Source of the DNA: an uncultured Roseburia sp.
GTDB taxonomy: Bacteria > Bacillota > Clostridia > Lachnospirales > Lachnospiraceae
Assembly: GCA_947642555.1 (NCBI GenBank)
Contig: CANRSX010000007.1
Span: 1-64,000 of the forward strand
Direction of reading: 5' to 3'
DNA length: 64,000 nt
This document shows, piece after piece, positions 1 to 64,000 of this stretch. Made by a program: the position numbers and the translations under genes. The notes beneath the pieces are model-generated. The model searched no databases and was not told the DNA's origin. It was given only the letters and a program-made list of their open reading frames with translations. The stretch's first letter is position 1, and each line of letters begins with the position of its first letter.

Positions 1-2
1 CA

Positions 3-206
3 CTGGCGATTATGGACCGCAATACGGTTCTGTACATGTGTGACGAGCAGAAGAAGGAGATTGAGGCCAGCAAGAAAGAGATTGAGGAGCTGACAAAGCA
101 GCTGCATTCCGCAGCGGCGGAAAATGAGAGGAAGGATGCTGCCCTTTCGGAAAAAGACGCCCTCATTGCGGCCCTTCAGAAAGAAATCCAGCGTTTAAAC
201 CAGTAA
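3..206 (+). CDS. C-terminal end of a probable Rpn/PD-(D/E)XK nuclease-type protein (5' truncated)
   Basis: The open frame runs in from the left edge, so only the last 67 residues are visible. They begin LAIMDRNTV and continue as a highly charged coiled coil (repeated EIEASKKEIEEL-type heptads) ending at TAA. An 'MDRNT...' segment leading into a Lys/Glu coiled coil is how I remember the tail of Rpn family recombination-promoting nucleases / PD-(D/E)XK transposase-like proteins of Lachnospiraceae. The catalytic domain would lie outside the window, so this is an assignment from the tail alone. The internal ATG at 12 has no convincing ribosome site and is probably not a start. Confidence 0.5.
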   Translation: MAIMDRNTVLYMCDEQKKEIEASKKEIEELTKQLHSAAAENERKDAALSEKDALIAALQKEIQRLNQ

Positions 207-398
207 CCCTTCGTGTCTCCCGCTGACATGCAGCTTTTGGGCGCAAATGTCACAGGCATATGCACTGATTTTTATCCCACAAACAACAGGAAACCGTAGT
301 ATTTTTGTTACAATAAGCTGACGCGCGAAGTGTGGCTGCGTTTGTCTGAAAAAAATCCGAAGGGGGTGAAATCCGTATATGAGACGATATATTATGTC

Positions 399-450
399 TG
401 CATAGCTTTGGCTATTGCAATCATATATCATTGTTATAGCCATTGCTATT
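399..450. promoter_or_regulatory. Two TAGC-N4-GCTA palindromes upstream of the CD3324-like gene
   Basis: Positions 399-420 read TGCATAGC, TTTG, GCTATTGCAA. Positions 437-448 read TAGC, CATT, GCTA. The two half-palindromes sit about 34 bp apart, roughly three helical turns, and end 32 bp before the start codon at 482. The same arrangement recurs at 886-906 before the DUF1062 gene. This is what a dimeric HTH regulator operator looks like; that the CD3324-like protein itself binds here is inference. Confidence 0.5.
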
Positions 451-481
451 CCTGAAAAAATATGATTTTTAGGAGGCGGAC

Positions 482-745
482 ATGGGCTATATAAGAGCAG
501 AAGAAATTCTGCCGGCAGAGGTGATAACGTTAATTCAGCAGTATGTTGACGGAGAAAATATTTATATTCCGCGCAAAACGGCTCACAGAAAAGCCTGGGG
601 GACCGGCACACGGATTAAGCAGGAGCTTTCGCTGCGCAATCAGCAGATTTACGAGGATTATCTTGCGGGGGATGGGACTTCGGAACTGGCCTGTAAATAT
701 TTTCTGTCGGAAAAAAGCATACAGCGTATACTGAGAAATTTTTGA
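482..745 (+). CDS. CD3324 family small DNA-binding protein (Mor-like HTH)
   Basis: The 87-residue protein matches the family I know as CD3324: N-terminal GYIRAEEILP, a central VDGENIYIPRK segment, and a C-terminal helix-turn-helix carrying the near-invariant FLSEKSIQRI recognition helix (about residues 73-83). The family resembles the C-terminal part of Mor/C phage transcription activators and is presumed to bind DNA. The start ATG at 482 follows AGGAGG (471-476) at good spacing. It is monocistronic, bounded downstream by a hairpin terminator. Upstream palindromes suggest autoregulation. No target is known; the shared palindrome before the next gene is the best hint. Confidence 0.8.
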   Translation: MGYIRAEEILPAEVITLIQQYVDGENIYIPRKTAHRKAWGTGTRIKQELSLRNQQIYEDYLAGDGTSELACKYFLSEKSIQRILRNF

Positions 746-750
746 TTAAA

Positions 751-787
751 AGGTGAGCTGATTTCAGAGATCGGCTCATCTTTTTTT
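751..787 (+). terminator. Intrinsic terminator after the CD3324-like gene
   Basis: GGTGAGC at 752-758 pairs with GCTCATC at 774-780 (one G-T wobble), with further GAT/ATC pairing inside the loop, followed immediately by seven T residues. It ends the transcript of the gene that stops at 745. Confidence 0.8.
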
Positions 788-865
788 AGAAAAAAGCGTG
801 AGGTGGCCTGCGCTGCGAAAACGTGATATGTTAAAAACACAAAGAGAGGAAGGAGAACTGCTTTT

Positions 866-892
866 ATGACTACACCTGTTTCTTTTGCATAG
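866..892 (+). CDS. Eight-codon mini-ORF ahead of the DUF1062 gene
   Basis: A strong AAGGAG (850-855) precedes ATG at 866, which opens an eight-codon frame (MTTPVSFA) closed by TAG at 890-892. The stop codon lies inside the TGCATAGC arm of the palindrome at 886-906. It could be a regulatory upstream ORF or the remnant of a decayed gene start. Nothing proves translation. Confidence 0.3.
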   Translation: MTTPVSFA

Positions 893-906
893 CACGGCTA
901 TTGCAA
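886..906. promoter_or_regulatory. Palindrome TGCATAGC-ACG-GCTATTGCAA
   Basis: This near-perfect inverted repeat matches the site at 399-420 in both arms and lies about 65 bp before the DUF1062 start. The shared motif links the two neighbouring genes to one regulator. The assignment as an operator is inference from symmetry and recurrence. Confidence 0.5.
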
Positions 907-970
907 ATACAGAAAAAGAATCGCATGTGATAGCCTGTGCATCGGGATCTGAGAGAAACAGGAGATGCAT

Positions 971-1516
971 ATGAGCTATTTTAAGAAAATTGAATATGAA
1001 ATGATACCGGAAGAATCCTTCCGGGTAATCCGAAAGTGTCCCGGATGCGGCGGAAAGAGACATTTTATCAATACCAATAAGTTCCGTGTCAATGCCAATG
1101 GCAGTAATCTGGATGTCTGGCTGATCTATCAGTGCGAGGAGTGTAAGCATACCCTCAATCTGGCGATCTACGAGCGGCAGAAAGTCGTTTCCATACCAAA
1201 GGAGGAATATCAGCGCTTTTTGGACAATGATGAGCAGCTTGCCGAATGGTATGGAAAAACGATGCAGTTATTTCGGAAAAATAAAGCGGAAATCGATTTT
1301 GCCGGGCTGGAATATGACATGAGGAAAGTGCATGAATCCGCAGAGTACAGCGAGCAGGACGGGAAGGATCTGCCAGGCATCGTTATCGTGATAAAAAATC
1401 CTTATCGCCTGAGATTTCGTCCGGAAAAGCAGATAGCAAAGGCGCTTGGACTGCCCAGAAGCCAGGTGAAGCGTATGCTGGAAAACGGGGAGATCAGCTG
1501 GGAAAATGAGATGTGA
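971..1516 (+). CDS. DUF1062 family zinc-ribbon protein
   Basis: The 181-residue protein carries two Cys-x2-Cys knuckles, CPGC near the N-terminus and CEEC about 30 residues later (in QCEECKHTLN), as in a zinc ribbon. They are followed by the YERQKV and charged helical segments that I associate with DUF1062. The C-terminus (ALGLPRSQVKRMLENGEI) looks like a small helix-turn-helix. Function is unknown; a nucleic-acid-binding role is plausible. I chose ATG 971 over ATG 965 because the AGGAG at 960-964 abuts the first ATG and is properly spaced (6 nt) only for the second. The TAGC/GCTA palindrome upstream suggests control with the CD3324-like gene. Confidence 0.75.
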   Translation: MSYFKKIEYEMIPEESFRVIRKCPGCGGKRHFINTNKFRVNANGSNLDVWLIYQCEECKHTLNLAIYERQKVVSIPKEEYQRFLDNDEQLAEWYGKTMQLFRKNKAEIDFAGLEYDMRKVHESAEYSEQDGKDLPGIVIVIKNPYRLRFRPEKQIAKALGLPRSQVKRMLENGEISWENEM

Positions 1517-1674
1517 ACACAGATGAATCGCGGTGAAAATAACGAAATATCCGACAGAGCTCCAATCAAATATCAAATATCAGAAATAAAAAACAGTAGG
1601 AAAAAGATCCATTTTATGGTATGATAGGATCGATCTGACGGATCAGAAGGATATGGAGAACGGAGGACACGGAT

Positions 1675-2748
1675 ATGAAGTTGACGTACGGCAGCAGTAA
1701 GAAGGGAGACGTGTCGGAGGCATTAAGAAATATTTCGGAGCCTGCGGCGCTGTTTTTTTCTGTTGCGAGCGAGGATATGCTGGAGAGAGCTGCCAGTGAA
1801 ATCGAGAGATTTTTTCCTGGCGTTGCATCGATCGGAGGAGTCGGGCAGGCGTATATCGGAAAAAATTTTTTTGACGCCGGGATTACGGTGATCGCGATGA
1901 AAGAAAACATTAAGGTTGTGGCGGACGTGCTGGAACAGGCGTCCGTCATGCCGGTCAAATATATCAGAAGGCTTGAGAACGCGATAAAGGCAGTGGGCGG
2001 AGAGCGGGGAAAAACGGCGTGCTTTGATATCTGTTCGGCGGGCGCCGACGTCCGCGCCGTCACAACGCTGTCGGATTTTCTCTGCCGGTCAGGGTATGAT
2101 CTGGCGGGGGGCACGAGCAATTCGGCGGCGGTTGCCTGCAACGGAAAAGTCTATCGGGATGCGTGCGCGTTTTTTATCTTTAAAAATCTTAAAGGGAAAA
2201 TAAAATCATATAAGGAGAATATTTACATACATCCGGAAGGAAACGAAAAGCAGTTTATGGTGACGGAGGCGGATCCGAAGGACTACAGGATCCGCACGCT
2301 GGAAAATACGTCCGCCGAGAAAGTGTATACTTCCGAGCTGGGGATCAGCAGGGATAAGATCACGACGCAGACCTTCCGGAACCCGTTTGGGCATGTCTGC
2401 GATTCGGATACCTATATCGTTTCCATCAAGGGGGTCGAGGCGGACGGCAGCATCACGACCTTCCGGCCTGCAAATAAGATGGATTTTCTTACCATACTGA
2501 GTATGGGCGACTACCGCCAGGTGGTGAAGGATACGATTTCGCGGATTAAAAATGATCTCGGCGGAGCGCCGGCCGTGCTTTCCGTCAACTGTCTGTTCCG
2601 GTATATCATGTTTAACGATGAGCATTACTGGGACGATTATCTGGCGGAGATGAGCCGCAGCTTTTCACATGCGGGAATGGTTGGCGTCGGGGAACATTAC
2701 AATACGCAGTTTGTCAATCAGACAATGTGCTGTCTGGCATTTGAGTAG
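1675..2748 (+). CDS. FIST domain sensory protein
   Basis: The 357-residue soluble protein has the FIST_N then FIST_C arrangement. An N-terminal half contains [12 protein letters not shown] and [12 protein letters not shown]-like glycine-rich strands, and a C-terminal half contains NCLFRYIMF and ends in [14 protein letters not shown], the typical FIST_C close. FIST domains are predicted to bind small ligands, perhaps amino acids, in signalling proteins. No signal peptide or membrane helix is seen. It lies 11 bp before a soluble chemotaxis transducer, so the pair is likely a detached sensor and its output module. ATG 1675 follows GGAGGA (1663-1668). A TATGAT (1619-1624) could be the -10. Confidence 0.85.
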
Positions 2749-2759
2749 GGGGAGAAGAC

Positions 2760-3719
2760 GTGTTTAAATTATTTGGAAACGCCGAAAAGAAAGAGACGGA
2801 GTATAATGCGGTATCCTTCCGGGCAGCGGAGCGTACCGTGGAATCTGACAGGCATCCTCTGGATTATGCGCTCAGCAGCGCTTACCGGATTGTGAATGAG
2901 CTGGCGGAGGATGTCTTTCTGACGACACAGAAGATGCGTTATGCGACAGAACGGCTCTCCGGGTTAAAGGAAGATATGATCGGACCGCAGGGGGAAGTGA
3001 GCGCGCTGGAGGAGGGCTTTCTTGATATCACGGCGGCAGCAGACCACTTTACAGATGTAGAGGCTGAGATTGATGCGTCCGTCTCGGAGGCGCAGAAGCA
3101 GATGGAGCAGCTGAAACAGGATTCCGGCGCTCTGCAGGAAAATTTTAAAAATATGTCCAGGACGTTTGAGCTGCTCCAGGAGGCGCTGGAAAAGATCGGA
3201 AACAGCCTTGCGGGGATCAAGCGGGTGGCGGATCAGACCAATCTGCTTGCGCTGAACGCGAGTATCGAGGCGGCCAGAGCCGGTGAACACGGGAGAGGCT
3301 TTGCGGTTGTCGCAGAGGAGGTCGGGGAGCTCGCAAAGTCGAGCCGGGATATGGTCGAGGACATCCGCAAAAATATCAAAGAGGTGGAGAGCCAGAGCGA
3401 TGAGCTGAATAAATTTATTCAGTCTTCCGACGAAGCGGTGCTCTGCAATATCAAAAGCATCGAGCAGACGGACCGGTATTTTGACGATGTGAAAAGAAGC
3501 GCATCCGGTACGGCGGAGGTGCGGGAGGCAATCGAAGGCGCGGTGGAGCGGAACCGTGCCAATGTGAAAACCGTTCAGGATTCCCTCGCCGGTACCGCTG
3601 AGATCTACAGCGATATCATTGACCGGATGGATATTGACGATAGCAAAAAGGGCGTGCTGATCGAATCGTTCCAGAATATGATCGAACAGGCGATCGCCAT
3701 GGTAAAGGAGCTTCCCTGA
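2760..3719 (+). CDS. Soluble methyl-accepting chemotaxis-type transducer
   Basis: The 319-residue protein has the conserved MCP hairpin tip: [20 protein letters not shown] (about residues 156-175), then [20 protein letters not shown]. Long heptad-repeat helices flank it. There are no membrane segments and no obvious ligand domain, so it must receive its signal from a partner; the FIST protein immediately upstream is the obvious candidate. The start is GTG 2760, supported by GGGGGAGAA (2748-2756). Its stop overlaps the next open frame. Whether it controls motility or another output (for example c-di-GMP or development) cannot be told here; no che genes are nearby. Confidence 0.85.
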
Positions 3720-3766
3720 TGACGGTTCGGGGGGATTCTGGCGGGCGTCTTTGTCTGGAGGAAGCA

Positions 3767-4999
3767 GTGACGGGGATGGGACGAAACCTGCGAAAACGGG
3801 CGGGGATAATCTGCGGCGTTCTGTGTGTGACGGCACTCTGTCTCTGCGGCTGCGGGGAACAGGGGCCGCCGGAGGCGACAGTCGGTGGAACCATGCCGGA
3901 AGCCGGGGAGGATGCCGGGCGTACCTCTGAGGCGGCGGAAGAGCCGTCCGGAGCAGATGAGATCACGACGCAGGACAGTGAGGAAACGGGCGGCCGCATG
4001 GAAGTAACCTTCCTTGACGTCGGCCAGGGAAATGCCGTGCTGGTGGAATGCGACGGCCTGTATCTGCTGGTGGACGGCGGCGACAGAGAATATTCTTCGT
4101 TTGTCGTAAGCTCTCTGAAACAGGAGGGTGTGACGGAGCTGGACTATGTGATTGCATCTCACTATGACGCGGATCATTTAAGCGGCATAGTCGGCGTGCT
4201 CAACGCTTTTCCCTGTGATCAGGTGCTTGCGCCGGAGTATGTCGCGGACACAAAGATCTATCAGTCCTTCTGCGATGTGATCACGGAGCGTGAGATTCCG
4301 CTCGTGTACCCCATGATGGGGGACAGCTATCGGCTGGGAGATGCCGAGTTTACAATTGTCTGCCCGGATGCGTATGATTACACGGAGGATAATGACAATT
4401 CCATCGGGATCCGGCTGGTGTACGGGGAGAACAGCTTTCTGATCTGCGGGGACGCCGGGGAGGAGGTGGAGGAGGTGATGCGAATCAGCGGCCTTGCCAT
4501 AGAATCCGACGTGTATCTTGCGAACCACCACGGGAGCGGCACATCTTCTTCGGAGAAATTTATGCGGGCGGTGGATCCTGACGCCGTGGTGATCAGCGCG
4601 GGTGCGGACAATTCTTACGGGCATCCCTCCGCGCGGGTGATGGAGGAGATCCGTGCGTCCGGCGCGGCGCTCTACCGCACGGATCTGCAGGGGACGCTGA
4701 CCGCGGTGAGCGACGGGAGTGTGATCACCTGGAATACGGATCCTTCGCAGGATTACCGGGACGGGGATGCTGTGGCGGCGGATATGGCGTCCGCGGGCTC
4801 AGGGGAGAGACCGGCAGACGCATCGGGCGAAGCGCCCGGTGAAAATGTATATATATTAAATCAGAATTCAAGAAAATTCCACCTGCCGTCCTGCGGGAGC
4901 GCAGAGGATATTCTTCCCGAAAACCGGGCGGAATTTACCGGAACCAGGCAGGAGCTGATCGATGCGGGCTATGATCCGTGTAAGCGATGCGACCCGTGA
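3767..4999 (+). CDS. Secreted ComEC-like metallo-beta-lactamase-fold lipoprotein
   Basis: A lipoprotein signal (charged RKR, then a hydrophobic run ending LCLCGC) leads into an acidic linker and an MBL domain. The domain shows the ComEC/Rec2-type signatures FLDVGQGNAVLVE, the metal-binding SHYDADHLSG, CGDAGEEVE and NHHGSGTSSS. The tail (about the last 50 residues) is the small Cys/His module with FHLPSCGSAEDI and YDPCKRCDP, common at the end of such extracellular nucleases. The role is probably cell-surface phosphodiesterase or DNase activity. The ribosome site GGAGGA (3757-3762) favours GTG 3767 or ATG 3776 over the earliest in-frame ATG at 3719. It is translationally close to the MCP gene. 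Confidence 0.8.
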   Translation: MTGMGRNLRKRAGIICGVLCVTALCLCGCGEQGPPEATVGGTMPEAGEDAGRTSEAAEEPSGADEITTQDSEETGGRMEVTFLDVGQGNAVLVECDGLYLLVDGGDREYSSFVVSSLKQEGVTELDYVIASHYDADHLSGIVGVLNAFPCDQVLAPEYVADTKIYQSFCDVITEREIPLVYPMMGDSYRLGDAEFTIVCPDAYDYTEDNDNSIGIRLVYGENSFLICGDAGEEVEEVMRISGLAIESDVYLANHHGSGTSSSEKFMRAVDPDAVVISAGADNSYGHPSARVMEEIRASGAALYRTDLQGTLTAVSDGSVITWNTDPSQDYRDGDAVAADMASAGSGERPADASGEAPGENVYILNQNSRKFHLPSCGSAEDILPENRAEFTGTRQELIDAGYDPCKRCDP

Positions 5000-5105
5000 G
5001 TGCCGTGTGCAGAATGTACTCGTTTGGATGAGCTTGATTTCTTTGTTTTTTTTCAGGGACGGATGAAAAGTTAAGTTATGATTTTAAAACACAGGGGATT
5101 TTAAA

Positions 5106-5885
5106 ATGGAAAGACGGATCTTTTTGGATAAAGTTGGAAACTGCCGTGATCTGGGCGGGATAAGGACAGAGGATGGTCGCCGGATCCGGCCGCGGATGCT
5201 GATCCGTTCCGCGAATCTTGCGGCAGCGGCAGCGGCGGATGTGCAGAAGCTCTGCAAAGAATACGGGCTTCGCGCGGTCGTGGATCTTCGGACAGACCGG
5301 GAGAGGGCGCAGTGTCCCGATGTACAGATGGAACAGGTGGCACACCATGCGGTTCCGATTTTTGATGATGCCGTGTTTGGAATTTCTCATGAGAAGGAAA
5401 TGAAGGAACGGCAGGCAGAGGCGCTGATCCCGCCGTTAGAAGGACTTTATCAGATGATGATGTCAGAGGAGAGCTGCCGGAAGAATCTGGGGGAGGCCGT
5501 GCGGATTGTGATGGAGCATCCGGCGGATCAGGGCAGTATTCTGTGGCACTGCACAGAGGGAAAGGACCGGTGCGGGCTTGTCACAGCGATGCTGCTGACG
5601 GCGCTGTCGGTGAGCCGGGAGCAGATTGTTGAGGATTATCTTATTACAAATGAAGCGAACGGGCCGAAGGCGGAAGCGATGTACCAGAAGCTTCTGGCAT
5701 CGGGCAGGGGCGAGACGGTGGCGCTGTCGGTGAGGGAGGCGTATCTCGCAAAGCGGGAATACATAGAAACGGCATTTTCCGTGATCGATACGCAGTATCA
5801 GGGCGCAGAGCGCTATATCAGGGAAGGGCTCGGCATTCCGGATGTGTGTGTGCGCCGCTTCCGGGAACGGGTACTCGAAGAATAG
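5106..5885 (+). CDS. Tyrosine-protein phosphatase (Y_phosphatase3 / PtpB-like)
   Basis: The 259-residue protein has the family N-terminus NCRDLGGI, the DLRTDRER segment, and the catalytic P-loop HCTEGKDRCG (Cys near residue 149; CX5R), which mark the atypical dual-specificity or lipid/tyrosine phosphatases of bacteria. It probably dephosphorylates phosphotyrosine or phosphoinositides; the substrate is unknown. ATG 5106 follows AGGGGAT (5094-5100). It stands alone between the MBL lipoprotein and a convergent NTP pyrophosphatase gene that ends 18 bp away. Confidence 0.85.
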   Translation: MERRIFLDKVGNCRDLGGIRTEDGRRIRPRMLIRSANLAAAAAADVQKLCKEYGLRAVVDLRTDRERAQCPDVQMEQVAHHAVPIFDDAVFGISHEKEMKERQAEALIPPLEGLYQMMMSEESCRKNLGEAVRIVMEHPADQGSILWHCTEGKDRCGLVTAMLLTALSVSREQIVEDYLITNEANGPKAEAMYQKLLASGRGETVALSVREAYLAKREYIETAFSVIDTQYQGAERYIREGLGIPDVCVRRFRERVLEE

Positions 5886-5903
5886 GGGAGCGGCCGGGCT
5901 GTC

Positions 5904-6542
5904 TTAGCGGCAGCCCAGCGCATCCTTTAAAAAGGCGACCAGACGCTGCCGGTACGCGCCGGTAAATATGTTTTCGACTGTGGCATCGTAACGGTGTTTG
6001 CCGGAGTCGGTAAAAAAGGTCAGGGTATCCCGGTTTCTGGAGATCGAGTCTAACGGCCAGCCGGGGCGGCGCTGTCCGGACGGCGTGTCCACCATATAAA
6101 ACGCGCTGGCTCTGGTGGCTTCGCTGTCTTCCATGAAGGAACGGACCCGGCCCTGGTTCCATACGGCGATGCCGTCCAGGTAATAAGCCGTAACCTGCCC
6201 GCCGAGGGAGTGAACCAGCCCGGAATAATAGGCGAGCATCTCATCGTCATCCATGCGCGGCCTGCCGCCCGGGGTCCGGACCTGTAAGCCCGGCTGCCTG
6301 GGATCATCCGGCGGAAGGCTGTCAAAATACAGGCCGGAATCATTGCAGATGACGCGGTCGCAGTACCGGCCGTAGAAAGCTGCCTTTATGACGGCATTTT
6401 CCTCGGGGGTGCTGCCGGATTCCTCCGGTTCCGCGGTGATCTTAAGATCCTGAAGGGTATAAAAGGTGATGCCGCAGCCGTTAAGCAGTTCGGAAAACCG
6501 TCTGGCCTTCGAGGGATTTGTGGTTCCAAGCAGTACGTCCAT
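5904..6542 (-). CDS. Non-canonical purine NTP pyrophosphatase (RdgB/HAM1 family)
   Basis: The N-terminus MDVLLGTTNPSKARRF is the family nucleotide-binding motif ((G/A)(T/S)xNxxK), and PEESGSTPEENAVIKA with CNDSGLYFD are the two other signatures. It hydrolyses ITP, XTP or dITP to monophosphates and so keeps them out of nucleic acids. At 212 residues it is family-sized. I chose ATG 6542 because the motif begins there and AGGAGGT lies just upstream on the minus strand; the longer open frame to 6647 adds an unrelated leader. Some core positions differ from typical RdgB (LPPDDPRQPGLQVRTPGG in place of the usual PGxxS region), so substrate range may be altered. Confidence 0.8.
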   Translation of the reverse strand: MDVLLGTTNPSKARRFSELLNGCGITFYTLQDLKITAEPEESGSTPEENAVIKAAFYGRYCDRVICNDSGLYFDSLPPDDPRQPGLQVRTPGGRPRMDDDEMLAYYSGLVHSLGGQVTAYYLDGIAVWNQGRVRSFMEDSEATRASAFYMVDTPSGQRRPGWPLDSISRNRDTLTFFTDSGKHRYDATVENIFTGAYRQRLVAFLKDALGCR

Positions 6543-6694
6543 AAAACATACCTCCTGTTGTAAAAGTAAAGATTGTATGCCTGCCCAAACTGTGCTATCA
6601 TGAGCGGAAGATGAGGAGCGGCCGGGTATTCTGCTGTCAGTATACATCAGGGTGCCTGATACTGCAAGTGTCTTTTGAAAAAAGGAGAAAAATT

Positions 6695-7750
6695 ATGTTA
6701 CGATTTAACAGTGATTACACGGAAGGATGCCACCCGGCGATTCTGGAACGGCTCGCGGAGACCAACATGGAGCAGACGCCGGGGTACGGCGAGGATGATT
6801 ACTGCGCGAGGGCGGCGGCAAAAATCCGTGAGGCCTGCGGGGCGCCGGACGCGGCGGTGCATTTTCTGGTCGGCGGGACACAGACCAACGTGACGGTGAT
6901 CTCCGCGGCGTTACGGCATTATCAGGGTGTGATCACGGCGGAGAGCGGCCATATCCATATCCACGAGACCGGTGCGGTGGAAGCCTGCGGTCACAAGTGC
7001 CTTGCGCTTAAAAGCGAGGACGGGAAGCTGACCGCGGAGCAGGTCGCGGCTTACACCGACGCGCATTTTGCGGATGAGAGCTTTGAGCATATGGTACAGC
7101 CGAAGATGGTGTACATCTCGAACCCGACGGAGCTTGGCACGATTTACCGGAAAGAGGAGCTTGCCGCGTTAAGCCGCGTGTGTCGCGAGCGGGGACTGTA
7201 CCTGTTTCTGGACGGCGCGCGCTTAGGGTACGGACTTGCCTGCCGGGAGAACGACCTTACCCTTCCCGATCTCGCACGGCTGACAGACGTCTTCTACATC
7301 GGCGGGACAAAGGTGGGAGCGCTGTTCGGCGAAGCGGTGGTGATTGTGAACGAAAAGCTAAAAGAGGATTTCCGCTATCACATCAAGCAGCGCGGCGGTA
7401 TGCTGGCGAAAGGGCGGCTGCTCGGCATCCAGTTTCTCACCCTGTTTGAGGAAAATCGCTATTTTGAGATTTCAGCACATGCGGCCAGACTGGCAGAGAA
7501 GTTAAAAGACGAATTAATAAATTTAAACGTTTCGTTCCTGATCGAATCGCCGACGAACCAGCAGTTTCCGATCCTGCAGGATGCAGTGCTTGAAGGGCTG
7601 CGGGAGAAGTTTGCGTTTACTTATCAGGCGCGTGTGGACGAGACGCACAGCGCGGTGCGCTTCTGCACCAGCTGGGCGACAGAGGAGGAGCATGTCGACC
7701 GGCTGATCGCGGAGATCGGAAGGCTCATGGCGCGTCACCTGGGAGAGTGA
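6695..7750 (+). CDS. Low-specificity L-threonine aldolase family PLP enzyme
   Basis: The 351-residue protein is a fold-type I PLP enzyme of the threonine aldolase/beta-eliminating lyase family. It starts LRFNSDYTEGCHPAI, has FLVGGTQTNVTVI (phosphate binding), SGHIHIHETGA, the Asp-bearing YLFLDGARLGYGLA, and the Schiff-base Lys in FYIGGTKVGALFGEA. It would cleave L-threonine or allo-threonine to glycine and acetaldehyde. ATG 6695 has AAGGAG at 6683-6688; the longer frame from 6611 is not supported. The asparaginase gene follows after 36 bp, so the two may share a transcript for amino-acid catabolism. Confidence 0.88.
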   Translation: MLRFNSDYTEGCHPAILERLAETNMEQTPGYGEDDYCARAAAKIREACGAPDAAVHFLVGGTQTNVTVISAALRHYQGVITAESGHIHIHETGAVEACGHKCLALKSEDGKLTAEQVAAYTDAHFADESFEHMVQPKMVYISNPTELGTIYRKEELAALSRVCRERGLYLFLDGARLGYGLACRENDLTLPDLARLTDVFYIGGTKVGALFGEAVVIVNEKLKEDFRYHIKQRGGMLAKGRLLGIQFLTLFEENRYFEISAHAARLAEKLKDELINLNVSFLIESPTNQQFPILQDAVLEGLREKFAFTYQARVDETHSAVRFCTSWATEEEHVDRLIAEIGRLMARHLGE

Positions 7751-7786
7751 AAGACTGCCGCATCAGGGCGGCGGAACGGAGGAAGT

Positions 7787-8809
7787 ATGGCACAGAAAAA
7801 ACGGATCCTTCTGCTTGCGACCGGCGGAACAATCGCGTCGAGGCGCTCGGAGAGCGGACTGCGCCCGCAGATCACGCCGGAGGAGCTGCTCAATTATATT
7901 CCGCAGGCAAGAGAATTCTGCGAATTGGAAGCGATTCAGCTTCTGAATATCGACAGCTCAAACATGGAGCCCGGACACTGGAAACAGATGGTGCGCGCCG
8001 TGCGGGAGCATTACGAAGCATACGACGGCTTTGTGATCGCCCATGGGACGGATACGATGGCCTACACGGCGGCGGCGCTTTCCTATATGATTCAGAACTC
8101 CGCAAAGCCGGTCGTCATCACCGGGGCGCAGAAGCCGATTGACCTTGAGAATACGGACGCGCGCATCAATCTGCTCGACAGCATCCGCTACGCGGCGGAC
8201 GACGGCTCCCAGGGGGTGCAGCTTGTGTTTGACGGGAAGGTGATCGCCGGGACCAGGGCGAAAAAAGTGCGGTCAAAAAGCTACAACGCGTTTTCCAGCA
8301 TTGATTTTCCCTGCCTTGCGACGATACAGGACGGGAATATCATGCGCTACCTGCCGATGATTCCTTTTACGGAGGAGGTCCGGTTTTATGAGTCGCTCGA
8401 CGAGAAGATTTTTCTGCTGAAGCTCATCCCGGGGATCCGTCCCGATCTGCTTGCCGCCATATTTGAACAGTATGACTGTATCATTGTGGAGAGCTTCGGC
8501 GTGGGGGGAATGCCGGCGTCGATCGCGGATGACTTTTACCGCCTCTGCCGGAAATACCCCGGCAAACCGGTCGTCATGGCAACGCAGGTCGCGCATGAGG
8601 GGAGCGATATGACCGTCTATGAGGTGGGGCATGATATGAAGGAATACTGCCGTTTCTTAGAGTCGTACGACATGACGCTCGAGTCGGTGATCGCGAAGCT
8701 GATGTGGATTCTCGGCAATGATGCGGTTTCCGGGGCAAAGATAGAAGAACTGTTTTATAAGAAAATAAATTATGATATAATTTTTGAAGGAACAGGACGC
8801 GCAGACTGA
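7787..8809 (+). CDS. ansA: Type I L-asparaginase
   Basis: The 340-residue protein has both asparaginase signatures: LLATGGTIAS near the N-terminus (first catalytic Thr) and AHGTDTMAYTA around residue 85 (second Thr and Asp), with the catalytic Lys in ITGAQKPI. No signal peptide is seen, consistent with the cytoplasmic type I enzyme (AnsA) that converts asparagine to aspartate and ammonia. CGGAGGAAG precedes ATG 7787. It probably forms an operon with the threonine aldolase gene upstream. Confidence 0.92.
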   Translation: MAQKKRILLLATGGTIASRRSESGLRPQITPEELLNYIPQAREFCELEAIQLLNIDSSNMEPGHWKQMVRAVREHYEAYDGFVIAHGTDTMAYTAAALSYMIQNSAKPVVITGAQKPIDLENTDARINLLDSIRYAADDGSQGVQLVFDGKVIAGTRAKKVRSKSYNAFSSIDFPCLATIQDGNIMRYLPMIPFTEEVRFYESLDEKIFLLKLIPGIRPDLLAAIFEQYDCIIVESFGVGGMPASIADDFYRLCRKYPGKPVVMATQVAHEGSDMTVYEVGHDMKEYCRFLESYDMTLESVIAKLMWILGNDAVSGAKIEELFYKKINYDIIFEGTGRAD

Positions 8810-8956
8810 CCGGAGTGGGGAGGAGGGCGGCCAGAGACGGATGTACAAAAATCAGACCGGAAATTGTAAAAATTGTCCTGTCCATTTTTCGAAAAAAACG
8901 GTATGATAAATATGACGTAATCAGTCGTCAGATAAGAGGAAAAGGGGGAAACGTAC

Positions 8957-10693
8957 ATGGTAAATTTAAAAGAGAAGCCGTTTTGTCTGAGCGAAGAAGC
9001 GATTTCGTGGGTGGAGGAGACGATCGCCTCCATGACGATGGACGAGAAGGTCGGCCAGCTGTTTGTTCAGATGAGAAAGAGCCTGGATGAGGATGCGATC
9101 AGAAAGACGCTTGATACGTATCATCAGGGCGGGCTTCGCTGGCAGGGAGGAGATCGGAATCAGGTCTACAATCAGAACAGGACCTATCAGGAGAATTCAA
9201 AGATTCCGCTCCTGATCGCAGCCAACTGTGACAATGGGGGAGACGGCTGCTTAAGCGAGGGAACCTTCGTGGCGACGGCGGCGGAGGCCGCTGCGGGAGA
9301 GGGCACGCAGACGGCATATGACAGCGGATATGTGGCGGGCCGCGAGGCTTCGGCGGTCGGCGTCAACTGGATGTTTAATCCCTGTGCGGATATCTACATG
9401 AACTGGCGCAATACGATCGTCAATACCAGATCGTACGGCGACAATGCCGACCGCGTGATCGAGAATATCCGCGCTTACATCAACGGGATCCATCAGAGCA
9501 ATGTCGCCTGCTGCTGCAAGCATTTTCCGGGAGACGGCGTGGAGGAGCGCGACCAGCACCTTGTGCTCGGCGTCAACGACCTGAGTGTGGAGGAGTGGGA
9601 CGCATCCTTCCGGAAGGTTTATCAGACGATGATCGACGAAGGCCTCGAGAGCATCATGGTTGGCCATATCGCGCTGCCGGAGATGAGCCGGAAGCTGCGC
9701 CCGGGCATTCGGGACGAGGAGATCATGCCGGCCACGTTAGCGCCGGAGCTGCTCACCGATCTGCTGCGCGGCGAGATGGGCTTTAACGGCGTGGTGATCA
9801 CGGACGCCTCCCACATGGCGGGGATCGCCTGCATGGAGAAGCGCGAGGTGGCGGTGCCCAAAGCGATCGCCAGCGGCTGTGATATGTTCTTATTCTCCAA
9901 CGACGCGGAGGAGGATTTCGGGTACATGAAGGCCGGGGTTGAGAGCGGAGTCATCACGGCGGAGCGGCTTGACGACGCGCTGCACCGGATTTTAGGGCTC
10001 AAGGCAAAGCTTGGCCTTTACAAAAAAGAGAATGTCATCCCGGCACCGGAGCTTAAGGACCAGGTGGTCGGATGCGAGGAGCACAAAAAGCTCGCAGAGG
10101 AAGCGGCGGAGCGCTGCATCACGCTGGTAAAGGATACAAAGGGCGATCTTCCGATCGATCCGGCGCAGAAAAAGCGCGCGCGGCTGGTATTTATCCAGTC
10201 GACCCCCACGAGCAAGAGCTACGCGGGCGACCCGGTAAAAGACGTGGTCGTCGAGGAACTGACGCGCGCGGGCTTCACGGTGGACGTCGCGCCGAATTTC
10301 CATGATCTTGAGGCGGCGGAAGGACCGAAGCCGGAGCATATGATGAAGATGATGGACTGCGGTAAGATGAAAGACTTTTCCGCGAAGTATGATGTGGTAT
10401 TTCTGGTGTTAAACATCAAGGGATATGCGCAGGAGAATCACGTCAGACTGCGCTGGAGCTGCAACCATTCGAGCGAGCTGCCCTGGTATGTGACCGAGGT
10501 TCCGACCGTGGGAATCAGCTTAAACTATACAAATCATCTGATCGACGTGCCGCAGGTACACGCGTTTGTCAACGCCTACGGCAACACCCGCACGAGCATC
10601 CGCGCTGCGATCGAAAAGATCTGCGGCAGGAGCGAGTTTAAAGGCACGGCCAGCGACACGGTATTCTGCGGGAAATGGGATACCAGGCTGTAG
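8957..10693 (+). CDS. Glycoside hydrolase family 3 enzyme, beta-N-acetylhexosaminidase-like
   Basis: The 578-residue cytoplasmic protein begins with the GH3 MDEKVGQLF motif and has KHFPGDG (about residue 188), then the RDQH pair that corresponds to the Asp/His acid-base dyad of NagZ-type hexosaminidases, and the nucleophile in VVITDASHM (about residue 282). A second alpha/beta domain fills the C-terminal 230 residues, as in two-domain Gram-positive NagZ relatives. It likely removes terminal N-acetylglucosamine from peptidoglycan or glycan fragments. The usual KHFPGHG has become KHFPGDG. AGAGGAAAAGGGGG precedes ATG 8957. A hairpin terminator follows the stop. Confidence 0.85.
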   Translation: MVNLKEKPFCLSEEAISWVEETIASMTMDEKVGQLFVQMRKSLDEDAIRKTLDTYHQGGLRWQGGDRNQVYNQNRTYQENSKIPLLIAANCDNGGDGCLSEGTFVATAAEAAAGEGTQTAYDSGYVAGREASAVGVNWMFNPCADIYMNWRNTIVNTRSYGDNADRVIENIRAYINGIHQSNVACCCKHFPGDGVEERDQHLVLGVNDLSVEEWDASFRKVYQTMIDEGLESIMVGHIALPEMSRKLRPGIRDEEIMPATLAPELLTDLLRGEMGFNGVVITDASHMAGIACMEKREVAVPKAIASGCDMFLFSNDAEEDFGYMKAGVESGVITAERLDDALHRILGLKAKLGLYKKENVIPAPELKDQVVGCEEHKKLAEEAAERCITLVKDTKGDLPIDPAQKKRARLVFIQSTPTSKSYAGDPVKDVVVEELTRAGFTVDVAPNFHDLEAAEGPKPEHMMKMMDCGKMKDFSAKYDVVFLVLNIKGYAQENHVRLRWSCNHSSELPWYVTEVPTVGISLNYTNHLIDVPQVHAFVNAYGNTRTSIRAAIEKICGRSEFKGTASDTVFCGKWDTRL

Positions 10694-10734
10694 GAAAAGT
10701 GACGCAGCGGAAAACAGAATCGTGAAAAGGAAGG

Positions 10735-10764
10735 CCCCCGGCAGAAGCTGCCGGGGGTTTATCT
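10735..10764 (+). terminator. Intrinsic terminator after the GH3 gene
   Basis: A perfect 10-bp stem, CCCCCGGCAG (10735-10744) with CTGCCGGGGG (10748-10757), encloses a 3-nt loop and is followed by TTTATCTGT. It separates the glycosidase transcript from the biotin-transporter promoter. Confidence 0.88.
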
Positions 10765-10806
10765 GTCAGTGCGCCCGGCGGCATCGTTTTGTAATCTTAA
10801 AATCCG

Positions 10807-10860
10807 ATTGTTAACCTTAGAAAAAAATAAGTTGACAATATGTGGGAAACCGTGTATGAT
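10807..10860 (+). promoter_or_regulatory. bioY promoter with overlapping BirA-type operator
   Basis: The -35 TTGACA (10832-10837) and -10 TATGAT (10855-10860) are separated by exactly 17 bp. An inverted repeat, ATTGTTAACC (10807-10816) and AGTTGACAAT (10830-10839), matches the BirA box (TTGTTAACC...GGTTAACAA) and covers the -35 element. Biotin-loaded BirA would therefore block transcription of bioY. The 13-nt gap between arms is shorter than the usual 14-16. Confidence 0.72.
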
Positions 10861-10930
10861 TTTGCCGGAACAAAGAGATGTCAGTCCGCGGATACAGGCC
10901 GGTCTGACAGATAGAAAATGGAGGCAGAAT

Positions 10931-11497
10931 ATGAAGGTTTCAACAAAAACAATTGTGACGACAGGAATGTTTACGGCAGTGCTTTCCGTGCTCTCGATCG
11001 TGACGATTCCGATGCCAAGCGGGGTTCCCGTGACATTGCAGACATTTGCCGTGGCGCTGTGCGGCTATGTGCTCGGATCGAAGAAGGGACTTGCATCGAC
11101 AGTTATCTACATACTGCTCGGGACGGTGGGCGCCCCGGTATTTGCGGGTATGACCGGCGGGCCGTCCTGGCTTGCAGGCTACAGCGGCGGATTTATCTGG
11201 GGATTTCTGTTTCTCTCGTTCTTAAGCGGTTTTGGCATGGAGCGCCGTCCGGTGGCAGGAAAAATAGCCGGCGGCCTGGCGGGCCTTTTCTTCTGTCATC
11301 TGCTCGGCGTGATTCAGTTTGCCGTCGTGGCATCAATATCGCTTCCGGCGTCATTTGTGGCTGTATCTGTCCCGTATCTGATAAAGGACGTGATTTCTGT
11401 GGCAGGGGCGTATGTGGTGGCGGTTCCGATCAGAAAAGCGCTGGCGGCGGATGGCCTGGCAGGGAGAGAGCCGGGCAGAAGGGGGGAGAACGTATGA
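10931..11497 (+). CDS. bioY: Biotin transporter substrate-binding subunit BioY
   Basis: The 188-residue protein has six predicted membrane helices. The family features are VPVTLQTFAVALCGYVLG and the conserved GAPVFAGMTGGPSWLAGYSGGF loop region. BioY is the S-component of an ECF-type biotin importer and can take up biotin alone or with a shared energising module; no EcfA/T genes are here. ATG 10931 is preceded by GGAGGCAG (10919-10926). The operator at 10807-10839 points to repression by BirA. The stop overlaps the next start by 4 bp (ATGA), so the DUF1284 gene is co-translated. Confidence 0.9.
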   Translation: MKVSTKTIVTTGMFTAVLSVLSIVTIPMPSGVPVTLQTFAVALCGYVLGSKKGLASTVIYILLGTVGAPVFAGMTGGPSWLAGYSGGFIWGFLFLSFLSGFGMERRPVAGKIAGGLAGLFFCHLLGVIQFAVVASISLPASFVAVSVPYLIKDVISVAGAYVVAVPIRKALAADGLAGREPGRRGENV

Positions 11498-11949
11498 ATC
11501 AGAGATTCAGGGCGCATCACATCCTCTGCACGGTATTATATGAGGGAAAGGGCTACAGCGGGGCGTTTTGTGAAAATATGACGGCTGTGACAGAACGGCT
11601 CAGGACAAATCCGGATGAAGCGTTTATCCTTGCGGCGGAGCCGGATCTGATCTGTGCGCATTGCCCGAATCAGACAGAAACCGGGGAATGTTCACAGGAT
11701 CATAACCGCGTTGTGGACAAGGATCATCGTGTGCTTGCGGGTCTGGGACTGACGGAGGGGGAATGCTGCAGTTATCGTGAAATGTGTGAACATGCCAGGG
11801 CACGGATCACAGAGGAGCTGTTTGACCGGCTGTGCGGTACCTGCGAATGGCGCATGCAGGGACTCTGCCGGTATGAGGATCTGACCGCCGGACTTGCAAA
11901 GATCTGCGGAGGATGTGGAGAACCCGGTAATGAACAGAACGAATCCTGA
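11494..11949 (+). CDS. DUF1284 cysteine-rich protein
   Basis: The 151-residue protein begins FRAHHILCTVLYEGKGYS, the DUF1284 signature, and carries many cysteines in knuckle pairs (CAHC, GECSQDH, GECCSY, LCGTC, ICGGC). These probably bind iron-sulphur clusters or zinc. The function is unknown. Coupling to bioY by an ATGA overlap suggests a link with biotin, whose synthase and related enzymes use iron-sulphur clusters, but that is only contextual. The larger open frame upstream of 11494 is the bioY shadow and should be ignored. Confidence 0.78.
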   Translation: MNQRFRAHHILCTVLYEGKGYSGAFCENMTAVTERLRTNPDEAFILAAEPDLICAHCPNQTETGECSQDHNRVVDKDHRVLAGLGLTEGECCSYREMCEHARARITEELFDRLCGTCEWRMQGLCRYEDLTAGLAKICGGCGEPGNEQNES

Positions 11950-11999
11950 CGATATATAATGAGAACATAATCGACAGGTATCAAAGAAAGGAGAACGGC

Positions 12000-13067
12000 A
12001 TGCATTTTTTAGAGGCACTTATGGCCTGCACCGCGACAGCCCTGTTTTCTGGCGTTGTTTTTGACGCGCCTGCCGTGAATTTTGTCCCTGAGCAGTATGC
12101 GCAGGTACAGGAGGAAGAGGGAAACGGGTGTTTTGCAGTCAGCACGGATCTATACGACGCGGTTTCCGGTGTTCTGGCGGAGGCGGCGGAGGACGGGAAG
12201 GACGCCGCAGCGGAAGCAGAACCGGCAGTGTATGTCGCGGACGGAGAGATCCGGAGCGTTTCCGCGGATCCGGCAGCCGCTGAGGAGACATCCGACAGCG
12301 GGCGGCTTACGGCACAGCAGGAGGAAAGCGAGGAAGACGCAAAGCGTGCCGGCAGCGGCAGAACACCGGCGCCCGCCGGATCGGGGGAGACAGCTGCGGA
12401 TACCGGGAAGAACAGGTTCGATGCATCTGCTGACAGCAGCGAGCAGACCGCACAGGCAGGCACCGGCGGGAGTACCGTCAGTACCGCGTCAGATACCGGA
12501 AAGGGTCAGACGACAGCCGGCAGAAACAGCGGCAGCGGTAATCCGGCCGCACAGGGAAGCGCCAAAGGAAGCGCACAGACCGCGCAGGGAAGCACCGGCG
12601 GAAGCACACAGACCGCACAGGGAAGCACCGGCGGAAGCGAGCAGACCGCACAGGGAAGCACCGGCGGAAGTGCTCCGGCGCCTTCGGGCAGTGCGGACAG
12701 CAGCGCTGCAAATCCCGGAAACAGCGCACCGGCAGCACCGGCGGCGGACAGTAATCCGGTAAATACCGCAGAGAATCCGGCAGCGGTGCCGGAGACGCCT
12801 GCTGCAGATAACACCGGAAGCAGCGCGCCGGCGACAGGCGGTCATACCACTTCCATCTACACGAATGACGAGTCCACACTGCTTCGCGTAGAGTACTATG
12901 ACGAGAACAACCATCTGTATGAGTTTTCGAGTGTTTCCGATTATAACAAAGATACCAATTCCTATACGGAAACGGTGTACCGGTGGGATGATGTGAATCA
13001 GGTTCAGGTTCCCACGCGCACGGATACCTACGTAAACGGAGAACTTACTTCGTCTGAGACGCACTGA
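12000..13067 (+). CDS. Repeat-rich, probably exported protein of unknown function
   Basis: I do not recognise this 355-residue protein. A short hydrophobic N-terminus (LMACTATALFSGVVF) could be a signal sequence, though it lacks the usual basic start. About residues 50-280 are low-complexity Ala/Ser/Gly/Thr/Glu sequence that includes three tandem copies of an 11-residue TAQGSTGGSxQ unit. The last 70 residues form a compact domain rich in Tyr, Asp and Thr (VEYYDENNHLYEF...TETVYRWDD). This looks like a surface stalk with a small terminal domain. ATG 12000 has AAAGGAG at 11986-11992. It ends at a long hairpin shared with the convergent ClC gene. Confidence 0.6.
   Translation: MHFLEALMACTATALFSGVVFDAPAVNFVPEQYAQVQEEEGNGCFAVSTDLYDAVSGVLAEAAEDGKDAAAEAEPAVYVADGEIRSVSADPAAAEETSDSGRLTAQQEESEEDAKRAGSGRTPAPAGSGETAADTGKNRFDASADSSEQTAQAGTGGSTVSTASDTGKGQTTAGRNSGSGNPAAQGSAKGSAQTAQGSTGGSTQTAQGSTGGSEQTAQGSTGGSAPAPSGSADSSAANPGNSAPAAPAADSNPVNTAENPAAVPETPAADNTGSSAPATGGHTTSIYTNDESTLLRVEYYDENNHLYEFSSVSDYNKDTNSYTETVYRWDDVNQVQVPTRTDTYVNGELTSSETH
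12575..12673 (+). repeat. 33-bp tandem repeat inside the repeat-rich gene
   Basis: Three copies of a 33-bp unit start at 12575, 12608 and 12641. Each reads CAGACCGC(G/A)CAGGGAAG then CACCGGCGGAAG, and encodes TAQGSTGGSxQ. The third copy decays at its end. Because the unit is a multiple of three, changes in copy number would alter stalk length without breaking the frame. Confidence 0.8.
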
Positions 13068-13121
13068 CGTTTTCGGAGAAGGCGGGCAGGAGAAGAGCGC
13101 CCGATGCGGCAGAAACAAAGA

Positions 13122-13162
13122 CAGGCAGAGCCGGGGAGGTTAAAAATCCCCGGCTCTGCCTG
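13122..13162. terminator. Long hairpin between convergent genes (bidirectional terminator)
   Basis: CAGGCAGAGCCGGGGA (13122-13137) and its exact complement TCCCCGGCTCTGCCTG (13147-13162) form a 16-bp stem with a 9-nt loop, between the ends of the repeat-rich gene and the ClC gene. No long T-run follows on either strand, so termination may rely on the stem strength. Confidence 0.65.
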
Positions 13163-13188
13163 CCTGTGTTTCCGCAAGCGGAGAACGG

Positions 13189-14448
13189 TCATTCCGCCTT
13201 TCGGTTTATGTAGTTCATCCGGTATTTGGAATAAATAATTTTCTGACTGTGGTACAGGCCGAAATAGCCCGAGAGCATGTTGCTGAAGGCGACCGCAAGC
13301 AGAAAATACGGCATTCCCTGATATCCGAACATCTCAAAGCTGATGAGCAGCGCGGTCAGCGGACAGTTGGTCACACCGCAGAACACGGCGCTCATACCGA
13401 TGGCGGTGGAAAGCTGCGGGGAAAATCCGGTCAGATTTCCGAACAGGCAGCCGGCCGCTGCGCCGATCGCAAAGGAGGGCACGATTTCGCCGCCCTTGTA
13501 GCCCGCGCCGATCGTGAGCGCGGTAAAAAGTATTTTTAGCAGAAAGGCTTCCGGCAGGACCACGCCTTCCATACAGTGTTCAATGATGGATACGCCGGCC
13601 CCGTTGTAGCGCTGGTCCCCCACGAGCAGGGTGAGCAGCACGATCAGACAGCCGCCCACGAAGATCCGCAGGTACGGATTTTTCAAAAAACGCCGGAAGA
13701 GATGCTCCGACTGGTGCAGCACGGTGCAGAATAAGATCGAGAGCAGCGCGCAGAGGATGGCGAGAACGGAGGCCAGAAGAGCGGAGCGGAGGGTAAAGCC
13801 CGGGACGGCTGACAGCAGAAAACGCTCCGGCCCCACGCCGAACGAGAGCGCGATGGCCTGTGCGACCAGCGCGGCGATCACACAGGGAAGGAGCGCGGCG
13901 TAGTACATGACGCCGACGCTCACGACCTCCATGGCAAAAATGGCGGCGGCCATCGGCGTCCCGAACACTGCGGAAAACGCTGCGCTCATCCCGCACATGA
14001 TCATGATGTGCCGGTCTTTTTCCTCGAAACGAAACAGGGTCCCCAGCCCGTTTCCGATGCTTCCGCCCAGCTGCAGCGCGGCACCTTCACGTCCGGCGGA
14101 TCCTCCGAACAGATGCGTGATGAGCGTTGCAAAAAAGATCAGGGGAGCCATGCGCACCGGGAGCCTGTCCCCTGAGTGGATGGCGGAGAGCACGAGATTC
14201 GTCCCGGGGTCATCCGCGTCGCGCAGCAGCTGATACGCGCCCACGATTAAAAGCCCTGCGGCAGGCAGAAGCCAGATCAGCCAGGGATTCTTGGTGCGGA
14301 CCAGCGTCACGAAGGAGAGACACAGATAGAAAAATGTCCCGGCGGAGCCGATGAGGGCGCCGGAAATCACCGCAAAGATGATCCATTTCACCGAGATGCG
14401 GATGCGGCGCAGTGTTTTTTTTGCTCTGTCCAGGATAATTTCTCTCAT
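13189..14448 (-). CDS. ClC family voltage-gated chloride channel/transporter
   Basis: The 419-residue protein has about ten hydrophobic helices and the ClC selectivity-filter motifs in order: GSAGREGAALQLGGSIG (the GREGP region, here GREGA), GMSAAFSAVFGTPMAAAIFAMEV, and near the C-terminus GAGYKGGEIVPSFAIGAAAG. It would move chloride (or fluoride) across the membrane. No CBS domains are present. The minus-strand ribosome site AAGGAGG precedes ATG 14448. It diverges from the XRE/DUF3169 pair; a GTTCAG/CTGAAC hairpin repeat lies just upstream. Confidence 0.88.
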   Translation of the reverse strand: MREIILDRAKKTLRRIRISVKWIIFAVISGALIGSAGTFFYLCLSFVTLVRTKNPWLIWLLPAAGLLIVGAYQLLRDADDPGTNLVLSAIHSGDRLPVRMAPLIFFATLITHLFGGSAGREGAALQLGGSIGNGLGTLFRFEEKDRHIMIMCGMSAAFSAVFGTPMAAAIFAMEVVSVGVMYYAALLPCVIAALVAQAIALSFGVGPERFLLSAVPGFTLRSALLASVLAILCALLSILFCTVLHQSEHLFRRFLKNPYLRIFVGGCLIVLLTLLVGDQRYNGAGVSIIEHCMEGVVLPEAFLLKILFTALTIGAGYKGGEIVPSFAIGAAAGCLFGNLTGFSPQLSTAIGMSAVFCGVTNCPLTALLISFEMFGYQGMPYFLLAVAFSNMLSGYFGLYHSQKIIYSKYRMNYINRKAE

Positions 14449-14479
14449 GGTAAAATGTCCTCCTTCAATTAAAAGCTGC

Positions 14480-14511
14480 GTTCAGCCCACACAGAGGATG
14501 ACTGAACTTTT
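14480..14511 (-). repeat. Dispersed GTTCAG...CTGAAC hairpin element, copy 1
   Basis: On the minus strand this reads AAAAGTTCAG, then TCATCCTCTGTGTG, then GGCTGAAC, with GTTCAG and CTGAAC pairing as a hairpin. Close relatives occur at 24214-24370 and 57787-57816. This copy sits in the ClC 5' leader. Confidence 0.6.
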
Positions 14512-14607
14512 ACCTAAATCTTAGCACTTTTCATACATTTATACAATAAATTGTTTCTCAAATGACGGTTTTGCGCAGAACATGACAATGGAATAGAAAA
14601 AGGGATC

Positions 14608-14659
14608 TTGACAAGAAAAGTTGTCAGTGGTAGACTGAAAATGACAAGGAAAGTTGTCA
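14608..14659 (+). promoter_or_regulatory. Promoter and twin palindromic operators of the XRE regulator
   Basis: TGACAA-GAAAAG-TTGTCA (14609-14626) and TGACAA-GGAAAG-TTGTCA (14642-14659) are almost identical palindromes 33 bp apart, three helical turns. The -35 TTGACA (14608-14613) lies in the first, and the -10 TAGACT (14631-14636), 17 bp downstream, lies between them. Binding by a dimer at both would shut the promoter, which is the expected layout for autorepression by the HTH protein encoded next. Confidence 0.75.
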
Positions 14660-14687
14660 ATATTATGTGGAAATGAGAGGGAATCCG

Positions 14688-14903
14688 ATGCCTTTATCGA
14701 ATCATCTGAAGGAACAGCGGGCGAAGCTCGGGGTGAATCAGTCCGAGATGGGCAGGCTGACCGGCGTGTCCAGGCAGACGATCAGCCAGATTGAGCGGGG
14801 GGATTATTCGCCGTCTGTCACGCTGGCGTTAAAGCTGGCAAAGGTGTGCGGCGTGACGGTGGAGGATATTTTTTCCTACGAGGAGGACGAACATGAGAGA
14901 TAA
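14688..14903 (+). CDS. XRE-family helix-turn-helix regulator
   Basis: The 71-residue protein is almost entirely a Cro/C1-type HTH: LKEQRAKLGVNQSEMGRLTGVSRQTISQIERGDYSPSV (split as helices 1-4), ending VCGVTVEDIFSYEED. It belongs to the short regulators that travel with a DUF3169 membrane protein. ATG 14688 is preceded by GAGAGG (14675-14680). The twin TGACAA-N6-TTGTCA sites overlapping its promoter make autoregulation likely. Its 3' end overlaps the membrane-protein gene by 11 bp. Confidence 0.88.
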   Translation: MPLSNHLKEQRAKLGVNQSEMGRLTGVSRQTISQIERGDYSPSVTLALKLAKVCGVTVEDIFSYEEDEHER

Positions 14904-15714
14904 AAAGGACGAAGCGCCTGCAGGGCGCGGTGCGCAGGACGCTTCTGCGGGAAAGAGAGGGGAGCGGCGGACATTCATAAAATTTCTGATTCTGGTCCTG
15001 CTGTCCGCGGCAGGCGGCGCGCTGGTTGGCATTGCCGGGGTGAAACTGATCAAAACGGGATTTACACCGGTCATTCCGGCGCAGGCGGCCGGGGTTCTGC
15101 GGATGGCTGCTCCCTGGGCGAATCTCGTGCTCGGCGCGGGGATGCTTGCCGGTATCCTGTTGAGAATCCGGACATACAGAAAGATCCGCGCAGCGTGGGA
15201 CGGCGAGGACGAGGATGCCGCGGAGCGGATGGATGAGGTCCTGACCGATGTGCTGATCGCCACGGCGGTCGGACAGATCCTGGGTTATTTTTTCTTTGGA
15301 CTGGGGATGTATGCACTGCTGCCGGTGATGGACAGATCGGGGGAAGGCGCGCTGGCGGCCATTCTTGGCATCATCTTTCTGACAGCGGTGTGTATCGCGT
15401 CCCAAAAGCGGGCCGTGGACCTGGTGAAGGAGGTTAACCCGGAGAAGCGGGGAAATGTCTATGACATGCGTTTTCATAAGGTGTGGATTGAGAGCTGTGA
15501 CGAGTTGGAGCGTCTCAGGATTTATCAGGCGTCCTACCGCGCGTACAAGGCGACCCAGGCGGCATGCCTGATCCTTTGGATCCTCTGCTTTACCGGGATG
15601 CTCCTCTTTGACGCCGGTCTGTTTCCGATTGTCGTTGTGACCGCGGTCTGGATGACATCATGCATCGGATATCTCACCGGGTGCAGGAAAAAAAACGATA
15701 AAAGTCGATGGTGA
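14893..15714 (+). CDS. DUF3169 family membrane protein
   Basis: The 273-residue protein has six predicted membrane helices arranged in three pairs (about residues 30-50, 65-87, 117-135, 145-160, 212-230 and 237-255), with a charged cytoplasmic middle section (QKRAVDLVKEVNPEKRG...RFHKVWIESCDE). That layout and the adjacent small XRE regulator fit DUF3169. Such pairs are common in Firmicutes, and the membrane partner is thought to modulate the regulator or respond to membrane stress; no direct function is known. Translation is coupled to the regulator by overlap. Confidence 0.72.
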   Translation: MRDKKDEAPAGRGAQDASAGKRGERRTFIKFLILVLLSAAGGALVGIAGVKLIKTGFTPVIPAQAAGVLRMAAPWANLVLGAGMLAGILLRIRTYRKIRAAWDGEDEDAAERMDEVLTDVLIATAVGQILGYFFFGLGMYALLPVMDRSGEGALAAILGIIFLTAVCIASQKRAVDLVKEVNPEKRGNVYDMRFHKVWIESCDELERLRIYQASYRAYKATQAACLILWILCFTGMLLFDAGLFPIVVVTAVWMTSCIGYLTGCRKKNDKSRW

Positions 15715-15723
15715 AGAAATGCT

Positions 15724-15752
15724 TTGCATCCCGGGCATAAAGCTGGTATAAT
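15724..15752 (+). promoter_or_regulatory. Promoter for the 40-residue ORF
   Basis: TTGCAT (15724-15729), a 17-bp spacer and a perfect TATAAT (15747-15752) lie 28 bp before the start at 15781. This supports real expression of a gene too short for most gene callers. Confidence 0.68.
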
Positions 15753-15780
15753 AAAAATACAAAAAGAAAGAGGTGATGAT

Positions 15781-15903
15781 ATGACAGGAAAAGAAGTTGT
15801 GAACCTTATTCAGAAACTGGAAGAAGAAGGGATGTCAGCTGAAAAGATCATAGAGATCATCAAATACGTGGAGACGGCTGAACCCAAAGCAGAAACAAAA
15901 TAA
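15781..15903 (+). CDS. Small 40-residue acidic helical protein
   Basis: ATG 15781 is preceded by AAAGAGGTGATG (15768-15779) and by a consensus promoter. The peptide (MTGKEVVNLIQKLEEEGMSA, then a second amphipathic helix) is predicted to be two helices in a hairpin and ends in a Lys/Glu-rich tail. I recognise it only as the sort of short conserved hypothetical seen in Lachnospiraceae; the LIQKLEEEGMSAEKIIEII pattern may be a protein-binding helix pair. No function can be assigned. Confidence 0.65.
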   Translation: MTGKEVVNLIQKLEEEGMSAEKIIEIIKYVETAEPKAETK

Positions 15904-16048
15904 AAATGGATTTCAGGTGTGGCATTTTCGCTTGCGGGCGGGAATGTCACTTTTTTATAGGAAAGTGTTCCCGTTTTCCATGCATAATTCCCACAGAAAC
16001 GTTCATTCTATTCATAATTGCGCAGAATGAAAAAGGGGGTATTGATGT

Positions 16049-17515
16049 ATGAGAAGAAAACTGGTATCCATGGCCCTGGCGTCTGTCCTGACAGCGGCGT
16101 TTTTTGCGGGCTGCGGCAAAGCTGCGGATGATGCGGGGGATAATGGCAATACGACAAATGACGGAAACGGGACGGACAGCGGAACCTCTGTGGAGAACGC
16201 GGGCGGAACGGAGCACGGGGGCACGGGAACAGCAGCGGGCAGCGGGGCGGCTTCGGGCGGATCGGTGTATTACCTGAATTTTAAGCCGGAGCAGAACGAC
16301 GCCTGGCAGGAACTGGCGGAGCTCTACACAGAGCAGACTGGCACGGAGGTGGTCGTGATCACCGCTGCGGACGGGACCTATGAGCAGACGTTAAAATCCG
16401 AGATCGCAAAGACGGAGGCGCCGACGCTGTTTCAGGTGAACGGCCCGGTCGGGCTTGCAAACTGGGAGGACTACTGCATGGATTTATCCGGCAGCGAGCT
16501 GTACTCCCATCTGACCAGCGGGGATTATGCGTTAAAAAACGATGCCGGGGAGGTGGCAGGCATCGCGTATGTGATCGAGACCTACGGGATTATTTACAAT
16601 AAGAAAATTCTGGAGGATTACTGCACGCTGGAGAATGCGGTGATCGGGACGCCGGAGGAGATCGATGATTTTGACACGTTAAAGGCGGTTGCGGACGACA
16701 TTCAGGCGAGGCGGGAGGAGATCAATGATACGTTCGGCTATGAGTTAAAGGGCGCGTTTACCTCCGCGGGCATGGATAATTCGTCCGACTGGCGGTTTAA
16801 GACGCATCTGGCCAACCTTCCGATCTACTACGAATACCGGGACCGCGGCATTGACAGCACGGATGCGATCGAGGGGACTTATCTGAATCAATATAAACAG
16901 ATATGGGATCTGTATCTGACGGATGCGACCTGTGAGCCGGGGCTTCTCTCGAGTAAAACCGGGGATGAGTCGGAGTCGGAATTCGGCATGGAGGAGGCCG
17001 TGTTTTATCAGAACGGCACCTGGGAGTACGGCAACCTGACGAACCCGGATAACGGCTATCTCGTGGCGGCGGAGGATATGAGCATGATGCCGGTCTATAT
17101 CGGCGTGGAGGGCGAGGAGAATCAGGGACTGTGCACCGGTTCCGAGAACTACTGGTGTGTGAACAGCCAGGCATCGCCAGAGGATCAGCAGGCGACGCTG
17201 GATTTTCTAAACTGGGTCATCACCTCCGATGAGGGACGGGATTCCATGGCAAATGACATGGGCTTTACGACGCCGTTTGACACCTTTGGGGAGGAATATA
17301 CGGCGGACAATGTCTTCATCCGGGCGGACGCCGCGTACACGGCGGCGGGAAAGATCCCGGTCACCTGGAATTTTTCGACGATCCCGTCCGAGACCTGGAA
17401 GGACGGCGTGGGTTCCGCACTGCTGGAATACGCGCAGGGCACCGGATCCTGGGACGCGGTTGTGACTGCGTTTGTAGACGGATGGGCTTCGGAATATGCG
17501 GCGGCGCATGAGTAG
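16049..17515 (+). CDS. Sugar ABC transporter substrate-binding lipoprotein
   Basis: The 488-residue protein starts with a lipoprotein signal whose lipobox is FAGC (Cys near residue 22), followed by an Asn/Gly/Thr-rich spacer and a family 1 solute-binding domain (YYLNFKPEQNDAWQELAELY...). Late signatures are QNGTWEYGNL and the GSENYWCVNSQA segment. The two permease genes follow at once, so this is the extracytoplasmic receptor of a CUT1-type carbohydrate importer. The neighbouring MalQ hints at maltodextrin, though the actual sugar is not shown. ATG 16049 has AAAAGGGGG at 16030-16038. Confidence 0.9.
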   Translation: MRRKLVSMALASVLTAAFFAGCGKAADDAGDNGNTTNDGNGTDSGTSVENAGGTEHGGTGTAAGSGAASGGSVYYLNFKPEQNDAWQELAELYTEQTGTEVVVITAADGTYEQTLKSEIAKTEAPTLFQVNGPVGLANWEDYCMDLSGSELYSHLTSGDYALKNDAGEVAGIAYVIETYGIIYNKKILEDYCTLENAVIGTPEEIDDFDTLKAVADDIQARREEINDTFGYELKGAFTSAGMDNSSDWRFKTHLANLPIYYEYRDRGIDSTDAIEGTYLNQYKQIWDLYLTDATCEPGLLSSKTGDESESEFGMEEAVFYQNGTWEYGNLTNPDNGYLVAAEDMSMMPVYIGVEGEENQGLCTGSENYWCVNSQASPEDQQATLDFLNWVITSDEGRDSMANDMGFTTPFDTFGEEYTADNVFIRADAAYTAAGKIPVTWNFSTIPSETWKDGVGSALLEYAQGTGSWDAVVTAFVDGWASEYAAAHE

Positions 17516-17524
17516 GTGCCGCGT

Positions 17525-18367
17525 ATGGAAAAATCAATCAGAAAATATTTTCCGGTATTTGTGCTTCCCACATTCGCGGCGTTTACGGCAGGCTTCATCC
17601 TGCCGTTCCTGATGGGAATCGGTCTGTCCTTCTGCCGGTTCACCACGGTGACGGACGCGGAATTTATCGGGCTCGGAAATTACACAAAAATCATCTCGGA
17701 CGCTACCTTTGTCCATGCGCTGTGGTTTACGGCCCTGTTTACGATTGTCTCGGTGATCACGATCAATGTGCTCGCCTTTGCGATCGCGATGCTGCTGACA
17801 AAGGGAATACGGGGGACGAACCTGTTCCGCACCGTGTTTTTTATGCCGAACCTGATCGGCGGCATTGTGCTCGGGTATATCTGGCAGATCCTGTTAAACG
17901 GTATTCTGGAAAACTTCGGAAAGACCCTGACGTACTCGTCCGCCTACGGCTTCTGGGGGCTGATCATCCTGATGAACTGGCAGCAGATTGGCTATATGAT
18001 GATCATCTATATCGCGGGGATCCAGAATATCCCGGATGAGCTGATCGAGGCGGCGAAAATGGACGGCGCGCCGGCGGGAAAGCTGCTGTTTCATGTCACG
18101 ATCCCCATGGTGATGCCCTCCATTACCATCTGCACGTTTCTGACGCTGACGAACTCTTTTAAGCTGTTTGACCAGAATCTCGCGCTGACAGCCGGGGAGC
18201 CGTCAAACCGCTCGCAGATGCTCGCCCTCAATATTTTTGAGACCTTTTATTCGAGGAGCGGCTGGGAGGGCGCGGGCCAGGCGAAGGCGGTGGTCTTTTT
18301 CCTGATCGTGGCCCTGATCGCGGTGGCGCAGAACAGACTGACGAGAAGTAAGGAGGTGCAGCAGTGA
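17525..18367 (+). CDS. Sugar ABC transporter permease (MalF/UgpA type)
   Basis: The 280-residue protein has six membrane helices. It carries the permease EAA loop motif as ELIEAAKMDGAPAGKLLFHVTIPMVMP, split around residues 175-200, which docks the ATPase. It forms the translocation channel with the next gene product. ATG 17525 is favoured over GTG 17516 because TAGGTG (17513-17518) gives normal spacing. It follows the binding-protein gene almost without a gap and its stop overlaps the start of the second permease. Confidence 0.9.
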   Translation: MEKSIRKYFPVFVLPTFAAFTAGFILPFLMGIGLSFCRFTTVTDAEFIGLGNYTKIISDATFVHALWFTALFTIVSVITINVLAFAIAMLLTKGIRGTNLFRTVFFMPNLIGGIVLGYIWQILLNGILENFGKTLTYSSAYGFWGLIILMNWQQIGYMMIIYIAGIQNIPDELIEAAKMDGAPAGKLLFHVTIPMVMPSITICTFLTLTNSFKLFDQNLALTAGEPSNRSQMLALNIFETFYSRSGWEGAGQAKAVVFFLIVALIAVAQNRLTRSKEVQQ

Positions 18368-19236
18368 TGGCGCAGAAACGGGAAGAAAACCAGGTGAGTG
18401 CGGTACGGCGCGCAAAGCACGGGTGGATTTATACGATTGTATTTTCGATCCTCTCGGCGGCATGGCTGTATCCGGTCTGTCTTGTCGCGATCAATGCGTT
18501 TAAGAAAAAAGCGTTTATCACGAGGGATCCCTTTTTACTGCCGGATGAACGCTCCTTTTTCGGATTCCGGAATTTTGTGAACGGTGTGGAGAAGACGGAT
18601 TTCTTTTCCGCGGCGGTAAATTCCGTGATCATCACGGTCGGCTCGGTGGCGGTGATCCTTCTGTGCACCTCGATGTGCGCCTGGTATCTCACGCGGGTGC
18701 ACGATAAGCTGACCGCCGCGATCTATACGCTGTGCCTGTTTTCCATGATCGTCCCCTTTCAGATGGTGATGTTTCCGCTGTCAAAGCTGGCAAACATGAT
18801 GCGTCTGAGTAATCCGGTGGGAATCATCCTGGTGTATCTGGGGTTCGGGGCAGGGCTTTCGGTTTTTATGTTCTGCGGGTTTGTCAAAAGCATCCCGTTA
18901 GAGATCGAGGAGGCGGCGATGATCGACGGCTGTACGCCGCTGCAGACGTTTTTCGGGGTGGTGTTCCCGATCATGAAGCCCACGACGATCACGGTGGCGA
19001 TCTTACAGGCGATGTGGATCTGGAACGACTACCTGCTGCCGTACCTGGTGCTGGATCTGAAAAAATACAAGACGATCCCCATCGTGATCCAGTATTTAAA
19101 AGGCGGCTACGGCGCGGTGGACTGGGGCACCATGATGGCGATGCTGGTGCTTGCCATTCTGCCGGTTATCGTGTTTTATACGGCCTGCCAGCAGTATATC
19201 ATCCAGGGCGTCGTCGCGGGGGCCGTGAAGGGGTGA
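18367..19236 (+). CDS. Sugar ABC transporter permease (MalG/UgpE type)
   Basis: The 289-residue protein has six membrane helices and an EAA motif of the MalG class (EIEEAAMIDGCTPLQTFFGVVFPIM, around residues 180-205). The sequence WIWNDYLLPYLVL near residue 220 is typical of CUT1 permeases. Starts at GTG 18364 and ATG 18367 are both served by AGGAGG (18351-18356). The operon encodes no ATPase; in Firmicutes such systems usually share a general MsmK/MalK-type ATPase encoded elsewhere. Confidence 0.9.
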   Translation: MAQKREENQVSAVRRAKHGWIYTIVFSILSAAWLYPVCLVAINAFKKKAFITRDPFLLPDERSFFGFRNFVNGVEKTDFFSAAVNSVIITVGSVAVILLCTSMCAWYLTRVHDKLTAAIYTLCLFSMIVPFQMVMFPLSKLANMMRLSNPVGIILVYLGFGAGLSVFMFCGFVKSIPLEIEEAAMIDGCTPLQTFFGVVFPIMKPTTITVAILQAMWIWNDYLLPYLVLDLKKYKTIPIVIQYLKGGYGAVDWGTMMAMLVLAILPVIVFYTACQQYIIQGVVAGAVKG

Positions 19237-19277
19237 TATTTTGCGGAGGCAGGACCGGAATCAGATTGTAAAGGTAA

Positions 19278-19307
19278 TTGACAAACCAGGCTTTCCTGTG
19301 GCAAAAT
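19278..19307 (+). promoter_or_regulatory. Candidate malQ promoter
   Basis: TTGACA (19278-19283), an 18-bp spacer and CAAAAT (19302-19307) lie 69 bp before malQ. A GC-rich inverted repeat (GCGGGA...TCCCGC, 19331-19356) falls in the resulting leader. I see no catabolite-responsive element. Confidence 0.5.
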
Positions 19308-19375
19308 AAGGAAAACGAAAAACAGCAAAGCGGGAGGCGCCCCTGGCGCATCCCGCTACAGAAAAGAGGACAATC

Positions 19376-20992
19376 ATGACGAGAAGCAGCGGTGTACTGA
19401 TGCATATCTCCTCGCTGCCGTCCCCTTACGGGATCGGCACGATGGGGCGGGAAGCCCGGAGATTTGCGGATTTTCTTGCAAAATCAGGCCAGACCTTCTG
19501 GCAGATTCTTCCGGTGTGTCCGACGAGCTACGGGGATTCCCCGTACCAGTCGTTTTCCAGCTTTGCCGGAAATCCCTATTTTATCGACCTGGAGCTTTTG
19601 TGTGAGTCGGGGCTTCTGACGCAGGAGGAGTGCGGGGCGTTTCCGTGGGGAGACGATGCATGCCGCGTGGACTACGGCATCATGTACCGCTCCCGCTATG
19701 CGCTGCTGCGGAAAGCCTTTGCGCGTTTTGAGGAGAAGACGCCGGCTGATTTTGCCGGATTCTGCCGGCGGGAGGCGGAATGGCTCTCCGAATATGCGCT
19801 GTTTATGGCGCTAAAGGACGCAAATGACGGCGAGGCATGGTTTTCCTGGGATCCGGCGTTAAAGACGAGGGAGCCTGAGGCGCTTGCGGCTGCCAGGGAG
19901 ACCTATGCAGAGGATATCCGGTTTTATCAGATGCTCCAGTACCTGTTTTCGAAACAGTGGAGAAGCTTAAAATCATACGTGAACGGGCTCGGGATCCGCA
20001 TCATCGGCGACACCCCGATCTATGTGGCGGGCGACAGCGCGGACGTGTGGGCGAATCCGGGCCAGTTTTACCTGGATGTGGACTTAAATCCCATCGACGT
20101 GGCGGGCTGCCCGCCGGATGCCTTTTCCGCGGACGGACAGCTGTGGGGGAACCCGCTGTTCCGCTGGGATGTGATGAAGGAGGACGGCTATACCTGGTGG
20201 ACGAAGCGGATCGCGGCCATGGCAAGGCTCTACGACATTGTCCGCATCGACCATTTCCGCGGGTTTGATTCCTACTACGCGATCCCGGCAGCAGACGACA
20301 CGGCGCGGAACGGCGAGTGGCGGGAAGGCCCCGGCATGGATCTGTTCCGGGCGGTGGAGGAAAAGCTGGGCAGGCTTGACATCATCGTCGAGGATCTCGG
20401 TTTCCTGACGCCCTCCGTGCTTCAGCTGGTGGAGGATTCCGGGTTCCCGGGAATGAAGGTGATCCAGTTCGCCTTTGATTCCAGGGAGGGCAGCAATTAC
20501 CTGCCGCACACCTACGGGCCGCACTGCGTGGTGTACACCGGGACCCACGACAACGACACGCTGCTGGGCTGGATGGAGACGGCGCCGGCGGACAGCGTGC
20601 AGTTCGCGAAGGATTACCTGAACCTGACAGAGGGGGAGGGCTATAACTGGGGCATGATGCGCGGCGCGTGGTCCTCGGTGGGAGAGCTCGCCATCGTGCC
20701 GATGCAGGATCTGATCGGGATCGGCTCGGAAGGCAGGATGAACACGCCCTCCACGCTGGGCGGAAACTGGCAGTGGCGCGCCACGGCGGATCAGATCAGC
20801 GATGCGCTGGCAGAGAAGCTTTACCGGTATATGGAGATGTACGGGAGGGTGCGCCCGGGCACGAAGCGTCCGGGAGCGGAAGGCTGCGGCACGCCCGTGG
20901 TGAAGGTGCCGGCCAGAAGGTGTTCCTACGGACGTCGTCCGGGCCGCGTGAGCCCGAAGCCTGGCTGGTTAAGAGGCGGTTTCGCCCGCTGA
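19376..20992 (+). CDS. malQ: 4-alpha-glucanotransferase (amylomaltase)
   Basis: The protein is GH77: it starts RSSGVLMHISSLPSPYGIGTMG, has PVCPTSYGDSPYQSFSSFAGN, the nucleophile region VRIDHFRGFDSYY, the acid/base IVEDLGFLTP and GTHDNDTLLGW. It transfers maltodextrin segments during glycogen and maltodextrin use and fits with the upstream sugar importer and glgA further along. It is 538 residues, whereas the family usually stops shortly after the MEMYGR-type helix. Here about 35 Arg/Gly/Pro-rich residues follow, which look like translated intergenic DNA after a lost stop, and the frame runs 24 bp into the convergent GNAT gene. Confidence 0.92.
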   Translation: MTRSSGVLMHISSLPSPYGIGTMGREARRFADFLAKSGQTFWQILPVCPTSYGDSPYQSFSSFAGNPYFIDLELLCESGLLTQEECGAFPWGDDACRVDYGIMYRSRYALLRKAFARFEEKTPADFAGFCRREAEWLSEYALFMALKDANDGEAWFSWDPALKTREPEALAAARETYAEDIRFYQMLQYLFSKQWRSLKSYVNGLGIRIIGDTPIYVAGDSADVWANPGQFYLDVDLNPIDVAGCPPDAFSADGQLWGNPLFRWDVMKEDGYTWWTKRIAAMARLYDIVRIDHFRGFDSYYAIPAADDTARNGEWREGPGMDLFRAVEEKLGRLDIIVEDLGFLTPSVLQLVEDSGFPGMKVIQFAFDSREGSNYLPHTYGPHCVVYTGTHDNDTLLGWMETAPADSVQFAKDYLNLTEGEGYNWGMMRGAWSSVGELAIVPMQDLIGIGSEGRMNTPSTLGGNWQWRATADQISDALAEKLYRYMEMYGRVRPGTKRPGAEGCGTPVVKVPARRCSYGRRPGRVSPKPGWLRGGFAR

Positions 20993-21475
20993 GGCTGACC
21001 GCTGAAAGGCGATGCGGGGCGACCCGTCCTCCACGTGGATGATGCCGCATCTCTGAAATCCGTTTGCGGTGAGCAGATGCTGCATGATATGGTTGTCCGC
21101 GTGGGTATCGGCGCGCAGATTCGGGATCACGGCGGTACAGTAGCTGAGACACACACGGAATATCCCGGGTGTCGTGCCGTCCGAGGCGAGGCGGTGAATC
21201 GTGCCGTAGGGCAGATCATTCAGCCAGTGTCCGTTCCGGATCACGGCATAGGTCGGATCGTCGCCGATCAGGAGAGAAAAGACGCCGCAGAGGCGGGAGT
21301 CTGTTTCGATCAGATAACTGTTCCCGTCATGGATATCCTGAAGAAGGACGTCCGTGGCGGGATTTTTACTGCCCCACTGGCCGGGGTTGCCGTTTTTTTT
21401 CATCTGCTCCCTCGCATAGGCGTAGATCTGCTGCATGGCGGCAAGGTCGTTTAAGGTGGCGTGTCGTATGTTCAT
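20969..21475 (-). CDS. GNAT family N-acetyltransferase
   Basis: The 168-residue protein has the GNAT order: MNIRHATLNDLAAMQQIYAYAREQM, a central beta strand pair (LCGVFSLLIGDDPTY), then the acetyl-CoA region with TIHRLASDG and NLRADTHADNHIMQHLLTANGFQRCGIIH. That close is typical of RimI-like or phosphinothricin-type relatives. The substrate cannot be told. AAAGGAT precedes the ATG at 21475 on the minus strand. Its 3' end overlaps the extended tail of malQ, which is convergent. Confidence 0.85.
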   Translation of the reverse strand: MNIRHATLNDLAAMQQIYAYAREQMKKNGNPGQWGSKNPATDVLLQDIHDGNSYLIETDSRLCGVFSLLIGDDPTYAVIRNGHWLNDLPYGTIHRLASDGTTPGIFRVCLSYCTAVIPNLRADTHADNHIMQHLLTANGFQRCGIIHVEDGSPRIAFQRSASAGETAS

Positions 21476-21598
21476 GAGTCCGATCCTTTCTGCAGCCGTT
21501 TGCCGGCGCCTGTAATTCGGGCGTACGGCATCTGGTCGGAAGTCGTTTCAGATTCATCTTACTGATACCGGTGACGAAAGTCAATATGAACCGTACCG

Positions 21599-21627
21599 TT
21601 GTCATTCTTTTTTAAAAGTGCTAGAAT
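21599..21627 (+). promoter_or_regulatory. Promoter of the lipid kinase gene
   Basis: TTGTCA (21599-21604), a 17-bp spacer and TAGAAT (21622-21627) lie 46 bp before the start at 21673, between divergent genes. Confidence 0.58.
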
Positions 21628-21672
21628 AAGCAGAGAAAAACCGGGGGAACGTAAGGGTACAGGAGAAGAGAG

Positions 21673-22629
21673 ATGTTCTATTTTATTGTAAATAAGAGAT
21701 CCGGCAGCGGAAAAGGCGCGCAGACCTGGAACGAGATCATGGAGGTGCTCGACGCGGAGCATGTCAGCTACAAGGCATGGGTGACGGAGTATGCGGGGCA
21801 CGCGGTAACGCTTGCAGGCGAGATCTGCGAAAAGGAGGATGACGACATCTGTCTCGTTGCGGTTGGCGGAGACGGGACGGTCAATGAGGTGATAAACGGC
21901 ATGACGCATTTTGAGCGTGTGCGCTTTGGCGTGATTCCCACGGGCTCGGGAAATGATTTTGCGCGGGGGCTGGATCTCTCTGCGGATGCGTCGGTGAACA
22001 TGCAGCGGATCATAGCGTGCAGCCGGCTGGCGCGGGAGGAAAACCGCCGGATGGATCTGGGCGAGGTAAGCTTTACGGGTGGTGAAAAGCCCCGGCTGTT
22101 TGCGGTGAGCGCGGGGATCGGGCTGGATGCCCTTGTCTGCAAAAAGGCGCTGACGTCGCGGCTTAAGGATTTCCTGAACCGGCTGCACGCCGGGAAGCTG
22201 ACCTATGTGATCCTGACGGTGCAGTCCCTGTTTTCCATGCAGACGATGGACGCGGCGGTGCATTTTGACGGAAAGGGAGGGCGCAGTCTGAAAAAGACGA
22301 TCTTTATCGCGGCCATGAATTTCCGGTGCGAGGGCGGCGGCGTGCCGATGGCGCCGGATGCGGATGCGGCGGACGGAAAGCTCTCGGTCTGCAGCGCGTC
22401 GGGCATCCCGAAGTGGCGCACGTTTTTCTGCCTGCCGTTTCTGGTGGCGGCGAAGCATCTGTGGATCCGCGGGTTTGAGGTGAACAATGTGACAGAGTGC
22501 AGCATCCGGCTGAAAAACCCGATGGTGCTGCACGCGGACGGGGAGTACTGCGGCGACGTGTCACAGCTTCGCTTCCGGTGTCTGCCGGGGAAGCTGTGCG
22601 TGCTGGCCAATCCACATTTCAAGGAATAA
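21673..22629 (+). CDS. Diacylglycerol kinase family lipid kinase (YegS/BmrU type)
   Basis: The 318-residue protein has the DAGK catalytic motif AVGGDGTVNEVINGM (about residues 65-79), the upstream IVNKRSGSGKG phosphate-binding stretch, and GVIPTGSGNDFARGL. It phosphorylates diacylglycerol or a related lipid at the membrane face and so recycles lipids. ATG 21673 follows AGGAGAAGAG. Its stop codon (22627-22629) lies inside the -35 region of the sigma-E promoter for spoIVA, but the two genes are otherwise unrelated. Confidence 0.9.
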   Translation: MFYFIVNKRSGSGKGAQTWNEIMEVLDAEHVSYKAWVTEYAGHAVTLAGEICEKEDDDICLVAVGGDGTVNEVINGMTHFERVRFGVIPTGSGNDFARGLDLSADASVNMQRIIACSRLAREENRRMDLGEVSFTGGEKPRLFAVSAGIGLDALVCKKALTSRLKDFLNRLHAGKLTYVILTVQSLFSMQTMDAAVHFDGKGGRSLKKTIFIAAMNFRCEGGGVPMAPDADAADGKLSVCSASGIPKWRTFFCLPFLVAAKHLWIRGFEVNNVTECSIRLKNPMVLHADGEYCGDVSQLRFRCLPGKLCVLANPHFKE

Positions 22630-22652
22630 TTACCATGCCCCTTTCATACATT
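22624..22652 (+). promoter_or_regulatory. Sigma-E-type promoter of spoIVA
   Basis: GAATAAT (22624-22630) fits the sigma-E -35 consensus as I know it from Bacillus subtilis, and CATACATT (22645-22652) fits its -10 exactly; the 14-bp spacer is right. The downstream gene is a known sigma-E target in the mother cell, which independently supports the call. The -35 overlaps the stop codon of the lipid kinase gene. Confidence 0.78.
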
Positions 22653-22678
22653 TTAGTAAATATGGAAGGGGTATGTTT

Positions 22679-24163
22679 ATGGACAGCAGCAACAAAAAAG
22701 AATTTGATCTGTACCGGGATATAAAAAACCGCACCAACGGCGAAGTGTATTTGGGGATCGTCGGCCCTGTCCGCACAGGGAAATCCACGTTCATCAAACG
22801 CTTTATGGATCTGATGGTGCTCCCCTATATGGAAGATGTGCACAGCAGAGAGAGGACGGTCGACGAGCTGCCGCAGTCCGCACAGGGAAAGACGATCATG
22901 ACCACGGAGCCGAAGTTCATCCCCAAGGACGCGGCCCAGATCACGCTTGGCGACGACATGAAGGTCTCGGTGCGCTTAATCGACTGCGTCGGTTTCATGG
23001 TGGAGGGCGCGGCCGGGCATATGGAGGGGGACGCGGACCGCATGGTAAAAACGCCATGGTTTGATTATGAGATCCCGTTTGTGGAGGCGGCTTCCGTCGG
23101 GACGCAGAAGGTGATCAAAGACCATGCGACCGTCGGGATTGTGGTCACGACGGACGGCACGATCGGCGATCTCGCGCGGGAAAATTATGTGGAGGCGGAG
23201 GAGACGACGGTCCGGGAGCTCGAGGCGATCGGGAAGCCCTACGTGATCGTACTCAATTCCCAGAAGCCCTACAGCGAGGAGACAACGCGCCTGACAGAGG
23301 AGCTGCGGGAAAAATATCACCGCCCGGTAGTTCCGGTAAACTGCGAGCAGCTGAGAAAGGACGACGCATATCAGATCTTAGAACAGCTGCTTTACGAATT
23401 CCCGGTGGTGCGGGTGGAATTCTTCATCCCGAAATGGGCGGAAATGCTCGACGCGGATCACCCGATGAAAGCAGAGATCATCCGGACGGCATCCGGGATC
23501 TTAGGCAGCATGCAGCGCACCGGCGACGTCTATGCGCAGACCTTTACGCCGGAGCAGTACATATCGCGGATCAAGGTGGAGGAGCTGAACCTGGCGGACG
23601 GCTGTGTGAGGATCCGCATGGACATCGCAGAAAAATATTACTATGAGAATATGAGCGAGCTGGCCGGCGTGCCGATCTCGGGCGAGTACGAGCTGATCTC
23701 CCTGATCCGGGAGCTTGCGGAGCGCAAACTGGCCTACGAGAAAGTCGCGGACGCGTTTGAGGCGGTACAGATGAAGGGCTACAGCGTTGTCGGGCCCGGT
23801 CTCTCCGACATTAAGATGGAGGAGCCGGTGTTAATCCGCCACGGGAACAAGTTTGGAGTGAAAATGCGGGCGGTATCCCCGTCGATCCATATGATCAAGG
23901 CGAACATCGAGACCGAGATCGCGCCGATCGTGGGCAGCGAGGAGCAGGCGAACGATCTGATCTCTTACATCAAAGAAGGGCAGCAGAGCGAGGAGGGCGC
24001 CTGGGAGACGAATATCTTCGGGAAATCCGTGGGCGAGCTGATGGAGGACGGGATCCGCAGCAAGATCGCGATGATGGACGACGAATGCCAGATGAAGCTG
24101 CAGGATACGATGCAGAAGATTGTGAATGACAACAACGGCGGGATGGTGTGTATCATCATCTGA
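22679..24163 (+). CDS. spoIVA: Stage IV sporulation protein A, spore-coat morphogenetic ATPase
   Basis: At 494 residues the length matches the Bacillus protein. It has the Walker A GPVRTGKSTFIKRF (about residues 25-38), the family signatures MTTEPKFIPKDAAQI and LIDCVGFMV (Walker B-like), and the conserved C-terminal GGMVCIII tail. SpoIVA polymerises by ATP hydrolysis on the forespore surface and anchors the coat. ATG 22679 is chosen over ATG 22673 because GGAAGGGG (22664-22671) abuts the first. It is monocistronic, with a sigma-E promoter before it and a strong terminator after it. Confidence 0.96.
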   Translation: MDSSNKKEFDLYRDIKNRTNGEVYLGIVGPVRTGKSTFIKRFMDLMVLPYMEDVHSRERTVDELPQSAQGKTIMTTEPKFIPKDAAQITLGDDMKVSVRLIDCVGFMVEGAAGHMEGDADRMVKTPWFDYEIPFVEAASVGTQKVIKDHATVGIVVTTDGTIGDLARENYVEAEETTVRELEAIGKPYVIVLNSQKPYSEETTRLTEELREKYHRPVVPVNCEQLRKDDAYQILEQLLYEFPVVRVEFFIPKWAEMLDADHPMKAEIIRTASGILGSMQRTGDVYAQTFTPEQYISRIKVEELNLADGCVRIRMDIAEKYYYENMSELAGVPISGEYELISLIRELAERKLAYEKVADAFEAVQMKGYSVVGPGLSDIKMEEPVLIRHGNKFGVKMRAVSPSIHMIKANIETEIAPIVGSEEQANDLISYIKEGQQSEEGAWETNIFGKSVGELMEDGIRSKIAMMDDECQMKLQDTMQKIVNDNNGGMVCIII

Positions 24164-24183
24164 AACCGGATGTTGCAGCGTGA

Positions 24184-24208
24184 GAGTCCGGCGAGCCGGA
24201 CTCTTTTT
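24184..24208 (+). terminator. spoIVA terminator
   Basis: GAGTCCGGC (24184-24192) pairs perfectly with GCCGGACTC (24195-24203) around a two-base loop and is followed by five T residues. Confidence 0.9.
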
Positions 24209-24213
24209 ATTTC

Positions 24214-24370
24214 AAAAGTTCAGCCATCCTCTGCGGGATGGGCGAATCATGCTCGCATGAATGAGCACATCACACGGAGGATGAGCGGAGCGCCCGTATA
24301 TGAGCAAAAATGAACCGCGAAGCGGTGGGAAGTGCCACAGGCACGGTTTTGCGAATGGCGCGGGCTGAAC
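24214..24370 (+). repeat. Dispersed GTTCAG...CTGAAC element, long copy 2
   Basis: It opens with AAAAGTTCAGCCATCCTCTG and closes with GCGGGCTGAAC. The ends match the short copies at 14480-14511 and 57787-57816, but about 120 bp of extra sequence separate them here. That insert holds several small palindromes, including ATGCTCGCAT, ACCGCGAAGCGGT and GTGCCACAGGCAC. It fills most of the gap between spoIVA and the sigma-factor gene, which has no other visible content. Confidence 0.55.
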
Positions 24371-24460
24371 GGACGTAAAATATCTCAACACTTTTCCTTT
24401 CTCATACGTCTTATCAGTGAAGGCATAAGACAGCGGGCAGACATGAAGGGGACAAAAGGG

Positions 24461-24934
24461 ATGATAGAGGAATTATACGAGGCGCTCCACAGGGAGCTGA
24501 CAAAATGGCTCGGTGCGGTGACCGGGAACCGGACGCTGGCGGAGGATCTGGTGCAGGAAGCGTTTCTGCGCGCGCTGTTACATGAGGATCAGCTCCGGCA
24601 TCTGAGCTTTCCGCAGCGGAGGGCCTGGCTGTACCGCACGGCAAAGCATCTGTACCTGGACAGGCGGCGCCATGATTCCTTTGAGACCATAGTGGAGGAA
24701 ATCCCTGAGAAGACGGCGGAGAACCCGGAATATGACCGGATTGACAGCGAGCAGCTTCTGACCGCATTAGAGGAGGAGGAGCGCGCGATGTTTGTGCTCC
24801 GGTACCTGGAGGGCTACAATGCGACGGAGATCGGCAGGCTGTTTGATCTGCCGCCCGGAACAGTCCGGTCAAAGCTGTCGGATGCCAGACGCCGTCTGCG
24901 GCGATGCATGGATAACAGGAAGGGCAGCCCGTAA
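24461..24934 (+). CDS. ECF-like RNA polymerase sigma factor
   Basis: The 157-residue protein has a sigma region 2 (AEDLVQEAFLRALL, then RRAWLYRTAKHLYLDRRR) and a region 4 HTH (YNATEIGRLFDLPPGTVRSKLSDARRRLRR), with no region 1 or 3, as in group 4 sigma factors. I chose ATG 24461, served by GAAGGGGAC about 10 nt upstream; the open frame from 24332 starts inside a repeat element and adds unrelated residues, and ATG 24443 is also possible. No recognisable anti-sigma factor is adjacent; the unrecognised 408-residue protein that follows by 34 bp is the natural candidate partner or target. Confidence 0.85.
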   Translation: MIEELYEALHRELTKWLGAVTGNRTLAEDLVQEAFLRALLHEDQLRHLSFPQRRAWLYRTAKHLYLDRRRHDSFETIVEEIPEKTAENPEYDRIDSEQLLTALEEEERAMFVLRYLEGYNATEIGRLFDLPPGTVRSKLSDARRRLRRCMDNRKGSP

Positions 24935-24968
24935 CGCGTGATGCCCGCCCAGAGAGAGGAGAACAAAA

Positions 24969-26195
24969 ATGGCAGAGAAAAAAAAGTATCTTGTGAACTG
25001 CGACGTATGTGATATGAGAAAGGCCAGTCCGGAAAGCCTTGCCGGATATGAGCAGATTATGATCAACGCGGATCTTTTGCTGGCGGATGCGCGCAGCAGG
25101 GAAATGATGAATACGCTTCCCATCGTCTGCAATGTGGACCATGTGCTCGATGTGGAGGGGGAGGTCACGATTGTCGTAAATGACGGTGATTTCGAGCTGC
25201 GCGGCGGGATGGAATTTGAGGAGCGGACGATTCTCTGCATCAACGGGAATCTGTCGATCGGCGCAGGAGCGCAAAAGGCGATGGAACACATTTTCCGCTG
25301 CCTGGTGAACGGGAATGTGCGCTATACGCAGGACATGGAGCCCTTTCGGGGAAAGCTGCTCGTCAATGGCAGGGTGAGCTGCCTTCCGGCGGACTGCGTC
25401 GCGTTAAAGCCGGAATTTACGGTCGACCGCTATTTTCCGCTCCGCGCGAAAGAAAACGGAACGTATTTTGCAGAAGACAGAGTGCTGATGACGGAGGAAG
25501 GAGTGGATCTTAAGGCGCTTGCCGCAAAGCATGTCCGTTTCCTGACCAGACAGCTTGTGGTGCGGGAGGAGGACGTTTCTGACGCGGTCGGAATGTTTGA
25601 CGAAAACGTGGAGCTTCATGTGATTCCGCGGGGATTTGTCTACGCAGGCTCCGGCGTGAAGCTGGAGGATTCCCTGATAAAAAAATACGGAAGATGCCTG
25701 TACGTCGACGGGGATCTGACACTGGAGCCGGACAGCGCGGCCTGTCTGAATATGGTGGAGCGTCTGTATGTGGAGGGGAATGTGCGTCTCACAAGGAGTC
25801 TGACAGAGGAGTTTGAACGCGTGGACGCAGCGTACAAAAGCCTGATTGAGATCAAAGGGAGGTCTGTCCGCGGCAAGGTGCAGGTTAGCGTGGATCAGGC
25901 GATGCTTGACGCTTCGCCGGACGGCGTGGAGATTGCGAACTGCGCCAGGGTGCAGATCGACGGGCAGGTGGATCCGCAGGCCATTTTAAACGGCCTTGAG
26001 ATCAAAAACTGCGCGCAGGTCACCTGCGTCACAGCACAGCAGGGCGCAGTGGAGCTGGTGTGCCGCAATGTGGCGAAAATCGTCGCATCCGGCCATGCCA
26101 AAGACGGGGATGCGGACGAAATAGAAACCATGTTTGCGGGACTGTGGGGAGATGCGGAGACAAAAGTAGTCAACGCGGATACTTACTGCCTGTAG
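24969..26195 (+). CDS. Unrecognised 408-residue protein with repeated beta-strand motifs, linked to the sigma factor
   Basis: I do not recognise a family. There is no signal peptide or membrane helix. Short glycine-containing strands recur: CINGNLSIG, LVNGNVRYT, LLVNGRVSC, YVDGDLTLE, YVEGNVRLT, then IANCARVQIDG and IKNCAQVTC. This suggests a right-handed beta-helix or bactofilin-like stack in which each turn has an 'xNGNVxxx' rung. The N-terminus carries a CDVC pair. It is co-directional with the ECF-like sigma gene, with AGAGAGGAG before ATG 24969. It could be an effector, a polymer or an anti-sigma-like partner; none is shown. Confidence 0.55.
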   Translation: MAEKKKYLVNCDVCDMRKASPESLAGYEQIMINADLLLADARSREMMNTLPIVCNVDHVLDVEGEVTIVVNDGDFELRGGMEFEERTILCINGNLSIGAGAQKAMEHIFRCLVNGNVRYTQDMEPFRGKLLVNGRVSCLPADCVALKPEFTVDRYFPLRAKENGTYFAEDRVLMTEEGVDLKALAAKHVRFLTRQLVVREEDVSDAVGMFDENVELHVIPRGFVYAGSGVKLEDSLIKKYGRCLYVDGDLTLEPDSAACLNMVERLYVEGNVRLTRSLTEEFERVDAAYKSLIEIKGRSVRGKVQVSVDQAMLDASPDGVEIANCARVQIDGQVDPQAILNGLEIKNCAQVTCVTAQQGAVELVCRNVAKIVASGHAKDGDADEIETMFAGLWGDAETKVVNADTYCL

Positions 26196-26345
26196 GATCG
26201 TCTTTCGCGGCGGAGGAGAGAGCAGGGCATGAGCGCATTCCACGGCATCCAGAAAGCAGCCCGCAGCAAATGGATGAAAATGTTACCTTCTGTCACCGAA
26301 AAAAGAAAAAGGAAGATAAAATCAAATTGAAGGAGGAACATGCTC

Positions 26346-26861
26346 ATGGCAATGCAGATTCATGAAAATTATGGTCATTCTGGAACCGACTACGCAGAGA
26401 GGGTGAAGGAACAACAGGCCGTCTGGAAGGCGGAGAAGGCAGAGGAAGCAGAGAGGGCTGCAGAGGGAAAAAAGGCCGGCGGGCTGTCCGAACCACAGGA
26501 TGAATATATCAGCAGTGAAAAATCGGGGAATCAGCCTACGGGCCTGTACCGGGCAGGCCGGGACGAAAACGGCAACCCAAAAATCTTTTTTGATGACCCG
26601 AAAGCCGGCCATGCGCCGAAGGCAGGCGGGGACAGCCAGGGAAAGCCGGCGGAAAAATGCGTCACAAATACGGATAGGGTTGACCGGGAAATTAAAAAGC
26701 TGAAAGAGGAAAAGCAGCAGCTAAAGCAGCAGATCCAGTCAGCTTCCGGGGATGAAAAGAAAATCCGGGAGCTGGAGAAAAAGCTGGCGCAGGTGGAAAA
26801 CGAGTTGGTCCAGAAAGACAATGATACGTACAGGCGGCAGAATGCTTCTGTATCAGAATAA
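26346..26861 (+). CDS. Conserved hypothetical coiled-coil protein (YISSEKSG...GLYR type)
   Basis: This 171-residue soluble protein has no catalytic motif I know. It starts MAMQIHENYGHSGTDYAERVKEQQ and has an Ala/Lys/Glu helix. A conserved-looking core follows (QDEYISSEKSGNQPTGLYR, then ENGNPKIFFDDP), then a long coiled coil (about residues 110-160) ending in KDNDTYRRQNA. I recall similar proteins in Lachnospiraceae but not a function. ATG 26346 is chosen because AGGAGG (26331-26336) lies 9 nt before it and only 3 nt before ATG 26340. The region from 26200 to 26900 looks less GC-rich than its neighbours. Confidence 0.65.
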   Translation: MAMQIHENYGHSGTDYAERVKEQQAVWKAEKAEEAERAAEGKKAGGLSEPQDEYISSEKSGNQPTGLYRAGRDENGNPKIFFDDPKAGHAPKAGGDSQGKPAEKCVTNTDRVDREIKKLKEEKQQLKQQIQSASGDEKKIRELEKKLAQVENELVQKDNDTYRRQNASVSE

Positions 26862-26904
26862 AAGAGATTCCGTATAGATGCAGACAGATCCGGTCTGCCG
26901 GGGG

Positions 26905-27489
26905 TTAAGGCTTTCCGGCAGGCTGATCTTCTTCTTCGGGATCCTTTTGCGGGAGCGACTGATATCCGTCGGAGTCCCGGAATTCTTTATAAACGTCATC
27001 GTAAGCCGCGATCAGATATTCTTTCAGGGGATCGTCTTTTGCGACGGAGGAGAGGGCGGAGGCATAGACTGCTTCGGCCTCTTCCTTTGACGTACAGTGC
27101 TGTAACCGCGTCTCTAAGGATTCGCGCATGGCCTGAATCCGCGCGGCCTGCTGGTAGAGGATTGGATTCTCCGCCTGCAGAAAACGCATCTCCTCCGCGG
27201 TCAGGCGCTTCCCGCTCTTTAGCTTTGCCATGATTTTTGCTAAGTACGAGGCTTTTTCCTCCTCGCTCATGCCGCAGGCAGGGCTTAAGAGCTCTGAAAT
27301 CTGCTGTGTGATGGTAAAGCTGTCGAGACCCGCGGCGGGCTTTTGCGATACAGGGGAAGCCTGCTGCGCGCTGCCGGCCGTGCCAAAGGAAGAGCGGCCC
27401 AGGTTTGCCAGCGCGCGCTCCGTCCCGGTCTTTTTGTCCTTTCCCGGGTGTAAGATGCCCTGTAATCCGTTTGCGTGGATGGTCTGCAT
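26905..27489 (-). CDS. Conserved hypothetical protein, convergent with the coiled-coil gene
   Basis: The 194-residue protein is soluble, helical and acidic. It opens with IHANGLQGILHPGKDKKTG, continues with a polar linker, then helices containing EEEKASYLAKIMAKLKSGKR and LTAEEMRFLQAENPILYQQA, and ends in a Pro/Glu-rich tail. I do not recognise a family. It faces the gene ending at 26861 and may be its functional neighbour, since both are soluble, helical and of the kind found only in this lineage. AAGGGAGAA precedes the ATG at 27489 on the minus strand. Confidence 0.65.
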   Translation of the reverse strand: MQTIHANGLQGILHPGKDKKTGTERALANLGRSSFGTAGSAQQASPVSQKPAAGLDSFTITQQISELLSPACGMSEEEKASYLAKIMAKLKSGKRLTAEEMRFLQAENPILYQQAARIQAMRESLETRLQHCTSKEEAEAVYASALSSVAKDDPLKEYLIAAYDDVYKEFRDSDGYQSLPQKDPEEEDQPAGKP

Positions 27490-27627
27490 AAGGTTCTCCC
27501 TTCCGCTGCCGTCTGGCAGCAGTGCCTTACTTCCATGGCGTCAGTGCCATGAAATCTTCTGTAAACTATATCGACAGAGGGAAGACGGAAGTTAATGGCA
27601 GGATCTGTATGGCGTCAATGCTGCCTG

Positions 27628-28539
27628 TCATGGAAAAATCGTTCGGGCATCCGCCGCGCGCAGCGTGGAACGGATGGCATCAAGAAATGCGGCGGTATCC
27701 GGGGAGGGTGAGACAGAAGCGAGGATGCCGTACGGCACCGTCTCATCCGTCTGTAAGGGAACGGAGACCAGGGCGGGATGCACGTCCTTCCATACATCCA
27801 GGGAAAGCAGGATGCCGCCTTCCTCCGCGCACAGGTTAAAGACCTCGAGGTCATAGTGGCGGGAAACATTTTTCAGAATAATTTCCGGGTGCTCTTTCTG
27901 TATCCGTTTACGCAGTCTGTCATTGACGGGGCTGTTGCCGGGCGCCTGCATGCAGAGCCGCTCGCCGTGCAGTTCTTCAAGGGAAAGTGACGTTCTGCCG
28001 GCAAGGGGGTGTGTCTTTGGCATGGCGAGACAGAAACGGCATTCGCCCAGCGCAAGAAAGCGGGAATTTTTTGCGACTGTAACGGAATTGTGCGGCCCCA
28101 CGATCAGGTCATACTCGTTCCCGACCGCCGCAAAAGCAGCGCCCGTTCCAGTGTCCGTGGAGGGAACTACTTTTAACGTAAACCACGGGTATCGTTCGCT
28201 GGCCGGATTCCATAAGTCCATCAGGACACGGCAGGGATACAGCGCCGAGGTGCCGATCCGGATCACGGCATGATCCGGACGTTCCAGCCGCCTGGCACGG
28301 TCAATCGCGTCTATGGAGGTCTGGATGATGGTTCTGGCATCGCTGCAGATGGATCTGCCGGCATCCGTCAGCTGCACGCCCTGGCTGGTGCGACAGAAAA
28401 GCGTGAGCCCCAGACGTTTTTCGAGCTGATTCATCTGTTTCATGACGGCGGTGGGAGAGAGGAACAGCTTTTCGGATGCTTTCAGGAAGCTTCCGCAGTC
28501 CGCGACGGCAAGAAACGTATCCAGTGCAGGATCATACAT
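27628..28539 (-). CDS. LysR-family transcriptional regulator
   Basis: The 303-residue protein has the LysR winged HTH at its N-terminus (LDTFLAVADCGSFLKASEKL, then LSPTAVMKQMNQLEKRLGLTLF) and a two-lobed effector domain. It is divergent from the aldo/keto reductase gene and probably controls it. ATG 28539 is supported by GAAGGAGAA on the minus strand; the longer frame to 28746 runs through the microsatellite and is not the start. The effector is unknown. Confidence 0.9.
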   Translation of the reverse strand: MYDPALDTFLAVADCGSFLKASEKLFLSPTAVMKQMNQLEKRLGLTLFCRTSQGVQLTDAGRSICSDARTIIQTSIDAIDRARRLERPDHAVIRIGTSALYPCRVLMDLWNPASERYPWFTLKVVPSTDTGTGAAFAAVGNEYDLIVGPHNSVTVAKNSRFLALGECRFCLAMPKTHPLAGRTSLSLEELHGERLCMQAPGNSPVNDRLRKRIQKEHPEIILKNVSRHYDLEVFNLCAEEGGILLSLDVWKDVHPALVSVPLQTDETVPYGILASVSPSPDTAAFLDAIRSTLRAADARTIFP

Positions 28540-28581
28540 GTCAGGATTCTCCTTCTTTTGCTTAAACTTTTGGTTAAAACG

Positions 28582-28610
28582 ATTGTAACTTTTCCGAACT
28601 TCCATGTCAA
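28582..28610 (-). promoter_or_regulatory. Promoter of the LysR gene
   Basis: On the minus strand TTGACA (28610-28605), a 17-bp spacer and TACAAT (28587-28582) form a near-consensus promoter. On the plus strand a TATGAT (28623-28628) with a poor -35 could serve the reductase, so the two promoters overlap back to back. Confidence 0.78.
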
Positions 28611-28631
28611 GGCGTTTTCCGGTATGATCAG

Positions 28632-28671
28632 GAAAACAGAAAAACAGAAAAACAGAAAAACAGAAAAACAG
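28632..28671. repeat. Five-copy 8-bp microsatellite (AAAAACAG)
   Basis: Five consecutive 8-bp units, the first with G for A at its first base, sit between the divergent LysR and reductase promoters and the reductase start. They are followed by AAAACAGGGAGGA (28665-28677), which recurs as the reductase ribosome site at 28720-28732. Slipped-strand changes would alter the 5' leader by 8 bp per unit. Confidence 0.85.
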
Positions 28672-28736
28672 GGAGGAAAATCCTCTGCCCGCTGAAGAGC
28701 AGCTCGCATTTTCCTTCGGAAAACAGGGAGGATAAT

Positions 28737-29702
28737 ATGAACACACGTGATCTGAGAGATCTTAAGGTATCGGCAATCGGCTATGGATGTATGGGGCTTT
28801 CCCACGGCTACGGCGCGACGCCGGAGCGCAGCGAGGCCATCCGCCTGATCAGAAGCGCGTACGGGTACGGCTGTACGTTTTTTGACACGGCGGAGGCATA
28901 CGGCGCAGGCGACAATGAGCGCCTGGTGGGCGAGGCGGTAAAACCGTTCCGCAGCAGGATCGTACTGGCGACCAAGCTTCACCTGAACAAAGAGGACGGG
29001 GACGTCGCAGCGGTCGTCCGCAGTCATTTGGAAGGATCCTTAAAGCGGCTGGGGACGGACTATGTGGATCTGTACTATCAGCACCGGATTGAGGATGACG
29101 ACCAGGTGGAAGAGGTGGCCGGGGTGATGGGCGAGCTGATCAGAGAGGGAAAGATCCGCGGCTGGGGGCAGTCGCAGGCCACGGAGGATCAGGTGCGCAG
29201 GGCGAACGCCGTCACGCCGCTTACCGCGGTTCAGAGCGAATTTTCCATGATGGAGCGGATGTTTGAAAAGGACGTGATTCCGGCCTGCGAAGAGCTTGGG
29301 ATCGGCTTTGTACCGTTTTCGCCGCTGGCAAGCGGATTTTTAAGCGGAAAATATACGAAGCAGCAGACCTATGAGGGAGACGACGTGCGGCGTGTCATCA
29401 CGCGGTTCGCACCGGAAAATGTGGAGCGCAATCAGCCGCTTCTTGAGCTCCTTTACACGCTGGCAGAGGAAAAGGGCGCGACCCCGGCACAGATTTCCCT
29501 CGCCTGGATGCTTCATAAAAAGGATTACATCGTTCCGATTCCGGGAATGCGCACCACTGCACGCATGGAGGAGAATTTCGGGGCGGCCGACGTTGCGCTG
29601 ACGCAGCGGGAGTATGAACGGCTGGAGGAGTCGCTTGCAAAGCTTACGCTCTACGGGAACCGGACGGATCAGGATATCGCGAAGCTGAAAAGGATGCGGT
29701 AA
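28737..29702 (+). CDS. Aldo/keto reductase
   Basis: The 321-residue protein is an (alpha/beta)8 NADPH oxidoreductase. It starts RDLKVSAIGYGCMGLSHGYG, has FFDTAEAYGAGDNERLVGEA (catalytic Asp and Tyr), the Lys in VLATKLHL and the His in DLYYQHRIEDD. These complete the Asp-Tyr-Lys-His tetrad. It resembles the general stress-type YajO/IolS subfamily and reduces aldehydes or ketones. ATG 28737 follows ACAGGGAGG. It is divergent from a LysR regulator; the leader contains the 8-bp microsatellite. Confidence 0.92.
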   Translation: MNTRDLRDLKVSAIGYGCMGLSHGYGATPERSEAIRLIRSAYGYGCTFFDTAEAYGAGDNERLVGEAVKPFRSRIVLATKLHLNKEDGDVAAVVRSHLEGSLKRLGTDYVDLYYQHRIEDDDQVEEVAGVMGELIREGKIRGWGQSQATEDQVRRANAVTPLTAVQSEFSMMERMFEKDVIPACEELGIGFVPFSPLASGFLSGKYTKQQTYEGDDVRRVITRFAPENVERNQPLLELLYTLAEEKGATPAQISLAWMLHKKDYIVPIPGMRTTARMEENFGAADVALTQREYERLEESLAKLTLYGNRTDQDIAKLKRMR

Positions 29703-29722
29703 AAGATCGTCCGCAAATTTCT

Positions 29723-29752
29723 TGACAGCGCAAAGTGTCATGTGGTAAGCTG
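29723..29752 (+). promoter_or_regulatory. Promoter for the erm-like gene leader
   Basis: TTGACA (29723-29728) and an 18-bp spacer lead to TAAGCT (29747-29752), with a TG a few bases before it. It would start a transcript near 29760 that carries the leader ORF and the terminator before the methyltransferase gene. Confidence 0.52.
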
Positions 29753-29799
29753 GGAGCAGAAATAATCAGATAAAGTGATGAAAGAAAGGTGGCTTTGGC

Positions 29800-29847
29800 G
29801 TGGGTATTATTATTCGTTGTGCACGCACCCGTATACAGGGGCAGTAA
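29800..29847 (+). CDS. Leader peptide of the erm-like gene (15 codons)
   Basis: GTG 29800 is preceded by AAAGGTGG (29785-29792) at 7-nt spacing and encodes MGIIIRCARTRIQGQ. Leader peptides of inducible erm genes often begin MGI- or carry an arginine-x-arginine motif at which macrolides or ketolides stall the ribosome; this one has RTR at codons 9-11. Its codons 2-10 form the 5' arm of a long hairpin (29803-29904). A second frame from ATG 29778 to 29900 (40 codons) overlaps it but has a weak ribosome site. Translation and drug response are inference. Confidence 0.55.
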   Translation: MGIIIRCARTRIQGQ

Positions 29848-30037
29848 GAGAGCAGGTTTACAGTCTCAGAGGATGGGATTTTTTTGCGTGCACAAAATAA
29901 TACCGTATGTCAGACAGGGAAGGCCAGGCAATCGCCATACAAAAGCCAGGCGATAGCGTGCTTCCCCTGTCCTCCTGATCATATTGTGGTATCGTTTTCG
30001 CAGGGAATTTCCGTCCGGAAGTACTCCCTGCTTTTTT
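29803..30037 (+). promoter_or_regulatory. Structured attenuator leader of the erm-like gene
   Basis: Stem 1 pairs GGTATTATT (29803-29811) with AATAATACC (29896-29904), and TTGTGCACGCA (29817-29827) with TGCGTGCACAA (29885-29895): 20 pairs with a 5-nt bulge. Stem 2 pairs GACAGGGAAG (29913-29922) with CTTCCCCTGTC (29961-29971), with ATCGCC/GGCGAT inside. Stem 3 is the terminator at 30000-30037. The CCCCTG arm of stem 2 could instead pair with CAGGG of the terminator, giving an antiterminator. This fills the 423-bp gap between the flanking genes. Confidence 0.6.
30000..30037 (+). terminator. Attenuator terminator upstream of the erm-like gene
   Basis: GCAGGGA (30000-30006) pairs with TCCCTGC (30025-30031), TTCCG with CGGAA inside, and six T residues follow. 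It stands 89 bp before the methyltransferase start and has no gene ending before it on that transcript except the leader ORF, so it is most easily read as an attenuator. Confidence 0.8.
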
Positions 30038-30125
30038 ATTGCCTTTTCGCTGGAACAATGTGCAGATGCCGGGGCAGATGCTTCTGACCATGGCATCATG
30101 TGTACAGAATAAGAGGAGGCACGCC

Positions 30126-30941
30126 ATGCAAAAAAGCAGGAGAGATCACAGACATCAGAATCATCGTAACCACGAAAAAAGACAATTGTCGAACTCACAG
30201 AATTTTATCACGGACCGCAGGCTGACGGAGCGGATCGTCCGTCTGGCCGGGATCGGTCCGGACGATACGGTCCTTGAGATCGGAACGGGAAAAGGGCATC
30301 TGACGGAGGCGCTCTGCCAGAGGGCGGGCAGCGTCTGTTCCGTGGAGATCGACAAAAAGCTGTATGAGAGCGCCGGAAAGCGGCTGGCGCAGTATCCGAA
30401 CTTAAAGCTGATTCACGGGGATTTTTTAAACTACCGCCTTCCGAAGGGGAAGTATAAGGTGCTTGCCAATATCCCGTTTTTTATCACCACACAGATCGTC
30501 GATAAGCTGACTGCAGCGCAGGATCTGCCCACGGATCTCTGGCTGGTCATGGAGAAGGGGGCGGCGAAGCGGTTTATGGGGCAGCCGAAGGAGACGGAAA
30601 AGTCCCTGCTGCTTAAGGTAAACTGGGAGATCACGATCGCATTTTATTTTCGCCGGGAGGATTTTCACCCGATGCCGGCCGTGGATTCTGTGCTGGTTCA
30701 TTTTGCCAGAAAAAAGACGCCGGATCTTGACAGGAGGGAAGTGCAGGAATTCAAAAGCTTTCTGGATCACTCGTTCCGGTACGGGGTCTGTGGCGGCAGG
30801 GGGCTTCTGACGAAGCGGCAGGTGCAGGTCGCGTTAAAGCGGGCCGGGCTGCCGCAGATAAAGACAGGCGGAGAAACGCTTTACATCCAGTGGCTGTGTT
30901 TATTTCGATGTTATCAGGAGCAGAATAGCCAGAAAAATTGA
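30126..30941 (+). CDS. Erm-family 23S rRNA adenine-N6-methyltransferase
   Basis: The 271-residue protein has the Erm/KsgA order: SQNFITDRRLTERIV, SAM motif I VLEIGTGKGHLTEAL (about residues 53-67), the acidic VEIDKKLYE, and the catalytic VLANIPFFITTQIVDKL, then EDFHPMPAVDSVLVHF. Erm rather than KsgA is favoured by length, the NIPF motif and the attenuator leader. It would dimethylate A2058 of 23S rRNA and confer macrolide, lincosamide and streptogramin B resistance; no activity is proven. A basic, His/Arg-rich 20-residue N-terminal extension precedes SQNF. ATG 30126 follows GAGGAGG (30113-30119). Confidence 0.8.
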   Translation: MQKSRRDHRHQNHRNHEKRQLSNSQNFITDRRLTERIVRLAGIGPDDTVLEIGTGKGHLTEALCQRAGSVCSVEIDKKLYESAGKRLAQYPNLKLIHGDFLNYRLPKGKYKVLANIPFFITTQIVDKLTAAQDLPTDLWLVMEKGAAKRFMGQPKETEKSLLLKVNWEITIAFYFRREDFHPMPAVDSVLVHFARKKTPDLDRREVQEFKSFLDHSFRYGVCGGRGLLTKRQVQVALKRAGLPQIKTGGETLYIQWLCLFRCYQEQNSQKN

Positions 30942-31003
30942 GGTTTTCTTTTGCGGGCGGAGATGGTAAAATGAGGTATCGGAACGGTGTAGGTGGTTAT
31001 ATT

Positions 31004-31195
31004 ATGGTAAATATTAGAGGGATGTCCAAAGAGATGATAGCAGAGCTTTCTTTTACGGAAGATGAAAAGCAGGCGCTTCTGAAAGCCAAAAAACAGCCGA
31101 TTGTTTTTGATGAAGAGTGTCCGGAAACAACGCCGGAACGCGCAGTCAGATTCAGGCGTGTAAATCCGCCACGGGACGATGTGAAAAGAGCATAA
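31004..31195 (+). CDS. Small conserved hypothetical protein (63 residues)
   Basis: ATG 31004 is preceded by AGGTGG (30991-30996). The protein starts MVNIRGMSKEMIAELSFTED, has EKQALLKAKKQPIVFDEECP and ends in a basic stretch RFRRVNPPRDDVKRA. I recall such short proteins from Lachnospiraceae genomes but no function. It lies 29 bp before the purine nucleoside phosphorylase gene and may be co-transcribed with it. A longer frame from 30938 is not supported by a ribosome site. Confidence 0.6.
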   Translation: MVNIRGMSKEMIAELSFTEDEKQALLKAKKQPIVFDEECPETTPERAVRFRRVNPPRDDVKRA

Positions 31196-31224
31196 ATACA
31201 AACATAGAAAAAGGGGGAACCAGA

Positions 31225-32052
31225 ATGAATCCGGTATACGAAAAACTGATGAAATGTTTCGACAGCGTCCGCGCAAAGACCGCTTTTGTGCCGAAGGCTG
31301 CGCTGATTTTAGGCTCCGGCCTGGGCAATTACGGGGAGCGGATTAAGGTGGAGGAGACGCTTTCCTATCATGAGATCGAGGGCTTCCCGGTGTCCACAGT
31401 GCCCGGACATGCAGGGCGGTTTCTGTTCGGTTATGTCGGGGAGACGCCGGTGGTGTGCATGCAGGGGCGCGTGCACTATTACGAGGGATATGACATGACG
31501 GATGTCGTACTTCCGGTACGGCTGATGAAGCTGATGGGAGCAAAGATTCTGTTTCTGACCAATGCGGCGGGCGGGATTAAGCAGGGAATGCACGCCGGGG
31601 ATCTGATGCTGATCACGGGACAGATCGCCAGCTTTGTGCCCTCCCCGCTGCGGGGGCCAAACATCGACGAGCTGGGGGTGCGCTTCCCGGACATGAGCCA
31701 GATTTATGATAAAGATCTGCAGCGGATCGCGCGGGCAGCGGCGTTAAAAACCGGGGTGGATCTCTATGAGGGCACCTACATGCAGCTGCCGGGACCGCAG
31801 TTTGAGTCGCCGCAGGAGGTCGCCATGTGCCGCACGCTGGGGGCGGATGCCGTCGGCATGAGCACGGCCTGCGAGGCGGTGGCGGCAAAGCATATGGGCA
31901 TGCGGATTATGGGGATTTCCTGCATCTCGAATATGGCCAGCGGGATCTCTCCGGTGCCCCTGACGCACGAGGAGGTACAGGAGACGGCGGACCAGGTGGC
32001 GCCGAGGTTTGAAGCGCTGGTGACGGAGATACTCACGAACATACCGGTATAG
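31225..32052 (+). CDS. Purine-nucleoside phosphorylase (trimeric PNP/MTAP family)
   Basis: The 275-residue protein has the family motifs in order: ALILGSGLGNYGE, STVPGHAGRF, GRVHYYEGYD, FLTNAAGGI, the substrate-binding LPGPQFESPQEVAM and GADAVGMSTACE. It cleaves inosine and guanosine (phosphorolysis) to the base and ribose-1-phosphate. ATG 31225 has AAAGGGGG at 31210-31217; the 31117 start is a frame extension. It is followed by a deaminase gene, so the two form a purine salvage unit. Confidence 0.92.
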   Translation: MNPVYEKLMKCFDSVRAKTAFVPKAALILGSGLGNYGERIKVEETLSYHEIEGFPVSTVPGHAGRFLFGYVGETPVVCMQGRVHYYEGYDMTDVVLPVRLMKLMGAKILFLTNAAGGIKQGMHAGDLMLITGQIASFVPSPLRGPNIDELGVRFPDMSQIYDKDLQRIARAAALKTGVDLYEGTYMQLPGPQFESPQEVAMCRTLGADAVGMSTACEAVAAKHMGMRIMGISCISNMASGISPVPLTHEEVQETADQVAPRFEALVTEILTNIPV

Positions 32053-32077
32053 CGCGGTGACAGTGTGGAGGACGGAT

Positions 32078-33481
32078 ATGAGGACACGATTTTACAATGC
32101 GAAGATATTAGTCAGCCGGCCGGAGGGCGGGCATCGGTTTTCGGTAGTGGAGGGCGAGCTTTGGGTGTGCGGCGACACGATCCGCTATATCGGGGAAGGG
32201 GCGGCCGGCCCCCGGGGTGCGTGCGCGAATGCGGCAGGTGTACCGTCCAGGCACGAAGTCCCGGAGCGGCCCGGGGACAGCGGCGTCCCGGAGACTGACG
32301 CGCGGCCAGATGCGGCCCGCACATCCGGCGAGCCGTTCTCCTGGGACCGCGAGATCGACGCCGGCGGCAATCTCTTAATCCCGGGCTTTAAAAACGCGCA
32401 CACCCACACCGCGATGACGTTTCTGCGCTCCTACGCGGACGATCTGCCGCTGGCGGACTGGCTGAGCACGCAGGTGTTCCCGCGGGAGGCGCAGCTTACG
32501 GCGGAGGATATCTACTGGCTGGATATTCTGGGAATCATGGAGTATCTGACCAGCGGGATCACCGCGAACTTTGACATGTATTTTTACCCGGAGATGATCG
32601 CGCGGGCAGCCGTGGACACGGGCTTTCGCACGGTGCAGACCGGGGCGCTCAACAATTTCACCAGCTCCGCGGAGCAGATGGAGGAGGAGTTTCACCGGGT
32701 GAATGAGATGAGCGATCTGACGTCATTTATCGTTGGATTTCACGCGGAGTACACGACCTCAAAGGAGCGGATGGAGGATGTGGCGCGGCTGGCGCAGAAA
32801 CTGAAATCGCCGGTGTGGCTGCACAATTCCGAGACGCGCTCCGAGGTGGCGGAGTGTAAGGCGCGCTGGGGTATGACGCCCACCGCCCTGACCGACGCGC
32901 TGGGGATGTATGAGTACGGGGGAGGCGGCTACCACTGTGTCTGGGTGGAGGAGCCGGATTTTGAGATTTTTAAAAGGCGGGGGCTGACCGCTGTGACAAA
33001 TCCAGCTTCAAATTTAAAGCTTGCCTCCGGGATCTGTCCGGTGAAGCGGTTTGTGGACGAGGGGATTTCTGTGGCGATCGGTACGGACGGCCCTGCCAGC
33101 AATAACTGCCTGGACATGTTTCGCGAGATTTTCCTGACCTCCGCGCTGGCGAAGGTGCGCGAGGAGGATGCGGCGTGTATTGGCGCGGACGAGATTCTCT
33201 ACATGGCGACTGCAGGCGGCGCCCGGGCGATGGGGCTTTCTGACTGCGACTGCCTGGCGGAGGGGAAGAAGGCGGATCTTGTCATGATTGATTTACAGCA
33301 GCCCAACATGCAGCCGGAGAACAATCTGGTCAAAAATCTCGTCTACAGCGGCAGCAAGCAGAATGTGAAGCTGACCATGGTAAACGGAAGGATCATCTAC
33401 GAGGACGGGCGGTTTGAGATCGGATTTGACCCGAGGGAAATCTATGCGAAAGCGAATGCGGTCATAGAGCGAATGCAATAG
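32078..33481 (+). CDS. Amidohydrolase, MTA/SAH deaminase-like
   Basis: The 467-residue protein is an amidohydrolase of the TRZ/ATZ and MtaD group. Metal ligands appear as HTHT (about residue 108), FHAEYTTS, LHNSET and GTDGPASNN. It probably deaminates S-adenosylhomocysteine, methylthioadenosine or a related purine, in keeping with the PNP gene 25 bp upstream. An unusual stretch of about 50 Pro/Ala/Arg/Glu-rich residues (41-90) interrupts the N-terminal beta domain where relatives have a short turn. ATG 32078 follows GGAGGA. Its last codons lie in a 45-bp repeat. Confidence 0.86.
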   Translation: MRTRFYNAKILVSRPEGGHRFSVVEGELWVCGDTIRYIGEGAAGPRGACANAAGVPSRHEVPERPGDSGVPETDARPDAARTSGEPFSWDREIDAGGNLLIPGFKNAHTHTAMTFLRSYADDLPLADWLSTQVFPREAQLTAEDIYWLDILGIMEYLTSGITANFDMYFYPEMIARAAVDTGFRTVQTGALNNFTSSAEQMEEEFHRVNEMSDLTSFIVGFHAEYTTSKERMEDVARLAQKLKSPVWLHNSETRSEVAECKARWGMTPTALTDALGMYEYGGGGYHCVWVEEPDFEIFKRRGLTAVTNPASNLKLASGICPVKRFVDEGISVAIGTDGPASNNCLDMFREIFLTSALAKVREEDAACIGADEILYMATAGGARAMGLSDCDCLAEGKKADLVMIDLQQPNMQPENNLVKNLVYSGSKQNVKLTMVNGRIIYEDGRFEIGFDPREIYAKANAVIERMQ

Positions 33482-33545
33482 CATTCGCTTTGCGGATTGC
33501 GGTAGCTCCGTGCGCGAATGCAATAGCATTCGCTCTGCGGATCGC
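33469..33545. repeat. Tandem 45-bp repeat with a GCGAATGC-AATA-GCATTCGC palindrome
   Basis: Two copies start at 33469 and 33514. Each holds the 20-bp palindrome above followed by T(T/C)TGCGGAT(T/C)GCGGTA. The first copy covers the stop region of the deaminase gene, and a degenerate half copy (AGCGAATGCGG) precedes it at 33451. The spacer up to the next gene is therefore made largely of this repeat. Confidence 0.75.
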
Positions 33546-33563
33546 GGTAAGAAAGGAAGAGAT

Positions 33564-34319
33564 ATGCGCGTTATTTTTATACATCACAGCTGTTTTCTGG
33601 TCGAGGTGGACGAGAAAGTGCTGATTTTTGACTGGTTTGACGGGGACCGGGTGGAGGGCATCCATTTCGGCGGCGTCCTGCCGGAGTACGAGGCGGACAC
33701 GCCGGTCTATGTGTTTGCGAGCCACAAGCACCAGGATCATTTTGACATGGACGTGCTGCGGTGGGCGGATCACTACACGAATATCCACTATATTTTTTCG
33801 AAGGACTGTAAGATGAGTCCGCATTTCCTGGAAAAACACGGGATCCCGGCAAATGTCGCAAAGCGGATCCTCTATGTCCGGGCCATGGAAAAATACGAGC
33901 TGGATGACATAAAAATCGAGACGCTGCGCTCCACGGACGCCGGGGTCGCGTTTTATGTGACGACAAACGGGGCCTCCTTTTTCCATGCGGGAGATTTAAA
34001 CGACTGGAACTGGGAGGGCGCGGGCGATCTCGTAAACGGGATGATGGCGTCGAACTACCGGATGCAGATCCGGCGTCTCGCGGGAAAAAAGATCCACCTG
34101 GCGTTTGTTCCGATGGATCCCAGACTGGGCGAACATCAGTATGCGGGCATCGACTATTTTATGAAACACACGGACGCGGACTACGTGTTCCCGATGCATA
34201 TGTGGAAGGATTATTCCGGGATAAAGGAGTATAAAAAGCGGATTTCCAATGAGCGGATGGCGGAGCGGATCGTGGAGATCGCGTGCGAAAATCAGATTTT
34301 TGAGATCCGGGAGGAGTAG
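33564..34319 (+). CDS. Metallo-beta-lactamase-fold hydrolase (UlaG-like)
   Basis: The 251-residue cytoplasmic protein has FIHHSCFLVEVDEKVLIFDWF, the metal motif ASHKHQDHFD (HxHxDH-like), FHAGDLNDWNW, and late FPMHMW. This is the UlaG-like branch of the MBL fold. It likely hydrolyses a small lactone or phosphodiester, but the substrate is unknown. ATG 33564 follows AAGGAAGAG. It is separated from the deaminase gene by the 45-bp repeat and may be transcribed with it. Confidence 0.8.
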   Translation: MRVIFIHHSCFLVEVDEKVLIFDWFDGDRVEGIHFGGVLPEYEADTPVYVFASHKHQDHFDMDVLRWADHYTNIHYIFSKDCKMSPHFLEKHGIPANVAKRILYVRAMEKYELDDIKIETLRSTDAGVAFYVTTNGASFFHAGDLNDWNWEGAGDLVNGMMASNYRMQIRRLAGKKIHLAFVPMDPRLGEHQYAGIDYFMKHTDADYVFPMHMWKDYSGIKEYKKRISNERMAERIVEIACENQIFEIREE

Positions 34320-34322
34320 TAC

Positions 34323-34352
34323 TTGACGATTCCAAAATAGTTGCGCTATACT
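34323..34352 (+). promoter_or_regulatory. Promoter of the small membrane protein/alaS unit
   Basis: TTGACG (34323-34328), an 18-bp spacer and TATACT (34347-34352) lie directly after the stop of the preceding gene. No T-box leader is present between here and alaS, although alanyl-tRNA synthetase genes of Firmicutes often have one. Confidence 0.7.
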
Positions 34353-34407
34353 AAATAGATGTGAAAGATAACGATAAGGCCGCATAAGCGGCGGAATGGA
34401 GGAAATA

Positions 34408-34554
34408 ATGGCATTTTTCGGATGGGTCGTTCATTACCTGATTATGTTTGTGGTTCTCGTAGCGGTAGCCGGACTTGGCATTTTTGCGGGAAAAAAATGG
34501 AAGGACAGCAGTGACGCGAAGAAGGCGGCAGGGCTTTCCGATACAAAGGAATAA
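34408..34554 (+). CDS. Small single-helix membrane protein (48 residues)
   Basis: ATG 34408 has TGGAGGA at 34397-34403. The product has one hydrophobic helix (WVVHYLIMFVVLVAVAGLGI, about residues 6-25) followed by GKKWKDSSDAKK and a charged tail. It belongs to a short conserved type that I have seen before alaS in related genomes, but without a known function. It is too short for ordinary gene calling and shares the promoter with alaS, whose start lies 18 bp on. Confidence 0.68.
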   Translation: MAFFGWVVHYLIMFVVLVAVAGLGIFAGKKWKDSSDAKKAAGLSDTKE

Positions 34555-34572
34555 GGTTTGGAGGAATCGATC

Positions 34573-37230
34573 GTGAAGAAGTTTTATGGTGAGAACGAGC
34601 TGCGCCGGATGTTTCTCGAGTTTTTCGAGAGCAAGGAGCATCTCGCGATGAAGAGTTTTTCTTTGATCCCGCACAATGACAACAGCTTACTGCTGATCGG
34701 GGCCGGCATGGCGCCGCTAAAGCCGTATTTTACCGGGCAGGAGATCCCGCCGAGGCGCAGGGTGACGACCTGTCAGAAGTGTATCCGCACCGGCGATATC
34801 GACAATGTCGGCAAGACGGCGAGACATCTGACGTTTTTCGAGATGCTGGGAAATTTCTCCTTCGGTGATTATTTTAAGCACGAGGCGATCGCCTGGTCGT
34901 GGGAGTTTCTGACAAAGGTCTTAGGGCTTGAGGAGGACAGGCTGTATCCGTCCATTTACGGGGAGGATGACGAGGCGTTTCGGATCTGGAATGAGGAGAT
35001 CGGCATCCCGGCGGAGCGCATCACGCGTTTTTACCGCGACCCGGAGACGGGGGAGTGCGACAATTTCTGGGAGCATGGCGCAGGCCCGTGCGGCCCCTGC
35101 TCGGAGATCTACTACGACCGTGGAGAAAAGTATGGCTGCGGGAAGCCGGACTGTAAGGTGGGCTGCGACTGCGACCGTTTTATGGAGGTCTGGAATAACG
35201 TTTTCACCCAGTTTGAGGGTGACGGCAAGGGTCACTATGAGGAGCTCGCGCAGAAGAATATCGACACCGGCATGGGGTTAGAGCGCCTTGCGGTCGTGAT
35301 GCAGGACGTGGATTCCGTCTTTGACATCGACACGATGAAAGCGATCCGGGACAAGGTATGCGCGCTGTCGGGGAAGACCTACCGGCACGACGCGATGGAC
35401 GATGTCTCGATCCGCCTGATCACCGACCATATCCGCTCGGCGACCTTTATGGTGTCGGACGGGATCATGCCGTCAAACGAGGGACGCGGCTATGTGCTGC
35501 GGCGCATCATCCGCCGTGCTGCCAGACACGGAAGGATGCTCGGCATTCAGGGCACGTTTATGGCGGAGCTCGCGGCGACGGTGGTGCAGGAGAGTAAGGA
35601 CGGCTACCCGGAGCTTGACGAGAAGCAGGAGTTTATCTATAAGGTCCTGACCCAGGAGGAGGAAAAATTCGACAAGACGATCGATATGGGACTTGCCATT
35701 TTAGGTGAGATGGAAGCGGAGATGACGGCGCAGGGAGGGAAGGTGCTCTCCGGTGAGAACGCGTTCCGCCTGTATGATACTTACGGCTTCCCGATCGATC
35801 TGACGCGCGAGATCCTGGAGGAAAAAGGATTTACAATTGACGAAGACGGCTTCCATAAGGCGATGGAGGTGCAGCGCCAGACGGCCAGAAAGGCGAGAAA
35901 GGTCACGAACTACATGGGTGCGGACGAGACGGTTTACGAGTCGATCGATCCGTCCGTCACCTCGGAGTTTACGGGCTACGACCGCCTGGAGGAGACGTCT
36001 GTCGTGAGCGTGCTGACGACGGAGACGGAGATCGTCGAGGCCTTGTCCGACGGGGAGACCGGCACCATCATCACGGAGCGTACGCCGTTTTACGCGACGA
36101 TGGGCGGACAGCAGGGGGATAAGGGCGTGATCCGCACAGCCTCCGGGGAGTTTGTCGTGGAGGATACCGTAAAGCTTCTGGGCGGCAAGATCGGCCATAT
36201 CGGTAAGATGGCAGATGGCATGATAAAGACCGGGGACGAGGTGACGCTTTCCGTGGATGCGGGGCTTCGCGCAAAGATCTGTAAAAATCACTCGGCGACC
36301 CATCTGATGCAGAAGGCGCTGCGCGAGGTCTTAGGAACTCACGTGGAGCAGGAGGGATCCTATCAGGACAGCGAGCGGACGCGGTTTGACTTCAGCCATT
36401 TCGCGGCGATGACGCCGGAGGAGATCGCGAAGGTCGAGCAGCTGGTGAATGAGAAGATCGCGGAGGGTCTTCCTGTCGTGACGGAGGAGATGTCCGTGGA
36501 CGACGCCAGGAAGTCCGGCGCGATGGCGCTCTTTGGCGAGAAGTACGGGGAGACGGTGCGCGTGGTCTCCATGGGCGATTTCTCAAAGGAGCTCTGCGGC
36601 GGTACGCATGTGAAGAATACCGGCGATATCACGGCATTTAAGATTTTGTCGGAGAACGGCGTGGCCTCCGGCGTGCGCAGGATCGAGGCGCTGACCGGCG
36701 ACAACGTGTTTGCCTATTATAAGAAGCTAGAGGAGGAGCTGTACGCGGCGGCGCGCGTGGCGAAGGCGACCCCGGCGACGTTAGCGGAGAAGATCGCGCA
36801 CATGCAGGCGCAGATTAAGGAGCTCTCCGGCGAGATCGAGTCCCTAAAGAGCAAGGCGGCGAAGGATGCGCTCGGCGATGTCATGGATCAGGTGACGGAG
36901 ATAAACGGCGTGAAGCTTCTCGCGGCATCCGTGCCCGGCGTGGACATGAACGGGCTGCGCGACCTTGGCGATCAGCTGAAGGAGAAGCTCGGCGAGGGCG
37001 TGGTCGTGCTGGCTTCCGACGCGGGCGGAAAGGTAAACCTGATCGCCATGGCGACGGAGGAGGCCCAGAAGCGCGGCGCGCATGCGGGCAACCTGATCAA
37101 GGGAATCGCGGGCAGGGTCGGCGGAGGCGGCGGCGGACGCCCGAATATGGCCCAGGCCGGCGGTAAAAATCCGGCGGGAATCCCGGACGCGATCGCGGAG
37201 GCGAAAGCGGTGCTGGCGGGGCAGGTGTAA
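34573..37230 (+). CDS. alaS: Alanyl-tRNA synthetase
   Basis: The 885-residue class II synthetase begins KKFYGENELRRMFLEFFESK. It shows motif 2 (FFEMLGNFSFGDYFK), the GMGLERLA motif 3, the editing domain HSATHLMQKALREVLG and CGGTHVKNTGD zinc/editing sites, and a C-terminal DHHA1-like domain. It charges tRNA-Ala. GTG 34573 is the likely start, 7 nt after GGAGGA (34560-34565); the TTG at 34558 precedes that site. A strong terminator follows. Confidence 0.96.
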   Translation: MKKFYGENELRRMFLEFFESKEHLAMKSFSLIPHNDNSLLLIGAGMAPLKPYFTGQEIPPRRRVTTCQKCIRTGDIDNVGKTARHLTFFEMLGNFSFGDYFKHEAIAWSWEFLTKVLGLEEDRLYPSIYGEDDEAFRIWNEEIGIPAERITRFYRDPETGECDNFWEHGAGPCGPCSEIYYDRGEKYGCGKPDCKVGCDCDRFMEVWNNVFTQFEGDGKGHYEELAQKNIDTGMGLERLAVVMQDVDSVFDIDTMKAIRDKVCALSGKTYRHDAMDDVSIRLITDHIRSATFMVSDGIMPSNEGRGYVLRRIIRRAARHGRMLGIQGTFMAELAATVVQESKDGYPELDEKQEFIYKVLTQEEEKFDKTIDMGLAILGEMEAEMTAQGGKVLSGENAFRLYDTYGFPIDLTREILEEKGFTIDEDGFHKAMEVQRQTARKARKVTNYMGADETVYESIDPSVTSEFTGYDRLEETSVVSVLTTETEIVEALSDGETGTIITERTPFYATMGGQQGDKGVIRTASGEFVVEDTVKLLGGKIGHIGKMADGMIKTGDEVTLSVDAGLRAKICKNHSATHLMQKALREVLGTHVEQEGSYQDSERTRFDFSHFAAMTPEEIAKVEQLVNEKIAEGLPVVTEEMSVDDARKSGAMALFGEKYGETVRVVSMGDFSKELCGGTHVKNTGDITAFKILSENGVASGVRRIEALTGDNVFAYYKKLEEELYAAARVAKATPATLAEKIAHMQAQIKELSGEIESLKSKAAKDALGDVMDQVTEINGVKLLAASVPGVDMNGLRDLGDQLKEKLGEGVVVLASDAGGKVNLIAMATEEAQKRGAHAGNLIKGIAGRVGGGGGGRPNMAQAGGKNPAGIPDAIAEAKAVLAGQV

Positions 37231-37265
37231 CCCGCGCCCCTGCGAATGGGCATGAACTGAACTTT

Positions 37266-37297
37266 AAAAAAGACTGCTTGACAGAGCAGTCTTTTTT
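37266..37297 (+). terminator. alaS terminator
   Basis: AAAAAAGACTGCT (37266-37278) pairs with AGCAGTCTTTTTT (37285-37297) around a 6-nt loop. The U-rich and A-rich arms make it work on either strand. Confidence 0.9.
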
Positions 37298-37330
37298 GTG
37301 TTAATATTTACCAGGAGAAACATATAACAA

Positions 37331-37345
37331 TGTTAATTAATAACA
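37331..37345. promoter_or_regulatory. Palindrome TGTTA-ATTAA-TAACA before the MarR gene
   Basis: A 15-bp perfect inverted repeat lies 13 bp before the MarR-family start and overlaps its likely ribosome or promoter region. AT-rich palindromes of this size are the usual MarR operators, so autorepression is likely. Confidence 0.5.
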
Positions 37346-37358
37346 AGGTGGTGAGTTT

Positions 37359-37877
37359 ATGGACGAGCTTTACGGAAAGCTCTATGAAGCGCTGGGACGG
37401 TTGAAGCGGCTTCGGATCAGCGATCTTTTTCCGGAAATGACGAAGACAGACTGTATGACTCTGCTCGCAATTGATCATTTTAATAAGGAGAAGGATGACG
37501 GCGTGCTGACGGTGTCTGAGCTGGCGGAGAAGATTCACATGAAGCCGTCCGCGGTTTCACGGACGCTGAAAGGGCTGGATGACCGCGGGCTGATCGAGCG
37601 CACGGTGAACCGGGCGGACCGGAGGAACACGTATGTCACGGTGTCGGAGAAGGGGCACGAGGAATGGAAGCGGATGGAGGCGCAGGGTCTTGCGTTTGCG
37701 CAGGCTGTATTTTCGCGGATGAGCGCGGAGGATGTGGAGCATCTGATTTCCTATGTGAACCGGTTTGCCAGTGTGGCGGAGGAGGAGATCGCGCGCATCG
37801 TATCAGAGCGTGCCGCCGCAAAGACATCTTCCCACGTCACGGCACAGGAAGGAACCGGGCCAGACGAAACAGAATAG
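37359..37877 (+). CDS. MarR-family transcriptional regulator
   Basis: The 172-residue protein has a winged HTH (TVSELAEKIHMKPSAVSRTLKGLDDRGLIERTVNRADRRNTYVTVSEKG), the MarR wing being DRRNTYV (listed as contiguous blocks around residues 51-92). It precedes two ABC exporter genes by 31 bp and probably represses them until a drug or toxic compound binds. AAGGTGGTGA precedes ATG 37359. The C-terminal tail (about 30 residues) is polar and unlike the family. Confidence 0.9.
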   Translation: MDELYGKLYEALGRLKRLRISDLFPEMTKTDCMTLLAIDHFNKEKDDGVLTVSELAEKIHMKPSAVSRTLKGLDDRGLIERTVNRADRRNTYVTVSEKGHEEWKRMEAQGLAFAQAVFSRMSAEDVEHLISYVNRFASVAEEEIARIVSERAAAKTSSHVTAQEGTGPDETE

Positions 37878-37908
37878 AACGAGACAGAACAGAAAGGATG
37901 AGAGCGGG

Positions 37909-40065
37909 ATGGGAAAGATCTTTAAAAACATGATTCCATACTGGAGGTCGCTGATCGCGGTGCTTCTTCTGCTTTTCGTGCAGGCGTGGTGCGATCTGGC
38001 GCTTCCGGAATACACGTCGGATATCATTGATGTCGGAATTATCGGAAACGGCGTGGAGCACGTGATCCCGGAGGCGGTCACGGCGGAGGAGTTTGAGCGG
38101 GCAAAGCTTCTGATGACGGAGGAGGAGCAGGCGGCCTGGGAGGGCTGTTTTGTAAAAGACGGGGAGCGCTACGTCCGAAGCATATCGGATCAGAAGACGC
38201 TGGATGAGCTGGACGAGACGCTTCTGCTCCCGCTGCTGTTAAACCAGCAGATGTCGGCGCTTCCCGAGGGCGCTTCCGGGCAGATGATGATGGACGAGGC
38301 AGCCCTTCTGGCCGTCCGGGAGGAAGCGGAGAAGACGATCGATACGATGGGCAGCTCGCTGGTGCGTTCCATGGGGATCGCCTACGCGTCCGCGTGCAAC
38401 CGTGCGGCGGGCGTTGACATGGAAAAGGTGCAGTCCTCCTATCTCTGGAAGGAAGGGCTTAAGATGGTGGGCATAGCGCTTGTCATGGGAGTGGTCACCG
38501 TGCTCGTCGGATTCTTAGGCTCGCGCGTCGGCGCAGGGATCGGGCGCGATATGAGGGAAAAGATGTTCTGCAGGGTGGTGGGATTTTCGAATGCCGAGAT
38601 GGATCAGTTTTCCACGGCGTCGCTGATCACCAGGAGCACGAACGATATCCAGCAGATCCAGATGGTGTGCGCCATTTTAATCCGGATGATCGCCTATGCG
38701 CCGATCTTAGGGATCGGCGGCGTGCTAAAGGTGATCGAGACCGGGGCGGGGATGGGATGGATCATCATCCTTGCGATCGTGGTTATCCTGGGTTATATCA
38801 GTATCCTGATGTCGGTTGCAATGCCGAAATTCAAGCTGATGCAAAAGCTGGTGGACCGCATCAATCTCGTGGCCAGGGAGATTTTAACCGGGCTTTCCGT
38901 CATCCGTGCATTTAAGCGGGAGGATACGGAGGAGAAACGTTTTGACAGCGCAAACCGCGATCTGACCAGGACGATGATTTTTACCAACCGCGTGATGACG
39001 TTTATGATGCCGGGTATGATGATGATCATGAATCTGCTCACCGTGGGGATCGTGTGGTTCGGAGCGCATAAGATCGACGCAGGGACCATGCAGGTGGGCG
39101 CGATGACCGCGTTTATCACCTACTCGATGATGATTGTCATGTCGTTTCTGATGCTCACGATGCTCTCGATCATGCTCCCGAGAGCCGCGGTGGCAGCGGA
39201 GAGAATCGACGAAGTGATGCGCACAGAATCCTCCATTCAGGATAAGGAAAACCCGGACCGGCTGACAGAGCAGAAGGGCGTGATCGCGTTTTCCCATGTT
39301 AATTTCCGCTATCCGGGCGCGGAGGAGGATGCGCTTTCGGATATCAGCTTTGTGGCGGAGCCCGGGAAGACGACCGCGATCATCGGAAGCACCGGCTGCG
39401 GAAAGTCTACACTTGTAAATCTGATTCCGCGTCTCTACGACGTGACAGGGGGATCGGTCACATTGGACGGGAAGGATATCCGCGATATCGCGATGTCCGA
39501 CCTTCGGGAAGGGATCGGGTATGTGCCCCAAAAGGGCGTTCTCTTCTCCGGGACGATTGCATCCAACCTGCGGTTCGGACGGGCGGACGCGACGGACGGG
39601 GAGATAAAAGAGGCGGCGCGGATCGCACAGGCCTCGGATTTCATTGAAGAAAAAAGCGACGGGTACGAGAGCGCGATCGCACAGGGCGGCACGAACGTAT
39701 CCGGCGGGCAGAAGCAGCGGCTTGCGATTGCGCGTGCGATCGCGAAGCATCCGAAGATTTTTATCTTTGACGACAGCTTTTCCGCGCTTGACTTAAAGAC
39801 GGACGCGGCGCTTCGCCGGGCGCTCGCCGAAACGGTGCAGGATAAGACGGTCATTATCGTGGCGCAGCGCATCAGCACGATCCTTCACGCGGATCAGATC
39901 CTGGTGTTAAATGACGGCAGGATCGCCGGTAAGGGGACGCATGAGGAGCTTTTGAGGACGTGCGAGACCTACCGCGAGATCGCAAAGTCACAGATGTCGG
40001 CGGAGGAGCTGGGACTTGACGGACCGGCAGAACAGAAGGAAAGCGGGGTGTCATCGGATGAGTGA
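37909..40065 (+). CDS. ABC exporter half, degenerate nucleotide site (BmrD-like)
   Basis: The 718-residue protein joins a six-helix exporter domain to an ABC ATPase. Walker A is GSTGCGKST, the signature NVSGGQKQR, and Walker B IFIFDDSFSALD, in which Asp replaces the catalytic Glu. The H-loop His is replaced by Gln (IIVAQRISTI). These changes mark the degenerate site of a heterodimeric exporter. About 140 residues between helices 1 and 2 (LPEYTSDIID... to ...SSYLWKEGLK) form an extracellular domain, as in BmrD. ATG 37909 follows AAAGGATGAGAG. The second half follows with an 8-bp overlap. Confidence 0.92.
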   Translation: MGKIFKNMIPYWRSLIAVLLLLFVQAWCDLALPEYTSDIIDVGIIGNGVEHVIPEAVTAEEFERAKLLMTEEEQAAWEGCFVKDGERYVRSISDQKTLDELDETLLLPLLLNQQMSALPEGASGQMMMDEAALLAVREEAEKTIDTMGSSLVRSMGIAYASACNRAAGVDMEKVQSSYLWKEGLKMVGIALVMGVVTVLVGFLGSRVGAGIGRDMREKMFCRVVGFSNAEMDQFSTASLITRSTNDIQQIQMVCAILIRMIAYAPILGIGGVLKVIETGAGMGWIIILAIVVILGYISILMSVAMPKFKLMQKLVDRINLVAREILTGLSVIRAFKREDTEEKRFDSANRDLTRTMIFTNRVMTFMMPGMMMIMNLLTVGIVWFGAHKIDAGTMQVGAMTAFITYSMMIVMSFLMLTMLSIMLPRAAVAAERIDEVMRTESSIQDKENPDRLTEQKGVIAFSHVNFRYPGAEEDALSDISFVAEPGKTTAIIGSTGCGKSTLVNLIPRLYDVTGGSVTLDGKDIRDIAMSDLREGIGYVPQKGVLFSGTIASNLRFGRADATDGEIKEAARIAQASDFIEEKSDGYESAIAQGGTNVSGGQKQRLAIARAIAKHPKIFIFDDSFSALDLKTDAALRRALAETVQDKTVIIVAQRISTILHADQILVLNDGRIAGKGTHEELLRTCETYREIAKSQMSAEELGLDGPAEQKESGVSSDE

Positions 40066-41902
40066 GGATAGAAGAAAAAATGTACGGCGCGGCCCGATGG
40101 GCGGACACGGGCCCGGCGCGTCGGAAAAGGCGAGAGATTTCAAAGGCTCCATCGGAAGGCTTGCGTCATATGTAGGAAGATATAAGTTTGCAATCATCGT
40201 CGTGATGATTTTTGCGGCCTGCTCCACAGTGTTCGGCGTCATCGGGCCGAAGATTCTGGGAAAAGCGACCACAGCGCTCTCGGAGGGGCTGATGAACAAG
40301 ATCCGGGGAACCGGGGGCATCGATTTCGCGCAGATCGGGCGGATTCTTATGTTTGTGCTTGGGCTGTATCTGTTAAGCGCGGTCTTTTCCTTCGTGCAGG
40401 GCTGGATCATGACCGGGGTGACGCAGAAGCTGTGCTACCGGCTCAGAAAAGAGATCTCAGAAAAAATCAACCGCATGCCGATGAAATATTTTGAGAGCCG
40501 CACCTACGGCGAGGTGCTCTCGCGCATCACAAACGATGTGGATACGCTCGGCCAGGGGTTAAATCAGAGCATTACGACGATCATCACCTCGGCGGCGACG
40601 CTGATCGGCGTGCTGATCATGATGCTCGGGATCTCACCGCTCATGACGCTGATCGCGCTCGTGATTCTCCCGATTTCAGCGTTTCTGGTATCCTTTGTGG
40701 TAAAAAAATCGCAGCGGTATTTTAAGGATCAGCAGGAGTACTTAGGGCACATCAACGGGCAGGTGGAGGAGGTCTACGGCGGCCATCTCGTGATCCGCGC
40801 GTTTAACCGGGAAAAGGCGACCATTGAGGAATTTCACCGGACCAATGAGATCCTGTATGAATCCGCGTGGAAATCCCAGTTCCTTTCCGGCATGATGCAC
40901 CCGATCATGATGTTTGTCGGGAATCTCGGCTACGCGGCGGTTTCCCTGGTGGGCGGACTGCTCGCGATCCGCGGTGTGATCACGATCGGCGATATTCAGG
41001 CATTCATCCAGTATGTGAAGAATTTCACCCAGCCGATCCAGCAGATCGCGCAGGTGATCAGCCAGGTGCAGTCCATGGCGGCCGCCTCGGAGCGCGTGTT
41101 TGAATTCCTCGGCGAGGAAGAGGAGGATCAGACCGTGGCGCATCCGGCGGATGTGACGGCGGTCACAGGCGAGGTGACGTTTGACCACGTGCAGTTCGGG
41201 TACAATCCGGATCAGATGATCATTCATGATTTCAGCGTGAAGGTGAAGCCGGGACAGAAGATTGCGATCGTGGGGCCGACCGGCGCGGGGAAGACGACCA
41301 TGGTCAAGCTTCTGATGCGGTTTTACGACGTCAACGCGGGCGCGGTGTCCCTTGACGGCCACAATATAAAGGAATTCAACCGCAGGGAGCTGCGCGACGC
41401 CTTCGGCATGGTGCTGCAGGATACCTGGCTTTTCCAGGGGACCATCATGGAAAACATCCGCTACGGACGGCTGGACGCGACGGATGAGGAGGTGATCGCC
41501 GCGGCGAAGGCGGCGCATGCGGATCACTTTATCCGGACGCTGCCGGGCGGCTATCAGATGGAGTTAAACGAGGATGCGAGCAACGTCTCGCAGGGGCAGA
41601 AGCAGCTCTTAACGATCGCGCGTGCGATCCTTGCGGACAATAAGATCCTGATCCTCGACGAGGCGACCTCCTCGGTCGATACCAGGACGGAGATCTCGAT
41701 CCAGAAGGCGATGGACAATCTGATGCGCGGGCGCACCAGCTTCGTGATCGCGCACCGCCTGTCCACGATCCGGGATGCGGACATCATTCTCGTGATGAAG
41801 GACGGGGATATCGTGGAGCAGGGAAATCACGAGGAGCTCCTCGCAGCAAACGGGTTCTATGCGGACCTCTATAACTCACAGTTTGAGGCGTCTGTGGCGT
41901 AG
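40058..41902 (+). CDS. ABC exporter half, catalytic nucleotide site (BmrC-like)
   Basis: The 614-residue protein has the same exporter-plus-ATPase layout, with Walker A GPTGAGKTT, Walker B LILDEATSSVD (catalytic Glu present), H-loop IAHRLSTI, and a signature written NVSQGQKQ in place of LSGGQ. Together with the preceding half it makes an asymmetric heterodimer in which one ATP site hydrolyses and the other mainly binds. Multidrug or lipid export is likely; the MarR gene upstream suggests drug induction. ATG 40058 overlaps the preceding stop. Confidence 0.92.
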   Translation: MSEDRRKNVRRGPMGGHGPGASEKARDFKGSIGRLASYVGRYKFAIIVVMIFAACSTVFGVIGPKILGKATTALSEGLMNKIRGTGGIDFAQIGRILMFVLGLYLLSAVFSFVQGWIMTGVTQKLCYRLRKEISEKINRMPMKYFESRTYGEVLSRITNDVDTLGQGLNQSITTIITSAATLIGVLIMMLGISPLMTLIALVILPISAFLVSFVVKKSQRYFKDQQEYLGHINGQVEEVYGGHLVIRAFNREKATIEEFHRTNEILYESAWKSQFLSGMMHPIMMFVGNLGYAAVSLVGGLLAIRGVITIGDIQAFIQYVKNFTQPIQQIAQVISQVQSMAAASERVFEFLGEEEEDQTVAHPADVTAVTGEVTFDHVQFGYNPDQMIIHDFSVKVKPGQKIAIVGPTGAGKTTMVKLLMRFYDVNAGAVSLDGHNIKEFNRRELRDAFGMVLQDTWLFQGTIMENIRYGRLDATDEEVIAAAKAAHADHFIRTLPGGYQMELNEDASNVSQGQKQLLTIARAILADNKILILDEATSSVDTRTEISIQKAMDNLMRGRTSFVIAHRLSTIRDADIILVMKDGDIVEQGNHEELLAANGFYADLYNSQFEASVA

Positions 41903-41910
41903 CGTAAGCG

Positions 41911-41957
41911 GGGGACGGCGGGTCAGAAGGACGGTTACGCCCTTCGCCCGCCGTCCC
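41911..41957 (+). terminator. GC-rich hairpin after the exporter genes
   Basis: GGGGACGGCGGG (41911-41922) pairs with CCCGCCGTCCCC (41946-41957), a 12-bp stem. The following bases GTCTGATC are not T-rich, so it may be a weak terminator or an RNA-stabilising hairpin. Confidence 0.45.
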
Positions 41958-41982
41958 CGTCTGATCAGAAATGGAGATTGCG

Positions 41983-43050
41983 ATGAAGATCCGAATCTAT
42001 ACGATGACACACAAAAAATTTGATGCTCCGGGGGATCCGATGTATCAGCCGCTGCACGTCGGGCGCGCGGTGAGCGGGGACCTCGGCTATCCGGGCGACG
42101 ATACGGGGGAGAATATCTCGGCGTTAAACTGCTATTACAGCGAGCTGACCGGGCTGTACTGGATCTGGAAAAACTGTCATGACGTGGATTACGTCGGGAC
42201 CTGCCATTACCGGCGGTATCTGATCAGTGAGCGGGAGCAGATCCTTACGGCGCCGGAATATGAACGACTCCTGTCGGAATATGATCTGATCACGACGAAG
42301 CGCGTGGCGTTAAACAATTCTTATGAATACGGATTTTCCGCAAATCATAACGGCGCGGTATTAGCGGCGGCGGGCAGGGTCATCGGTGAGAAATTCCCGG
42401 AATACCACGCGGCCTTTGAGCGACTGGTGCACGGGAGGGAGACGTATTTCGGCAATATGTTCGTCACGTCAAAGGAGCGGTACGACGCGTACTGCGCGTG
42501 GCTGTTCGCCATCTTTGAGGAGGTGGCGCGGCGCGTGGAGCTGGAAAACGGCGAGGACGCCTACCACAAACGCGTCTTCGGATTTATCTCGGAATTCCTT
42601 CTTCTGGTGTGGGTGAGCGTGCAGGAGCTTAAGGTCTGCGAGTGCAAAGTCGGCATGCTGGGGGAGAAGGCGGAGACGAGAGAGCTTAAGGAGCGGCTGG
42701 CGGAATATTTTCTGCGGCGGGACGTCGACGGGGCGAAGGCGTATTTTTTAAAGCGGAGGCAGGAGCGGCCCGACCTGATGATGGAGGCGTCCGACGTGAC
42801 CGGCGAGCTTCGGCTGTGTATGCAGGTGATCGCGACGGCCGGGCTCGAGCGCGAGCGGTACGGGACGAGTATTCTGGACCGGGAGAACCGGTTTTCGGAG
42901 CTGATGCGCATGTTTGCGGCGTTAAACCGCGCCGTCTGCCGCGCTCAGGCAGGGGAGGGGAGCGACGATCTCATTCTTAAGCCGGAGCGTTACGGGTTCA
43001 CGGAAGTCGCCGTGCGCGCGGCGTTCGCCGTGTTTTCAAAACAGCCGTAA
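41983..43050 (+). CDS. DUF4422 family protein, putative glycosyltransferase
   Basis: The 355-residue protein begins MKIRIYTMTHKKFDAP and has QPLHVGRAVSGDLGYPGDDTGENIS, LTGLYWIWKN, and YVGTCHYRRYL, which is the DUF4422 signature; related domains occur in capsule and exopolysaccharide glycosyltransferases. No membrane helix is seen. It stands alone, with no polysaccharide genes nearby, so the acceptor is unknown. GGAG (41974-41977) supports ATG 41983. Confidence 0.8.
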   Translation: MKIRIYTMTHKKFDAPGDPMYQPLHVGRAVSGDLGYPGDDTGENISALNCYYSELTGLYWIWKNCHDVDYVGTCHYRRYLISEREQILTAPEYERLLSEYDLITTKRVALNNSYEYGFSANHNGAVLAAAGRVIGEKFPEYHAAFERLVHGRETYFGNMFVTSKERYDAYCAWLFAIFEEVARRVELENGEDAYHKRVFGFISEFLLLVWVSVQELKVCECKVGMLGEKAETRELKERLAEYFLRRDVDGAKAYFLKRRQERPDLMMEASDVTGELRLCMQVIATAGLERERYGTSILDRENRFSELMRMFAALNRAVCRAQAGEGSDDLILKPERYGFTEVAVRAAFAVFSKQP

Positions 43051-43092
43051 CGGCCCGCGGAAAAATTTTTTTATTAATTTTTCATGAAGCAC

Positions 43093-43121
43093 TTGAAAAA
43101 AAGAATCAGATCTGTTACCAT
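43093..43121 (+). promoter_or_regulatory. Promoter of the tRNA-Arg gene
   Basis: TTGAAA (43093-43098), a 17-bp spacer and TACCAT (43116-43121) lie 41 bp before the tRNA. Confidence 0.6.
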
Positions 43122-43161
43122 AAATGAGCTGTCACTGATACATATTGTTTCAGGACAGCCT

Positions 43162-43233
43162 GCAACCGTAGTCTAACGGATAGAACACCGGACTCCGACT
43201 CCGGCAATGCGGGTTCGATTCCCGCCGGGTGCA
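43162..43233 (+). tRNA. tRNA-Arg (anticodon CCG)
   Basis: The cloverleaf is clear: anticodon stem CCGGA/TCCGG (43188-43192 and 43200-43204) with loop CTCCGAC giving anticodon CCG; T-arm GCGGG-TTCGATT-CCCGC; acceptor GCAACCG (43162-43168) with CGGGTGC (43226-43232) and discriminator A. CCA is not encoded. Two defects are visible: an A-G mismatch at acceptor pair 4-69 and a C-A mismatch at D-stem pair 12-23. It reads CGG codons. Its own promoter and terminators surround it. Confidence 0.85.
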
Positions 43234-43282
43234 TTTTCTGGAGACAGCGCGGAAGATCTGCCGCCGTGCTGTGTAATATTGG

Positions 43283-43350
43283 CAGGACGGGGAAGGGCAT
43301 ATTTTCCGTCCTGATGGAAAACATACTTTTATCAGAGGTGTGTTTTTTTT
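43283..43350 (+). terminator. Hairpin pair after tRNA-Arg
   Basis: CAGGACGG (43283-43290) pairs with CCGTCCTG (43306-43313). A second stem, AAAACATAC (43318-43326) with GTGTGTTTT (43338-43346, one wobble), runs into eight T residues and is the more convincing terminator. With the tRNA they account for the 390-bp gap between the flanking genes. Confidence 0.75.
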
Positions 43351-43440
43351 CATAGTCAGGGCCGGTCCGCGCGGCCGGGTCTTACGGAACAGACGACAGA
43401 GGATGGGCAGATTGCGATAGAAAGGTACGGTGGAGAACAG

Positions 43441-44775
43441 ATGGAGAAGTCCGGACGTGAGAAGAATAGATCCGATAAGATGGAAAAGATAAACGGCGCT
43501 TTAAAGCTGGTAAAGGAGCACATCAGGTACTTTGCAGCCGGAGCGCTGTTTTTGACGCTTGTGCTTGTGCTCGTAAACTGCGCGGGACCGAAGGACCCGG
43601 CCGCGGATCCGGATGCCGGCACGGGGGCGGGAGGCGGCGCGGCTTCCACACAGCAGGTGACAGAGGAGGCGTATCAGGTGGACGCCCACCAGGATGTGAA
43701 CGCGCTGATCAGCCAGTATTATACGGCGTATGCGGCGGGGGACGTCGCGACGATTTCTGCGATCGCCACACCGGTGACGCCGAATGAGCAGAGCTATATC
43801 ACCATGTTCAGCCAGTATGTGGAGGCATATCAGAATATTTCCTGCTATACCAAGAGCGGGCTGACCGAGGGATCTTATCTTGTGTCCGTGTCCCTTGACA
43901 TTAAGTTTGCCGGGGTGGATACACCGGCGCCGGGACTTGACTTTTTCTATGTGCAGACGAACGACCAGGGCGCGCTCTATATCGATAATCTCTACAGCCA
44001 GTACAATCTGGCCAGCCAGGAGAACGCGCTTGATACCGGCGTGCACGGCCTGATTTCCGATTTTGAGAACGACGAGGATTTCCTCTCGCTCCAGAACGAT
44101 GTGAAGACCAGATATGACGTGGCGGTATCTTCGGATCCGAATCTCGCCACGATGATGCAGTCGACCATTCAGAACGCGATTGTCGACTGGAAGGCGCAGA
44201 TTGCGGCGAATCCGCCTGCGCAGCCCGAGACGCCTCCGTCTACGGAGATGCAGGTGGAGCCGGATGTGACGCCGGAGACGCCGGAGCAGACGCCTGAGAC
44301 ACCTGCGGAGCAGACGCCCGATGCGCCGGCCCAGACCGAGACGCTCGCGACGAACGACAGGGTGAATGTCCGCGCGGGAGCGGATACCTCCTCGGAGATC
44401 CTCGGCACGGTGGAGAAGGGGACGATCGTCACGAGAACCGGAGTGTCCGGCGACTGGAGCGTGATCGACTACAACGGCCAGACCGGTTATATCAGAAATG
44501 ATTTCCTCACCTACGACACCGCTTCCGTGGCGGGAGGAGGTACGGATGACGGAGACGGCGGCGGCACGGATGCCGCGGTGAACCTCTCGGAGGGCACGGT
44601 GATCACGTTAAGCGATACGGTGAATATCCGCTCCTCCATGAGCGAGACGGCGTCGAAGGTCGGGACGGCATATACCGGGGAGCAGGTCACGGTGGTGATG
44701 AGTTATGCGGAGGGCTGGACCAAGGTTACCTACAACGGCCAGACCGGTTATATCAAATCATCCTTACTGAAGTAA
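43441..44775 (+). CDS. Membrane-anchored protein with two SH3b domains
   Basis: The 444-residue protein has a basic cytoplasmic start, one membrane helix (YFAAGALFLTLVLVLVNC, about residues 30-47), an extracellular NTF2-like region (QDVNALISQYYTAYAAGDVATI..., about 80-220), a Pro/Glu/Thr linker with PETP repeats (about 255-295), and two bacterial SH3 domains. Each contains VNVRAGADTSSEILG- or VNIRSSMSETASKVG-like strands and ends YNGQTGYI. SH3b domains often bind peptidoglycan, so it is probably a wall-associated protein. The exact role is unknown. Confidence 0.8.
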   Translation: MEKSGREKNRSDKMEKINGALKLVKEHIRYFAAGALFLTLVLVLVNCAGPKDPAADPDAGTGAGGGAASTQQVTEEAYQVDAHQDVNALISQYYTAYAAGDVATISAIATPVTPNEQSYITMFSQYVEAYQNISCYTKSGLTEGSYLVSVSLDIKFAGVDTPAPGLDFFYVQTNDQGALYIDNLYSQYNLASQENALDTGVHGLISDFENDEDFLSLQNDVKTRYDVAVSSDPNLATMMQSTIQNAIVDWKAQIAANPPAQPETPPSTEMQVEPDVTPETPEQTPETPAEQTPDAPAQTETLATNDRVNVRAGADTSSEILGTVEKGTIVTRTGVSGDWSVIDYNGQTGYIRNDFLTYDTASVAGGGTDDGDGGGTDAAVNLSEGTVITLSDTVNIRSSMSETASKVGTAYTGEQVTVVMSYAEGWTKVTYNGQTGYIKSSLLK

Positions 44776-44821
44776 AGAAGCATATGGGCCAGGCGCTTTC
44801 ATGGGGCCGGCCTGTTGAAAG

Positions 44822-44857
44822 AAACGGAGACTTTTCGAAAGTGAAGCCTCCGTTTTT
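44822..44857 (+). terminator. Terminator after the SH3-domain gene
   Basis: AACGGAG (44823-44829) pairs with CTCCGTT (44849-44855), with further CTTT/AAAG pairing inside, and runs into a T-rich tail. Confidence 0.75.
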
Positions 44858-44905
44858 CGTCAGTATGGCGGTTTTGGGACAGATGGGAGAACGGCGGAGG
44901 GCTGC

Positions 44906-47730
<2,825 letters not shown>

Positions 47731-47735
47731 CGGAA

Positions 47736-48668
47736 ATGCCAATTAAGACACAGAGCGATCTGCCTGCAAAAGAAATACTGGAAAAGGAAAATATATTTGT
47801 TATGGATGAAAAACGTGCGATGCATCAGGATATCCGTGCCATTGAGATCGGGATTCTCAATCTCATGCCGCTTAAGGAGGAGACGGAGCTGCAGCTGCTG
47901 CGCTCCCTCTCGAACACGCCGCTGCAGGTGGACGTCACCTTTCTTACGGTCTCAAGCCATGAATTTAAAAACGCGTCCATGAGCCATCTGAACAAATTTT
48001 ACGAGACCTTTGACGCGGTGTCCGACCGTTACCTGGACGGCCTGATTATCACGGGCGCGCCGTTAGAGCAGATGGAGTTTGAGGAGGTGGATTACTGGGA
48101 CGAGCTCTGCCGGATTTTCGACTGGACAAAGACGCACGTGACCTCCACGCTGCACCTGTGCTGGGGCGCGCAGGCCGGGCTTTACTACCATTACGGCCTG
48201 AAGAAATATATGCTGGAGAAAAAGATGTTCGGCGTGTACGAGCACCGGGTGATGAACCGCAAGGTGCCGCTGGTGCGCGGGTTTGACGATTATTTTATGG
48301 CGCCGCATTCCAGGCACACCGAGGTGCGTACGGAGGATATCCGCGGGGTGGAGGAGCTTACGATCCTTGCGGAGTCGGACGAGGCCGGGGTGTTTTTAGC
48401 GATCGCGGACGAGGGGCGCAGGATCTTTGTCATGGGACATCCGGAGTATGACCGGATCACGCTGGACAAGGAGTACAAGCGCGACCGCGACAAGGGCCTG
48501 CCGATCGAGCCGCCGGTCAATTATTACCCGGGCGGGGACGATACGAAAAAGCCCAGGCTGCAGTGGCGCTCCCATGGAAATATCCTCTACAGCAACTGGC
48601 TGAACTATTATGTGTACCAGCAGACGCCATACGAGTTTATCCACACGGAAGAAATCATCAGTAAATGA
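47736..48668 (+). CDS. metA: Homoserine O-acetyltransferase (MetA family)
   Basis: The 310-residue protein is Met[21 protein letters not shown], the [18 protein letters not shown] segment, and the catalytic Cys in HLCWGAQAG (residue 142). Position 111 is Glu, the residue that in Bacillus cereus enzyme specifies acetyl-CoA; succinyl-CoA enzymes such as E. coli's carry Gly. So it likely makes O-acetylhomoserine for methionine synthesis despite the common succinyltransferase label. It follows ligA by 5 bp. Confidence 0.93.
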
Positions 48669-48711
48669 TAAATTAATATTTTTTTTGGTTTCCAAAACAG
48701 GAATAGTCTGC

Positions 48712-48717
48712 TATAAT
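48712..48717 (+). promoter_or_regulatory. -10 element of the Asp23 gene
   Basis: A perfect TATAAT lies 32 bp before the start at 48750, but no good -35 is found (TTTCCA at 17 bp, TTGGTT at 20 bp). The promoter is therefore only half supported. Confidence 0.45.
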
Positions 48718-48749
48718 AAATGCATACTATCACTAGGAGGCGTTTGGCG

Positions 48750-49127
48750 ATGAGTGAGGACAGAAAGATTTTTAAGATAAAGGATGGGAATTTAGGAGAA
48801 GTGAAGATCGCAGATGAGGTGGTTGCCATCATCGCGGGTCTTGCCGCTACCGAGGTGGACGGTGTGGGCTCCATGGCTGGCAATATTACAAATGAACTGG
48901 TGAGCAGGCTCGGCATGAAGAATCTCTCAAAGGGGATCCGCGTGGAGGTGCTGGACAAGGCTGTGGACGTGGATGTGGCGCTGAATATTTCCTACGGATA
49001 TTCGATTCCGGAAGTGTCGGCGAAGGTACAGGAGCGCGTGAAGAATGCCATCGAGAATATGACCGGCCTGGAAGTGTCTGTCGTGAATATCCGCATTGCA
49101 AGCGTGGATATGGGAAACGGAAGATAG
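48750..49127 (+). CDS. Asp23/Gls24 family envelope stress protein (YqhY-like)
   Basis: The 125-residue protein has the family core EVKIADEVVAIIAGLAATEVDGV and the late VSVVNIRIASV. In Bacillus the equivalent YqhY acts near fatty-acid metabolism and the cell envelope. The neighbouring nusB is the standard context. AGGAGG (48735-48740) precedes ATG 48750. A terminator follows at 49154-49180, so it is transcribed separately from nusB. Confidence 0.9.
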   Translation: MSEDRKIFKIKDGNLGEVKIADEVVAIIAGLAATEVDGVGSMAGNITNELVSRLGMKNLSKGIRVEVLDKAVDVDVALNISYGYSIPEVSAKVQERVKNAIENMTGLEVSVVNIRIASVDMGNGR

Positions 49128-49153
49128 TCAGAGTTTCATGCATCAGATCGAAG

Positions 49154-49180
49154 AAGGGTGTCCGAGCGACATCCTTTTTT
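49154..49180 (+). terminator. Terminator between the Asp23 and nusB genes
   Basis: AAGGGTGTC (49154-49162) pairs with GACATCCTT (49168-49176) with one wobble and is followed by a T run to 49180. Confidence 0.82.
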
Positions 49181-49217
49181 CCTTCATGTACAGTACACAG
49201 ACACGAGAGGATTCGGG

Positions 49218-49613
49218 ATGACCAGAAGAGAGTTAAGAGAACAGGTATTTATCATGCTGTTTGGAGCGGAGTTTCACGATGCGCAGGAGATGCCGGAGCA
49301 GATGAGGCTGTACCGGCAGCTGCAGGAGGAGTGGAGCGAGGCCGACAGCGCATATATATCCGGAAAATGCGGGGATATCATGGCGCGCCTTCCGCAGATT
49401 GACGCGGCGATCAATGAGGTGGCGGAGGGATGGAAGACGGTGCGCATGGCAAAGGTGGATCTGACGCTGATCCGCCTGGCTGTCTATGAGATGAGATACG
49501 AGGAGGATATCCCGGTGGGCGTTGCGATCAACGAGGCGGTGGAGCTGGCGAAGCGCTACGGGACGGACGATTCTTCGTCGTTTGTAAACGGCGTACTGGC
49601 GAGGCTGGCATGA
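49218..49613 (+). CDS. nusB: Transcription antitermination factor NusB
   Basis: The 131-residue all-helical protein begins TRRELREQVFIMLFG and ends with VGVAINEAVELAKRYGTDDSSSFVNGVLARLA, the NusB signature. It joins NusE/S10 to promote processive rRNA transcription. ATG 49218 follows AGAGGATTCGGG. The long in-frame extension from 49158 lies across the terminator and is not used. Its stop overlaps the xseA start, so translation is coupled. Confidence 0.93.
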   Translation: MTRRELREQVFIMLFGAEFHDAQEMPEQMRLYRQLQEEWSEADSAYISGKCGDIMARLPQIDAAINEVAEGWKTVRMAKVDLTLIRLAVYEMRYEEDIPVGVAINEAVELAKRYGTDDSSSFVNGVLARLA

Positions 49614-50836
49614 TGGAGCAGATTTATTCCGTTGCGCAGGTCAATACATATATCCGGAATATGTTCGCCCAGGATTTTCTGCTGCGCCGCATCCGCGTCA
49701 GGGGAGAAGTCTCCAACTGCAAATATCACACGTCGGGCCACATCTATTTCACGTTAAAGGACGCGTCGGGGACGATCGCGGCTGTCATGTTCGCCGGAAA
49801 CCGGAGCGGTCTTACCTTTCGTATGAAGGAAGGGGACAGGGTCGTTGTGACCGGTTCCATCGAGGTCTATGAGCGGGACGGAAAGTACCAGCTTTATGCC
49901 AGGAAGATCACGCCCGAGGGCGCCGGGGATCTTTGGGAGAGATTCGGGGCGTTAAAGCGTGAGCTCGAGGAGATGGGCATGTTTGCCGCGGAGTACAAAA
50001 AGCCGGTACCGCGGTTCGCGCGCCGGATCGGTATCGTGACGGCTTCCACGGGCGCGGCGATTCAGGATATCTGCAATATCGCATCGAGAAGAAATCCATA
50101 TGTCCAGCTGATCCTTTACCCGGCGCTCGTGCAGGGAGAGGGCGCGGCGGCGGATATTGTAAAGGGCATCAGAACGCTTGACGCGCTCGGCGTGGACGTC
50201 ATGATCGTGGGGCGCGGCGGAGGCTCGATCGAGGATCTGTGGGCGTTTAACGAGGAGCCGGTCGCGCGCGCGATTTTTGAATGTGAGACGCCGGTCATCT
50301 CCGCGGTGGGGCATGAGACGGATACGACGATCGCGGATTACGTGGCGGATCTGCGCGCGCCGACCCCGTCCGCGGCGGCGGAGCTGGCGGTGTTTGATTA
50401 CCGGCAGGTCATGGATCAGCTGTCCGGATATGAGAGCCGCATGCGGCAGCTGATGCGGCAGAAGGTGGAGCTGGCGCGGATGCGTGAACGGCATGCGGGC
50501 GAGAAGCTCCGCTATTTATGCCCGGACAACCGTCTGCGGGAGAAGCGCAGGTATGCGGCGGATCTCGCCGAACGGCTTGACGGTCTGATGGAGCGGCGGA
50601 TGCAGGAATACCGTCACCGTCTCGCGCTGGCTTCGGGCAGACTGGAGGGGCTTTCTCCGGTGAAGAAGCTTGCCGGAGGATTTTCTTATGTGGCGGATGC
50701 GTCCGGCAGGGCAGTCACGGATGCCGGATCGGTGTCGACCGGTGACGCGCTGTCGATTTATTTATACAAAGGTTCCCTGGGGGTAACCGTTACGGAGGTT
50801 TCAGATGGAAGAACAGGAAAAGATGCCGACGCTTGA
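49610..50836 (+). CDS. xseA: Exodeoxyribonuclease VII large subunit
   Basis: The 408-residue protein has an N-terminal OB fold (VRGEVSNCKYHTSGHIYFTLKD, listed in part) and the catalytic domain with VIVGRGGGSIEDLWAFNEE, SAVGHETDTTIADYVADLRAPTPSAAAE (about residues 200-265). The enzyme degrades single-stranded DNA from both ends. It overlaps nusB at its start and xseB at its end by 32 bp. Confidence 0.94.
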   Translation: MMEQIYSVAQVNTYIRNMFAQDFLLRRIRVRGEVSNCKYHTSGHIYFTLKDASGTIAAVMFAGNRSGLTFRMKEGDRVVVTGSIEVYERDGKYQLYARKITPEGAGDLWERFGALKRELEEMGMFAAEYKKPVPRFARRIGIVTASTGAAIQDICNIASRRNPYVQLILYPALVQGEGAAADIVKGIRTLDALGVDVMIVGRGGGSIEDLWAFNEEPVARAIFECETPVISAVGHETDTTIADYVADLRAPTPSAAAELAVFDYRQVMDQLSGYESRMRQLMRQKVELARMRERHAGEKLRYLCPDNRLREKRRYAADLAERLDGLMERRMQEYRHRLALASGRLEGLSPVKKLAGGFSYVADASGRAVTDAGSVSTGDALSIYLYKGSLGVTVTEVSDGRTGKDADA

Positions 50837-51008
50837 GGAGAGCTTTGCGCAGATCGAGGCGGTGATCGGACGGCTGGAGGGCAGTGAGATCACGCTGGAG
50901 GAGTCATTTTCGCTTTACCAGAAGGGGGTCGAGCAGCTAAAGCACTGTAGCCAGCTCCTTGATACGGTGGAAAAAAAGCTGCAGATTTTAAGCGGGGACG
51001 GCGAGTGA
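50805..51008 (+). CDS. xseB: Exodeoxyribonuclease VII small subunit
   Basis: The 67-residue helical protein has the family core FAQIEAVIGRLEGSEITLEESFSLYQKGVEQLKHC, here seen at residues 14-48. It binds the large subunit. Its start lies inside the xseA gene, in another frame. Confidence 0.93.
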   Translation: MEEQEKMPTLEESFAQIEAVIGRLEGSEITLEESFSLYQKGVEQLKHCSQLLDTVEKKLQILSGDGE

Positions 51009-51026
51009 CGGGAAGGAAAGGCGAAG

Positions 51027-51917
51027 ATGGAGATCAGAGAAGAGCTTTTGCGGCGTACCGCGGAGACGGAACGGATCATATACGCGTACCTGCCGGCGGA
51101 AGAGGGATATCAGAGGACGATCATGGAGGCGATGAATTACAGCGTAAAGGCAGGAGGGAAGCGCCTCCGCCCGATGCTGATGCTTGAGACCTACCGTCTG
51201 TTCGGGGGAAAATCAAAGGTGATCGAGCCGTTTATGGCGGCGATCGAGATGATTCACACCTATTCGCTGGTGCATGACGATCTGCCCGCGATGGACAATG
51301 ACGAGTACCGCAGGGGAAAAAAGACGACGCATGCCGTGTACGGGGAGGCGCTCGGCATCCTCGCGGGGGATGCGCTGTTAAACTATGCCTATGAGACGGC
51401 TGCGCTCGCGTTTGAGATGGAGACGGACCCCGCCGGTGTGGGCCGCGCGCTGGCCGTTCTCGCCAGAAAGGCGGGAATCTACGGGATGGTGGGCGGCCAG
51501 ACCGTGGATGTACAGTCGGAAGGGACGTCCGATATGACCAGGGAGAAGCTGGATTTTATCTACCGGCTGAAGACAGGGGCGCTGATCGAGGCTTCCATGG
51601 TAATCGGGGCGATCCTCGCGGGCGCTACCAGAAATGAGCAGAAGGTGATGGAGGAGACGGCTGCGGCCGTGGGCCTGGCGTTTCAGATTCAGGACGATAT
51701 CTTAGATATCACCAGCACACAGGAGGTGCTCGGCAAGCCGGTCGGCAGCGATGAGCGGAATCACAAGAATACCTATGTGACCTTCGAGGGGATGGAACAG
51801 GCGAAGCGCGATGTGGAGGAGATCTCGAACCGTGCGCTCGAGCGCCTTGACTCCCTTGTGGTGAAAAACGAATTTCTGACGGAGCTGATCCGGTATCTGA
51901 TCTGCCGGGACCGGTAA
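51027..51917 (+). CDS. ispA: Polyprenyl diphosphate synthase (farnesyl/geranylgeranyl type)
   Basis: The 296-residue protein has the first Asp-rich motif DDLPAMDND (about residues 88-96), then the second DDILDITS, and YSVKAGGKRLRP upstream. It condenses isopentenyl diphosphate units to C15 or C20 chains. Its position between xseB and dxs is the standard Firmicute arrangement for isoprenoid synthesis. Confidence 0.93.
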   Translation: MEIREELLRRTAETERIIYAYLPAEEGYQRTIMEAMNYSVKAGGKRLRPMLMLETYRLFGGKSKVIEPFMAAIEMIHTYSLVHDDLPAMDNDEYRRGKKTTHAVYGEALGILAGDALLNYAYETAALAFEMETDPAGVGRALAVLARKAGIYGMVGGQTVDVQSEGTSDMTREKLDFIYRLKTGALIEASMVIGAILAGATRNEQKVMEETAAAVGLAFQIQDDILDITSTQEVLGKPVGSDERNHKNTYVTFEGMEQAKRDVEEISNRALERLDSLVVKNEFLTELIRYLICRDR

Positions 51918-51937
51918 GGGATTGTGGGGGATACGGT

Positions 51938-53824
51938 ATGATACTGGAGCGGATAGAGAAGGAAAACGATATCAAAAAGCTGGAGGAGGAAGAACTGAAA
52001 ATTCTCGCCTCCGAGATCCGTGAGTTTCTGATCGAAAAAATATCGGTGACAGGCGGGCATCTGGCGTCCAACCTCGGTGTGGTGGAGCTGACGATGGCGC
52101 TCCATCTTTTCCTGGATCTGCCGAAGGACAAGCTGATCTGGGACGTGGGGCACCAGTCCTACACGCACAAGATTTTAACCGGGCGCAGGGAAGGGTTTGA
52201 CGGGCTGCGCCGGTATGGCGGGATGAGCGGGTTTCCGAAGAGAAATGAGAGCGCCTGCGACTGTTTTGACACGGGACACAGCTCCACCTCGATCTCGGCG
52301 GGGCTCGGTTATGCGCATGCGCGCCAGCTGACCGGCGGGGATTACCGGGTGGTCTCTGTGATCGGGGACGGCGCGCTGACCGGCGGCATGGCCTATGAGG
52401 CGTTAAATAACGCCGCGCAGCTGGATTCCAATTTTATCATCGTCTTAAATGACAACAATATGTCCATCTCGGAAAATGTGGGCGGGATGTCCGCGTATCT
52501 CGCGGGATTCCGGACGGCCGACGCGTATCTTGACTTAAAGCTCGGCGTGATCAGTTCCCTCCAGAAAATTCCGGTATACGGGGATAAGATGGTGGCGAAG
52601 ATCCGCCGGACCAAAAGCAGCATCAAGCAGCTTCTGATCCCGGGGATGCTCTTTGAGGAGATGGGGATCATCTATCTGGGGCCGGTGGACGGCGGGGATA
52701 TCAAAGGGATGACAAAGCTGTTTTCGGAGGCGGCGAATATTGACGGCCCGGTGCTGGTGCACGTGATTACCAGGAAGGGAGCCGGGTATCCGCCGGCGGA
52801 GCGTCATCCCGCGCGGTTTCACGGGACGGAGCCCTTTGACATTGAGACCGGGATCCCGAAGCACCCGCGGACAAAGGCGAACTACACGGATATTTTTTCC
52901 ACTGTCATGCGCAAGCTCGGCGACCGCGACGAGAAGGTGGTGGCGATCACCGCTGCGATGACAGACGGGACTGGCTTAAAGCGTTTCCACAATATGTTCC
53001 CGGACCGTTTCTTTGACATCGGGATTGCGGAGGGACACGCGGTGACGTTTGCGGCGGGACTGGCCGCGGCCGGGTTAAAGCCCGTGTTTGCCGTGTACTC
53101 CTCTTTTTTACAGAGGGCTTATGATCAGATTCTGCACGACGTCTGTCTTCAGAAGCTGCCGGTCGTCTTTGCGGTGGACCGCGCCGGGCTGGTGGGAAGC
53201 GACGGGGAGACGCATCAGGGGATTTTTGACATTTCCTATCTGTCCTCCATCCCGAATATGACGATTCTCGCGCCGAAGAACAAGTGGGAGCTGTCGGACA
53301 TGATCAAGTACGCGGTGAATCTGGGCGCGCCCGTGGCGGTCCGGTACCCAAGGGGCGAGGCGTACGACGGGCTGAAGGAATACCGCGAACCCATTGTATA
53401 CGGTCAGAGCGAATGGATATATAAAGAGTCCCGGATCGCGCTGTTTGCGCTTGGCTCCATGGTAAAGACGGCCCAGATCGTCCGGGCGCGTTTAAAGGAA
53501 GAGGGATACGAATGCAGCCTGATCAACGCGCGTTTTGCGAAGCCGCTCGATGAGGAGACGCTGCTTTCTCTGGCAAAGGATCACCGGCTGATCGTCACGC
53601 TGGAGGAGAATGTGATTACCGGAGGTATGGGCGAGCATGTCATCCGGTTTTATCAGGACAGGCGCATCACGCTTCCGGTGCTTGCCGTGGCGATTCCGGA
53701 CGAATATGTGGAGCACGGCAATGTCTCGATCCTGTACCGCGAGGTGGGGATCGACGCGGATACGGTGACGGAGCGCGTGAAACAGGCATGGGAGCAGTCG
53801 GCGGGAAGTGCGTCTGAACAGTGA
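51938..53824 (+). CDS. dxs: 1-deoxy-D-xylulose-5-phosphate synthase
   Basis: The 628-residue thiamine-diphosphate enzyme has HQSYTHKILTGR, the ThDP motif GDGALTGGMAYEALNNA with NDNNMSIS (about residues 145-170), and the transketolase halves with DIGIAEGHAVTFAAGLA and DRAGLVGSDGETHQGIFD. It makes DXP from pyruvate and glyceraldehyde-3-phosphate, the first step of the MEP pathway that feeds ispA. No signal is seen for a riboswitch. Confidence 0.95.
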   Translation: MILERIEKENDIKKLEEEELKILASEIREFLIEKISVTGGHLASNLGVVELTMALHLFLDLPKDKLIWDVGHQSYTHKILTGRREGFDGLRRYGGMSGFPKRNESACDCFDTGHSSTSISAGLGYAHARQLTGGDYRVVSVIGDGALTGGMAYEALNNAAQLDSNFIIVLNDNNMSISENVGGMSAYLAGFRTADAYLDLKLGVISSLQKIPVYGDKMVAKIRRTKSSIKQLLIPGMLFEEMGIIYLGPVDGGDIKGMTKLFSEAANIDGPVLVHVITRKGAGYPPAERHPARFHGTEPFDIETGIPKHPRTKANYTDIFSTVMRKLGDRDEKVVAITAAMTDGTGLKRFHNMFPDRFFDIGIAEGHAVTFAAGLAAAGLKPVFAVYSSFLQRAYDQILHDVCLQKLPVVFAVDRAGLVGSDGETHQGIFDISYLSSIPNMTILAPKNKWELSDMIKYAVNLGAPVAVRYPRGEAYDGLKEYREPIVYGQSEWIYKESRIALFALGSMVKTAQIVRARLKEEGYECSLINARFAKPLDEETLLSLAKDHRLIVTLEENVITGGMGEHVIRFYQDRRITLPVLAVAIPDEYVEHGNVSILYREVGIDADTVTERVKQAWEQSAGSASEQ

Positions 53825-53837
53825 AAAGGAGACGAAG

Positions 53838-54638
53838 TTGAAAGAAAGGCTGGATATGCTGCTGGTGCAGCGGGGACTCGCGCCCTCGAGGGAGAAGGCA
53901 AAGGCCATGATCATGGAGGGGCTTGTCTATGTAGGGGAGCAGCGGGAGGATAAGGCGGGCTCCATGTTTGAACCGGACGCCGCGATTGAGGTGCGGGGCA
54001 GCGTGCTGAAGTATGTCAGCCGCGGCGGCTTAAAGCTGGAAAAGGCGATAAAGTGCTTCGGGATTTCGCTGGAGGATAAGGTCTGCATGGATATCGGCGC
54101 CTCGACCGGGGGATTCACGGACTGTATGCTGCAGAACGGGGCGAAAAAAGTCTATGCGGTGGACGTCGGGTACGGACAGTTTGCCTGGAAGCTGCGTCAG
54201 GATCCGCGCGTGGTCTGCATGGAAAAGACGAATATCCGCTATGTCACGCCGGATCAGATCGGCGAGCCGCTGGATTTCGCGTCCGTGGACGTGTCATTTA
54301 TCTCGCTGACGAAGGTCTTGGAGCCGGCAAAGGCGCTGTTAAAAGAGGACGCCGCGATGGTCTGCCTGATCAAGCCGCAGTTTGAGGCGGGGAGAGAAAA
54401 GGTCGGGAAAAAGGGCGTGGTCAGGGATCCCGCGGTACACGCTGAGGTGATGGAGCGGGTGACCGGTTTTGCGAAGGAGCTCGGCTTTGCGGTGCTGGCG
54501 CTGGATTACTCGCCGGTGAAGGGGCCGGAGGGGAATATCGAATATCTCGTTTATCTTGGAACCGGATCGTATGGCAGAGGAGAGGAGCCGGCAAAGATTC
54601 ATGCCGTGGCAGAGGCCGCGCATGAAGCGCTGGGTTGA
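53838..54638 (+). CDS. tlyA: TlyA family RNA 2'-O-methyltransferase/hemolysin-like protein
   Basis: The 266-residue protein pairs an N-terminal S4 domain (ERLDMLLVQRGLAPSREKAK) with a methyltransferase domain (CMDIGASTGGFTDCMLQNGAKKVYAVDVGYGQ, as motif I). In mycobacteria TlyA methylates 16S and 23S rRNA. TTG 53838 is the likely start, 6 nt after AAAAGGAG; the earlier GTG at 53808 lies before that site and inside dxs. Confidence 0.88.
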   Translation: MKERLDMLLVQRGLAPSREKAKAMIMEGLVYVGEQREDKAGSMFEPDAAIEVRGSVLKYVSRGGLKLEKAIKCFGISLEDKVCMDIGASTGGFTDCMLQNGAKKVYAVDVGYGQFAWKLRQDPRVVCMEKTNIRYVTPDQIGEPLDFASVDVSFISLTKVLEPAKALLKEDAAMVCLIKPQFEAGREKVGKKGVVRDPAVHAEVMERVTGFAKELGFAVLALDYSPVKGPEGNIEYLVYLGTGSYGRGEEPAKIHAVAEAAHEALG

Positions 54639-54642
54639 GCCG

Positions 54643-55545
54643 ATGAGACATTTTCTGATTATTACAAATACATATAAAGATACGGATCACGCGCTGACCA
54701 GAAAGATAAGTGACTACATTCGAAGAAAAGGCGGCACGGACAGCTGTTTTTACAGCACCGGTGAGACCCTGGCCGCAGCGGCGCCGATGCCGGCAGAGAT
54801 TCCGGGGGATACCGACGGGATCCTTGTGCTGGGCGGGGACGGAACCCTGATCCGCGCGGCGTCGCGGCTGGTGGAGACGCAGCTCCCGCTGATCGGGGTG
54901 AACCTCGGCACGCTGGGCTATCTGTGCGAGCTCGAGGAGCAGAATGTGTTTGCGGCGATCGACCGGCTGATGGCGGAGGACTATATCACGGAACAGCGCA
55001 TGATGCTCGAGGGGCGCTGCGTCCGGGCAGAAGGAGCGGCTGCTGCGGCAGCACAGGAGGCCGGAAGTGCGGAAGCTGTCGCGGGAGCGGGCACGGCCTT
55101 AAACGACGTTGTGATCCACCGGACGGGGTCGCTGTCTGTGATAAGCCTGGAGGTGTATGTCAACGGGGAATACTTAAACACCTTCCGCGCGGATGGGATG
55201 ATCGTCGCGACGCCGACCGGGTCGACCGGTTATAACATGTCGGCCGGAGGGCCGATCGTGGATCCGAAGGCCGGGATGATCCTGATCACGCCGATCAATG
55301 CCCACAATATGAACTCGCGCAGCATCGTGGTCGGCGCGGAGGATACGGTGGTGGTGGAGATCGCGAAGCGCCGCTTCCAGAAGGATGAGCTTGTGGAGGT
55401 CAGCTATGACGGGGACAGCGCGGGTCAGCTTTTTGTGGGAGACCGGCTCATTGTGCGCAGGGCAAAGGAGACGGTGCGGATCTGCAAGCTCAGCAAAAAA
55501 AGCTTTCTTGAGCTCCTGAGCAGAAAAATGCAGGTATATTCCTGA
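54643..55545 (+). CDS. nadK: NAD(+) kinase
   Basis: The 300-residue protein has the NAD kinase GGDGTLIRAAS (about residues 64-74), NLGTLGYLCE, and the NDVVIHR (NE/D) motif, then TPTGSTGYNMSAGGPIVDP. It makes NADP. A 20-residue Ala/Gly/Glu-rich insertion (about residues 131-150) lies just before ALNDVV, where relatives have a short turn. ATG 54643 has no strong ribosome site and is coupled to the tlyA stop at 54638. Confidence 0.92.
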   Translation: MRHFLIITNTYKDTDHALTRKISDYIRRKGGTDSCFYSTGETLAAAAPMPAEIPGDTDGILVLGGDGTLIRAASRLVETQLPLIGVNLGTLGYLCELEEQNVFAAIDRLMAEDYITEQRMMLEGRCVRAEGAAAAAAQEAGSAEAVAGAGTALNDVVIHRTGSLSVISLEVYVNGEYLNTFRADGMIVATPTGSTGYNMSAGGPIVDPKAGMILITPINAHNMNSRSIVVGAEDTVVVEIAKRRFQKDELVEVSYDGDSAGQLFVGDRLIVRRAKETVRICKLSKKSFLELLSRKMQVYS

Positions 55546-55566
55546 AAGAAAAGAGAACAGAGCAGA

Positions 55567-56019
55567 ATGAAAACAAAACGACAGGCAAAGATACTCGAAC
55601 TGATTCGCAAAAATGATATTGAGACGCAGGAGGAGCTCTCCGATTATCTGGAGCGTGAGGGTTATCAGGTGACCCAGGCGACGGTATCGCGCGATATCCG
55701 CGAGCTGAAGCTGACCAAGGTGGCGATGAGCAGCGGCAGACAGAAATACGCCGCGTGGGAGACCGCCGGGGAGGAGCTCTCCGAAAAATATATCCGTGTG
55801 TTAAAAGACGGTTTCGTGTCGATGGACATGGCGCAGAATATCCTTGTGATCCGGACGGTTTCCGGGATGGCGATGGCCGTGGCGGCGGCGTTAGACACGT
55901 TTCATTTAAAGGAGATTGTGGGCAGCATCGCGGGGGACGACACGATCATGTGCGCGGTCCGCAGCACGGAGGATACGGTGGCGGTGATGGAACGCCTGAA
56001 AAAACTGATTACAGAATAA
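55567..56019 (+). CDS. argR: Arginine repressor
   Basis: The 150-residue protein has the N-terminal winged HTH (KRQAKILELIRKNDIETQEE, then VTQATVSRDIRELKLTK) and the C-terminal arginine-binding and trimerisation domain with EIVGSIAGDDTIMCAVRS. It represses arginine synthesis when arginine is bound. It is placed between nadK and recN, as in other Clostridia. AAGAGAACAGAGCAG precedes the ATG. Confidence 0.94.
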   Translation: MKTKRQAKILELIRKNDIETQEELSDYLEREGYQVTQATVSRDIRELKLTKVAMSSGRQKYAAWETAGEELSEKYIRVLKDGFVSMDMAQNILVIRTVSGMAMAVAAALDTFHLKEIVGSIAGDDTIMCAVRSTEDTVAVMERLKKLITE

Positions 56020-56033
56020 ATAAAAGGAGAGCT

Positions 56034-57728
56034 ATGTTACAGAGTCTGCATGTAAAAAATCTGGCGCTGATCGACGAGGCTGAGGTGGATTTTTCGAATG
56101 GATTAAACATCCTCTCCGGCGAGACCGGGGCGGGAAAATCGATTATCATCGGATCGATCAGTCTGGCGCTGGGCGGAAAAGTGCAAAAGGAGATGCTTCG
56201 GGAAGCTTCCGACGGGGAAGAAACTGAACCTGCATTTGTAGAACTGGTGTTTACCGTGGAGGACGAGAGAGCGCGCGCGAAATTAGAGCAGCTTGGGATT
56301 GAGCCGGAGGACGACGAGGTGATCTTAAGCCGCCGGATCGCCGGGGGACGCGGCACGGCGAAGGTGAACGCGCAGAGTATGCCGGCGTCCAGGGTAAAAG
56401 AGATCGCGGAGGTTCTGATCGATATTCACGGGCAGCATGAGCACCAGTCGCTCCTGTCGAAGAAGAAGCATCTGGAAATATTAGACGACTATGCCGGGGA
56501 GCAGCTTGCGCCGAAGAAAAAGGAGCTGGCGGAGACCTACCGCGGCTATAAAAAGCTTATGGAAGAGCTTGCGGATGCGGATACCGATCCGGGAGAGCGC
56601 ACGCGCGAGATCTCGTTTTTGCAGTACGAGATTGACGAGCTGGAGAACGCCGCGCTTCGTGAGGGCGAGGACGAGGAGCTGGAGGCGGACTTTCGGAGGT
56701 TCAGCAACGGCAGACGGATCCTTGAGGCGGTGAGCAGCGCGTACAACAGCACCGGCGGCGATATGGGAAGCGCCACGGAGCTGATTGGGGGCGCGCTGCG
56801 CGAGATCTCCTCCGTCTCCTCCTACGACGGCGCGTTAGAACAGTTCGAGCAGGAGCTTCTGGAGATCGATAACCTGTTAAACGATTTTAACCGGGAGCTG
56901 GCCGGATATGTCGACGAGACGGAGTTTGACGACGAGACGTTCTACGAGGTGGAGAAACGCCTCGACGAGGTAAACCGCTTAAAGGCCAAATACGGCAGCA
57001 CGATCCCGGCCATTCTCGCGTCGCTTGCAGAAAAACAAAAGCGGGTCGCGCAGCTTCTGGATTACGACCAGTACCTGGAGGGATTAAAAGAACAGATCAA
57101 AAAAGAGGAGACGAAGTTAAACCGGGTTTCGCTCGCCGTATCAAAGATCCGAAAAGAGGCGGCGGTGAAGCTCACGGAGGCGGTGACGGAGGCGCTTAAG
57201 GATCTGAATTTCCTGGACGTGCAGTTTCAGATGCAGTTCGGGCGGCTTTCGGACTATACCGCAAACGGGTTCGACAACGCGGAATTTTTAATTTCCACCA
57301 ACCCGGGCGAACCGTTAAAGCCGCTGGGAAAGGTGGCGTCCGGCGGCGAACTCTCGCGGATCATGCTGGCGGTCAAGACGGTGCTTGCGGATGAGGACGA
57401 GGTCGAGACGCTGATTTTTGACGAGATCGACAGCGGGATCAGCGGGCGCACGGCGCAGATGGTCTCCGAAAAGATGAATATCCTCGGGCGGAACCATCAG
57501 ATCATCTGCATCACGCATCTGCCGCAGATCGCGGCGATGGCGGACGCGCATTACCTGATTGAAAAATCCGTCCAGAACCAGTCAACGGTATCCACCATAC
57601 GCAGATTAAAGGAAAAGGAGAGCGTTGACGAGCTCTCGCGGATGCTCGGCGGCGTCGAGATCACGGAGACCGTAAAAAAGAGCGCCAGGGAGATGAAATC
57701 GCTCGCAAAAAAGAAAAAGAATGTTTGA
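56034..57728 (+). CDS. recN: DNA repair protein RecN
   Basis: The 564-residue SMC-like protein starts MLQSLHVKNLALIDEAEVDF and has Walker A SGETGAGKSIIIGSI (about residues 27-41), long coiled coils, and Walker B with TLIFDEIDSGISGRTAQ followed by the signature ASGGELSRIMLAVK in the C-terminal ATPase half. It gathers broken DNA ends in recombination. AAAAGGAGAG precedes ATG 56034; the earlier in-frame start lies inside argR. Confidence 0.95.
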   Translation: MLQSLHVKNLALIDEAEVDFSNGLNILSGETGAGKSIIIGSISLALGGKVQKEMLREASDGEETEPAFVELVFTVEDERARAKLEQLGIEPEDDEVILSRRIAGGRGTAKVNAQSMPASRVKEIAEVLIDIHGQHEHQSLLSKKKHLEILDDYAGEQLAPKKKELAETYRGYKKLMEELADADTDPGERTREISFLQYEIDELENAALREGEDEELEADFRRFSNGRRILEAVSSAYNSTGGDMGSATELIGGALREISSVSSYDGALEQFEQELLEIDNLLNDFNRELAGYVDETEFDDETFYEVEKRLDEVNRLKAKYGSTIPAILASLAEKQKRVAQLLDYDQYLEGLKEQIKKEETKLNRVSLAVSKIRKEAAVKLTEAVTEALKDLNFLDVQFQMQFGRLSDYTANGFDNAEFLISTNPGEPLKPLGKVASGGELSRIMLAVKTVLADEDEVETLIFDEIDSGISGRTAQMVSEKMNILGRNHQIICITHLPQIAAMADAHYLIEKSVQNQSTVSTIRRLKEKESVDELSRMLGGVEITETVKKSAREMKSLAKKKKNV

Positions 57729-57750
57729 AATGTGAAAAAATTCACATACT

Positions 57751-57782
57751 AAGGAAGGTGCCGGAAGGTATCTTCCTTTTTT
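57751..57782 (+). terminator. recN terminator
   Basis: AAGGAAG (57751-57757) pairs with CTTCCTT (57772-57778) and runs into TTTT. A smaller TGTGAA/TTCACA hairpin lies just before it at 57731-57746. Confidence 0.82.
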
Positions 57783-57786
57783 AGTG

Positions 57787-57816
57787 AAAAGTTCAGCTAT
57801 GGTTCGCGGGCTGAAC
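57787..57816 (+). repeat. Dispersed GTTCAG...CTGAAC hairpin element, copy 3
   Basis: It reads AAAAGTTCAG, CTATGGTTCGCG, GGCTGAAC, with GTTCAGC and GCTGAAC pairing. It lies between the recN terminator and the spoIVB start, 34 bp before ATG 57850. Confidence 0.6.
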
Positions 57817-57849
57817 GAAATTTTTATTCATATCAGACGGAGAACGCGC

Positions 57850-59070
57850 ATGAAAAATAGATGTTATCACTGGATACGAAAGATAACCGGGCTGGGATTT
57901 TTCCTCGTGGCGGTGTTTGCCGCCAAAACCTTTTACCAGTCGATCCCGGACGAGATGTACGTGACTTACGGCGATGAGATCCGCTACGACTTTCATGTGC
58001 CGGTCAGCGTGGTGTTAAAGGATGAGAGCACGGAAGTATTTGAAAACATGGCGAAACCGGTGACAGAGACGGGACAGGCGTCCTATACGGTCTCCTGCCG
58101 CCTGTTCGGAATCTTTCCGGTCAAGGACGTGGAAGTGATGTTAGTCGACCGCAGGACGGTCATGGCGAGCGGCATGCCGATCGGGATCTATGTGAAGACG
58201 GACGGGATCCTGGTACTCGGAACCACGGCCATTGAGGATGCAAACGGACGGGAGCGCCATCCCGCCCAGAACCTGGTAAAAAGCGGGGACTATATCGTGA
58301 GTGTAAACGGTGAACCGGTTTACGAGAAGGAGGAGCTGATCGAGAAGATCGACGCCTACGGGGAGGATCGGGAAATCATAGGGCTGAGGCGAAACGGCGA
58401 ATATATCGAGGTGTCCTTAACGCCGGTGTCCGGGGCGGAGGGCCGTCATCTGCTCGGCATCTGGGTCAGGGACGATCTCGCCGGGGTAGGCACGCTCACC
58501 TACTGTCAGGATGACGGAGGCTTTGGCGCGCTTGGCCACGCGGTCAGCGATGGGGACACGGGAACGCAGATGACGATGTCAGAGGGCTGGGTCTATCTTG
58601 CGGACATCATCGGCATCAAAAAAGGCGAGAAGGGGAAACCCGGGGAGATCTCCGGCATGATCGATTACAGCAGCGACTGCTGCCTCGGGACGATCACCGA
58701 GAACACGCAGCTCGGGATCCGCGGAGAGATCACCAATCAGGCAAAGACGGCGGGAGAGAGCTATGAGGTCTGCTACAAGCAGGACATCCGCCTGGGAACG
58801 GCATATATCATCTCACAGGTGTCCGGGGAGCGGGAGCTCTACGAGATCAGCATCGAGAGCCTGGATTACAGCGGCGAGGTGGAGAATAAGGGGATCTTAT
58901 TCCGCGTGACGGACCCGAAGCTGCTCGAGCTGACAGGGGGGATCGTGCAGGGCATGAGCGGCAGCCCCATCATCCAGGACGGGAAGATCATCGGGGCGGT
59001 GACGCATGTCTTCGTGTCGGACGCGTCGATGGGGTACGGGATTTTTATTGAGAAGATGCTGGGGCAGTGA
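57850..59070 (+). CDS. spoIVB: SpoIVB serine peptidase
   Basis: The 406-residue protein has an N-terminal membrane signal (ITGLGFFLVAVFAAKTFY), a PDZ domain (NLVKSGDYIVSVNGEPVYEKEE), and the S55 peptidase domain with GFGALGHAVSD (His) and GGIVQGMSGSPIIQDGKIIG (Ser). It is secreted into the intermembrane space of the forespore and activates pro-sigma-K processing in Bacillus. ACGGAGAA (57837-57844) supports ATG 57850. Neighbour spo0A follows in the usual order. Confidence 0.95.
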   Translation: MKNRCYHWIRKITGLGFFLVAVFAAKTFYQSIPDEMYVTYGDEIRYDFHVPVSVVLKDESTEVFENMAKPVTETGQASYTVSCRLFGIFPVKDVEVMLVDRRTVMASGMPIGIYVKTDGILVLGTTAIEDANGRERHPAQNLVKSGDYIVSVNGEPVYEKEELIEKIDAYGEDREIIGLRRNGEYIEVSLTPVSGAEGRHLLGIWVRDDLAGVGTLTYCQDDGGFGALGHAVSDGDTGTQMTMSEGWVYLADIIGIKKGEKGKPGEISGMIDYSSDCCLGTITENTQLGIRGEITNQAKTAGESYEVCYKQDIRLGTAYIISQVSGERELYEISIESLDYSGEVENKGILFRVTDPKLLELTGGIVQGMSGSPIIQDGKIIGAVTHVFVSDASMGYGIFIEKMLGQ

Positions 59071-59172
59071 GAAAAACAAAATATAACTGATAACGTATAG
59101 CTTTTTCTGAAAAAAGTGCTACAATAGTAGTAAATAAAGGGCCGCCGACATATTTCCTTCTTGCCGACGCAC

Positions 59173-59181
59173 TTCGACAAA
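59173..59181 (-). promoter_or_regulatory. Spo0A box upstream of spo0A
   Basis: The minus strand reads TTTGTCGAA, the exact 0A box. It lies 60 bp before the spo0A start. A TACAAT (59120-59125) that could be a -10 lies upstream of it, so phosphorylated Spo0A could act on its own gene. Confidence 0.68.
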
Positions 59182-59240
59182 ATATCGTGTGACAGAATAA
59201 GTATCATCAGGAAATAACAGAATTGTCAGGGAGGGCCAGA

Positions 59241-60038
59241 ATGGATAAGCTGAACGTAGCGATTGCAGACGATAATGAGAAAATGCTGCGGTTACTGGGA
59301 CAAATTATCGAAAGCGATGATGAACTCAACGTAGTTGGAACGGCGAAAGATGGCGAAGAGGCGTATAATGTGATAAAGACAAAAGAGCCGGATGTGGTGC
59401 TGCTCGATATTATTATGCCGAAGCTTGACGGACTGGACGTACTGGACCGCGTGCGCAACGACAAGAGTATCAAAAAACACCCGACTTTTATCATGATCAG
59501 CGCGATCGGACAGGAGAGGATTACAGAAGACGCCTTCAACCGCGGCGCGGATTACTATATTATGAAGCCGTTTGACAACGATATGGTTCTAAACCGGATC
59601 AAGCATGTAAAGGGCAGCGCGCAGGGCAGGAATACCGAGCTGCGCAAGGTAAACGCCTATGAGAAGGCCGAGGAATTCGGCGAGCGCAACCTCGAGGCGG
59701 ACGTGACGGAGATCATTCACGAGATCGGCGTACCGGCGCATATCAAGGGCTATCAGTATCTGCGCGATGCGATCATCATGTCCGTCGGGGATATGGACAT
59801 GCTCAATTCCATCACAAAGATCCTCTACCCGACGATTGCGAAGAAATATCAGACGACCTCGAGCCGCGTGGAGCGCGCGATCCGGCATGCGATCGAGGTG
59901 GCGTGGAGCCGGGGAAAGATGGACACGATCGACGAGATGTTCGGCTACACGATCCACAACGGAAAGGGCAAACCGACCAACTCGGAGTTTATTGCGCTCA
60001 TCACGGACCGGATTCGTCTGAAATATAAAATGTATTGA
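59241..60038 (+). CDS. spo0A: Sporulation master regulator Spo0A
   Basis: The 265-residue protein has a receiver domain with acidic IADDNE (Asp 10-11), the phosphoacceptor Asp 56 in [13 protein letters not shown] and the conserved Lys in [10 protein letters not shown]. Its DNA-binding domain includes [20 protein letters not shown] and the recognition helix [16 protein letters not shown]. It starts sporulation when phosphorylated. ATG 59241 follows AGGGAGGG; ATG 59223 lacks a site. Position after spoIVB is conserved. Confidence 0.97.
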
Positions 60039-60115
60039 CAGTTCATGCTTTTCAGACGGGCGAAAAAGAGTTATAATAAATCCAGGATTCAGAAGAGATC
60101 TTGGAGGGTTGTAGC

Positions 60116-61579
60116 ATGACAAAAATTTTATTTGCATCATCAGAAGCTGTGCCTTTTATCAAAACGGGCGGGCTTGCGGATGTCGCGGGATCATTGCCGA
60201 AGTATTTTGACCGGAAGCGTTATGACGTACGGGTGATTCTGCCGAAGTATATCTGCATGGACGCGCAGTTTAAGGCGCAGCTTCGGTTTTTGTGCCACTT
60301 TTACGTGAATCTCGGCTGGCGCAGGCAGTATGCCGGAATTTTTCAGGCGGAAGCGGACGGGATCACCTATTATTTTGTGGACAATGAATTTTATTTTGCG
60401 GGGGATAAGCCGTACAACCATATCCACGAGGATGTGGAGAAGTTCGCCTATTTTTCCAAAGCGGTGTTAGATGCGCTTCCGTATCTGGATTTCTGTCCGG
60501 ATATCATCCACTGCCATGACTGGCAGACCGGCCTGATCCCGGTCTATCTGCGGACGCTCTACGGCGGCGAGCGCTATTATGCGGGGATCCGCACCGTATA
60601 CTCGATTCACAACTTAAAATTCCAGGGAAGATTCACGCTGCCCGCGGTGGCGGACATCACAGGGCTTCCCCAGCAGATCTTTACAGCGGACAAGTTAGAG
60701 TCCTACGGGGAGGCAAACTACTTAAAGGGCGGCGTGGTCTACGCGGACGCCGTCACGACGGTGAGCCGGACCTACGCGATGGAGATCACGACCCCGGAGG
60801 GCGGGGAAGGGCTCGACGGGCTGATGCGGGCGCGCGGAGACGCGCTGTTCGGGATCCAGAACGGGCTGGATTACGCGGAGTATGACCCGGCGGCCGACGT
60901 TTATCTGGCGCACCATTTTGACCGCATGAATTTTGCGGCGGGCAAGGCTGCGAACAAGGCCGCGCTGCAGCGCGAGCTCGCGTTCCCCGCAGAGCCGGAT
61001 ACGTTTTTCCTCGGCATGGTGTCAAGGCTCACGGATCAGAAGGGATTTGATCTGGTGAATTATATCATGGAGGAGCTGCTGTCCACGGAGAAGATCCAGA
61101 TCGTCGTACTCGGCACGGGAGAAGAGCGGTATGAATCCTCGTTCCGCTATTTTGCGGGGAAATACCCGGAGAAGCTGCATGCGCACATCGGCTATGCGGA
61201 TGACCTTGCGCACCGGATTTACGGCTCCTGCGACGCGTTTTTAATGCCGTCGCTGTTTGAGCCGTGCGGCCTGTCGCAGCTGATGAGCCTTCGGTACGGC
61301 ACGGTTCCGATCGTGCGCGAGACCGGCGGGCTTAAGGATACCGTGGAACCGTACAACGAATATGAGAATACGGGCACCGGATTTTCCTTTGCGAACTATA
61401 ATGCGCATGAGATGCTTGCCACGCTGCGCTATGCGATGAAGGTCTACCGCACCGACCGGGCGGCATGGAATGCGCTCGCCCTGCGCGGCATGCAGCAGGA
61501 TTTCTCCTGGGAGAGCTCGGCGCGTGAGTATGAGAAGCTCTACACGATGATCACGGACCGCCCGAGCGGCTGCCGATGA
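60116..61579 (+). CDS. glgA: Glycogen synthase
   Basis: The 487-residue GT5 enzyme has the ADP-glucose motif in PFIKTGGLADVAGSLPK, the HCHDWQTGLIPVYL segment, and a C-terminal GT-B half with SLFEPCGLSQLMSLRYGT. It extends alpha-1,4-glucan from ADP-glucose. It follows spo0A and shares no promoter obviously; a TATAAT (60072-60077) lies before ATG 60116 with GGAGGG. malQ in the same window acts on the same polymer. Confidence 0.94.
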   Translation: MTKILFASSEAVPFIKTGGLADVAGSLPKYFDRKRYDVRVILPKYICMDAQFKAQLRFLCHFYVNLGWRRQYAGIFQAEADGITYYFVDNEFYFAGDKPYNHIHEDVEKFAYFSKAVLDALPYLDFCPDIIHCHDWQTGLIPVYLRTLYGGERYYAGIRTVYSIHNLKFQGRFTLPAVADITGLPQQIFTADKLESYGEANYLKGGVVYADAVTTVSRTYAMEITTPEGGEGLDGLMRARGDALFGIQNGLDYAEYDPAADVYLAHHFDRMNFAAGKAANKAALQRELAFPAEPDTFFLGMVSRLTDQKGFDLVNYIMEELLSTEKIQIVVLGTGEERYESSFRYFAGKYPEKLHAHIGYADDLAHRIYGSCDAFLMPSLFEPCGLSQLMSLRYGTVPIVRETGGLKDTVEPYNEYENTGTGFSFANYNAHEMLATLRYAMKVYRTDRAAWNALALRGMQQDFSWESSAREYEKLYTMITDRPSGCR

Positions 61580-61592
61580 CACTGCGGCTCTG

Positions 61593-62489
61593 CTACAGGG
61601 TGAGCGCGCCTTCCTTCCTGGAAAAATAATAGACATGGTCGGAGAGAATCTCTTCCCGCGCAAGCTGCGTGGCGTTGACGTCCTGTACCATCTCCGTGAG
61701 CTCAGCAGCAGAGGTGCGCTCCGACGCGGGAATGAGCAGTACCTCGTGTACGCTGCTTGGCAGGATGAAAAGATCGCTGCCAAGCTTTTCTGCGATCCCG
61801 CGCATCAGCCCCGGGTAGAGGACGCAGACAGCGCCGTTTAACTTGTGCTGATTCGTGAGCACGTACATACTGCGGGAGATCTGCGCCGTTTCCTTTAAAA
61901 ACAGGGGCGCCTCCTCGCGGAAGAGATCATTTACGATCTCCGTCATACTGTGCAGTTCGCTGGTTAAAAGCGCAGGGGTGTTGGCCAGGGCGAGCGCATA
62001 GAGATCATCCTTTGTGATATGCCAGTAAGATAAGTGCTGGTTGTGAATGAGGATCGTGGCTGTCCCGCTGGAACCGGACTCTAACAGACAGTTGAAGACA
62101 ATGGCAAGGTCAAGAAACCGGATATGCGGGATGCGCTCTAACAGTTCGCGGTTGCGCGCATAGCTGACCAGCTTGAAAATAACGCGGGATTTTACGCGCT
62201 CATAATCCGTAAAAAAAGAGACGTCAATCGGGCCGTCGTCCTGATGCTCCTTAAAAACCGCCCGGATATCCGCGAGAATATCGGGGATGGGGCGCCCCTT
62301 CTGATACTGTCTGTAATAATGGTTCAGATAGACGGTGGGCGAGAGATTCTGCCCGGCGTGCAGCATGGTCAGGCCGTCCATATGGGTATCGTTGTTTTTG
62401 ATGATATCCGAGACCTGAAGCGACGCCAGGGGATTAAGACCGGACTCTAAAGAAGCCAGGACAGATGTCTTAAAATCAGTATAATTCAT
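61593..62489 (-). CDS. DUF5688 family protein
   Basis: The 298-residue soluble protein matches the DUF5688 pattern as I know it: FKTSVLASLESGLN, HAGQNLSPTVYLNHYYRQYQKG, VIFKLVSYARNRELLERIPH, FNCLLESGSSGTATILIHNQHL, and a C-terminus with SSVHEVLLIPASE. The function is unknown. The family is common in Lachnospiraceae. Its minus-strand promoter TTGTAT-N17-TAGATT lies at 62629-62657, and a 62.58-kb hairpin sits in the leader. Confidence 0.82.
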   Translation of the reverse strand: MNYTDFKTSVLASLESGLNPLASLQVSDIIKNNDTHMDGLTMLHAGQNLSPTVYLNHYYRQYQKGRPIPDILADIRAVFKEHQDDGPIDVSFFTDYERVKSRVIFKLVSYARNRELLERIPHIRFLDLAIVFNCLLESGSSGTATILIHNQHLSYWHITKDDLYALALANTPALLTSELHSMTEIVNDLFREEAPLFLKETAQISRSMYVLTNQHKLNGAVCVLYPGLMRGIAEKLGSDLFILPSSVHEVLLIPASERTSAAELTEMVQDVNATQLAREEILSDHVYYFSRKEGALTL

Positions 62490-62628
62490 GTTACCTCCTG
62501 TGAAATGATCCGGCGGATGCCGTGATAAAGGGGAAGGATCGTTCGATAAAACAGGCGGGAGGGTACATGGAAAGAGGACGGGGGCTTTGCGAAGCCCCCG
62601 TTACTGTGTACGACTGCTGCGTATCTCT

Positions 62629-62657
62629 AATCTACCACAGAATCGTTCCAAATACAA
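62629..62657 (-). promoter_or_regulatory. Promoter of the DUF5688 gene
   Basis: On the minus strand TTGTAT (62657-62652), a 17-bp spacer and TAGATT (62634-62629). The transcript carries a long leader with a GGGGGCTT...AAGCCCCC hairpin (62581-62600) that lacks a T run and so is not a clear terminator. Confidence 0.55.
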
Positions 62658-62683
62658 TTGTCTAATTTTACTAAAAATGTAAA

Positions 62684-63787
62684 TCATTCTGATTTGAGCA
62701 TTTTCCACAAATAATTATACCGGTCGGTGGTGTCCTGGTCAAACTGCTTGTAGACGACACAGTCTGCGAGGATCTCCTCCGTGGGAAAAATCGTTGCGTC
62801 GGAGAGGGTTTCCTCGTCGAGCTGTTCGATCACCTTAAGGTTCGGAGTCCCGTACCAGACATACTCAAAATTCAGCATGGCGGCGTCCTCGCGGCAGAGG
62901 AAATCCAGAAACTTCTGCGCGTTTTCTTTATTCTGGCTGTCTGCCGGGATGAACCACGAATCAATCCAGAGGTTGGAGCCCTCGCGCGGAACGGAGTAGG
63001 CCAGATCCTCATTCAACTCCGCGGCGTAGGCAGCCTCGCCGGAATAGACCAGCGCCATGGCAGCATTTCCGGCGGCAACCTCGTCCGCCGTCTCGTCCAC
63101 GTAATACGCATAGACGATCGGCTTCTGCTCGATTAAAAGCTGCACCGCCTCCTCGATCTGGCTCTGGTCCTCCGTGTTGATATCATAGCCCAGAAGGCGC
63201 AGCGCCGGCACAAAGGTATCGCGCACGGAGTTCTGCATGATGATGGAATCCGCGTACTTCTCGTCCCAGAGAATGCTCCAGGTATCCGTCTCCTCCTCCG
63301 GAACCATCGTCGTATTGTACAAAATGCCGAGCGTTCCGTAAAAATACGGCATGGAATATTTATTTTCCGGGTCAAAAATCTGCGACGCTTCTATGATCTC
63401 GGGGTTTAAGTTGTCGTAATACGAAAAGCCGGAAAAATCAATTTCCGCGACCTGGCCCTCCGAGATCAGGCGCTCCACCATATAATCGGAGGTGCAGACC
63501 ACATCGTAGCGGATGGAGCCGGAGGAAAACTTGGTATACATTTCTTCCGGGCTCTCATATTCCTCGAGCTTGATATCGATCCCGGTCTCCTCCTCGAACA
63601 TTCTGATGACGGAGTGATCCAGGTATTTTCCATAATTGAGTACGACAAGCGTCCCGTTATCGGCATCGCTGGCTGCGCCGGAACGGTCCGCGGCGCCCGT
63701 ACCGCAGGCCGCAAACGTACCGCAGGCCGCAAGCGTACAGACCGCGGTAACCGCGCAGAATGCGGGTATGATTCTTTTTTTCAGCAT
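62684..63787 (-). CDS. potD: Spermidine/putrescine-type ABC transporter substrate-binding lipoprotein
   Basis: The 367-residue protein is PotD/PotF-like: LVVLNYGKYLDHSVIRMFEEETGIDI, YDVVCTSDYMVERL, YSMPYFYGTLGILYN and VPREGSNLWIDSWFIP, as in polyamine receptors. It is secreted as a lipoprotein; the lipobox region is duplicated (LAACGTFAACG), owing to two 18-bp units at 63698-63733. It overlaps the permease gene to its right by 7 bp, which lies upstream on the minus strand. Confidence 0.9.
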   Translation of the reverse strand: MLKKRIIPAFCAVTAVCTLAACGTFAACGTGAADRSGAASDADNGTLVVLNYGKYLDHSVIRMFEEETGIDIKLEEYESPEEMYTKFSSGSIRYDVVCTSDYMVERLISEGQVAEIDFSGFSYYDNLNPEIIEASQIFDPENKYSMPYFYGTLGILYNTTMVPEEETDTWSILWDEKYADSIIMQNSVRDTFVPALRLLGYDINTEDQSQIEEAVQLLIEQKPIVYAYYVDETADEVAAGNAAMALVYSGEAAYAAELNEDLAYSVPREGSNLWIDSWFIPADSQNKENAQKFLDFLCREDAAMLNFEYVWYGTPNLKVIEQLDEETLSDATIFPTEEILADCVVYKQFDQDTTDRYNYLWKMLKSE

Positions 63788-64000
63788 GGTTTCCTCATTT
63801 CTGTGTGCCTGTGGGCATCCTGACGCTTTGCGGCGACTGCGGTGCGGTCCGAATGAACATTCATGACGAGCAGCAGGCAGAACGCGAGCAGAAACAGGAT
63901 GGTCGAGAGCGCGTAAAGCTCCGGCCGGATGCCCTTGCGCAGCTCCGTGTAGAGCATGGTGGAGAGCGTGTTCACCCCCGCGCCCTTTGTGAAAAAGGTG
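63781..64000 (-). CDS. potC: Spermidine/putrescine ABC transporter permease, PotC-like (5' truncated by the window edge)
   Basis: On the minus strand the frame runs in from 64000 and ends at 63781. The visible 72 residues begin FFTKGAGVNTLSTMLYTELRKG, the usual C-terminal region of PotC-type permeases, then the last membrane helix (ALSTILFLLAFCLLLVMNV). The remaining permease lies beyond the window. It would partner the PotD-like protein whose start overlaps its stop. Confidence 0.85.
   Translation of the reverse strand, partial: TFFTKGAGVNTLSTMLYTELRKGIRPELYALSTILFLLAFCLLLVMNVHSDRTAVAAKRQDAHRHTEMRKPC

Follow-up and report, generated by a model that had tools for sequence, protein, structure and literature searches.

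An erm gene of an uncultured Roseburia sp. is preceded by a real and conserved RNA element that is probably a macrolide-inducible transcription attenuator, a variant of known attenuators that serves more than one kind of resistance gene. The element lies in a 64,000-nt stretch of DNA (the window) from a genome of ~5.0 Mb. Its parts, their conservation and its mutually exclusive predicted folds were found directly, and we consider it quite likely that the element acts as a ribosome-mediated transcription attenuator that makes erm inducible by macrolides. A first-pass annotation of the window had proposed an inducible attenuator with an arginine-motif leader peptide; its observation was partly confirmed and its interpretation partly supported, as described below.

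The leader region and its gene in the window

The features of the region are listed with their evidence, where type I denotes loci with the layout of the window.

29722..29751, + strand: probable promoter, TTGACA, 18-nt spacer, weak -10 TAAGCT (sequence; TTGACA-like box in relatives)
29785..29792, + strand: leader ribosome site AAAGGTGG (sequence; conserved in the type I alignment)
29800..29847, + strand: leader ORF MGIIIRCARTRIQGQ, GTG start, 15 codons, RTR at codons 9-11, ending RTRIQGQ (sequence, comparison)
29803..29827, + strand: stem 1, 5' arm, formed by leader codons (covariation)
29837..29856, + strand: segment A, the leader end, stop codon and beyond (pairs with the T2 3' arm, U-tract and tail)
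29862..29885, + strand: T1, a weak hairpin of -5.7 kcal/mol with a 7-T tract, a weak terminator or pause site (fold, consensus)
29871..29888, + strand: antiterminator arm, comprising the T1 3' arm, U-tract and GCG (pairs with 29999-30016)
29885..29904, + strand: stem 1, 3' arm, the anti-antiterminator (covariation)
29913..29971, + strand: linker hairpin, lineage-specific, the second stem of the first-pass annotation (fold; not conserved)
29999..30016, + strand: T2 5' arm region, partner of the antiterminator arm (covariation, pairing)
30000..30037, + strand: T2, an intrinsic terminator hairpin of about -18.7 kcal/mol with six T and a bulge (fold, hairpin covariation)
30027..30046, + strand: T2 3' arm, U-tract and tail, partner of segment A (pairing)
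30115..30119, + strand: erm ribosome site GGAGG (complementary to the T2 tail; adjoins a segment complementary to the leader start)
30126..30941, + strand: Erm-family 23S rRNA adenine methyltransferase gene, 271 aa (NF000499, Pfam RrnaAD, ErmC' structure)

The product of the last gene scored 218.7 bits against the curated family profile NF000499 (cut-off 212) and 134.5 against the KsgA model, below the cut-off of 171 for that model. A Pfam RrnaAD domain was found in the protein, and its best match among solved structures was ErmC'. The host has a separate RsmA-like locus (G000:C28:39381) with 32% identity, and three RsmA sequences of other genomes split from the Erm sequences in the tree. The identification of an Erm-like methyltransferase in the first-pass annotation therefore holds, and the sequence comparisons support the product as an Erm-family, predicted 23S rRNA (A2058) methyltransferase. 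A 63-codon ORF (31004-31195) with no Pfam or NCBIfam match separates erm from a purine nucleoside phosphorylase gene.

The promoter is the weakest part of the window element. The TTGACA box was found at 29722-29727, but the hexamer 18 nt downstream, TAAGCT, is a weak -10 box, and a best-match script picked a 16-nt spacer with GGTAAG instead. A consensus scan of the stretch returned 0 promoters and 0 terminators, probably because of the weak -10 box and the bulge in T2. Upstream of the leader, 35 of the 39 type I loci (exceptions L006, L058, L060 and L087) have a -35 box that departs from TTGACA at no more than one position, counted as the best match within a stretch per locus, and the -10 boxes of the type I relatives are mostly better than that of the window.

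The 15-codon ORF with its ribosome site and RTR motif is present as annotated. The combination of short ORF, ribosome site and R/K-x-R/K motif is both present and conserved, which marks the ORF as a candidate R-x-R arrest leader. In four relatives (L074, L076, L077 and L081) the leader stops right at RTR, and CAGGGGCAGTAA is kept or nearly kept there as non-coding RNA. An overlapping 40-codon frame from 29778 had been offered as a second leader; none of the 38 other type I loci keeps it, and L075 and L079 have different overlapping frames.

The long stem built on the ORF was recovered as stem 1, whose arms covary, and the intrinsic terminator placed 89 bp ahead of the gene corresponds to T2, which ends 88 nt before the erm ATG (30126). 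T1 with its 7-T tract and the conserved antiterminator pairings were absent from the first-pass annotation. The whole leader fold gave a z of -5.5, with none of 100 shuffles equally stable, and the fold of 29750-29920 gave a z of -4.2 against shuffles. The antiterminator arm can pair with 29999-30016 at 17 of 18 positions, and segment A with the T2 3' region in 20 consecutive pairs. The T2 tail GCCTTTT (30041-30047) is complementary to the erm ribosome site (30114-30120), a pairing that covaries among relatives (z -4.7), and the leader start carries GGCGTG, the complement of CACGCC ahead of the erm ATG. No Rfam 15 family matched this stretch at gathering score.

Conservation of the element in relatives

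Whole-genome Erm searches (E <= 1e-40) were performed on genomes of the family, the order, the class and one genus. With the window genome counted, erm loci were found in 4 of 397 family, 11 of 392 order and 8 of 391 class genomes, and in 28 of the 77 genomes of the one genus; the 35 other genomes of the window's own genus gave RsmA-level matches at best. We read 57 loci including the window. Without the window's own copies, the 56 loci comprised 38 of type I, L040 (a twin of L006 that was dropped throughout), 16 of type II, which is simpler and has a single terminator-like hairpin, and L094. Two pairs, L002/L068 and L004/L070, look like identical genomes in two collections. In a tree of 44 sequences, one branch (96/87) set off type I and another (91/68) type II.

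An R-x-R leader was located in all 39 type I loci including the window, by a pattern that itself required R-x-R and that did not fail at any locus. All 16 type II leaders contain R-I-R or R-L-R by reading, and L094 (34% identity) is without an R-x-R leader. A blind leader criterion applied to 450 nt detected 35/39 type I and 13/16 type II loci compared to 0/28 RsmA upstream regions and 17/1100 shuffles, although the RsmA upstreams offered this criterion only 7 candidate short ORFs versus 40 in type I. The comparison thus strongly supports the earlier proposal of an R-x-R leader on which a drug would stall the ribosome, with predicted transcription attenuation before an Erm gene. A pattern search placed a T2 hairpin with its U-tract in 39/39 type I loci (set by hand in L080). 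Hairpin energies in type I ranged from -10.0 to -19.7 kcal/mol for T2 and from -2.7 to -7.1 kcal/mol for T1, which is among the most conserved parts of the element, and the distance from the T1 U-tract to the T2 3' arm ranged from 58 to 193 nt. Most of the type II loci (the 16 being L005, L041-L048, L088-L093 and L095) carry a TACACCT-like segment before the leader start; by eye, it complements the erm site AGGTGTA and, at several loci, the 5' arm of the terminator as well. No Erm was found in viral contigs, and no copy of the window leader DNA was found in plasmids. The T1 U-tract motif was tried as a marker in viral contigs and rejected: none of its 9 matches has an R-x-R leader by reading, and 7 of the 9 share one sequence context.

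Conservation of the pairings was assessed by a swap test on 28 of the 39 type I loci, near-identical loci being left out, in which pairing partners were exchanged between species and the own and foreign fits were compared. The z values were -7.8 for stem 1, -4.9 for the T2 hairpin and -2.2 for T1 itself; the T1 arm and U-tract against the T2 5' arm gave -5.8, segment A against the T2 3' arm -4.8, the leader start against the erm start -4.3, and the leader against the stretch ahead of the erm ribosome site -3.4. Eight pairs without an expected match gave values of -1.6 to +1.6, except segment A with the T1 arm (-2.2). A map of 1093 window pairs over five landmarks in the same 28 loci contained 29 pairs below z -4 and 1 above +4, where the spread was 1.6 and relatedness can inflate such z values. 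The strongest map pairs were stem 1, the T2 hairpin, the T1 arm with the T2 5' arm, the leader start with the erm start (-5.4), and segment A with the T2 3' arm; the T2 tail with the erm ribosome site gave -4.7. When the four most divergent loci were left out, the values were -7.3 for stem 1, -5.0 for T2, -2.9 for the antiterminator and -2.2 for segment A. Much of the antiterminator swap signal therefore stems from divergent loci.

Alignments of 25 of the 39 type I sequences (near-identical loci and L003, L006 and L060 left out) agreed with this picture. In stem 1, 8 of 20 pairs changed on both sides, a count matched by 5 of 500 shuffles, and the covariation score was reached by none of 500. 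The antiterminator was paired in 97% of the cells of these close relatives, with one double change that 119 of 500 shuffles matched. Independent changes are seen in the divergent loci, where L006 pairs GGTAATAA with TTATTACC and L003 pairs GGCAATAA with TTATTGCC; L003 has a different T1 arm, matching its own T2 arm. Across these comparisons, three predicted pairings recur: leader codons with the arm past T1, the T1 3' arm and U-tract with the T2 5' arm, and the leader end and stop codon with the T2 3' arm and tail.

Conserved pairing in homologues, which the first-pass annotation had set as one of the tests of its model, was thus found, but the pairings differ from those it proposed. Its antiterminator joined a CCCCTG arm of the second stem to the CAGGG arm of the terminator. 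CCCCTG is present in 1 of 39 linkers, and the linker gave a swap z of 0.06 against T2 (26 loci). The second stem itself is present in the window as the hairpin at 29913-29971 and is not conserved. The variable T1-T2 distance, the rarity of CCCCTG and the absent fit between linker and T2 together indicate that it is lineage-specific.

A predicted switch and its alternatives

The recurrent pairings suggest how the element may work. Without drug, ribosomes would complete the leader and depart, and the leader RNA would pair with the arm past T1 to form stem 1. With segment A and the T1 arm thereby held inside the loop of stem 1, T2 would fold and transcription would end before erm. With drug, Thr10 would occupy the P site and Arg11 the A site of a stalled ribosome that covers the 5' (leader) arm of stem 1. 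The stalled ribosome would free the T1 arm and U-tract to pair with the T2 5' arm while segment A takes the T2 3' arm and tail; T2 would be blocked and erm transcribed. Drug binding, the stalling position, termination at T2 and induction are steps that we infer.

The folding part of this mechanism was modelled for the 39 type I loci with a footprint mask, in which pairing was forbidden under a ribosome that had the middle R-x-R residue in its P site and the RNA ended at T2. In the free RNA, stem 1 (except in L060) and T2 form and the antiterminator is nearly absent. The mean numbers of T2 and antiterminator pairs were 11.6 and 0.02 in free RNA compared to 6.1 and 8.2 under the mask. The mask lowered T2 by more than 0.5 pairs in 29/39 loci, raised the antiterminator by more than 0.5 pairs in 32/39, and at least halved T2 in 20/39 (counted from the individual loci), including the window, where T2 fell from 12.8 to 0.04 pairs and the antiterminator rose from 0 to 14.8. 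In 10/39 loci T2 dropped by 0.5 pairs or less. Control masks left the mean T2 at 11.1 when placed in the linker (35 loci with room) and at 11.3 when placed before the leader, versus 11.6 in free RNA; the mask before the leader also lowered T2 strongly in L072 and L075. In thermodynamic terms, folding thus predicts an antiterminator that is mutually exclusive with T2 and is freed by a ribosome on the leader.

In the window, all P-site positions from 7 codons before to 2 codons after the middle residue of RTR switched the fold, and a ribosome at the last two codons gave no switch. In this model the stall position is predicted to count coarsely, not at codon level. When the RNA was cut ahead of the T2 3' arm, more than 5 antiterminator pairs formed in only 9 of the 39 masked loci; the kinetic order is therefore uncertain. 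The hold of segment A on the T2 3' arm seems to be needed for the modelled switch and to be formable only with the polymerase at T2. Polymerase pausing, whether at T1 or within the linker, could matter for the switch, by analogy with the pause that NusG gives in tlrB of Bacillus subtilis (PMC6851288).

The strongest alternative, which we regard as possible though the lesser reading, is combined transcription and translation attenuation like that of tlrB, in which the erm ribosome site is covered by the leader or the T2 tail and becomes free only when a ribosome stalls. The pairs of leader start with erm start and of T2 tail with erm ribosome site are among the covarying ones (z -5.4 and -4.7), the GGCGTG/CACGCC complementarity in the window and the by-eye match of the type II TACACCT-like segment to AGGTGTA would fit, and tlrB has such a dual layout (PMC6851288). 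However, folding did not yield the opening of the ribosome site by a stalled ribosome that tlrB-type control implies: predicted openness under the footprint went up in 1 and down in 19 of the 39 type I loci, and went up in none of the 16 type II loci.

Rather unlikely is a reading in which T1 is the main decision point, where a stalled ribosome abuts T1 and blocks termination or releases a pause, with T2 as a backstop. T1 is highly conserved in type I, and most type II footprints end, by reading, at or within the base of the sole terminator-like hairpin, but T1 is weak compared to T2 in type I and in the window lies beyond the footprint. Translation attenuation alone, as in ermC, with T2 as a minor or silent hairpin, is very unlikely here even though translation is the usual level of control for inducible erm genes (PMC4335068): the T2 hairpin with its U-tract is present in 39/39 loci and is itself the partner of conserved alternative pairings, and where an ermC or ermB attenuator would act by hiding the ribosome site alone, a terminator is present and folding predicts no opening of that site. 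A constitutive gene behind a chance leader and an ordinary upstream terminator would suit the weak promoter match but is scarcely credible, since leader, pairings and placement are conserved across 39 type I loci and beyond.

Known attenuators and other genes served by the element

The reading of the element as a transcription attenuator places it among described systems, with which it was compared by their published descriptions. Stalling at R-x-R by ketolides and macrolides is established (PMC8298421). In mechanism the mef(E)/mel attenuator of Streptococcus and ermK come closest, mef(E)/mel being the nearest in logic, and ermK, tlrB and hflXr are near relatives in kind. As described in PMC4335068, mef(E)/mel has an R-x-R leader (MTASMRLR) and transcription-level control, and a repeat past its leader pairs with a repeat over the terminator and poly-U once a stalled ribosome opens the first stem, much as predicted here. 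The leaders differ, and in the present element a second conserved arm, the T1 3' arm with its U-tract, captures the T2 5' arm. The target of the window type is erm (and hflX), whereas a Mef(A)-like gene carries a related element with the leader MLICVR.

The ermK/ermD system of Bacillus (leader MTHSMRLR...) likewise combines an erm gene, an R-x-R leader, transcription attenuation and two terminator-like hairpins in its published outline (PMC4335068, PMC5418344). Its two terminators are described there as adjacent, while T1 and T2 lie 58-193 nt apart here; the window Erm is 36.7% identical to a plasmid ErmD. The tlrB (yxjB) gene resembles type II in having a leader that ends in R-x-R, then a terminator and a 23S rRNA methyltransferase, but the enzyme is RlmAII, not Erm, and the SD-sequestering layer reported for tlrB is unsupported by folding here (PMC6851288). 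The hflXr/rli80 element of Listeria is outlined as having an R-L-R leader, terminator, antiterminator, anti-antiterminator and an hflX target (PMC6310831), all with counterparts here, where one element family serves erm, an erm-hflX pair or hflX alone. In C. difficile, cplR is controlled at both levels (PMC10201436). Leader conservation was not universal in a survey of the regions upstream of erm genes (PMC11264731). Judged by titles and abstract openings, neither this element nor the erm-hflX pairing was found among the papers searched.

Copies of the element were searched for with a covariance model that was built from 25 training sequences and spans the leader, T1 and stem 1. In the 77 genomes of the one genus it gave 38 matches in 36 genomes and recovered 28/28 erm loci, of which 18 were training sequences. 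It detected neither the type II loci tested (L005, L041, L043, L046 and L090) nor the two divergent type I loci L003 and L006. Eight further matches, in eight genomes, lie before hflX (L142-L146 and L149-L151). The protein of L150 is HflX by TIGR03156 (433.5 versus a cut-off of 216.75) and matches those of the seven remaining loci at 82-85%. Seven of these 8 copies yielded T2 and the antiterminator pairings (the script missed L142). Unmasked T2 was weaker, at 3.1-5.9 pairs, in five of the 8, and the mask left at most 1.5 T2 pairs and at least 13 antiterminator pairs in 6, with little change in L146 and L150; the L146 leader has lost its R-x-R codons. Another match, L147 (G795:C19), is a decayed element that keeps the leader and lacks the part from T1 to erm, ahead of a leucyl-tRNA synthetase-like ORF named by eye. 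A match at G791:C139 (27 bits) is probably due to chance.

The hflX gene also lies directly behind erm, on the same strand and within about 200 nt, in 9 of the 28 erm genomes of that genus (loci L061, L063-L067, L069, L071 and L072 in genomes G763-G766, G768-G771 and G792). The remaining 19 were judged by contig coordinates, two of them by alignment too. In 68 of the 77 genomes there was one hflX match each (E <= 1e-100); this sole match was directly behind erm in nine genomes and directly behind the element in eight others.

With strict filters, the model matched 4 erm loci and 13 others (L129-L141) in the 397 family genomes. A Mef-like gene follows the element in 10 of the 13 (none at L135; the script took the wrong strand at L139 and L141), and the L129 protein resembles Mef(A) below the cut-off (542 versus 675). 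Ten of the 13 loci, from ten genera, gave an identical element sequence in the search output, and recent transfer may explain this. The leaders seen at Mef-like loci, MLICVR and MLIFVR, are without R-x-R; stem 1, segment A with T2 and the antiterminator recur in L129 and L140, the two Mef-like loci examined. We give about even chances to the wider proposal that Clostridia have a macrolide-sensing RNA cassette, made up of leader, T1, stem-1 arm and T2, that is portable and has come to stand before genes of three unrelated resistance functions, namely an rRNA methylase, the ribosome-splitting GTPase HflX (by itself or right behind erm) and a Mef-like pump, so that one design would coordinate target modification, ribosome rescue and efflux.

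If the attenuator reading is true, the erm genes of many Lachnospiraceae and other Clostridia would be silent until a macrolide or ketolide arrives, and gene presence and expressed resistance would therefore differ. A conserved RNA family of this kind would reveal drug-inducible resistance genes by their switch rather than by their protein, and the erm-hflX pairing would provide a testable link from rRNA methylation to ribosome splitting under macrolides.
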